A stretch of 29,823 bases of DNA from a virus, in the IMG/VR virus record IMGVR_UViG_3300032213_000871, positions 1-29,823 of that record; one strand, 5' to 3'. The translations under genes were made by a program, and so were the position numbers. Positions 1 through 29,823 of the stretch are shown here, one piece after another; position 1 is the stretch's first letter, and each line of letters begins with the position of its first letter. The notes beneath the pieces were generated by a model that ran no database searches, was not told where the DNA came from, and saw only the letters and a program-made list of their open reading frames with translations.

Positions 1-722
1 AACAACAAGCAGAAACCGTAGCCGGCACAGCAGTAGCACAAAGCACATCTAGTAGCACAACAGGCGGCGGTGTATCATCTAGTACCTCTGCTAGAACCAG
101 CACACAAACTCAAGTGGGTGCTTTTGTATTGCCAACTGGAGCACAGTCTACTACATCAAGTATAGAAGCAATTCGACCTCCTGTGCAAGCGGCTGCCACA
201 GAGTCTGCTCAAAATACTGGTTCTGGATTAACAACAGCAAGTATGCCATATCAATTTGGAGCAACTACTGCGCAATCAACTGCATCCATTGTGTCAGCAG
301 TTGAATCTCCTGTGTTAAACTTTGGATTTCAACTGCCCGTTGGCCGTAATACGTTTCAATCGGAGCCAGATGCAATTTCACAAAACGAAGGTATTAAGAT
401 TGGGTCACGCTCAACATTAAACGATGCAATGGAATCTCGCCCTGTGTTACCAAGTGCCACTGGGCAAGAACAACGCACAGATGCAGTAAACAAAACCGTA
501 CAGCCAAATGAATTGGCAGGCGGTATAGATATTCGAACAATGGCCACACAGCCCGTAGGATATCAAGCATACTCAACAGCCATGCCCGATGTGGCGTTTT
601 ACGCACCAAGAGAAATATACCGGAATCAAGTCAACGTCGACAATGCAAGATTGTTGCGTGGACTGGGTAGTGAAAGACTTCACCAAGAAATGGTGAATCA
701 ACAATATAAAATAGGAAATTAA
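1..722 (+). CDS. C-terminal part of a large Ser/Thr/Ala-rich phage protein (5' truncated by window)
   Basis: The reading frame is open from base 3 to the stop at 720-722, with no stop upstream, so the gene begins before the window. The visible part (about 239 aa) is rich in Ser, Thr, Gly, Ala and Gln, then ends in a more ordered tail with AFYAPREIYRNQ and a closing segment RLHQEMVNQQYKIGN. From memory of the family, similar tails end large hypothetical proteins of T4-like marine phages; I do not know their function. The composition suggests an extended structural or surface protein. Two small same-strand genes follow with 2 nt and then overlapping spacing, suggesting one transcript. Confidence 0.75.
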   Translation, partial: QQAETVAGTAVAQSTSSSTTGGGVSSSTSARTSTQTQVGAFVLPTGAQSTTSSIEAIRPPVQAAATESAQNTGSGLTTASMPYQFGATTAQSTASIVSAVESPVLNFGFQLPVGRNTFQSEPDAISQNEGIKIGSRSTLNDAMESRPVLPSATGQEQRTDAVNKTVQPNELAGGIDIRTMATQPVGYQAYSTAMPDVAFYAPREIYRNQVNVDNARLLRGLGSERLHQEMVNQQYKIGN

Positions 723-724
723 AA

Positions 725-886
725 ATGGAATATATCATTTATCTTGCAGTGGGAATTGCCATCGGATACCTAGTGTCACTAGGTGCTACCGGTGGCCCAA
801 GTAGCTCAGACCGTGCTCGGCACGATCTTGAATTTGCAAAAGAAAAATTAAAAATGTTTGGAGCCAAAAATGTCAGAAGAAATTAA
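725..886 (+). CDS. Small membrane protein, 53 aa
   Basis: ATG at 725 lies 2 nt after the previous stop. The product begins MEYIIYLAVGIAIGYLVSLG, a single hydrophobic segment over residues 3-20, followed by a short charged tail (SSSDRARHDLEFAKEKLK). It is therefore probably a single-pass membrane protein with a cytoplasmic charged end. The gene overlaps the start of the next gene by 17 nt, so it is likely co-translated. No function is recognised; a lysis-related or membrane-scaffold role would be speculation. Confidence 0.6.
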   Translation: MEYIIYLAVGIAIGYLVSLGATGGPSSSDRARHDLEFAKEKLKMFGAKNVRRN

Positions 887-1457
887 AAGTGTTGACGCCA
901 AGGTCGACGAACTAGAAGCGGCCGCTAAAAAATATGCCTCAAAAGATACTGTAATCTCAATTGGCGGGTATGAATTTACGCCGGCAAAACTTATGGTGGC
1001 TGCCACTATTGTCAGTAGTATACTGGGTGGATTATATGGCACCTTTGAAGTGTACAAAGACTATGTGGGTATGAAGAAAAAGATTGCTGAATATTCGGCA
1101 CCAGACCTGTCAGGCTTTGACAAACGGCTAGCTGTGATCGAAGAAAACTCAGCCAAGACCTCGGACTACACTCGAGACATCAAAACTGACTTGAAGAACG
1201 ATCTACGTCGCAACGAGTCAGTTACAGAACAAGTTGAACGTGGTGTTAAAACAGCTCAACGTGAAACTGAACAAGAAATGCGTGATATGCGCAAGGCAGT
1301 GCGTGAGGATCTAGAAAAGGCTCGCAACGAAGCCAATGTTATTCGCCGAGAAATGGCCGACGCACGTAGAGAAATTGAGCGCGAAGTTGTTCAGTTAAAG
1401 AAAGAAGTTGATAGCAAGATACAAAAAGCCATTGACAATCCACTGGCTAACAAGTAA
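870..1457 (+). CDS. Membrane-anchored coiled-coil protein, 195 aa
   Basis: ATG at 870 is preferred over the in-frame TTG at 858, because GGAG sits 6 nt upstream of it and the product then starts MSEEIKSVDAKV. Residues about 35-65 contain a hydrophobic stretch (LMVAATIVSSILGGLYG), consistent with one membrane span. The rest, from about residue 75, is highly charged with heptad-like Leu/Ile/Val spacing and many Glu/Arg/Lys residues, typical of a long coiled coil. Similar proteins occur in T4-like marine phages as far as I recall, without known function. The 3' end overlaps the end of the convergent racemase gene by 11 nt. Confidence 0.75.
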   Translation: MSEEIKSVDAKVDELEAAAKKYASKDTVISIGGYEFTPAKLMVAATIVSSILGGLYGTFEVYKDYVGMKKKIAEYSAPDLSGFDKRLAVIEENSAKTSDYTRDIKTDLKNDLRRNESVTEQVERGVKTAQRETEQEMRDMRKAVREDLEKARNEANVIRREMADARREIEREVVQLKKEVDSKIQKAIDNPLANK

Positions 1458-2124
1458 GTGCAGCCTGTACCAGGCTGTCTATACTGTTGACAATGGGAAT
1501 ATTTTCTTTTTGAGTATCACTGATAGCCAAGGGCAATTCAGTACAACCTAGTACTACGGCCCTTGCTCCACGATCTATTAGACTGTGAATTACTTTCGTT
1601 AGCAATACTTGTGATTCTGCAATTTTACCTGCTTTAATTAAATCAATTGCCGGTTGTACAAAAAAATCCATTTCGGCACGATCCGGAACTATACATCGCC
1701 AACCTTGTTGTTCCAATCTGTCTTGATAGATGCCATGTTCAATTGTGCCCTGCGTACCCATAATGCCAATGGTGGTGTTTTCAATATGTAAACTCTGGAG
1801 TTGATCGGCAATACTGTCTACAATGTGTATGATGGGTACGCCCAGTTTAACTAATTGATCATACCAGAAGTGTGCAGAGTTGCAAGGAATAACAATACGA
1901 CTGCATCCTGCGGCTTTTAATCCTCGAATACCATCCTCTAGCCAAGGCAGTGGATCATCATTGCCGGCTTGCATGGCAGCACTGCGATCAGGGATGCGTG
2001 GTTCGTTCCACAGCACAAACGGTATGTGTTCCTGATCGCAAGTAGCAGGTGTTTGCTTTATGAGTCTTGTAATAAACTCTGCGCTGGCAGCAGGTCCCAT
2101 TCCACCAAGTATGCCCAGTTTCAT
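1447..2124 (-). CDS. Aspartate/glutamate racemase family protein
   Basis: The 225-aa product has the usual length of the Asp/Glu racemase family. It starts MKLGILGGMGPAASAEF, the characteristic N-terminal glycine loop. It carries both catalytic cysteines in context: Cys81 in IPCNSAHFWY and Cys194 in VLGCTELPLA. These enzymes are cofactor-independent and use two thiols to interconvert L- and D-aspartate or glutamate; the exact substrate cannot be read from the sequence. The start overlaps the upstream stop (ATGA) and lacks a clear ribosome site, so translation is probably coupled. It is the last gene of a four-gene unit with a periplasmic binding protein and an SLC1-type symporter. Confidence 0.88.
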   Translation of the reverse strand: MKLGILGGMGPAASAEFITRLIKQTPATCDQEHIPFVLWNEPRIPDRSAAMQAGNDDPLPWLEDGIRGLKAAGCSRIVIPCNSAHFWYDQLVKLGVPIIHIVDSIADQLQSLHIENTTIGIMGTQGTIEHGIYQDRLEQQGWRCIVPDRAEMDFFVQPAIDLIKAGKIAESQVLLTKVIHSLIDRGARAVVLGCTELPLAISDTQKENIPIVNSIDSLVQAALTC

Positions 2125-2723
2125 TTTTTAAACAACAATGATGACGCAATGACCAGTGCAGTTTGTGCGGCCTCTACATCATCCGGCTGTTGTTTCCACC
2201 CCACGCTAATTTGTCCTATAAACACTCCGGGTTCAGCCGGCACACTTATACGACACATGTAGTTTACTCCGTTGTCTTTGTATACAAAGCCAATTTGGCT
2301 CTGTGGTTTCAGGTAAGGGCTGCAAGGAATTTTTCCAGACATGAGTCCTATCACATCGTTGTTGTTGTCATAGTTTTTACTAAACAGACCAACATCCAGG
2401 CCGTCGTGGCTTTTGTTTCTGCCACCATTGCGTGTGGACAAGAACACAATTTTTCTTGTGTTCACCAAGGTATTGACTTCCATGATAGACATCAGCTCTA
2501 TATCAGTATGCTTCAACAAGAAATTGTAGGCTTCCTCGTATCGACCGTTCATCTTGGGCAGGGCCTGCTGGGCCCGATAAGTTGCCATCATGGCATCTTT
2601 CTCTGAATAAACAAACCAGCCTGCAAAGCCCAGAACGCACAGTAATATCACTGTGAATAATCTAAATGGACTTTGCCCAATCCAGTTTAGTATTTCAAGC
2701 AGGGCTTCTTTGATCTTGTCCAT
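2121..2723 (-). CDS. Membrane-anchored hypothetical protein, 200 aa
   Basis: ATG at 2723 (MDKIKEALLEIL) is chosen over a TTG further upstream. It overlaps the 3' end of the symporter gene by 29 nt. A hydrophobic segment around residues 20-40 (LFTVILLCVLGFAGWFVY) predicts one N-terminal membrane anchor. The remainder looks globular and soluble, with VNYMCRISVP and FIGQISVGWKQQPDD near the end. That ending is faintly reminiscent of small sensor folds (GAF/Cache-like), but I cannot assign a family. Tight packing between the transporter and racemase genes suggests that all four are expressed together. Its topology, whether periplasmic or cytoplasmic, is undetermined. Confidence 0.75.
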   Translation of the reverse strand: MDKIKEALLEILNWIGQSPFRLFTVILLCVLGFAGWFVYSEKDAMMATYRAQQALPKMNGRYEEAYNFLLKHTDIELMSIMEVNTLVNTRKIVFLSTRNGGRNKSHDGLDVGLFSKNYDNNNDVIGLMSGKIPCSPYLKPQSQIGFVYKDNGVNYMCRISVPAEPGVFIGQISVGWKQQPDDVEAAQTALVIASSLLFKK

Positions 2724-3984
2724 GTTCAGATTCTTTGTCGCACACAAACGCTGTTACTGCAACGTTGCCATGCACATGACTTGCTGTGCGAATCATGTCC
2801 ATCAATGGATCAACTGCAATCAACAACACCAATACTGCTTCGCTTGGTAACTTTAGTAAATCACAAACAACTGCCACTGTGGCCACTGTGAGAATACCTG
2901 TTGTGCCGGCCGATGCTAGACCAGCAAGTATACTACCAAACAACACAACAATCAACCCGGTAAATCCCAATGGTGCGTCATAGATGTTGGCAATGAACAC
3001 TGTGGCAATGGCATAGTACACAATACTGCCAATGCGGTTAACAGTGAAACTCAGTGGCACTGTTAGTTCAACGCCACCTTTGTCAAACTTTAATTTATGT
3101 AGGGCTTCCTGTGCGTAAGGGATACAGGCCAAACTACTGCGTGAACTAATTGCAACAATCAACGTTTCTTTAGTTTCTTTAACAACAGTGCCCAGGCTCA
3201 GGCCAGAACGCCACCAAATTACCACAGTTCCTGCTATAACAACTAGTAGTCCACCAATGAACTGTTGCATCACAAAGTCAAACATGGTCATAAAAATACC
3301 CACGCCAACTTTGCCTACCTGTGCTGAAATCATTGCTAACAATGCAACGGGCAGGAAGTAGTTAAGAAACTTGAATATGCTGATACTGGCCTGCTGAATA
3401 CTCTTCAGTACTTCTACCAACATCTTTTGGCCTTCTGTTTTAAGATGCCCTAGTGCTACACCAAAGATCAAACAGAAAATCACAATCTTCAAACTCTCAC
3501 CATTGTTTAGTGTGTTGAAAATGTTTTCTGGAATAAACTTCTCTGCCATCTTGCCTGCATTAACTTCTGCTGCCACTGGCATGGGTTCTTTGAGTGTGAT
3601 ATTCAAGTCAGTACCGGTGTCTTTGCTGTTGACCAAGGCGCCTAGTTGTGTTTTCTTCTCTGGGGTCATTTCGGATCCCGTAACAACAACTGTGCCCACA
3701 CCAATCACAGCGGCCAGGAACATACTAGATACAAAGCCAATGATGATTTTGCGTATCAGTGTTTGACTGCCTTCTTTTTGTAGCAGGCCAATGATGCCTA
3801 CAAGGATAGTGGCCAACAAGAATGGCAACACAACCACTTTGAGCAGACTGATATAGATACCACCAATGCTTTCAAAGTTCATGCTGAAGGCTGGCGCATA
3901 CACACCTGCCAGTACGCCCACAATGATGGAACCAAGTATGGTCCACGGGCTGGTTAAAAACGTTTTTAAATTTGCGGTTGTCAT
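2695..3984 (-). CDS. Dicarboxylate/amino acid:cation symporter (DAACS/SLC1 family)
   Basis: The 429-aa product has the family's usual length and many hydrophobic segments from residue 14 to 412. Family landmarks are visible: an HP1-like serine-rich hairpin (AISSRSSLACIPYAQEAL, about 278-295), an HP2-like ASAGTTGILTVAT (about 357-369), and the TM8 signature DPLMDMIRTASHVHGNV (392-408). Asp396 and Arg399-Thr400 match the substrate-binding Asp/Arg/Thr of acidic amino acid carriers. The TM7 signature NMDGT is replaced by NRIGS (316-320), and the usual NVxGD is HVHGN. Such proteins sit in the inner membrane and import acidic amino acids or dicarboxylates. AGGA lies about 7 nt before the ATG. The binding-protein gene ends 9 nt upstream. 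Confidence 0.88.
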   Translation of the reverse strand: MTTANLKTFLTSPWTILGSIIVGVLAGVYAPAFSMNFESIGGIYISLLKVVVLPFLLATILVGIIGLLQKEGSQTLIRKIIIGFVSSMFLAAVIGVGTVVVTGSEMTPEKKTQLGALVNSKDTGTDLNITLKEPMPVAAEVNAGKMAEKFIPENIFNTLNNGESLKIVIFCLIFGVALGHLKTEGQKMLVEVLKSIQQASISIFKFLNYFLPVALLAMISAQVGKVGVGIFMTMFDFVMQQFIGGLLVVIAGTVVIWWRSGLSLGTVVKETKETLIVAISSRSSLACIPYAQEALHKLKFDKGGVELTVPLSFTVNRIGSIVYYAIATVFIANIYDAPLGFTGLIVVLFGSILAGLASAGTTGILTVATVAVVCDLLKLPSEAVLVLLIAVDPLMDMIRTASHVHGNVAVTAFVCDKESEHGQDQRSPA

Positions 3985-3993
3985 GATGTGTCC

Positions 3994-4812
3994 TTATTTC
4001 TTTTCTGCTTTGTAACGGTCCATTAACTTCCTGGTGTCAATAGTACTGTATTCATTCTTGATCACATAATCCACAATGCTCAACAACTGAGTAGATTTGT
4101 TGTTGACTGCCACAGCAATATTGTCCACGCTGTCAGAGATAGTGATTGACTTTGTGGTAATTGCCGCATCGGGTTTTTCAAACGCAATCTTCTTGATTTC
4201 AAATTCGTCACGGTAAGCTGCCGCAATGTCTCCGCGAGTAACTTTGTCAATAATTACATCCCACTTGTCTTCGGGAAGGAACACAGCATTAGGAAAGTTT
4301 ACTCTGGCAAATGTGTCGTAACTGGAGTTACGGATAAAACTGATCTTGCCATTAAAGTCACGGATAACTTGATATGTTTCTTTGCCTTGCGAGTTTTGAC
4401 TCAGCCAAAGTCGATTGATAACCAAGCTCTGTCTTAATCGAACATAAGGTGTGCTGAACTTGACCACTTGTAGTCTAGGTCCTGTTACTGATAACTTGCT
4501 CACAGCAATGTCTGCCGCGCCTGCACGAACCTGTTCTACAACTTCGGCAAAGCTCTCGGCATCACGTCTGAACTGCACAGGAACGCCAAGCATGACTCCA
4601 ATGCGTCGAGCAATTTCAACGTCAAGACCTTTGATATCATCCTCGCCACCTGAAAAGAACGGAGGGTTATCTTTTTTGGTCATTGCCACAACAAGCACAT
4701 TGGCTTTTTTAATTGCGGCAATATCAGCAGGTAGTGGTACTGGTGATCCGGGCATCTGTGCCGAAGCAACAGAAGCTAACAATAATAATGCAGAAGCGAT
4801 TAGTTTTTTCAT
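3994..4812 (-). CDS. Periplasmic solute-binding protein, polar amino acid type
   Basis: The product starts MKKLIASALLLLASVASAQ, a clear Sec signal peptide with probable cleavage after ASA. An ATG 12 nt upstream (4824) is an alternative start; I prefer 4812 because a weak GGA lies before it. The mature part resembles family 3 (amino acid) binding proteins of ABC systems: KGLDVEIARRIGVMLGVPV, then ADIAVSKLSVTGPRLQVV and KFSTPYVRLRQSLVINR, and a later GDIAAAYRDEFE. Its usual role is to capture an amino acid in the periplasm. No ABC permease or ATPase is present in the window. It is instead followed by an SLC1-type symporter, an unusual pairing. A late-type promoter with a stem-loop precedes it. 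Confidence 0.85.
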   Translation of the reverse strand: MKKLIASALLLLASVASAQMPGSPVPLPADIAAIKKANVLVVAMTKKDNPPFFSGGEDDIKGLDVEIARRIGVMLGVPVQFRRDAESFAEVVEQVRAGAADIAVSKLSVTGPRLQVVKFSTPYVRLRQSLVINRLWLSQNSQGKETYQVIRDFNGKISFIRNSSYDTFARVNFPNAVFLPEDKWDVIIDKVTRGDIAAAYRDEFEIKKIAFEKPDAAITTKSITISDSVDNIAVAVNNKSTQLLSIVDYVIKNEYSTIDTRKLMDRYKAEKK

Positions 4813-4830
4813 TTGTGTGTCCATAATGTA

Positions 4831-4856
4831 GGTATTTAATACCCAGTTTATTTATG
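4831..4856 (-). promoter_or_regulatory. Late-type promoter and 5' stem-loop for transporter module
   Basis: On the minus strand, CATAAATAA (4848-4856) resembles the T4 late box TATAAATA. The dyad GGTAT-TAA-ATACC (4831-4843) follows 5 nt further on and would lie at the start of the mRNA. The signal lies upstream of the binding-protein gene. Confidence 0.55.
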
Positions 4857-4860
4857 TAAA

Positions 4861-4883
4861 AAAAGTCCCTTAACGGGACTTTT
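4861..4883 (-). terminator. Factor-independent terminator after the 120-aa gene
   Basis: A perfect 9-bp stem AAAAGTCCC/GGGACTTTT with 5-nt loop is followed on the minus strand by seven T residues. It sits 5 nt past the stop of the 120-aa gene. The plus strand also has a short T run, so it may be bidirectional. Confidence 0.85.
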
Positions 4884-4887
4884 GTTG

Positions 4888-5250
4888 TCAAGCAGGGTGT
4901 TTTTCAATAACCCCGTCCCACTCGGGACCTGGATCCGTTTCCATGTATCGGTTAATGCGATTACGCATATCTTCGTAAAAACTATCTAACTCTCTGTTCC
5001 AACTGCCAATTAAATGCCCTAATGCTTGTTGGCAATAATTCCAATCACGCTTTCGGTAATTTATTAACAAATTGTTATGAAGGGTTGTTTTGCTTTCAGT
5101 AAACGGTAACTCTGTAATTGGAATTGTGTCAACTACACAGTACGCAGTTACTTCGGTATTTCCGGGCACGATCCGAATAGTATCCAATTCCAGCACTGTG
5201 TACTTTTCGCGATAACTTTCAATTTGGGCAGGATCAATAATAATGTTCAC
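4888..5250 (-). CDS. Hypothetical phage protein, 120 aa
   Basis: The start is GTG at 5250, with AAGGA 8 nt upstream; no better in-frame ATG exists. The product (MNIIIDPAQIESYREKYTVL...) is acidic and lacks signal peptide or membrane segments. A mid-part with HNNLLINYRKRDWNYCQQAL looks helical. A strong factor-independent terminator hairpin follows the stop, so the gene is probably a single-gene unit. It is divergent from the metallophosphoesterase, with only 26 nt between starts. I do not recognise a function. Confidence 0.7.
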   Translation of the reverse strand: MNIIIDPAQIESYREKYTVLELDTIRIVPGNTEVTAYCVVDTIPITELPFTESKTTLHNNLLINYRKRDWNYCQQALGHLIGSWNRELDSFYEDMRNRINRYMETDPGPEWDGVIEKHPA

Positions 5251-5276
5251 GATGTGTTTCCTTTTAAATATGTATC

Positions 5277-6068
5277 ATGCAATTGACATTTGATTTAATT
5301 TCTGACCTACATCTGGGGCCCACAGACACATTTGATTGGACTGGCTTAGCCACCAGCCCGCTGTGTGTGGTTGCCGGCGATATCTCCATGGATGTTGAAA
5401 TAGTCAGAGAAACGTTAGAACATCTCAGCCACTGCTATCAAGCGGTGTTTTATATTGATGGCAACAATGAACATAGATACAGTTTAGATTCACTAACAGA
5501 CAGTTATAACATACTAGAAGAAGCCATTGCAGAAATTGACAATGTGGTATTTTTGCAAGACAATTGTGTTATTGTTAATAACGTTGCATTCATTGGATCC
5601 AATGGTTGGTGGACATATGACTTAGATCAAGAAATCGACGACGAGCAATGTAGATTATGGTATTGTGATGTCATGGATGTTGGCATGCCAGTCACCAGTG
5701 CTATACATAGTATGGCGTACAATGATGCCGCTTATCTTAGTAATAGTATTAAAAAACTTCAAACACATCCTGACGTCAAATCCATTGTTCTTGTTACGCA
5801 TACTGTTCCAAATGTAGAACTAATCGATCATGATATGGAAATTACATCAACATACAAGTTTAATGTTATGGGAAATTCAATTATACCAGTGGTGTTAGAT
5901 GCTGATACAGAAAATAAAGTTAAGACCTGGTGCTTTGGACATTATCACAATCCCATCGACCAGCACCAAAATGGCATCAGATATGTAAACAATTGCCGAG
6001 GGCGAGTTGAAGATTCCTTAGAGTGGACTCTGCCGTACTACCCCAAGCGTATTGTCATTGACGTTTAA
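5277..6068 (+). CDS. Calcineurin-like metallophosphoesterase
   Basis: The 263-aa product shows the metallophosphoesterase motifs in order: SDLHLG (Asp10, His12), AGDIS (Asp35), a GNNEH block near residue 62 in place of the usual GNHE, LVTHT near residue 174, and FGHYHNPID near 222. These residues bind two metal ions that hydrolyse phosphoester bonds. The substrate could be nucleic acid, a nucleotide or phosphoprotein and is not determined. It is the only rightward gene between 1.5 and 20 kb. Its stop overlaps the convergent clpS stop. No Shine-Dalgarno sequence precedes the ATG, but a TAAATA box ends 6 nt upstream, so the transcript may be leaderless. Confidence 0.85.
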   Translation: MQLTFDLISDLHLGPTDTFDWTGLATSPLCVVAGDISMDVEIVRETLEHLSHCYQAVFYIDGNNEHRYSLDSLTDSYNILEEAIAEIDNVVFLQDNCVIVNNVAFIGSNGWWTYDLDQEIDDEQCRLWYCDVMDVGMPVTSAIHSMAYNDAAYLSNSIKKLQTHPDVKSIVLVTHTVPNVELIDHDMEITSTYKFNVMGNSIIPVVLDADTENKVKTWCFGHYHNPIDQHQNGIRYVNNCRGRVEDSLEWTLPYYPKRIVIDV

Positions 6069-6370
6069 TGTGTAGTTTCGGGTTCTAATTTAATCTGCAA
6101 CGGATAATCGTTGCTACGAGCATCCAGCGTAACTTCAATTCCTTTTTGTTCAGCAATTTCGTAAGGCAAAATTGCCACAACTGCAGACCCAGAATTGTGA
6201 ATATCTTCAGTGATTGCTACAGCAGTTTCAGCAGTGTATTCAAAGTGTTGTATCAAACTTTCAACTACAAAATCTACAGATGTTTTATTGTCGTTCAAGT
6301 AGATAATTTTAAACAACGGTGGCTCACGTAATTCTACTTTTGATTTTGACACTGTATTTGTATCTGCCAT
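6065..6370 (-). CDS. clpS: ClpS-like adaptor for ClpAP (N-degron recognition)
   Basis: ATG at 6370 has AAGGA 7 nt upstream and gives 101 aa, the usual ClpS size; the GTG at 6397 lies in the leader hairpin. The core PPLFKIIYLNDNKTSVDFVV matches the ClpS fold start, and IHNSG supplies the conserved His (His58, E. coli His66). Asn26-Asp27 align with the E. coli pair that grips the N-terminal amine. The gatekeeper Met40 is Val32 here, and E. coli Asp36 is Asn28. ClpS delivers proteins with destabilising N-terminal residues to ClpAP. No clpA or clpP is in the window, so it would have to act on the host protease, by activating, redirecting or competing. Confidence 0.85.
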   Translation of the reverse strand: MADTNTVSKSKVELREPPLFKIIYLNDNKTSVDFVVESLIQHFEYTAETAVAITEDIHNSGSAVVAILPYEIAEQKGIEVTLDARSNDYPLQIKLEPETTH

Positions 6371-6387
6371 TTTATATCCTTTGTTAT

Positions 6388-6418
6388 GTGGGGACACCGC
6401 GTCCCCACAGTATTTACT
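6388..6418 (-). promoter_or_regulatory. Late-type promoter and strong 5' stem-loop for clpS
   Basis: On the minus strand, AGTAAATA (6411-6418) is followed 2 nt later by an 8-bp perfect GC-rich hairpin GTGGGGAC-GCGGT-GTCCCCAC (6388-6408), then AAGGA and the clpS ATG. There is no T run, so it is not a terminator. Confidence 0.6.
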
Positions 6419-6424
6419 ATTATA

Positions 6425-6880
6425 TTAAGAAGTGTAAGTGATTGCAATAGCCTTTGGCTTGGCTTCTTCTGGAATTTCACGTTTTAAGTAAATGTTCAGA
6501 ATGCCCAGTTCAAGATGCGCATTGGTAATTTCCACATGGTCTGCTAGTTGAAACTCTCTGCGAAAACTACGCTCGCTAATGCCTTTGTGCAGATATTTTG
6601 TAGTATCTTCATTCTCTACCGTTTCTCGATTGTGCTTGCCTTCGACTATTAAGACTTTCTTATCTTTAGTAACAGAAAGATCGTTATAGCCAAAGCCAGC
6701 AACAGCCACACTGATCATGTACTCGTCGTCATTTACTTGTACAATGTCATAAGGTGGGTAATTAGTGTTGCCTTGTTGTGCGCTTACACGCATGAGATCA
6801 TCAAACATGTTATCGAAACCGATACCAAATTTGTGTAGTGCAGGAATGTCAAAACTACGAAGTGTTAATGTTTTAGTCAT
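6425..6880 (-). CDS. Small heat-shock protein (Hsp20 / alpha-crystallin family)
   Basis: The 151-aa product contains an alpha-crystallin domain from about residue 42 (PPYDIVQVNDDEYMISVAVA) to residue 135, with the family signature ahead of GILNIYLKREIPEE. The C-terminal tail PKAIAI carries the I-x-I anchor used for oligomer assembly. These chaperones hold unfolding proteins in the cytoplasm without ATP for refolding by GroEL or DnaK. Hsp20 genes are common in T4-like marine phages. AAAGGAG precedes the ATG well. The leader contains a late box and a two-part stem-loop, and its 3' half is almost identical to the leader upstream of groES. ClpS follows downstream. Confidence 0.95.
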   Translation of the reverse strand: MTKTLTLRSFDIPALHKFGIGFDNMFDDLMRVSAQQGNTNYPPYDIVQVNDDEYMISVAVAGFGYNDLSVTKDKKVLIVEGKHNRETVENEDTTKYLHKGISERSFRREFQLADHVEITNAHLELGILNIYLKREIPEEAKPKAIAITYTS

Positions 6881-6883
6881 TTG

Positions 6884-6906
6884 TTTTCTCCTTTATTAAG
6901 CAAGTT
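6884..6906 (-). repeat. Shared leader element, copy A (hsp20)
   Basis: This 23-nt element includes the AAAGGAG ribosome site and matches copy B at 9051-9073 in 22 of 23 positions. It starts with AACTTGCTTAATAAAGG on the minus strand. Confidence 0.85.
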
Positions 6907-6914
6907 GACTATAC

Positions 6915-6954
6915 TGTGTGGACCCGACCATCGGCATCCACACATGTATTTATT
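6915..6954 (-). promoter_or_regulatory. Late-type promoter and 5' stem-loop for hsp20
   Basis: On the minus strand, TAATAAATAC (6946-6954 region) is followed by a hairpin. Its outer stem is TGTGTGGA/TCCACACA (6915-6922 with 6937-6944) and its inner stem is CCGA/TCGG. The hairpin lies at the expected mRNA start, ahead of the shared leader element. Confidence 0.6.
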
Positions 6955-6980
6955 ATGACAAGATCAAATTATCTTGTCAT
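6955..6980 (-). other. Palindrome directly after groEL stop
   Basis: A perfect 10-bp stem, ATGACAAGAT with ATCTTGTCAT and a 6-nt loop, begins right after the groEL stop. It lacks a T tract, so it may cap the 3' end of the transcript or weakly terminate, just ahead of the hsp20 late box. Confidence 0.6.
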
Positions 6981-8627
<1,647 letters not shown>

Positions 8628-8924
8628 TTATTCTCCTTGATTTACAATTGCCATTACATCGGCTTCATACACGATGTTAAATTCTTCGTTGTTGACTTTG
8701 ACCTTTTGCACAGCAGTCTTGCTAAACAAAATACGATCGCCAACTTTCACTACCATTGGTACCACTGTACCATCTTCGGCAACACGGCCTGTGCCCACAG
8801 CAAGTACATCACCTTGACTGGGTTTTTCCGCGGCCGCATCCGGAATAATCAGGCCACTGGCAGTTTTAGTTTCTGCTTCGATCAATCGCACAACAATACG
8901 ATCACGGATAGGGATTAATTTCAT
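8628..8924 (-). CDS. groES: GroES co-chaperonin
   Basis: ATG at 8924 has AAGGA 6 nt upstream and gives 98 aa, matching bacterial GroES (about 95-97 aa); a longer upstream extension has no support. The product starts [19 protein letters not shown]. The mobile loop follows ([21 protein letters not shown]), with the hydrophobic Leu-Ile-Ile tripeptide that docks onto GroEL. The roof and C-terminal region ends [14 protein letters not shown]. It caps the GroEL ring. A consensus sigma70 promoter lies 33-61 nt upstream, so groESL can be transcribed by host polymerase independently of the late box further up. Confidence 0.97.
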
Positions 8925-8956
8925 AGTTTTCCTTATAATAAATGAATCAATAGAAT

Positions 8957-8985
8957 AGTATAACATAGGCCAACGGCTATGTCAA
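8957..8985 (-). promoter_or_regulatory. Sigma70 promoter for groESL with dyad spacer
   Basis: On the minus strand it reads TTGACA, 17 nt, TATACT, with TG before the -10 (extended -10). The spacer holds a dyad CATAGCC-GTT-GGCCTATG with one unpaired base (8964-8981), a possible operator. The groES start is 32 nt downstream. No CIRCE element is seen. Confidence 0.8.
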
Positions 8986-9004
8986 CTGAATTGGGGTAAA
9001 AAGG

Positions 9005-9049
9005 TTATGTGCTGATGCTGTGATCAGGGGGTGACAGATTTTTGATCAT
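9005..9049 (-). CDS. Possible 14-residue leader peptide or relict start
   Basis: An ATG at 9049 follows a textbook AAAGGAG in a leader nearly identical to that of hsp20. It opens only MIKNLSPPDHSIST before a TAA stop at 9005. No larger gene lies in this frame. It may be a leader peptide, or the 5' remnant of a gene that was once expressed from this leader and was replaced when groESL arrived. Translation is plausible from the ribosome site, but a biological role is not shown. Confidence 0.3.
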   Translation of the reverse strand: MIKNLSPPDHSIST

Positions 9050-9050
9050 T

Positions 9051-9073
9051 TTTTCTCCTTTAATAAGCAAGTT
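9051..9073 (-). repeat. Shared leader element, copy B (upstream of groES)
   Basis: This differs from copy A (6884-6906) at a single base and also carries AAAGGAG ahead of an ATG, but here the ATG opens only a 14-codon ORF. Confidence 0.85.
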
Positions 9074-9080
9074 AATGTGA

Positions 9081-9113
9081 TGTAGCCCCGAAGGCACTAC
9101 AAAGGTATTTATA
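9081..9113 (-). promoter_or_regulatory. Canonical late promoter TATAAATA and 5' stem-loop
   Basis: TATAAATA (9106-9113, minus) matches the T4 late consensus exactly. A stem with TGTAG/CTACA and CC/GG closing a UUCG tetraloop (9081-9101) follows 4 nt later, then copy B of the shared leader. It would read through groESL. Confidence 0.7.
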
Positions 9114-9131
9114 CTGAGAAATCAGAAACTA

Positions 9132-10331
9132 TTAAGAATTTTGTTGTTCTAGATTAATAGGTGTAGCAACTTGTGTTTTATCAATCGCAATCTTTAAGAT
9201 ATTGCGCGATTGATAGTCTTTCAAGTTGTACATATGAGGCAGTAACACTCGTTCAAGTTCTGTGTGCAATCCGCGAGCACCAGTTTTGGTAGTGATTGTA
9301 CGTTCTGCAATTAAATCTATGCTGTCGGCATCAAAGTCCAAGGCCACGCCATCTTGGTTAAACAACCATCTGTACTGCCCGACCAAGTTGTTTTTTACTT
9401 CTGTCAGGATAGTTATAAGTTGAGATTTGGTTAATTCTTCCAACTGTATAATAGATGGGAAACGTCCCACAAATTCAGGAATCATTCCGTAACGCACTAG
9501 ATCGTCAGGAGTAATTGCATCAGATGCGGCTTCTTTGACGGTGCTGGCACCAAACCCAATTGATGTTACTTGTGTACGTGCTTTGATTACTTTGTCAAGT
9601 CCAACAAACGCACCTCCCACAATAAAAAGTATGTTGGCTGTATCAATGTCAATGGTTTCACTGCTGGATGTTTTACGAACACCTTGATTCGGCACTTTGC
9701 ATCGTGTACCTTCAATCAGTTTAAGCAGTGCTTGCTGAACACCTTCACCACTCACGTCACGTGATACTGTACTGCTTTCGCCTTTACGAGCAATCTTGTC
9801 TACTTCGTCAAGGAACACAATTCCACGCTGTGTGCGTTCAACGTCGTTGCCACTGGCATGATACAATCTAGCAATTAAACTGTCAACATCGTCACCTACG
9901 TATCCTGCTTCTGTCAGTGTAGTGGCATCTGCAATAACAAACGGCACATCCAAGTATTTGGCCACTGTGCGAGCCATTAGTGTTTTACCTGTGCCTGTTG
10001 GGCCAGTCATTAAGATGTTGGCTTTTTGTATTTCGTTTTCAGGATCTGGATTGCCAATGCGTTTGTAGTGATTGGCAATTGCTACACTCAGCACAATCTT
10101 GGCCCGGGGTTGTCCAATAACATATTGGTCCAAGTACTGGTGTATTTCACGTGGATCTAGTACAGACTCTGCTGTGGATTTTTTGGCATGTTCTTTTGAC
10201 AGCAACAGTCCGTGGCAAAATTCCACACATTCATTGCATATACCAACATTGTGTCCTACAATTAATTTGCCCACTTGATCTTTGTGCTTGTTACAAAAAT
10301 TACAATGCGTAGGCGTTGTTTTAGCGATCAT
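9132..10331 (-). CDS. clpX: ClpX-like AAA+ unfoldase
   Basis: The 399-aa product has the full ClpX architecture. There is an N-terminal C4 zinc domain (Cys10, 13, 32, 35). The AAA+ core has Walker A GPTGTGKT (110-117), pore-1 loop GYVG (143-146), Walker B VFLDEVDK (172-179) and sensor-2 GARGL (351-355). The IGF tripeptide that docks ClpX onto ClpP is intact (258-260). The second pore-side loop reads RKT where E. coli has RKH. It is slightly shorter than E. coli ClpX (424 aa) and lacks much of the tail. ClpX unfolds tagged substrates and feeds them to ClpP. No clpP is seen here, so host ClpP is the likely partner. ATG lies 1 nt after the upstream stop. Confidence 0.95.
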   Translation of the reverse strand: MIAKTTPTHCNFCNKHKDQVGKLIVGHNVGICNECVEFCHGLLLSKEHAKKSTAESVLDPREIHQYLDQYVIGQPRAKIVLSVAIANHYKRIGNPDPENEIQKANILMTGPTGTGKTLMARTVAKYLDVPFVIADATTLTEAGYVGDDVDSLIARLYHASGNDVERTQRGIVFLDEVDKIARKGESSTVSRDVSGEGVQQALLKLIEGTRCKVPNQGVRKTSSSETIDIDTANILFIVGGAFVGLDKVIKARTQVTSIGFGASTVKEAASDAITPDDLVRYGMIPEFVGRFPSIIQLEELTKSQLITILTEVKNNLVGQYRWLFNQDGVALDFDADSIDLIAERTITTKTGARGLHTELERVLLPHMYNLKDYQSRNILKIAIDKTQVATPINLEQQNS

Positions 10332-10332
10332 T

Positions 10333-11868
10333 TTATTGTCCAGTCAGTCGGCGTTCGATTTGTTCTCGTTCTGCTTCACTCAACATGTCCGGGTCATATT
10401 CGCCTGAATCAATTTTGGCAATCAAATGATCAATGTACGCTTCATTGTAAGCGTAACGATTGTTTAATTCCTTGTCTACTTCAATCCAATTGTTTCCATT
10501 GTACTTGTACAGCACACTTGGCAAGCGATCAACACGCAAGAAAGTATCGCCCTTCTTTTGTCCCAATGGAAATGACGTACCAAACCCGGTGGTATTTTCT
10601 TTTGCGGGTGCATTGTCAGGTACAAGTTCTAGGTATGCAGAATCCATCCAGGGTAATTTATCAATCTTACCAATCTCATACAAACGTTGCTGAGCTTTTA
10701 ATGTACGTCCGGGGTTTTCTTCTTTCCAGCGACGTGCGGCTGATTTGGCTTCAGCATCCATTCCGTCCAGGTGATCATCATCTGTATCAGATGTTTCATC
10801 GCGGTCGGCAATGCCATCCTCTTTGATTGTTTCTGTTTCGGCAATCCTGTTAGTAGTAACTTCTGCCACGGGTAATTCTTCGTTTGCGTCATGTTGCTCT
10901 CCATTGGTGTTACAATCTTGGTTGGGACAAAATAGTCCAATGCCCGGTGCATCCACTAACGTAGTGTTGCATTTGGCACAGTTAATAATGGTGTCCTCTG
11001 GGAACAAGGTGCTGGTAACAACCAGGTCGCCTGCGGGCAAATCTTTTACTAGGTCTTGTACGTGTTCGATTTGTTCATCAGTTAACGGGCCATTGTCAGG
11101 TGGATACTTTTTTTCTCTGTTCCATTTTAGACTCTCGGTGGCAGCCAACAGCATCATGATGGCCAATGGATCAAACACTGTGACTAATATTATAATAACC
11201 CATCGAACTGCTTTTTCTAATAGATTAGAGTCAGGGTTGTCACCGTAGATAAGCGCGGCTATGTATTTGATTGGACCAACTTCGGCCTCTACTTTGCGTA
11301 CTTCGGCCGCAATCGGCGCACGTTGTTCATTGAGAACTGTGATTTTCTTCTGAGCTTCTGCAATGTCTGCAAGGAGGCGAGCACGTTCTTTCTGCTGGGC
11401 TCTGCGTATGGCAACTGCTTTGTCCGCCCCTTTTTCATCTGCACTGCGACCCATAACTTGGTCCACAGCCTCATCCATCTGTTTGAGAGCTTTGCGATTA
11501 GCATCTATGTTTTCCCTTTCAATTTTAATCTTCTCATCGTACAGTGCAATCTTGGCCTGCACATCACCAGATACCATACCTTGGTCCATGTGTGCTTTTG
11601 AAAGGAATCCAAAGATACCCATACTAGTGATAACCATCAGCATAAACACCGCTGGCACCAGGTAAGCCTTCATTAACCAACGGCATTGTCGCCAGTATTC
11701 GTGCAGCCACAGTGTGACCACTACTTTGGCCAGTTCCAGGATGCCGCCCATGATTATAATAGGCACCACAGCGGCAGCAAATATGGCAGCAAGACCGGCA
11801 ATTGAATACCAGGCCGCAATAATCGACAGGCTCAGTGCCACTGCTAACGTAATTAAACTTAGAAACAT
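10333..11868 (-). CDS. Multi-span membrane protein with coiled coil and zinc ribbon, about 511 aa
   Basis: The start at 11868 (MFLSLITLAVALS) places the first membrane span at the N-terminus. An ATG at 11940 would add 24 residues and overlap the upstream gene. There are about three or four spans in residues 1-105, a long charged coiled coil (about 105-215), and another span (AVRWVIIILVTVFDPLAIMM, about 240). The soluble tail carries a zinc-ribbon-like INCAKCN ... LFCPNQDC pattern near residue 300. The last 90 residues (FGTSFPLGQKKGDTFLRVDR, YAYNEAYIDHLIAKI) resemble conserved proteins of T4-like marine phages. Function is unknown; it could be a membrane-bound scaffold. A GATAAATA box lies 7 nt before this ATG, and no Shine-Dalgarno sequence is seen. 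Confidence 0.8.
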   Translation of the reverse strand: MFLSLITLAVALSLSIIAAWYSIAGLAAIFAAAVVPIIIMGGILELAKVVVTLWLHEYWRQCRWLMKAYLVPAVFMLMVITSMGIFGFLSKAHMDQGMVSGDVQAKIALYDEKIKIERENIDANRKALKQMDEAVDQVMGRSADEKGADKAVAIRRAQQKERARLLADIAEAQKKITVLNEQRAPIAAEVRKVEAEVGPIKYIAALIYGDNPDSNLLEKAVRWVIIILVTVFDPLAIMMLLAATESLKWNREKKYPPDNGPLTDEQIEHVQDLVKDLPAGDLVVTSTLFPEDTIINCAKCNTTLVDAPGIGLFCPNQDCNTNGEQHDANEELPVAEVTTNRIAETETIKEDGIADRDETSDTDDDHLDGMDAEAKSAARRWKEENPGRTLKAQQRLYEIGKIDKLPWMDSAYLELVPDNAPAKENTTGFGTSFPLGQKKGDTFLRVDRLPSVLYKYNGNNWIEVDKELNNRYAYNEAYIDHLIAKIDSGEYDPDMLSEAEREQIERRLTGQ

Positions 11869-11887
11869 AGTGTGATATTTATCTGTT

Positions 11888-12286
11888 TTAGTCCCATGTT
11901 CGGTGCACTTCAGCAATCCATTCACGGCCGTCATATTCATCTATTTGCCAATCTACAGAAGCAGGAACCTCTACAATTTTTAATTCAGCAAAATTACCAT
12001 TGGCCCTGTCACCCAACTCACGCACCACTGACACCAACACTGGGTCATCACGCGGAATATCACTGCTGTACCAGATTTTTCCATTGACCAGTATCAGCGG
12101 ACCATATCGTTCGGTATCAAACCGACTTTCACGATCTTGTGTTGTGTAGTCAGTTAATGATCGTTTAAGATACAGAAACTCGGCTTCTTGACTTAGCCCA
12201 TACCCACCGTGGCATGCGTTGATAATCACATACCGAACACCTTTAAGATAGCGTATGAGTCGTTCTTGTTCGGTTTCTTCTGTCAT
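11888..12286 (-). CDS. Conserved hypothetical phage protein, 132 aa
   Basis: It starts at an ATG overlapping the upstream stop (ATGA). The product contains YVIINACHGGYGLSQEA early and PRDDPVLVSVVRELGDRANG with LKIVEVP in the second half, ending DGREWIAEVHRTWD. From memory this is a recurring hypothetical family in large phages of aquatic bacteria, with no known function. It has no membrane segment or signal peptide. The gene lies in the long leftward early operon between a GNAT-like gene and the membrane coiled-coil gene. Confidence 0.8.
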   Translation of the reverse strand: MTEETEQERLIRYLKGVRYVIINACHGGYGLSQEAEFLYLKRSLTDYTTQDRESRFDTERYGPLILVNGKIWYSSDIPRDDPVLVSVVRELGDRANGNFAELKIVEVPASVDWQIDEYDGREWIAEVHRTWD

Positions 12287-12747
12287 TCATTGAATAGGTA
12301 TTCGTAATTGACTGATGTTGTGTTGACTTGTAGTACCACTGCACCATTGCGTAAATGAAAGCGCCGCGCCATTTCTGTTTGCGGGCTCAATGTTATAAAT
12401 CGTTTAACCGGCATTGTATCTTTAATCAACTTGGCAACACCTAGCACAAGATCTCTACCAGCACCGGGTCGGTAACTCCATACTGTATAAAATACTGCAA
12501 TGTCACCAATGGGTTCATCTGGGCTAGCAGGAGTGGAAAACTTTTCTAATTCGCCTTCGTCTGTTGGTACTTGGTTACAAAATGCTGTACAAATTACAGC
12601 CAGCACTTCATTTGTTTCGTCATCCTCTAAAACAAATACTTCTCTATTTGGATCTACACGCCAAAACACCGGCAGATGAGGACGCACCGGGTCGTCCTTG
12701 ATAAAGTTTAAATAGTAATCAGATCTTACACTTTTAATTACATTCAC
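12283..12747 (-). CDS. GNAT-like acetyltransferase family protein, 154 aa
   Basis: The start is GTG at 12747, with AAGG about 9 nt before it. The pattern is GNAT-like. A central beta region has EVLAVICTAFC and DIAVFYTVWSYRPGAGRDLVLGVAKLIKD, where RPGAGR could serve as the acetyl-CoA pyrophosphate loop. The end has RFITLSPQTEMARRFHLRNGA, typical of the last helix and strand of acetyltransferases. Similar proteins are common in T4-like aquatic phages. The substrate is unknown; protein or small-molecule acetylation are both possible. It overlaps the next gene by 4 nt. Confidence 0.65.
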   Translation of the reverse strand: MNVIKSVRSDYYLNFIKDDPVRPHLPVFWRVDPNREVFVLEDDETNEVLAVICTAFCNQVPTDEGELEKFSTPASPDEPIGDIAVFYTVWSYRPGAGRDLVLGVAKLIKDTMPVKRFITLSPQTEMARRFHLRNGAVVLQVNTTSVNYEYLFNE

Positions 12748-12749
12748 TA

Positions 12750-13253
12750 CTAATTGCCTTGTTCAGAGTTTGCAGGAGGAAACGGCCACCCGGTGCCTGG
12801 CACTGGCCTAGGTTTTAATTTAACGTTTTCTTCAATAACCGTGCCGTCAGCTTCGCATAGATCAACTTGGTATGGTGCAATGATATGTACTGCGGCATCT
12901 CCTTCTTGCCACGTATGCTCACCGTCGTACAGCCAGCCTGCACCACCTTCATAGTAGAGTTCTTTGAGTTCTTGTTGTTCCAATTTGGCAATGTCATCGC
13001 TGAATTCCCACTCAATGCTGATACTATCGTCAAACTCACAGCCCCATCCCGCATCTGACTTGGTATATGCTACACGATCGCCTTGCCAAGGAAGGTTGCA
13101 GTCCATATCCGCTTCAATAAAGCCTTGCCCCCAACGATAAGTTTCGTCTATATTGAACCAACTGGTAGAGCCGTCTTTGTTTTCACGGAACATTTCTACA
13201 TGCCAGACAATGCTTTTCTTTTCCAGTGGTTTAATGAGATAAACTCGACTCAT
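12750..13253 (-). CDS. Hypothetical acidic protein, 167 aa, paralogue of 13430-13843
   Basis: ATG at 13253 is preceded by GGAG and lies directly after the stop of the small membrane gene. The product is acidic and Trp/Tyr-rich (RWGQGFIEADMD, SISIEWEFSDDIAKLEQQEL, YEGGAGWLYDGEHTW). It ends in a proline-rich tail (KLKPRPVPGTGWPFPP). The WEF-S/P-DD/ED-A-LEQ block and the final beta part match the product at 13430-13843, so the two appear to be diverged duplicates. No known domain is recognised. Confidence 0.75.
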   Translation of the reverse strand: MSRVYLIKPLEKKSIVWHVEMFRENKDGSTSWFNIDETYRWGQGFIEADMDCNLPWQGDRVAYTKSDAGWGCEFDDSISIEWEFSDDIAKLEQQELKELYYEGGAGWLYDGEHTWQEGDAAVHIIAPYQVDLCEADGTVIEENVKLKPRPVPGTGWPFPPANSEQGN

Positions 13254-13430
13254 TTAAATTCTCCGGTAAGCGTCAAGAATAAGAGCACCGCCAATCGTAA
13301 ATCCCACTATGGCAAGAGCGTAGTTGCCATTAACTGCGGCACTTATGCCACTCAGTAAGTTTAACCCGCCAATTGTAAGGCCGATTTCTTTTCTGTTGCG
13401 ACCGACCCATATAAAAAATTTATCTAACAT
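13254..13430 (-). CDS. Small membrane protein, 58 aa
   Basis: ATG at 13430 overlaps the upstream stop (TGATG) and has AAGGAG about 7 nt before it. The product begins MLDKFFIWVGRNRKEIGLTI, then continues with hydrophobic segments GLNLLSGISAAV and YALAIVGFTIGGALIL, suggesting two short membrane spans. Its stop abuts the next ATG. Similar small proteins seem to recur in aquatic T4-like phages. No function is known. It lies between the two paralogous acidic protein genes. Confidence 0.7.
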   Translation of the reverse strand: MLDKFFIWVGRNRKEIGLTIGGLNLLSGISAAVNGNYALAIVGFTIGGALILDAYRRI

Positions 13431-13843
13431 CATTCTTCTCCTTGTGCTACTACTGTGCCCGACTCGTCGGACAGTTCCAATGGACCTTGCAAGATGTATT
13501 CTGTATCATCGTTGTTCCAGCCCAGTTCTTCCATGCCGTCAAAGTAATCTTCTTCCCAGGCAGTTTCGATCGCCGCTTGTTCCGCTTCGGCCATATCTTC
13601 GGGAAATTCCCATTCCGCCCAACAACCATCATCAAGACCGGCAAGTTCCCAATCGTAATCACTATTGCTTAGATTGTATCCATCGGGATTTTTTAAATCA
13701 ATTTTGGGCTGTTCGTCACTTTCACAGTAGAACTCGCCCCATCGCCAGCCTTCATAACGAATGAGTGTTGCTCCGTCTTTGTACCAGAACTGTTTTTCAA
13801 CAGCAGACTTTTTGTGTAGATTTTTTAATGTCCAGATAGCCAT
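13430..13843 (-). CDS. Hypothetical acidic protein, 137 aa, paralogue of 12750-13253
   Basis: The product is acidic and aromatic-rich. It shares with the 167-aa neighbour an RWGEF/RWGQGF block, a WAEWEFPEDMAEAEQAA block (SIEWEFSDDIAKLEQQE in the neighbour) and a C-terminal strand pair with a DESGTVV/EADGTVI turn. The ATG at 13843 follows the upstream stop by a few bases. The two genes are separated only by a 58-aa membrane ORF, consistent with local duplication. Function is unknown; small acidic early proteins often bind host proteins, but that is inference. Confidence 0.75.
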   Translation of the reverse strand: MAIWTLKNLHKKSAVEKQFWYKDGATLIRYEGWRWGEFYCESDEQPKIDLKNPDGYNLSNSDYDWELAGLDDGCWAEWEFPEDMAEAEQAAIETAWEEDYFDGMEELGWNNDDTEYILQGPLELSDESGTVVAQGEE

Positions 13844-13845
13844 GA

Positions 13846-14058
13846 TTAATCGTCCCGGTCCATTTCAGTAACTTCTTTGATCAATGCTTGTAATTGATCT
13901 AAAGTTGTAACCATAAGTTTGACTGTTTTGTAATCGTTTTCCGTGTCACGCCCACTCACTTCAATCATGTACGCATTGTCGTACATGTACACTGAGAATG
14001 ACTCATTAACCTTAACTAACTTGTCACTGATTTTAGTAATTGGTTTAGATTTTGCCAT
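13846..14058 (-). CDS. Conserved hypothetical phage protein, 70 aa
   Basis: ATG at 14058 has AAAGGA 7 nt upstream. The product (MAKSKPITKISDKLVKVNES, then FSVYMYDNAYMIEVSGRD) resembles a small family I recall from T4-like aquatic phages. It ends in an acidic helix with LDQLQALIKEVTEMDRDD. No membrane segment or known domain is seen. It is the first gene after the lipoprotein gene in the leftward operon. Confidence 0.75.
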   Translation of the reverse strand: MAKSKPITKISDKLVKVNESFSVYMYDNAYMIEVSGRDTENDYKTVKLMVTTLDQLQALIKEVTEMDRDD

Positions 14059-14068
14059 GATGTTTCCT

Positions 14069-15427
14069 TTAGTTGAATATGTATCTGGCTATTGTAGCAT
14101 AGATTGTTAATTGATTGCTAGTCATTTTGGAGTACACAAATGAATGTGTATTGCCAAATGCTACCGGGATCATTGGTCCAGTTGCACTAAACCCGTCAAT
14201 TGTACTTTGTAATGATCTAGTAAACGTGCCTGCTCCGTTATTAATCCATGCATGATTTGCACTTACAGAATTGTATCCAAGACTTCCTAGCCAAAGATCC
14301 ATAATACCATCACCATTAAGATCCATAATCATCGGCGTGTAGGAGATTAATGAGTTGATTGGGTAATTTGCCATTGCAATGTCGGTTACATCATCAAACT
14401 GCCAGTTACCTTTGTTAATTAGAACCTGAACTACCCCTTCGTCGGTCCATTTATTATTTCTCGAGTCTGAGTTTGGTCTACTAAGAACTAATAAATCTAA
14501 TTTACCATCACGGTTCAAGTCTATTGCAACACATCGTACGTCGTGACTAACTTCTTTTGTTGGATCAGTAGTACTTCTATCTAAGATAGGAACAGGTAAG
14601 GTATGGCTAGCCACTGGGTGCAAGGATGAATCTAATTCAAAGATTACTGTGTCCGCGATTGGTGCCTGAGTAGGATCAACAGTGAGATCCGTAATCACAA
14701 CTTGCTTTCTTCCTGTGTTATTAAAATCACCAACACAAACGCCAGAACCATTCATCCACAAGCCGTTGCGTGTATTTAAATTATACAAGTGGTCATGGAA
14801 TGCAAAGTTCCCGTATCCATCATTAAGCCACTTTTGCCCTCGACTGTTGATGATATCTAAACTGCCATCTCCATTGATATCAACAATGGCGGTTCCGTGT
14901 GTCCATCCTGTGCCCAAAAGTGCTTTACGAATATGTGGTTGACCCGGGCGGCTTAAGAATATTGCACTGTCGCCTCGAAACTCGTTGCCGCCCAAGCTGT
15001 CGGCAGAAGGAAAATCCTTTAAGTATAATGAAACAATATCGTCAATACCATCGCCATTGAAGTCTGCAATTACTACATTACCCGGGGTGGTTGCATTGGC
15101 GCCAATAATATCTGCTGTAAAATCCACAGCAGTACCATCACTATTAATTTTTAAAATACGTATTGGTGCATCAGGGTTAGGTGTTGGCCCATAGTTATTA
15201 GGGCCTAAGTAAATTCCGCTTACTACAACATATTTGCCATTGGCAGAATCAAATTTCCCGGACATGATCATTGCACTATATGCAAGTCCACTAGGTGAGT
15301 CAATCTTTAAAATTTCACGATCGACTGCGGCCGTATTAGGAGTAGGTGCACTTCCTCCGCCGCAACCTGTGAGTAATGCACTTATTACGCCAAGTGTTAG
15401 TAATAAACGACTTGCGTAGATTTTCAC
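14069..15427 (-). CDS. FG-GAP/VCBS-repeat lipoprotein, 452 aa
   Basis: The start is GTG at 15427, overlapping the ligase stop, with AGGAGA 6 nt upstream. The N-terminus is a lipoprotein signal (LLTLGVISALLTGCGGGSAP), with the lipidated cysteine in the box LLTGC. The mature part has FG-GAP/VCBS repeats with calcium-loop motifs DFNGDGIDD, DINGDGSLD, DLNRDGKLD and DLNGDGIMD, suggesting a beta-propeller. A fifth loop, DFNNTGRKQ, is degenerate. Such proteins sit on the cell envelope facing the periplasm or the outside. The CGGG start is typical of betaproteobacterial lipoproteins. A role in blocking superinfection by masking a receptor is plausible but unproven. It is unusual next to a DNA ligase gene. 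Confidence 0.88.
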   Translation of the reverse strand: MKIYASRLLLTLGVISALLTGCGGGSAPTPNTAAVDREILKIDSPSGLAYSAMIMSGKFDSANGKYVVVSGIYLGPNNYGPTPNPDAPIRILKINSDGTAVDFTADIIGANATTPGNVVIADFNGDGIDDIVSLYLKDFPSADSLGGNEFRGDSAIFLSRPGQPHIRKALLGTGWTHGTAIVDINGDGSLDIINSRGQKWLNDGYGNFAFHDHLYNLNTRNGLWMNGSGVCVGDFNNTGRKQVVITDLTVDPTQAPIADTVIFELDSSLHPVASHTLPVPILDRSTTDPTKEVSHDVRCVAIDLNRDGKLDLLVLSRPNSDSRNNKWTDEGVVQVLINKGNWQFDDVTDIAMANYPINSLISYTPMIMDLNGDGIMDLWLGSLGYNSVSANHAWINNGAGTFTRSLQSTIDGFSATGPMIPVAFGNTHSFVYSKMTSNQLTIYATIARYIFN

Positions 15428-16797
15428 AACTTCTCTCCTGGTTCAAATCCGCGGAATCGCACAAAGCGAGGAAATCTTAAACTGTATGATCCGTCTTGGT
15501 TTTGAGTAACTGCGTCCGCTTCGACCTCAACCACCCGAGCAAGAAGCTCATTGCGAGCGGCCCAATACTCATCGCGGTTGCTATCAGACAAACCGCTACC
15601 AACATTAACACGAATAGTTCTGTCATTATCGACTCCTTCACAAATTATAGCACCCAACCGGCCTAGATTACGACCAGTACCTTCTTCAAACCCCACAATG
15701 CTCAAGTCAACTGTGATTGTGGGTTTCCATTTCATCCAAAAGTCACTACGTCGGCACTCGTATGGTGCATCCATATTCTTAATCATGATGCCTTCGTAGC
15801 CTTCTTCTACCGAGGCTTCGGCAAAGCGTCGCATAACGTCATGCCCTTCAGATGTGTCCAAGTCTACATCCATACCAGGCATAACACGCACACAACCCGT
15901 TTCAGGCAAGTGTGCTTGAGCACGTTTTAATAAGTCAATGCGTTTGTGTTGCTGTAGGTTACAAAAGCCTTCGCGGAATTCTGTCAATGGCATAATGTCA
16001 AATACGTGATAGACCATGTTTTCAGTCTTGGCATTGCTCTTACGCTGTGCCTGTTTCATCAAGTCTTGAAAACTCTTGCCCACAATCTCACCATCCAACA
16101 CAAACTGTCCGCCAAATGCAGAATTAGACTGAAATGCTTGGCGATGTTCTTCAATAAAGTCTGCAACCTGCGGAAAGTTTTCAAACTCCTTACCGTTGCG
16201 ACTGTACAATGTACACACATCGCCTGCCACAACTGCCAACACACGCACACCATCTAGTTTGACTTCCAGGCGCTTGACACCTTTAAGTTTCTTGGGATGG
16301 TCAGTAGAATCTTGTGCAAGTTGGCAACTAAAGACTGGGATCTTCCATTCAGTTCGGCCCAATACCTTGTTAAGTGTTTTCTCTGAGATGCCGCACCGCA
16401 AGTCTTTGATTAGCACACGGCGAGCCAAGTTGTTCCATTCCTCGGAATCAAACTGTTCGCTACATTGGTCAACGGCTTCACGTGCGCGGTTGCCTGTAAT
16501 ACCACGAGTACGCAAGTTTTCTAACAACGCCCAAAACTTAGGCCACGGATTTGGCTGGCCAGTTAAACCTTCAGTCTCAGGCACTTGTCGAATACCGAAT
16601 ACATAGAAAGGATTATAAGCCTGGTAGCAATTAAACAAAAAAGCCTGGGCATCGGCACTCCCCAATTGGGACGCCATTAAGGCCTTTTCAATAACTTTTT
16701 CTTTGTGTATGCGGCTGTCCGAACTTTCAAGGTCGCGAATCCAACCTGCTGCCATTACCCTGTTAAACCTTGGGTCTGAAAAGTTTGTGTCATTCAT
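15424..16797 (-). CDS. ATP-dependent DNA ligase (T4 gp30-like)
   Basis: The 457-aa product shows the nucleotidyltransferase motifs in order: KLDGVR (motif I, Lys180 is the adenylated lysine), LYSRNGKEF, VLDGEIVG (motif III), YHVFDIM (IIIa), EGYEGIMIKN (IV) and FWMKWKP (V). An N-terminal domain of about 170 residues precedes them, as in T4 ligase (487 aa). It seals nicks in DNA during replication and repair. The ATG at 16797 follows the upstream gene by 12 nt. The lipoprotein gene overlaps its 3' end by 4 nt. Confidence 0.96.
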   Translation of the reverse strand: MNDTNFSDPRFNRVMAAGWIRDLESSDSRIHKEKVIEKALMASQLGSADAQAFLFNCYQAYNPFYVFGIRQVPETEGLTGQPNPWPKFWALLENLRTRGITGNRAREAVDQCSEQFDSEEWNNLARRVLIKDLRCGISEKTLNKVLGRTEWKIPVFSCQLAQDSTDHPKKLKGVKRLEVKLDGVRVLAVVAGDVCTLYSRNGKEFENFPQVADFIEEHRQAFQSNSAFGGQFVLDGEIVGKSFQDLMKQAQRKSNAKTENMVYHVFDIMPLTEFREGFCNLQQHKRIDLLKRAQAHLPETGCVRVMPGMDVDLDTSEGHDVMRRFAEASVEEGYEGIMIKNMDAPYECRRSDFWMKWKPTITVDLSIVGFEEGTGRNLGRLGAIICEGVDNDRTIRVNVGSGLSDSNRDEYWAARNELLARVVEVEADAVTQNQDGSYSLRFPRFVRFRGFEPGEKL

Positions 16798-16809
16798 ATA
16801 TTTAATCCG

Positions 16810-17220
16810 TTACCAAGAACTATTATAGAACACTTTTAAACCACAGAACAACTCTGCACGAGCATCTCGAATAAACTTGAGGTCTTGTTCACGATAGTGA
16901 TCATCTGCGTCGTTGCCAAAAAAGAATCCTGTGGTGCCTGGCAAGGTGCCAGCAATGATATCAAGTTCAAGGATCTCAAGATCGTCCCACGTTAACTCAA
17001 GTTCGTCACCATTGAAATCTCCTTCATTGCCTCGGCTTTCCCATATCTTTTGCATCCAGCCGTGCAGGTTAGGATGCTTGCGCCAGTAAGCAATCTCACG
17101 TGGCTGTTCTACTGTGGTACTTCCGTACTCACCGGTCTCTTCATTAAATGAGGATGTTTCGTAATATTCTCGTTGTTGCCCTGACTTTGCGGCAACGTAT
17201 GCATACATATCGAGACCCAT
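16810..17220 (-). CDS. Conserved hypothetical phage protein, 136 aa
   Basis: The product starts MGLDMYAYVAA and contains IAYWRKHPNLHGWMQKIW and GFFFGNDADDHYREQDLKFI, a recurring phage protein type whose function I do not know. It is acidic and has no membrane segment. Its ATG overlaps the stop of the preceding small ORF (TAATG), with the ribosome site AAGGAG inside that ORF. It is part of the unit starting at the promoter near 17880. Confidence 0.8.
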   Translation of the reverse strand: MGLDMYAYVAAKSGQQREYYETSSFNEETGEYGSTTVEQPREIAYWRKHPNLHGWMQKIWESRGNEGDFNGDELELTWDDLEILELDIIAGTLPGTTGFFFGNDADDHYREQDLKFIRDARAELFCGLKVFYNSSW

Positions 17221-17384
17221 TATTTTACTCCTTGTTGATGACGATACTCACGCTTGAGCCAGTATTTGTATCGAGCAAAGTATTCACTAAGATTATATGA
17301 CAACGGCTGATTGTATTCTTCTAGTTCTGCCTTGTGCTCATACCATTTATTTTGCAACCAATGACGGAAACTAAGCATAGCCAT
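17220..17384 (-). CDS. Small basic/aromatic protein, 54 aa
   Basis: ATG at 17384 has AGGAG 7 nt upstream and lies directly after the stop of the upstream gene. The product MAMLSFRHWLQNKWYEHKAE continues LEEYNQPLSYNLSEYFARYK and ends YWLKREYRHQQGVK. It is rich in Trp, Tyr, Arg and Lys, with no membrane segment. It overlaps the next start (TAATG). No family is recognised, but the spacing, ribosome site and operon position support a real gene. Confidence 0.7.
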   Translation of the reverse strand: MAMLSFRHWLQNKWYEHKAELEEYNQPLSYNLSEYFARYKYWLKREYRHQQGVK

Positions 17385-17564
17385 TTAGATTCTCCTAATA
17401 CGATTGATCACTTCGTTGGCAGTCAGGAAACCACCATGCTGTTCTGCTTCTAAAAAAATCTCTACCACTTCACTTTGCATCTCGGCATAGAGAGCACGGA
17501 ACTGTACCAACTCTTGGTCAGTCAAGACCATTTGGATTCTGTAGTTAAATTCCTCGACGCTCAT
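17385..17564 (-). CDS. Small acidic helical protein, 59 aa
   Basis: ATG at 17564 overlaps the upstream stop (ATGA). The product reads MSVEEFNYRIQMVLTDQELV, then QFRALYAEMQSEVVEIFLEA and ends EQHGGFLTANEVINRIRRI. It is acidic and predicted largely helical, with no membrane segment or known motif. Its stop abuts the ATG of the next gene, consistent with coupled translation in one operon. Confidence 0.7.
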   Translation of the reverse strand: MSVEEFNYRIQMVLTDQELVQFRALYAEMQSEVVEIFLEAEQHGGFLTANEVINRIRRI

Positions 17565-17836
17565 GCTGACTCCAACATGTTGGCAGGCACATTGAACAAG
17601 CCACCGGGTGTGTTGACCAGCACAAATTTAATTTTGACTTTGCGAACGGTACCCACGTATGTAAGGCCGTTGCGGTTGCTGGTAAACTTAACGGAGTCAC
17701 CAATACTAAATGCACGAGTCTTTTGCTTGGTCAATTGTGTACGAGCAAACTTCACTGCGTCAATCACTGTGGACAGTTCGTCATTGGTCAAGTTACCAAA
17801 CATAATTGCAGAGTTAATTTCTTTGACATTCATCAT
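17561..17836 (-). CDS. Conserved hypothetical protein with SH3/KOW-like C-terminus, 91 aa
   Basis: The gene is the first after a strong early promoter at 17864-17892, with AGGAG before its ATG. Residues 1-40 form a helical part (NLTNDELSTVIDAVKFARTQ). The rest, SIGDSVKFTSNRNGLTYVGT then VRKVKIKFVLVNTPGG, looks like a small beta-barrel of SH3/KOW type that often contacts nucleic acid or ribosomes. I recall similar genes in many T4-like phages without a proven role. Confidence 0.8.
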   Translation of the reverse strand: MMNVKEINSAIMFGNLTNDELSTVIDAVKFARTQLTKQKTRAFSIGDSVKFTSNRNGLTYVGTVRKVKIKFVLVNTPGGLFNVPANMLESA

Positions 17837-17863
17837 GGGCTCCTGTTTTGTTACTATGTGTGT

Positions 17864-17892
17864 ATTATAACAGTTTGGGAATTACAGGTCAA
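17864..17892 (-). promoter_or_regulatory. Early promoter P1
   Basis: Minus strand TTGACC, 17-nt spacer with AATTCCCAAACTG, TGT then TATAAT. It drives the operon from the 91-aa gene towards DNA ligase. Confidence 0.9.
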
Positions 17893-18358
17893 CTGTGTCC
17901 CAGGTCTTGCTCACTTCCATTTCGTCCACCAAGGCCTTTAATAGCAATACCAACTTGCGGTAATACTTGGCGTCATTTTCGTGTGTGTTACCCACATACC
18001 AGACACCGTCACGCATGATGTAGTACCACTCTGCCCCACAGCCGTTGGCACGATCAAAGAACGTTTCAAAGGTATGATCTGTTGCAAAATCTGTACCGTC
18101 TTCATCGCGGTCACGACCGTAAAACACAGTTACATTTTCCATAGGCGAACCAAAAGTATGGAACTCACCATCTGGAAAATCAACATCGCGTTTTAAAGAA
18201 GACACATCGCCCAGTGACACTAGGTGGTTGGCCTTGGCACTGTCATAATAGTGCTCTTGCAAAATAACACCATTGTGTTCTAGATAGCCATCCCAGTGAC
18301 AGTAAACTGATTTGCAAACGTCGCCATGCATGACACCAATTCTTGAACGTGTACCCAT
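17882..18358 (-). CDS. Conserved hypothetical phage protein, 158 aa
   Basis: The product starts MGTRSRIGVMHGDVCKSVYC and continues with HWDGYLEHNGVILQEHYYD, a recognisable recurring family in phages, with later CGAEWYYIMRDGVWYVGNTH. No function is known. It has no membrane span or signal. Its start lies just after the stop of the 66-aa gene, so both use the early promoter at 18591-18619. The 3' end carries the -35 element of the next promoter (17887-17892). Confidence 0.8.
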   Translation of the reverse strand: MGTRSRIGVMHGDVCKSVYCHWDGYLEHNGVILQEHYYDSAKANHLVSLGDVSSLKRDVDFPDGEFHTFGSPMENVTVFYGRDRDEDGTDFATDHTFETFFDRANGCGAEWYYIMRDGVWYVGNTHENDAKYYRKLVLLLKALVDEMEVSKTWDTVDL

Positions 18359-18359
18359 T

Positions 18360-18560
18360 TTATGCTACCTCTTTCTGTTGTTGCAACCAAAAATATTCAT
18401 TAATTAAATCTGAGGGGAAATCTTCATGGTACCAAAAATAGTACCGGGCGGACTTGAGTCCTTGTGCTTTTCTTACAACCTCAAATCCCAAGTCAAGAAT
18501 ATCATTCTCTGCTGTGATCTTGGGATTGATTGCAAATACATCTTCGGCAAAACTTGACAT
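18360..18560 (-). CDS. Hypothetical early protein, 66 aa
   Basis: It is the first gene after the early promoter at 18591-18619, with AAGGA before the ATG. The product MSSFAEDVFAINPKITAEND continues with ILDLGFEVVRKAQGLKSARY and an aromatic end (YFWYHEDFPSDLINEYFWLQ). No domain is recognised. The promoter and operon position support an early takeover or host-interaction protein, but no target can be read from the sequence. Confidence 0.75.
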   Translation of the reverse strand: MSSFAEDVFAINPKITAENDILDLGFEVVRKAQGLKSARYYFWYHEDFPSDLINEYFWLQQQKEVA

Positions 18561-18590
18561 CTTTTTTTCCTTTTTTCTTACTATGTGTAT

Positions 18591-18619
18591 ATTATAGCAG
18601 TTTGGGAATTATTGGTCAA
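18591..18619 (-). promoter_or_regulatory. Early promoter P2
   Basis: Minus strand TTGACC, 17-nt spacer with AATTCCCAAACTG, TGC then TATAAT. It precedes the 66-aa and 158-aa genes. Confidence 0.9.
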
Positions 18620-18973
18620 TCAATCCAATCTACTTCCGGCGTAGACCTTGTCAAGGCCCAACTTGGTCTTTAGGACTTCTGCGTAGGCTTCTGCACCAGC
18701 TTCCAGAATGCTGATCGATTGTGTAGGAAAGCCACTGGGGTTCCACAGACTCAATGCACCTGTGTAGTCCTTACGGAAGCCTGCGGCCTGCAACCACTTG
18801 CCCAACTTTGAGTTGCTTCGAACGCCAAACACGTTGACCCAAGCAAAGCCACAAGCATCACGATCGCCATGTTTGGCGTGGAATGCCTTGGCCGCTGTAC
18901 GTGCCTGAATGCCTGCTTCGTTGGTTGCGTCTTGTACCAACTGCTCTGTGATCTGTGTTGCGACTGCTGTCAT
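18620..18973 (-). CDS. Conserved hypothetical early protein, 117 aa
   Basis: ATG at 18973 (MTAVATQITEQLVQDATNEA) has AAGGA at good spacing. An upstream ATG would place the start on the far side of the promoter at 19004-19032 and is rejected. The product has AKHGDRDACGFAWVNVFGVR, then LGKWLQAAGFRKDYTGALSL, a family I recall in aquatic phages without known function. Its stop is adjacent to the -35 box of the next promoter. Confidence 0.8.
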   Translation of the reverse strand: MTAVATQITEQLVQDATNEAGIQARTAAKAFHAKHGDRDACGFAWVNVFGVRSNSKLGKWLQAAGFRKDYTGALSLWNPSGFPTQSISILEAGAEAYAEVLKTKLGLDKVYAGSRLD

Positions 18974-19003
18974 TTTGGAATCCTTTTTAGTTTCTATACA
19001 AGT

Positions 19004-19032
19004 ATTATAGCAAATTGGGAATTTTGGGTCAA
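19004..19032 (-). promoter_or_regulatory. Early promoter P3
   Basis: Minus strand TTGACC, 17-nt spacer with AATTCCCAATTTG, TGC then TATAAT. It precedes the 117-aa gene. Confidence 0.9.
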
Positions 19033-19319
19033 CCGTTTTGTTTGTCCATGATGTACTCAAACAAGACAAATTTAGCACGGTTTAACAACTGACGCTGATC
19101 TTCAATGGTGTTGAAATCCGGTTGCTCGTAGGCCATCATCTCTTGTGCGTCACTCATCATGCTGGCCACTACCATTGCAGGACCGGAGAATTTAAAAGTG
19201 CTGGACGATTCCACTGCTTTACGCATTTGGGATTCTGTGCAACCATACATACGAACTTCACGTTTTTCTTGCTCGTTTTGAGTAATCATTTCACCAACTG
19301 TTTCGTATCTTAAACCCAT
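19029..19319 (-). CDS. Hypothetical early protein, 96 aa
   Basis: ATG at 19319 is preceded by AAGGAG and follows its own early promoter (19351-19379). The product MGLRYETVGEMITQNEQEKR continues with a mainly helical, acidic sequence (FKFSGPAMVVASMMSDAQEM, RQLLNRAKFVLFEYIMDKQN). It has no membrane span or known motif. Its 3' end overlaps the -35 element of the promoter of the following gene. Confidence 0.75.
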   Translation of the reverse strand: MGLRYETVGEMITQNEQEKREVRMYGCTESQMRKAVESSSTFKFSGPAMVVASMMSDAQEMMAYEQPDFNTIEDQRQLLNRAKFVLFEYIMDKQNG

Positions 19320-19350
19320 TTTGAACTCCTTTTTGTTACTCTATGTCTAT

Positions 19351-19379
19351 ATTATAGCAAAATGGGAATATTCGGTCAA
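19351..19379 (-). promoter_or_regulatory. Early promoter P4
   Basis: Minus strand TTGACC, 17-nt spacer with ATTCCCATTTTG, TGC then TATAAT. It precedes the 96-aa gene. Confidence 0.9.
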
Positions 19380-19609
19380 CCAAAGGCTTTTACCAGCCCA
19401 GAAAACCCAATTGCTACACTTACAAGATTTACAAACATCTGTGGTTTATTTGCAACACGGATGGTCCAGGCTAGAAACAGTATAGTTCCTATAAAAAATG
19501 TAAGGATATTGTAAGGATAGGCTTCGGGTCCAACAGCATTTAGGGAGTGCCCGGCTACTATAAACACGGCCCCTGCCCACTGTAGTATTTCGTTTGTATC
19601 TAATTTCAT
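19376..19609 (-). CDS. Small membrane protein, 77 aa, probably from leaderless mRNA
   Basis: The product MKLDTNEILQWAGAVFIVAG has three hydrophobic segments (about residues 11-25, 33-50 and 57-76), separated by short polar turns, so it is an inner-membrane protein with about three spans. A consensus -10 box (TATAAT) ends 6 nt before the ATG, which puts the expected transcription start at the A of the ATG. No other in-frame Met is available. Function is unknown; early phage membrane proteins often affect superinfection or the host envelope. Confidence 0.75.
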   Translation of the reverse strand: MKLDTNEILQWAGAVFIVAGHSLNAVGPEAYPYNILTFFIGTILFLAWTIRVANKPQMFVNLVSVAIGFSGLVKAFG

Positions 19610-19615
19610 ACCTTA

Positions 19616-19644
19616 ATTATAGCAAAAGGGCAATTATTGGTCAA
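19616..19644 (-). promoter_or_regulatory. Early promoter P5 (leaderless geometry)
   Basis: Minus strand TTGACC, 17-nt spacer, TGC then TATAAT. The -10 ends 6 nt before the ATG of the 77-aa membrane gene, so transcription should begin at or next to the start codon. Confidence 0.88.
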
Positions 19645-19650
19645 CCAAAA

Positions 19651-19670
19651 TAATCCAGTGTAATCCAGTG
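19651..19670. repeat. Tandem 10-bp duplication
   Basis: TAATCCAGTG occurs twice in direct tandem in the gap between the metallopeptidase gene and promoter P5. Confidence 0.9.
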
Positions 19671-19707
19671 TCTATTCCAGTTGGTAGGTGTTGTTTTTAT
19701 GCAACAT

Positions 19708-20109
19708 TCACAGCTCAATCGCTCTGCGGAACACAATTTCTTGTCGAGCAAAGGCGTCCAATTCCCAAGGCTGTTGTAAGTATGCCACATTGCGTCCATA
19801 GTATTTGCCGTTCCATTTCTTGCCTTTTGGCATGATTTTTAGTATGCCTCGGGCCATCTGTCGCACATGCACCAACTCGTGGGCCAAAGTAACACCTAGT
19901 GCATACAAATTTCTAGTGGGTTTTAATACTACCAAGTAAGTGTCAAGTCCTGTGAGCGGCATGGTGGTGCCCAATTCCTCTAGTTCCGGATCCACTTTGA
20001 TCATGAGCAATCGGCGATTTTTAGCAAGCCCTAACTGGTTCAACATGCTGGGAACCAGTGCTTCGATATATCGTTTGGTCTTGGGACCCGCTTCAACGTG
20101 CAATTCCAT
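19708..20109 (-). CDS. HExxH zinc metallopeptidase-like protein, 133 aa
   Basis: ATG at 20109 (MELHVEAGPKTKRYIEALVP) has AAAGG upstream. The product has a HELVH motif in VTLAHELVHVRQMARGI and a downstream QPWELDAFARQ, in which Glu could be the third zinc ligand, as in SprT/ImmA-like peptidases. The small size fits phage SprT-like proteins. It would cleave a host or phage protein early in infection; the target is unknown. A consensus early promoter (TTGACA, 17 nt, TATAAT) precedes it at 20137-20165. Confidence 0.75.
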   Translation of the reverse strand: MELHVEAGPKTKRYIEALVPSMLNQLGLAKNRRLLMIKVDPELEELGTTMPLTGLDTYLVVLKPTRNLYALGVTLAHELVHVRQMARGILKIMPKGKKWNGKYYGRNVAYLQQPWELDAFARQEIVFRRAIEL

Positions 20110-20136
20110 GTGTGCCTTTTTACTGTATATGCCCAA

Positions 20137-20165
20137 ATTATAACAAAATACCAATTCTGTGTCAA
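20137..20165 (-). promoter_or_regulatory. Early promoter P6
   Basis: Minus strand TTGACA, 17-nt spacer, TGT then TATAAT: full consensus. It precedes the metallopeptidase gene. Its spacer shares AATT but lacks the CCC core of P1-P4. Confidence 0.9.
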
Positions 20166-20241
20166 CCTAAGCTAGGGCTATGGCGTTATATATGTGTAGC
20201 CAGGAAAGTCCAGGTCTACAGTTTCTAATCAAGGAGATACC
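20166..20241 (+). other. Leader of the secreted-peptide gene with short stems
   Basis: This stretch lies between divergent starts. It contains small complementary blocks (GGCTA with TAGCC; TGTAG with CTACA enclosing two CCAGG copies), then AAGGAG. It may be a structured leader. A rightward promoter is not clear; TATATA near 20190 lacks a good -35. Confidence 0.35.
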
Positions 20242-20448
20242 ATGAAACAACTTATCGCTCTCATCGCTACTATTGCTACTGTTTCCGCTTTTGCCGCAGA
20301 ACCTGCCAAGAAAGAAGAAAAGAAAGCAGAAGCCAAGCCTGCTGTTACAGCCCCTGCCGCTCCTGCGACAGCAACGCCTGCAAAAAGTGAGCCTGCTAAG
20401 AAAGACGCACCCAAGGCTGACGCAAAAGCTGCACCGGCAGCCAAATAA
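20242..20448 (+). CDS. Secreted Lys/Ala/Pro-rich peptide, 68 aa
   Basis: ATG has AAGGAG at good spacing. Residues 1-19 form a Sec signal peptide (MKQLIALIATIATVSAFAAE, probable cleavage after AFA). The mature part is only Ala, Lys, Pro, Glu, Thr, Ser, Asp and Val in a PAKKEEKKAEAKPA-like repeat, a flexible basic-acidic chain. Small secreted proteins of this style are common in Burkholderiales, which suggests a host-derived gene, though the link is by composition only. It is rightward in a mostly leftward region. A different frame of the same DNA continues past its stop into 20449-20626. Confidence 0.75.
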   Translation: MKQLIALIATIATVSAFAAEPAKKEEKKAEAKPAVTAPAAPATATPAKSEPAKKDAPKADAKAAPAAK

Positions 20449-20626
20449 TCTTGATGATGATGACATTGTCATTAATGATGATGTCACATTTGGACGTAAT
20501 CGCAGGAGTGCAGAGTTTGGACAACTGGTTCCGGATGATGAACTCAACGATTACGTCCAAGATAGATTATGGTTGGCCAGGATGCTGGCACTCAAACGGT
20601 ATCATGAAACACACGGTACCAGATAA
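20387..20626 (+). pseudogene. Start-less or frameshifted small phage gene (C-terminal part real-looking)
   Basis: After the stop at 20446-20448, the +1 frame encodes DDDDIVINDDVTFGRNRR and then QLVPDDELNDYVQDRLWLAR followed by MLALKRYHETHGTR. The composition and helical end look like a real phage protein, but there is no ATG, GTG or TTG between 20390 and 20550 except inside the helix. The nearest GTG, at 20387, has no ribosome site and overlaps the secreted peptide. It may be a gene that lost its 5' end, or a +1 frameshift extension of the secreted peptide. A terminator follows directly. Confidence 0.4.
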
Positions 20627-20651
20627 ACCCACTTAAAGTGGGTTTATTTTT
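20625..20651 (+). terminator. Factor-independent terminator
   Basis: The 8-bp stem AAACCCAC/GTGGGTTT with loop TTAAA is followed by ATTTTT on the plus strand. It ends the unit that starts with the secreted-peptide gene. Confidence 0.85.
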
Positions 20652-20695
20652 GGCTATATTTATTAGTACAAACCATTAGGTCTATTGCGTTGCAA

Positions 20696-20727
20696 CATAA
20701 ATAACTCAGTAGAAACCACGAGTTTCT
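20696..20727 (+). promoter_or_regulatory. Late-type promoter and 5' stem-loop for the mini-ORF chain
   Basis: CATAAATAA (20696-20704) is followed 6 nt later by the 6-bp hairpin AGAAAC-CACGA-GTTTCT (20711-20727), then AAAGGA and the ATG at 20747. The 95 nt from the terminator to this ATG hold no other gene. Confidence 0.55.
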
Positions 20728-20746
20728 CATACTAAAGGAAAAAGCA

Positions 20747-20914
20747 ATGACAGCAACAATAGCAAAACTAGTTGAGCGTCTAGCCGAAATGTTCCCATCA
20801 CAGAACTATCAAAGTAAGTTAGAATCTTTCTTAACAAGTAAAAACGTGCAAGACGTGTCCGATGTGGATCATTGGATTAGAGAGTTTGACAAGCGTCCGG
20901 GGAGTTTCCAATGA
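20747..20914 (+). CDS. Small acidic hypothetical protein, 55 aa
   Basis: ATG at 20747 has AAAGGA upstream. The product MTATIAKLVERLAEMFPSQN, then YQSKLESFLTSKNVQDVSDV and DHWIREFDKRPGSFQ, is probably helical and soluble. Its stop overlaps the next ATG (ATGA). It begins the rightward unit behind a CATAAATAA late box and stem-loop (20696-20727). It is too short for the usual gene-length cut-off, but the promoter, ribosome site and overlap support it. Confidence 0.7.
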   Translation: MTATIAKLVERLAEMFPSQNYQSKLESFLTSKNVQDVSDVDHWIREFDKRPGSFQ

Positions 20915-21015
20915 AAAAAATTATCAATACACTATACGACGGTTTAATTGCCTGGACAGAGATGATTCACGCATATCGTCAAAGTTCTGCTAGCAAATTT
21001 CATTATTGGAAGTAA
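20911..21015 (+). CDS. Mini-ORF, 34 aa
   Basis: ATG overlaps the previous stop (ATGA), with GGGGAG upstream inside the previous gene. The product MKKIINTLYDGLIAWTEMIH then AYRQSSASKFHYWK is basic and possibly amphipathic. No family is recognised. The tight overlap and the ribosome site argue for real coupled translation, but length alone would not. Confidence 0.55.
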   Translation: MKKIINTLYDGLIAWTEMIHAYRQSSASKFHYWK

Positions 21016-21017
21016 TC

Positions 21018-21095
21018 ATGGAATTTGTAGCAATTCAGATCATTGTGTTTGGTACAATAATTCTTGTGTATATGGCAGAGGAGTTTTTTAAATGA
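21018..21095 (+). CDS. Mini membrane peptide, 25 aa
   Basis: ATG lies 2 nt after the previous stop. The product is MEFVAIQIIVFGTIILVYMA followed by EEFFK, a single hydrophobic helix with a charged end, long enough to cross a membrane once. The next ORF starts inside its stop (ATGA). Tiny membrane peptides are hard to prove from sequence; evidence is the ordered, coupled context and the hydrophobic profile. Confidence 0.5.
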   Translation: MEFVAIQIIVFGTIILVYMAEEFFK

Positions 21096-21193
21096 ACTAT
21101 TTAGACACATTAATAATGTTAATGCGCTGGGCTCGAGATGGGTGGGAAGTTCATCCTATAAATATCTTGTCCGAGTTTGACGGGTGGATTTAA
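21092..21193 (+). CDS. Mini-ORF, 33 aa
   Basis: ATG overlaps the previous stop (ATGA), and GAGGAG lies upstream inside the previous ORF. The product MNYLDTLIMLMRWARDGWEV then HPINILSEFDGWI has no known motif. Its stop overlaps the stop of the convergent 687-aa gene by 4 nt. Last gene of the four-ORF rightward chain. Confidence 0.5.
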   Translation: MNYLDTLIMLMRWARDGWEVHPINILSEFDGWI

Positions 21194-23253
21194 TAAATCA
21201 CCTGACTCTGCGCTTCTCTTTCAAAAATTCTAGAACTACTTAACACAGCCTGAGGTGGCGGTGTTGCCGGTATTGGGTCTACTGTAGTGGCTGATGTTCC
21301 TACTCCAGCAACATTAAGGGCGGCAGTTGTGCGGCCTTCGCGTAGTACTGCCACTGTAGATTGGCCTGCACTTGTTTCAGCAATGGCAACAGGAGTAGAT
21401 GTATCAATGTTGGCAACATTTTCCAAGTATTGTGCTGTTCCGCCAACCTTGGTGTCAAGTCCATAGCTTGGCAATGACGTCACAAAGCTCATGATAGCAG
21501 TTTGACTATTGCCTTCTACATTGCCAATATCCATGCCTGCTCTTACTTGGAACCCAGTTTCTTTGGTTATTTTAGTACTGATTGCAGTAAAGTTTGTGTT
21601 GAGGCTGGCGGTTTCTGTTGGATTGGTAAGAACAATATTTCCAATAACGTTTGCGGCTTCAGATATCAACAACTCCACATTACCATTGTCTGACGCTAGT
21701 GTGTTTGCCAATATACCATCGTATATAGTAATCAAATTATTTAAAGAGCCTGAGTTGTACAATGTGTTAATAATGGTAATACAGTTTCCAACACTGGCGG
21801 TGACCGTGGTTCCTGCGGCAGTTCCAAGTATGTCAGTTATTAATATAGTACCATTTACTCCAGATCCTGTTGCTATACTATTTGCATAGTAGTTTACGTC
21901 TGCAGTTGGCAACGGTTGTGTCTGTTCTTCGATTGCCGGTAAACCTTTGTTGGTTTCGGCTGCCAAAAATGCGGCAGACAACTGCGGCAAATTCATACGA
22001 CTGATATTTGTAACCTGATCCAGTGCGCAGGATAATGCTTTGTTAACCAGTGCCAATCCCGGAGTTGTCATAACACTCAGTCGCTCATAACTTATACCAG
22101 CTTGGTCAGCAGCCACTGAGGCTTCTAATGCGCTGTTTGGTGTGTATTGATTGCCAGATCCAGTATTTCCCGAAGTATCGCCTGTTATAGGACTAGCAGT
22201 TGATTGTGCAGTAATTGGATTTTCACTTTGACGTATTTCACAGGCCAGTGGTCGGTCAATTGCTCTGATAGCCGCTTCTTCGTCAAGTATTAACTGACTC
22301 TGTTCAGGAGTTAAGTTATCATAGTCAACCGGCGGCTCCGGTGGAGGTGTGATGTAAATAGCACGTGGGCCATCTGCAGTGGGCGTTGTTAATGATGGAT
22401 AACTGTTTGGCATCATTACAGCAGGATTTAACAAGTCTGCTAATGTATTAATGTTTGGTGTCCAGACATCTAATATTCTTAATATATTTGCAAGCTCGTC
22501 GCCCGAGACCCCGAGCAATGCAATATACATAAGTTTTTGTACAGTGTCAGTAACTACCACAGCAGGATCATTAAGATTTAAAATAATATTATCCGGAACA
22601 CCGGCATTACTCAAAGTTGCAATTAACGGACTTATGGATCCGGCTCGACGTGATATCTGTTGTATCAATGCCAATGGAGTTCCATAGTTGTCAAGATTTC
22701 CTAGATCTATATAATGGCCAGCATTATACAAGTCATCGCCCATAGCTGCCGTGGCACGATTAATTTCAGTAAGACCGCCAGTGACAAGATTGTCCATGCC
22801 AGTAAATGTGGGGCCTAAATAGCTGTTGGAATTCACTGCGCCATTGATATACTCATTTATACTTAAACAATAACTGTTTGCTTGTATAAAATTTTGCACA
22901 AACTTACTTAAATCTCCGTTGCCCATGTACGTTTCAGCAGTCAAAGTGACGATTCCTGTCATTCCTGGATTGGCCAGCGTTGTGGAAACAATTGCAGTGG
23001 TGTTGGGAACTATAGAATCGGCTAAAGCCGGGCAAGTGTTGCTGGCAAATGTTTGTAGATTTGCAATAGCGTTTGGCGTTAGATTCCCTACGTTGGGTCC
23101 TGCGTTGCCAATGGCCGCTATTAAAGGAGTCAATAACGGTGTGGATGTGTACTGATCAACAGTGGCCACCAATGTTCCGTTGACACCGTAGCCTTGATTT
23201 TGAAATAAACCCGAGGCAGCTTGAAGTTGTAACGGGGTCAACAATCCAGCCAT
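21190..23253 (-). CDS. Putative virion structural protein, 687 aa, coupled to PAAR
   Basis: Its ATG overlaps the stop of the PAAR gene (TAATG), so the two are made together. The product is rich in Asn, Thr, Ala, Ile, Ser and Gly, with a proline-rich segment (IYITPPPEPPVDYDNLTPEQ, about residues 300-320) followed by an acidic helix. A C-terminal half with repeated Ala/Thr/Asn-rich beta-like stretches follows. There is no signal peptide or membrane span. Coupling to a tail-tip protein suggests a baseplate or tail component, but I do not recognise a domain. A late box lies upstream of the PAAR gene. Confidence 0.75.
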   Translation of the reverse strand: MAGLLTPLQLQAASGLFQNQGYGVNGTLVATVDQYTSTPLLTPLIAAIGNAGPNVGNLTPNAIANLQTFASNTCPALADSIVPNTTAIVSTTLANPGMTGIVTLTAETYMGNGDLSKFVQNFIQANSYCLSINEYINGAVNSNSYLGPTFTGMDNLVTGGLTEINRATAAMGDDLYNAGHYIDLGNLDNYGTPLALIQQISRRAGSISPLIATLSNAGVPDNIILNLNDPAVVVTDTVQKLMYIALLGVSGDELANILRILDVWTPNINTLADLLNPAVMMPNSYPSLTTPTADGPRAIYITPPPEPPVDYDNLTPEQSQLILDEEAAIRAIDRPLACEIRQSENPITAQSTASPITGDTSGNTGSGNQYTPNSALEASVAADQAGISYERLSVMTTPGLALVNKALSCALDQVTNISRMNLPQLSAAFLAAETNKGLPAIEEQTQPLPTADVNYYANSIATGSGVNGTILITDILGTAAGTTVTASVGNCITIINTLYNSGSLNNLITIYDGILANTLASDNGNVELLISEAANVIGNIVLTNPTETASLNTNFTAISTKITKETGFQVRAGMDIGNVEGNSQTAIMSFVTSLPSYGLDTKVGGTAQYLENVANIDTSTPVAIAETSAGQSTVAVLREGRTTAALNVAGVGTSATTVDPIPATPPPQAVLSSSRIFEREAQSQVIY

Positions 23254-23540
23254 TATCCTACCCTTACGTCAGGACTGCCGCCGGTTCGTGCATGTCCGCA
23301 TGTGTCAACATCGCCTGTTCTAACGACCGGTGTGCCACCAGCACGAACAGTACCACTGCCACCAGCAGTACTGGCGGCCACATGTGGTGCATGACGTTTT
23401 TTTGGACTCCATGGTGCATGTTCAGACACACCAATACCGTTGACCACAACAGGCTTACCATTAACTCGTACTGAGTCAACCCCCGATGTGGCTGCGCCTC
23501 CTTCTGAGTTTGTATCACCTTGTCGCTGTACTGCTGGCAT
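23253..23540 (-). CDS. PAAR-domain tail-tip (spike) protein
   Basis: The 95-aa product is one PAAR domain, close in length to T4 gp5.4. It starts MPAVQRQGDTNSEGGAATSG and carries repeated Gly-Asp-x and GGSG/GGTPVVRTGD turns with His/Cys (EHAPWSPKKRHAPHV, DVDTCGHARTGGSPDVRVG). These fit the three-stranded cone that binds a metal and tips the membrane-piercing spike. It works in the contractile tail during DNA entry. A GATAAATA late box lies 20-30 nt upstream of the ATG. The large structural gene starts within its stop. Confidence 0.92.
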   Translation of the reverse strand: MPAVQRQGDTNSEGGAATSGVDSVRVNGKPVVVNGIGVSEHAPWSPKKRHAPHVAASTAGGSGTVRAGGTPVVRTGDVDTCGHARTGGSPDVRVG

Positions 23541-23560
23541 GTTTGTCCGTTCTTGTCAAT

Positions 23561-23568
23561 TATTTATC
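23561..23568 (-). promoter_or_regulatory. Late-type box upstream of PAAR operon
   Basis: GATAAATA on the minus strand lies 20 nt before the PAAR ATG. No stem-loop is evident after it. Confidence 0.5.
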
Positions 23569-23575
23569 GAACAAT

Positions 23576-23866
23576 TTACGCCAGTTTGATACCTGTGGTT
23601 GTTTGAATAAATTGATCAGCAAACATTTTGTCTGTGGCCGCTACCACTGTAACTGTACCCTTTGATAGTTTAATATCTTTATCTGGGCTTACTGTAAACA
23701 AGTAAGGCATTAGTCCCGGTCCTTGTTGTCCCATGGCAATCACCATTGGACGTGACAGTTTATAGTGTGCATCTGTTTCTTCAACCAATTTTCCAATTAG
23801 CTCTTCTCCGGATGTTAGTTTTAACGTTACTACTTCGCCTACCGAGGCGCCTTTATCAATTAACAT
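23576..23866 (-). CDS. Small Sm-like beta-barrel phage protein, 96 aa
   Basis: ATG at 23866 is preceded by GGAG and starts right after the glutaredoxin stop; longer starts at 23881 or 23941 would overlap glutaredoxin. The product (MLIDKGASVGEVVTLKLTSG then EELIGKLVEETDAHYKLSRP) has the strand-turn-strand pattern of Sm1 in Lsm/Hfq proteins. A second half (PYLFTVSPDKDIKLSKGTVT) ends with a helix. I recall similar proteins in T4-like marine phages. An RNA-binding role is possible but unproven; the second Sm motif is not clear. Confidence 0.7.
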   Translation of the reverse strand: MLIDKGASVGEVVTLKLTSGEELIGKLVEETDAHYKLSRPMVIAMGQQGPGLMPYLFTVSPDKDIKLSKGTVTVVAATDKMFADQFIQTTTGIKLA

Positions 23867-23867
23867 A

Positions 23868-24125
23868 TTAAATTGCTCCATCGCCGTATCCCACAGCATT
23901 TTCTTGTTCAAATAACTTTTTAAGTTCTGTAAATCCACCAATTAACTTTTCGTCAAGTAGAATTTGTGGCACTGTGCGAGCAGTTGGTACTGCTTCTAAT
24001 AGTTGTTCTTTAGTCCAATCCTGGGACACATTGCGTTCTTCAAACTCAATGCCTTTTTGTTTTAACAATGCCTTTGCTTGGTCGCAATAAGGACATTGAT
24101 TTTTACTCCATACAATAGCTCGCAT
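23868..24125 (-). CDS. Glutaredoxin
   Basis: The 85-aa product has the glutaredoxin fold: MRAIVWSKNQCPYCDQAKAL with the CPYC active site, cis-proline TVPQILLDE, and a GGFTELKKL glutathione-binding segment. It reduces the disulfide left in ribonucleotide reductase after each turnover, drawing electrons from glutathione. It follows nrdB by 9 nt, so it is produced with its client enzyme, as in T4 and related phages. Confidence 0.95.
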   Translation of the reverse strand: MRAIVWSKNQCPYCDQAKALLKQKGIEFEERNVSQDWTKEQLLEAVPTARTVPQILLDEKLIGGFTELKKLFEQENAVGYGDGAI

Positions 24126-24134
24126 ATTTTCCTC

Positions 24135-25235
24135 TTATAAATTTGGTAATTCGTCGTAATCTAAGGTGTCACTCATGATGCCGATAACATAGTTAGTCGA
24201 CTCGTTCTCCTGCAGTGCAGTTTGTTTGTTCGATGTGTTAACGTGTTTGTTAAACCAGGGAATTGGTGTGCTCTTGGGCGCAGGTGCTAGATATTTAATA
24301 CCAATTTCTTTTAATGCGGCAGCGGCAGTGTAGTCCACAAAGTCACGCAGAATGTTGGCATTGAGCCCAATAACAGGTCCAAACTTGAACAGGTACTCTG
24401 CCCACTCTTTTTCTTCGCGAATAACATCCATGTACATTTGATACACTTCTGCTTCGCATTCTGCTTTGATGGCAGCAAAGCGTGGATCTTCCTTGACCAC
24501 TTGGTTGATAATCCAACCTGTCCACTCTTTGTGTAAGATTTCATCTTGCAAGATCAACTGAATGATGTTGCCGTTGCCAATGAAGATTTTGTTTTCGACC
24601 ATTGCTAAACTTGTGGCAAAAGATACCATAAATCGGAACGCTTCTAATGCATAACTGGCATGCAAGGCCATCCAAATTGCTTTGATATGTTCACGCTCGG
24701 GAAAGTCTTCCAACAGTTCTTTTCGGCAGTTGATCATGTGCAGTCGATCATAATAGTTGCCTACACTTGATGCCATATCAACAATTTCTTTGGTGTCGTG
24801 GATTGTATTAAACATTTCCTTAGGCACGTTGTAGATGTTACGAATGATGTGACTGTAACTGCGTGAGTGAATATTGGTTTCGAAGAACGTCCAGTTGTAG
24901 ACCAGGGCTTCTAGTTCTGGCAATGACACTACCGGTGTAAAGATTTGACTAGGGCCGCGACCTTGCAAACTGTCCAGTGCTGTTTGCCGCAACAGGTTAC
25001 TAGTAAAGATATGCTTAACTGTGTCTGACGCATCTTTAAAGTCTTGGCTATCCTTGGTCAGGGAAATTTCTTCTGGTACCCAAAAGAATCCACGTGCTTC
25101 TTGCTCGTACTTGGCAATCTTGTTGTACTTGACTTCTTCGAATCGTTGGATAGTAACTGGGCCCGCAGGGTCCAAGAACATCTTTCTATTGAGATAGTCT
25201 GTTTTTGTTTTTAAATCGTATTGTTGTCTTGACAT
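24135..25235 (-). CDS. nrdB: Ribonucleoside-diphosphate reductase beta subunit (class Ia)
   Basis: The 366-aa product carries the diiron ligands Asp88, Glu119, His123, Glu198, Glu232 and His235 and the radical tyrosine Tyr127, in the contexts ALDSLQGR, FFETNIHSRSY, ALEAFRF and DEILH. It generates the radical that starts reduction of ribonucleotides. The D-E (31) and E-E (34) spacings match E. coli. The first Glu-His pair is four residues apart instead of three (ETNIH), an unusual feature. The C-terminal tail that binds NrdA ends SDTLDYDELPNL. A 63-aa membrane gene separates it from nrdA. Confidence 0.97.
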   Translation of the reverse strand: MSRQQYDLKTKTDYLNRKMFLDPAGPVTIQRFEEVKYNKIAKYEQEARGFFWVPEEISLTKDSQDFKDASDTVKHIFTSNLLRQTALDSLQGRGPSQIFTPVVSLPELEALVYNWTFFETNIHSRSYSHIIRNIYNVPKEMFNTIHDTKEIVDMASSVGNYYDRLHMINCRKELLEDFPEREHIKAIWMALHASYALEAFRFMVSFATSLAMVENKIFIGNGNIIQLILQDEILHKEWTGWIINQVVKEDPRFAAIKAECEAEVYQMYMDVIREEKEWAEYLFKFGPVIGLNANILRDFVDYTAAAALKEIGIKYLAPAPKSTPIPWFNKHVNTSNKQTALQENESTNYVIGIMSDTLDYDELPNL

Positions 25236-25239
25236 AATT

Positions 25240-25431
25240 TTACCAGTGTCTAATTGTGTTGGCTATAATAAAGCCACAGGTTATAACATGTATTATAACC
25301 CAAAATGTTTTGAAGAACAAGGCTATTCGAGCTTCTCGAAGAGTTAAGATAGGCACATCTGGGCGGTCATGATCACTCTCGCCCATCAAGTGCCCGGTTG
25401 CCCGAGCCCAAATCTTTTCTATGCTGTTCAT
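25240..25431 (-). CDS. Small membrane protein between nrdA and nrdB, 63 aa
   Basis: ATG at 25431 overlaps the nrdA stop (ATGA); an upstream start would lie inside nrdA. The product MNSIEKIWARATGHLMGESD, then HDRPDVPILTLREARIALFF and KTFWVIIHVITCGFIIANTI, has a soluble N-terminal half and one membrane span near residues 40-60. It would lie in the inner membrane with the charged part in the cytoplasm. No family is recognised. Its position might tie ribonucleotide reduction to the membrane, or it may be a passenger gene. Confidence 0.75.
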   Translation of the reverse strand: MNSIEKIWARATGHLMGESDHDRPDVPILTLREARIALFFKTFWVIIHVITCGFIIANTIRHW

Positions 25432-27749
25432 AACTTGCAAGATTCACAATCTTCTTCAAGATCAAAATCAATTGCTTCAAGAGGTGCCGCTTCATCGGTG
25501 ACTTTCATCTTACTGCCGGCTTTGTTGATCAGACTGTAGTAGAATGTTTTCAGGCCCCAGTGATGTGCCTGCATTAGATTTTTTGCAATCAGTGTGGTTG
25601 GCACCTTACGGTTTGCAAAGTGTGCTGGGTTATAGAATGTGTTGGTACTGATACTTTGGTCAACATAGGCTGCCAACACAGCCGCTGTCTTCAAATAGCC
25701 ATCACAGTCTTTTTGCGCCCACATCATCTGATACCGGTTTTTCAACTTGTGATACTCGGGCACAACCTGTGTCAATGATCCTGCTTTGCTTTCCTTAACT
25801 GAGATCAGACTCATTGGCATTTCAATACCATTGGTTGAGTTGATAACAACTGAGCTTGACTCCACAGGAGCAATGGCCATAGATGTTGCATTTCGAACGC
25901 CATGACTGCGCATTTCTACACGGAGACTTTCCCAATTTAATTCTGGTGTAAAGTCTGTGAGTTCGTTGACACCTTTGGCACGCAGTTCCCACGGAAATAC
26001 ACCTTGGCCGTAGCGTGTACGATCACTGTCCACACAACGTCCACGTTCCCGGGCCAGTTCCACTGACATTTCTGTCAGGTAGTAGGCTTGATGTTCTATC
26101 CAGGTCTTGACTTCGGCTAACGAGTCTCTTTCCCCGTAGTTGAATCCGCGTTTGGCGTGCCAGTAGGCAAGATTAGTGACTCCAATGCCCAATGGGCGTA
26201 TTTCATCATTGGACAGTTTTGATTGGATGGACAAAAAGTCTTGATAGTCAAGAATGTTATTAAGACTGCGATGCAGGATACGACAAGCACGTCGCATGTC
26301 TTCCGGGTTACGGAAGGCTCCCCAGTTGATCGAGCCCAGCGTACAAAGTGCAATACGCCCATCAGCATCATCCAGACGCCTAAAAGATTTAGTAGGTAAT
26401 AGAATTTCACAGCAAAGATTACTCTGGTAAATGGTGTGATACTCGGGATCAAACGGTCCTTGCTTCATCACATTGTCTATGAACACTAGATAGATACGTC
26501 CGGTATCGGTGCGCTCTTTCAGTATGCCTGATTTGAACACATCTTCTGCGTTCATTGTCTTGGTACGCAAGTCTTTGCGCTTTTCGTATTTCACATACAG
26601 TTCTTCAAACAGTTCAGTGTTTGAATAAAACGCTTGATACAAGTCCGGTACTTCATTTGGATCAAAGAATGTTATTTGTTCTTTGTTTTTAAATCGTCTC
26701 CAGAAGAAAGCACTAAGCACAACCCCATAATCCATATGACGGACTCGGGTTTCTTCTGTTCCTTGGTTGTTCTTAAGGACAATAAGATCATCAAACTGCA
26801 GATGCCAAATAGGATAAAAAACAGTAGCACTTGCATTACGGATACCTCCTTGTGAGCATGAGCGTAAGTCACCAAACCATTTCTTCAGGAACGGTATCAT
26901 ACCTGTGTGCATGATTTCGCCACCTCGAATTGGCGATCCTAACGGACGTAAGCGTCCAATCTCTAAACCAATACCAGCACGTTTGCTGGCATACTTGGCC
27001 ATCATTTCTCCGCTGGCAAAAATGCTATCAAGATCATCATCGCTACGAATAAGGACGCAACTAGAAAACTGTTTAGTAGGAGTCCCGAGACCAGCCAATA
27101 CAGGAGTAGCAAGAGTGAATAAGCCATCAGATGCGGCGTTGTAGTATTCTTTAATGTATCGCATACGGGCACTGTTAGGTTCTTCTTTATGGAACACAGT
27201 AGCTGCCGCCACCATGTATCTAACTTGTGGAGTTTCATATGTTTGTTTTGTACTACGGTTTTTAACCAAGTACTTCTCTATTAGTTGTTCGATGGCCGCA
27301 TAACTGTACTGTTCGTCTTTGGAATGATCAATGATGTCATTCATGCGATTCCAATCGTCTTCTGTGTACCACTCAAGTAGTTCAGGTGTGTACAAGCCAG
27401 TGGCCACATTGGTCTTTACAATTTCATACAAGTGTGGCGGCTCGTACGAACCATACACATCTTTACGCAACATCGACAGTCGTTGTTTACCTGCTACAAA
27501 TTGATAGTTGGTGTGTCCTACGTCGGGATTTGATTCTACATCAATCAAATCTACTATGGCTCTTAAGGTAATGCCATCAATTTCTTTAGTTGTGATACCG
27601 TCATAAAAGTGCAGTTGAGCTTTAATCTCCACCATACTCTGACTGACATCTGCTATACCTTGACATATTTTTGCTATTTGTGATTGCCACTTTTCGATAG
27701 CAATGGGTTCACGGCGCCCACTGCGCTTTACTACTGTTATTGTTGACAT
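25428..27749 (-). CDS. nrdA: Ribonucleoside-diphosphate reductase alpha subunit (class Ia)
   Basis: The 773-aa product has an N-terminal ATP cone (MSTITVVKRSGRREPIAIEK, about residues 1-90) that controls activity. The active site is complete: redox Cys231 (SSCVLI), Asn444, Cys446 and Glu448 (NLCCEILLPT), redox partner Cys469 (ALCTLGS), radical-path tyrosines in TFYYSL, and the C-terminal shuttle CESCKL. It makes deoxynucleotides for phage DNA from ribonucleoside diphosphates with NrdB and glutaredoxin. AAGAG lies before the ATG. A 142-aa gene precedes it, and it is probably co-transcribed with the tail-fibre gene. Confidence 0.98.
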   Translation of the reverse strand: MSTITVVKRSGRREPIAIEKWQSQIAKICQGIADVSQSMVEIKAQLHFYDGITTKEIDGITLRAIVDLIDVESNPDVGHTNYQFVAGKQRLSMLRKDVYGSYEPPHLYEIVKTNVATGLYTPELLEWYTEDDWNRMNDIIDHSKDEQYSYAAIEQLIEKYLVKNRSTKQTYETPQVRYMVAAATVFHKEEPNSARMRYIKEYYNAASDGLFTLATPVLAGLGTPTKQFSSCVLIRSDDDLDSIFASGEMMAKYASKRAGIGLEIGRLRPLGSPIRGGEIMHTGMIPFLKKWFGDLRSCSQGGIRNASATVFYPIWHLQFDDLIVLKNNQGTEETRVRHMDYGVVLSAFFWRRFKNKEQITFFDPNEVPDLYQAFYSNTELFEELYVKYEKRKDLRTKTMNAEDVFKSGILKERTDTGRIYLVFIDNVMKQGPFDPEYHTIYQSNLCCEILLPTKSFRRLDDADGRIALCTLGSINWGAFRNPEDMRRACRILHRSLNNILDYQDFLSIQSKLSNDEIRPLGIGVTNLAYWHAKRGFNYGERDSLAEVKTWIEHQAYYLTEMSVELARERGRCVDSDRTRYGQGVFPWELRAKGVNELTDFTPELNWESLRVEMRSHGVRNATSMAIAPVESSSVVINSTNGIEMPMSLISVKESKAGSLTQVVPEYHKLKNRYQMMWAQKDCDGYLKTAAVLAAYVDQSISTNTFYNPAHFANRKVPTTLIAKNLMQAHHWGLKTFYYSLINKAGSKMKVTDEAAPLEAIDFDLEEDCESCKL

Positions 27750-27770
27750 TTGCTTCTCTTGTTATTTTTG

Positions 27771-28199
27771 TTACCGGTACTTCTCATTAACCTGTAATTG
27801 GGTTAATTTTTTTATTATTTTTACTGCTGGATTGATATTTACGACAGTTGACTTGTCCCAATTCAGTATATATTTTGATTTGTCGACCAGGACTAAATTA
27901 TGACCTGTTTTTGTCAAAATCAGTTCTGCCGAGTCTATATCCGCACGTTCCAGTAAAGTTATAGTATACAGGATTCCTAGCCCGCGAGCAACCTCGCAGA
28001 AAATATTGTCGTCCAACAATTGCCAAGGATCTGGCCAATCTTCTCGATCGTCCCAGTGCAGGTGATATCCGGTCCAAGGAGAGGTAAACCACCAAGAGTT
28101 AATGGCTTCCAGTGCCTCTTCAACGGGCAGGTTTCTGGCTCGAGTGCGTAGTTGTGTCCAACTATCCAGCCGGGATTCAAATGTTATGGGCCAAACCAC
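27771..28199 (-). CDS. Conserved T4-like marine phage protein, 142 aa
   Basis: The start is GTG at 28199, 1 nt after the tail-fibre stop. The product has FESRLDSWTQLRTRARNLPV and EEALEAINSWWFTSPWTGYH then LHWDDREDWPDPWQLLDDNI. This is a family I recall next to structural genes in aquatic T4-like phages. It has a helical, aromatic-rich first half and a beta-rich end (HNLVLVDKSKYILNW). It may be a tail or baseplate accessory protein. No membrane span is seen. Confidence 0.7.
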   Translation of the reverse strand: MVWPITFESRLDSWTQLRTRARNLPVEEALEAINSWWFTSPWTGYHLHWDDREDWPDPWQLLDDNIFCEVARGLGILYTITLLERADIDSAELILTKTGHNLVLVDKSKYILNWDKSTVVNINPAVKIIKKLTQLQVNEKYR

Positions 28200-28200
28200 G

Positions 28201-29790
28201 TTAGGCTAAGTGTGTTATACTATAAGTTAAAAATGCCGAAATACCTGTAGCGGTACTAATATATTTTAAGAAAATATTAGAACCTGTTTGTGTCACTGTA
28301 AGAGTAATACCAGTACTGGTGTTTTCTGTGTAGTCGTCTGAGTAATTTAAATTGGCACCGTCATCACCAGACGCGGCAGCAATAACAATATTACCAGTGC
28401 GATAAGTTACCCCTCGTGTGATGGTGTAATTGATGTTAATCGCACGAGTTACATTCATGTTGTAGGTAACCGCGGTGGTTGGGGTAGGTATATTATTTGC
28501 CAACTCAACTGTGCGGCCGGACTCTCGAACATACGTGCCCATTGCCAACTGTTGGCCGTTTGTGAATGCAATACTTGCTTCACCATTCAATTCAATTCTT
28601 GGATAAACAATGGCATATTCATCTGCACGTTCAAACAAATCTCCGACACTGATGTTGTTAGGGGATAAGAAGTCTATGATCGTGGTATAAGGTTGTGTTA
28701 CGCCGCCAAAGTGATTGCCCACATCACCAAATGTATTTTGTGCTGTGGCATTACGGTCAGTATAAAATACAATGCCCTGGGCATATATGGTATCAAAGTC
28801 ACAACTGGTAATTCCAAATCCCTGCGGACTAAATGCATCGCCGTCGGGGTTGACTTCTAATAAAATACCCTTGTGCAAGGTTGAAAAATGTGCGCCCGTG
28901 ATGCCTACTCCTCGAACATGTTGATCTGTTCTGACTCCGTAAGTTGTTCCAGTAAATCCGCAGTTGTCAAATTTAATTTGATGTACATCTAGTGCATCAC
29001 TGCTATCAAATCTAAGGCAAGCAGTATCGTCAGTGTCCACCGTTAGATCAGCTGTGGTCAATGGTCCAACAAACTGCACTTGATTAAAAATACATTCAGA
29101 TGCTCGATTAATAAAAGCAATGTCCATGGGGTCAACGGATTGAAAACACATATTTTCAATTGTAATGCTGGTAGGAGGTGTTGCACCATTGGTGCCAATG
29201 TCAGCACCGGTTTGTTGTAAACTGTCGCTGGTTTGTACCACATAAAATGCTGTAGAACCTGCTGCCATTTGAATGATACTGTTCCTAGGGCCTTCGCCTA
29301 TTAATGTAGCATAAGGAGGAACGTTGATTGTGCCGGTGACAAGATACACACCTGCGGGGAAGAATAAACTTCTGCGGATTGCAGGATTCACTTCTCGGCA
29401 ATAAAGTTGATAAAGTGCGCGGTTAATGGCCGCAGTATCATCTACAATACCATTGCCTACTGCGCCAAAGTCTTTGACAGTGGCAAACTGATCCATCCAG
29501 TTTTGTAGAGATAGTTGTACTGGAGTTCCTGGCGATGGTCCTGTTTGTACTGCGTATCCAGTGGCTTCTTCACCGCTGTAGGTATAGTCCTGTACCAAAG
29601 GAATAATTTCAGAGAATTCTGTTAGTATTTCAGTGTTACCGATGACTGGAGCACCTTCTTGCAATGTGCCGTTACCAATGAACAATCTGCGTTCGTCAAC
29701 ACTCCAACCGAATTCAGCACCTGCCAGTTGCGGTAGATTTTCCTGTAACCCTTTACGCTGGGTAATTCGCGAAATTTGTACAATAGCCAA
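28201..29790 (-). CDS. Tail fibre/tailspike with pectate-lyase-like beta-helix, 529 aa
   Basis: The start is TTG at 29790 (MAIVQISRITQRKGLQENLP), with GAGGA 8 nt upstream. This N-terminus, followed by GAEFGWSVDERRLFIGNGT, is typical of marine T4-like structural proteins and probably attaches to the tail. Residues about 105-170 match the Pectate_lyase_3 start (ATVKDFGAVGNGIVDDTAAI, PAGVYLVTGTINVPPYATLI), followed by a long beta-helix-like repeat region. Such proteins bind or cut host surface sugar. A C-terminal beta domain with YNMNVTRAININYTITRG follows. The gene ends 1 nt before the next. Confidence 0.88.
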   Translation of the reverse strand: MAIVQISRITQRKGLQENLPQLAGAEFGWSVDERRLFIGNGTLQEGAPVIGNTEILTEFSEIIPLVQDYTYSGEEATGYAVQTGPSPGTPVQLSLQNWMDQFATVKDFGAVGNGIVDDTAAINRALYQLYCREVNPAIRRSLFFPAGVYLVTGTINVPPYATLIGEGPRNSIIQMAAGSTAFYVVQTSDSLQQTGADIGTNGATPPTSITIENMCFQSVDPMDIAFINRASECIFNQVQFVGPLTTADLTVDTDDTACLRFDSSDALDVHQIKFDNCGFTGTTYGVRTDQHVRGVGITGAHFSTLHKGILLEVNPDGDAFSPQGFGITSCDFDTIYAQGIVFYTDRNATAQNTFGDVGNHFGGVTQPYTTIIDFLSPNNISVGDLFERADEYAIVYPRIELNGEASIAFTNGQQLAMGTYVRESGRTVELANNIPTPTTAVTYNMNVTRAININYTITRGVTYRTGNIVIAAASGDDGANLNYSDDYTENTSTGITLTVTQTGSNIFLKYISTATGISAFLTYSITHLA

Positions 29791-29813
29791 TTTAGTTGTC
29801 CTCTGTGATTAAC

Positions 29814-29821
29814 TATTTAGC
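29814..29821 (-). promoter_or_regulatory. Late-type box upstream of the tail fibre gene
   Basis: GCTAAATA on the minus strand lies 23 nt before the TTG start, with GAGGA between. It is at the very edge of the window. Confidence 0.45.
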
Positions 29822-29823
29822 AT

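Follow-up and report, generated by a model that had tools for sequence, protein, structure and literature searches.

A ClpS adaptor with an altered pocket in a giant freshwater-type phage and its probable place in a phage-encoded Clp protease

ClpS is an adaptor that reads the N-terminal amino acid of proteins and on that basis selects them for degradation. In the E. coli protein the gatekeeper Met40 excludes beta-branched residues (PMC12493166), and variation at the gatekeeper and in the pocket accompanies changed specificity in the ClpS of cyanobacteria, plastids and apicoplasts (PMC7966870). Thus, both Synechococcus ClpS2 and Plasmodium ClpS take Ile, the former also Val, and Arabidopsis ClpS1, with an Arg gatekeeper, has a restricted range (PMC7966870). 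Among phages, a 2018 account of the Agrobacterium jumbo phage Atu_ph07 lists ClpX, ClpA, ClpB, a ClpP and ClpS (PMC6102473), and Iyer et al. 2021 (PMC7824862) described the ClpS of certain jumbo phages, present instead of ClpP, as probably an adaptor of the host ClpAP. Given these two reports, the Clp kit of phages is not new as a list. The literature searched, with many subscription papers lying outside it, held no account of a clade-wide change of the ClpS pocket or of a shifting gatekeeper, and none of ClpS in a self-contained phage N-degron protease.

The clpS gene, its neighbours and leader RNAs

We have analyzed a stretch of 29,823 nucleotides (IMG/VR record IMGVR_UViG_3300032213_000871, hereafter the window) from a giant freshwater-type phage that carries a gene for the small adaptor ClpS (Table 1). 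The gene has a ribosome-binding site (AAAGGA) just 5' of its start, and its product is a genuine ClpS by fold and family. The protein scored 73.4 bits against Pfam ClpS (PF02617; cut-off 23, E 1.3e-20) and also matched PHROG 27368, while remaining below all the NCBIfam ClpS equivalog models (best 71 bits, cut-off 149). Its closest solved relatives are the ClpS of E. coli and Caulobacter. The AlphaFold2 model had a pLDDT of 87.8, low at residues 1–5, and Foldseek aligned the predicted fold to Caulobacter ClpS 3gq0 with an rmsd of 0.6 A and a TM of 0.98 (target length); it also superposes on structures of the M53A gatekeeper mutant (3g1b and 3g3p). The junction that follows the N-terminal extension is of the same kind as in E. 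coli ClpS (PMC9663308). Acquisition from a present-day host was rejected, the best bacterial matches being at most 44% identical. Two bacterial MAGs (L086 and L087) contain a ClpS of the phage clade, 71–73% identical, and are probably cases of phage contigs misplaced in bins.

Table 1. Features of the window around clpS (strand as given; residues in window numbering)
Feature	Position	Strand	Basis or remark
Metallophosphoesterase	5277..6068	+	phrog_1649 E 4e-27; position conserved
clpS, 101 aa	6065..6370	-	PF02617, AlphaFold2 model, Foldseek, residue tables; ATG at 6370, stop ends at 6065
ClpS N-terminal extension, 16 residues, then Pro-Pro junction P17-P18	6317..6370	-	sequence
ClpS pocket residues Y24, L25, N26, D27, N28, T30, V32, V35, T54, I57, H58, L91
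ClpS residues for ClpA docking E71, E74, K76
clpS 5' leader RNA hairpin, 9-bp, UGUGGGGAC-GCGGU-GUCCCCACA	6387..6409	-	Shine-Dalgarno not covered
Sigma-70-like clpS promoter TTGCAA-17-TATAAT	6419..6447	-	overlaps end of hsp20
Hsp20 small heat-shock protein	6425..6880	-	phrog_432 E 9e-40
ROSE-like RNA thermometer candidate, hsp20 leader	6875..6943	-	Rfam ROSE_3 (RF02523)
GroEL	6981..8624	-	NCBIfam GroEL over cut-off
GroES	8628..8921	-	phrog_3188 E 4e-25
ClpX	9132..10331	-	NCBIfam ClpX equivalog 507 bits, cut-off 359; zf-C4_ClpX

The neighbourhood is well conserved. We found the order DNA ligase, large membrane protein, ClpX, (GroES, GroEL), Hsp20, ClpS and metallophosphoesterase in ~80 IMG/VR loci, with GroESL as an optional insert present in about a dozen of them. 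The hsp20 gene lies directly upstream of clpS and adjoins it in nearly all relatives, and the conserved block ends at the metallophosphoesterase gene, which is convergent with clpS. The window ClpX has the zinc finger, the GYVG pore loop and the IGF loop for docking on ClpP, as read from its sequence. In the cultured Pseudomonas phage PA5oct, ClpX, Hsp20, ClpS and DNA ligase are found within ~8.5 kb, and in Sinorhizobium phage Phosso Hsp20 is encoded two genes before ClpS. Beyond the metallophosphoesterase, genes for an Asp/Glu racemase, a sodium:dicarboxylate symporter and an amino-acid-binding protein stand together at 1447–4824 (minus strand); this group was not found in the loci of the ~80 relatives and is a putative lineage-specific cassette for amino-acid uptake.

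The leader of hsp20 is a candidate RNA thermometer of the ROSE type. It matched the full ROSE_3 model at 31.8 bits (E 3.7e-5, search over 201 bases), below the gathering score of 43. An anti-Shine-Dalgarno CUUGCU is placed opposite AAGGAG, and the predicted openness of the Shine-Dalgarno increases from 0.35 at 5 C to 0.62 at 42 C. Similar and partly weak ROSE_3 matches, all of them under the gathering score, precede hsp20 or groES at loci of relatives (L016, L018, L045, L065, L069, L070 and L079), and there was none in the groES leader of the window or in L006, L008 and L034. As for clpS, the promoter pattern TTGC[AGT]A-17-TATAAT was detected in 117 of 120 viral loci, with its 17-bp spacing, and across loci it is followed by TAAATAC and then by a hairpin of 8–12 bp. 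This hairpin-type leader is present in the 120 viral loci. In eight of its nine pairs both partners vary (62 cells, compared to 16.6 in shuffles), a covariation signal that collapses when the hairpin is slid. A thermometer was rejected here, the Shine-Dalgarno being predicted open at all temperatures, and for that reason the clpS hairpin looks like a 5' stabiliser or a processing signal.

The pocket across the viral clade and in bacteria

Pocket positions are those quoted in PMC12493166 for Caulobacter ClpS, converted to E. coli numbering by an offset of 13. The alignment to E. coli ClpS bore out the residues on which the original prediction was built, i.e., a real ClpS core in which the Asn-Asp pair (N26 and D27, equivalent to N34 and D35) and His58 (H66) are kept, together with a gatekeeper Met40 replaced by Val32 and an Asp36 replaced by Asn (N28). 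Three other pocket positions are changed, Y24 for L32, T54 for M62 and I57 for V65. The alpha-amino contacts N34 and H66 are preserved as N26 and H58; Asp36 (Caulobacter Asp49), also such a contact, is not. Asp36 is usual in the ClpS family and not defining for membership; its loss could abolish N-degron binding, since this residue contacts the alpha-amino group in Caulobacter ClpS. Glu79 and Lys84, the ClpA-docking residues in structures of ClpS with the ClpA N-domain, are kept as E71 and K76.

We compared 97 different viral ClpS, all from the clade of the window protein, with 149 distinct bacterial ClpS, 83 of them from genomes spread evenly over Pseudomonadota (positions hereafter in E. coli numbering). 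N34, D35, T38, V43, H66 and L99 were invariant in all 97 viral proteins, and so were the docking positions E79, E82 and K84, which match bacterial ClpS. L32 is Tyr in 97/97 viral ClpS and never Tyr in the 83 from Pseudomonadota; M62 is Thr in 96/97, compared to Met in 78/83. Asp36 is retained by 82/83 Pseudomonadota and only 8/97 viral ClpS, the remaining viral proteins having Asn (78), Ser (8), Thr (2) or Glu (1). V65 is Ile in the whole viral clade, a residue also found in 28/83 Pseudomonadota. The gatekeeper is Met in 67 viral ClpS, Val in 12, Tyr in 7, Ile in 6, Leu and Ala in 2 each and Ser in 1, against Met in 83/83 Pseudomonadota. No bacterial ClpS in the sample has the pocket of the window protein.

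A Val that is usual in the ClpS of the host would have spoken against the original prediction; in the bacterial sample, Val was found in none of the 149 ClpS, the 83 of Pseudomonadota included. The changed gatekeeper is real, but Val did not hold up as a feature of the phages in general, with Met kept by 67/97 relatives. The clade-wide changes of the pocket are L32Y, M62T and D36N rather than the Val gatekeeper. Outside this clade, second ClpS copies in seven Pseudomonadota genomes (L293–L299) all have an Arg gatekeeper and Ala65 and form a distinct paralogue group, and Vibrio phage 2.275.O (L084), which also has ClpA and ClpP, encodes a divergent ClpS-like protein with a Phe gatekeeper and Asp in place of His66.

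When the gatekeeper column was left out of the tree, the viral clade had a support of 97, and the window ClpS fell in a clade of nine rows (SH-aLRT 99) that is uniform for Val. Parsimony required ~15 changes at the gatekeeper (12 if scored as Met versus not-Met), a count that is soft given that the tree is short and poorly resolved; six different non-Met gatekeepers imply at least six changes. By the same procedure there were no changes at columns 32, 34, 35, 38, 43, 65, 66 and 99, and one at 62. Pairwise dN/dS within the Val clade was between 0.01 and 0.08, indicating purifying selection, and these values together with the support for the nine-row clade exclude a sequencing error or a pseudogene. 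As most relatives keep Met40, the Val could be drift, i.e., a near-neutral replacement without consequence, with specificity set by other residues. The coexistence of Met, Val, Ile, Leu, Ala, Ser and Tyr in the clade, several of them near in size, fits such a reading. We nevertheless consider it unlikely: a site frozen as Met throughout the Pseudomonadota sample shows that Val is no random change at an unconstrained position, the Val clade shows no exception, and substitution of the gatekeeper alters specificity in other ClpS (PMC7966870, PMC12493166).

Phage ClpA and ClpP and the proposed role

The original prediction had host ClpAP as the partner of this adaptor, and in that form it was not supported. 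All 11 near-complete relatives (contigs of 315–364 kb) encode a Clp_N protein of 754–774 aa and two ClpPs. Both ClpPs are also present on the 81-kb contig G013, whose ClpS is 99% identical to that of the window; clpA is not on this contig, and any copy would be outside it. Neither clpA nor clpP is found in the window, which is a 30-kb fragment of the phage genome. The best match of the relatives' ClpA was TIGR02639 ClpA, at 782–792 bits and below the equivalog cut-off of 993, and their identity to E. coli ClpA was 39–44%. They have a Clp_N domain and two AAA+ modules with Walker A and B in both rings, and keep the KYR and GYVG pore loops as well as the IGF loop that docks on ClpP. In the two nearest to the window the residue aligned to E23 is Ala or Gly, and E28 and T81 are kept (E. 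coli numbering). All three are presumably ClpS contacts, and the replacement of E23 suggests that docking of ClpS may also be adjusted in the window lineage.

ClpP1 and ClpP2 keep the triad Ser97, His122 and Asp171, with all ten phage ClpPs aligned (PF00574). At four loci (L256, L257, L258 and L260, of genomes G001, G002, G006 and G010) the two clpP genes are within a few kb of each other. In the pairs one ClpP is canonical and the other divergent, with the triad intact in both; the two may form a mixed ClpP1P2 ring, or the second may have a prohead-type role.

The annotated phages with a clpS amounted to 13 true phage records belonging to three lineages; 13/13 have a ClpA-like protein, which occurs in only ~100 of 50,697 records. 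"Acinetobacter phage MD-2021a" (L083; CAKLQF020000008.1 and CAKLQH020000043.1) was left uncounted, since its clpS-clpA, argC and ilvA mark it as bacterial chromosome labelled as phage. This co-occurrence, and the ClpA and ClpP of the relatives, indicate that ClpAP of the phage itself is the probable partner of the adaptor. A leucyl/phenylalanyl transferase was absent from the 15 records examined and was rejected as the phage's N-degron maker, so that N-degrons, if any, would come from elsewhere. Peptide deformylase was discarded as a constant partner, being present in 2/15 records only. In one relative its gene lies directly before clpA (G012, contig C1, 149998–150435), and in the jumbo phage Phosso (W02) another, at 124967–125404, is located just before the gene of the ClpA-like protein (125484–127730).

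We favor, with a probability of about 0.6, that the window ClpS serves as N-degron adaptor in a ClpSAP protease encoded by the phage, and that its pocket is shifted. It would dock on the N-domain of ClpA, most likely the phage's own, and pass on proteins that begin with particular residues, to be unfolded and then degraded in the phage ClpP. L32Y, M62T, V65I and the lost charge of Asp36 would alter the pocket and the alpha-amino contact clade-wide, and in the window lineage the gatekeeper is changed from Met to Val as well. Asn36 is predicted to weaken the charge-based recognition of the alpha-amino group, and the Val gate with Thr62 to give a roomier entrance in which Ile, and perhaps Val, would be tolerated besides Leu and Phe. 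Three points are inferred: the presence of clpA and clpP in the remainder of this phage's genome, the assembly of the components, and which way specificity has moved.

That the protein works instead with host ClpAP, competing with the host ClpS or supplementing it so that proteins of host or phage reach the host protease, is quite unlikely. It was proposed for phage ClpS by Iyer et al. 2021 (PMC7824862), the docking residues match those of bacteria and the window itself is devoid of clpA; but the near-complete relatives encode both ClpA and ClpP, clpS never appears without clpA in the 13 annotated records, and the ClpS of Iyer et al. stands instead of ClpP while here both are together. More doubtful is a specificity switch or inhibitor that fills the ClpA N-domain and, with its extension, the pore, blocking other substrates. 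E. coli ClpS does inhibit the degradation of ssrA-tagged proteins by ClpAP (PMC9663308), and in the viral clade the docking residues never vary, whereas 89/97 have lost D36. The conservation of N34, D35, T38, V43, H66 and L99 in all 97, however, is hard to explain without a ligand, and the sequestration of the adaptor site contemplated originally is not supported in the form in which it was put, though possible. Very improbable is a non-canonical N-recognin that does not demand a free alpha-amino group and feeds blocked N-termini (formyl-Met) to the phage ClpAP, an idea derived from the Asn in place of the Asp36 charge, the pocket opened by M62T and the deformylase gene next to clpA in G012.

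If the adaptor does belong to a phage ClpSAP protease, some giant phages would bring a private degradation system with its own recognition code, beyond borrowing that of the host, set beside chaperone genes apparently under RNA control, and the purpose of phage-encoded Clp proteases would become directly testable. The clade is in addition a collection of natural ClpS variants with seven different gatekeepers, which could help to show how specificity is determined by the pocket and from which binders of N-terminal amino acids could be developed.

Comparison with known systems

With the bacterial ClpS of E. coli and Caulobacter the window protein shares the fold, N34/D35/H66, the docking residues and the Pro-Pro junction; it differs by a Val gatekeeper in place of Met, by L32Y, M62T, V65I and D36N, and by a shorter extension (16 aa). 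Synechococcus ClpS2, Plasmodium ClpS and Arabidopsis ClpS1 have a shifted specificity but are cellular or organellar proteins, and the available part of their account does not report the combination Y32/N36/V40/T62 for any of them (PMC7966870).

Among phages, Atu_ph07 is also a jumbo phage with ClpX, ClpA, a ClpP and ClpS; its account, in the part available, discusses aggregates, replication and assembly, and does not deal with pocket changes, an autonomous N-degron route or a conserved Hsp20-ClpS block (PMC6102473). The PA5oct-like Pseudomonas phages (Wroclawvirus) likewise have ClpX, Hsp20, ClpS and DNA ligase in one region, ClpA and ClpP elsewhere, and Asn at D36. Their ClpS is 27% identical and has a Met gatekeeper, FtsH is added and a single ClpP was found. 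Finally, in contrast to the phage ClpS described by Iyer et al., the clade of the window has ClpS, ClpA, ClpX and two ClpPs together.
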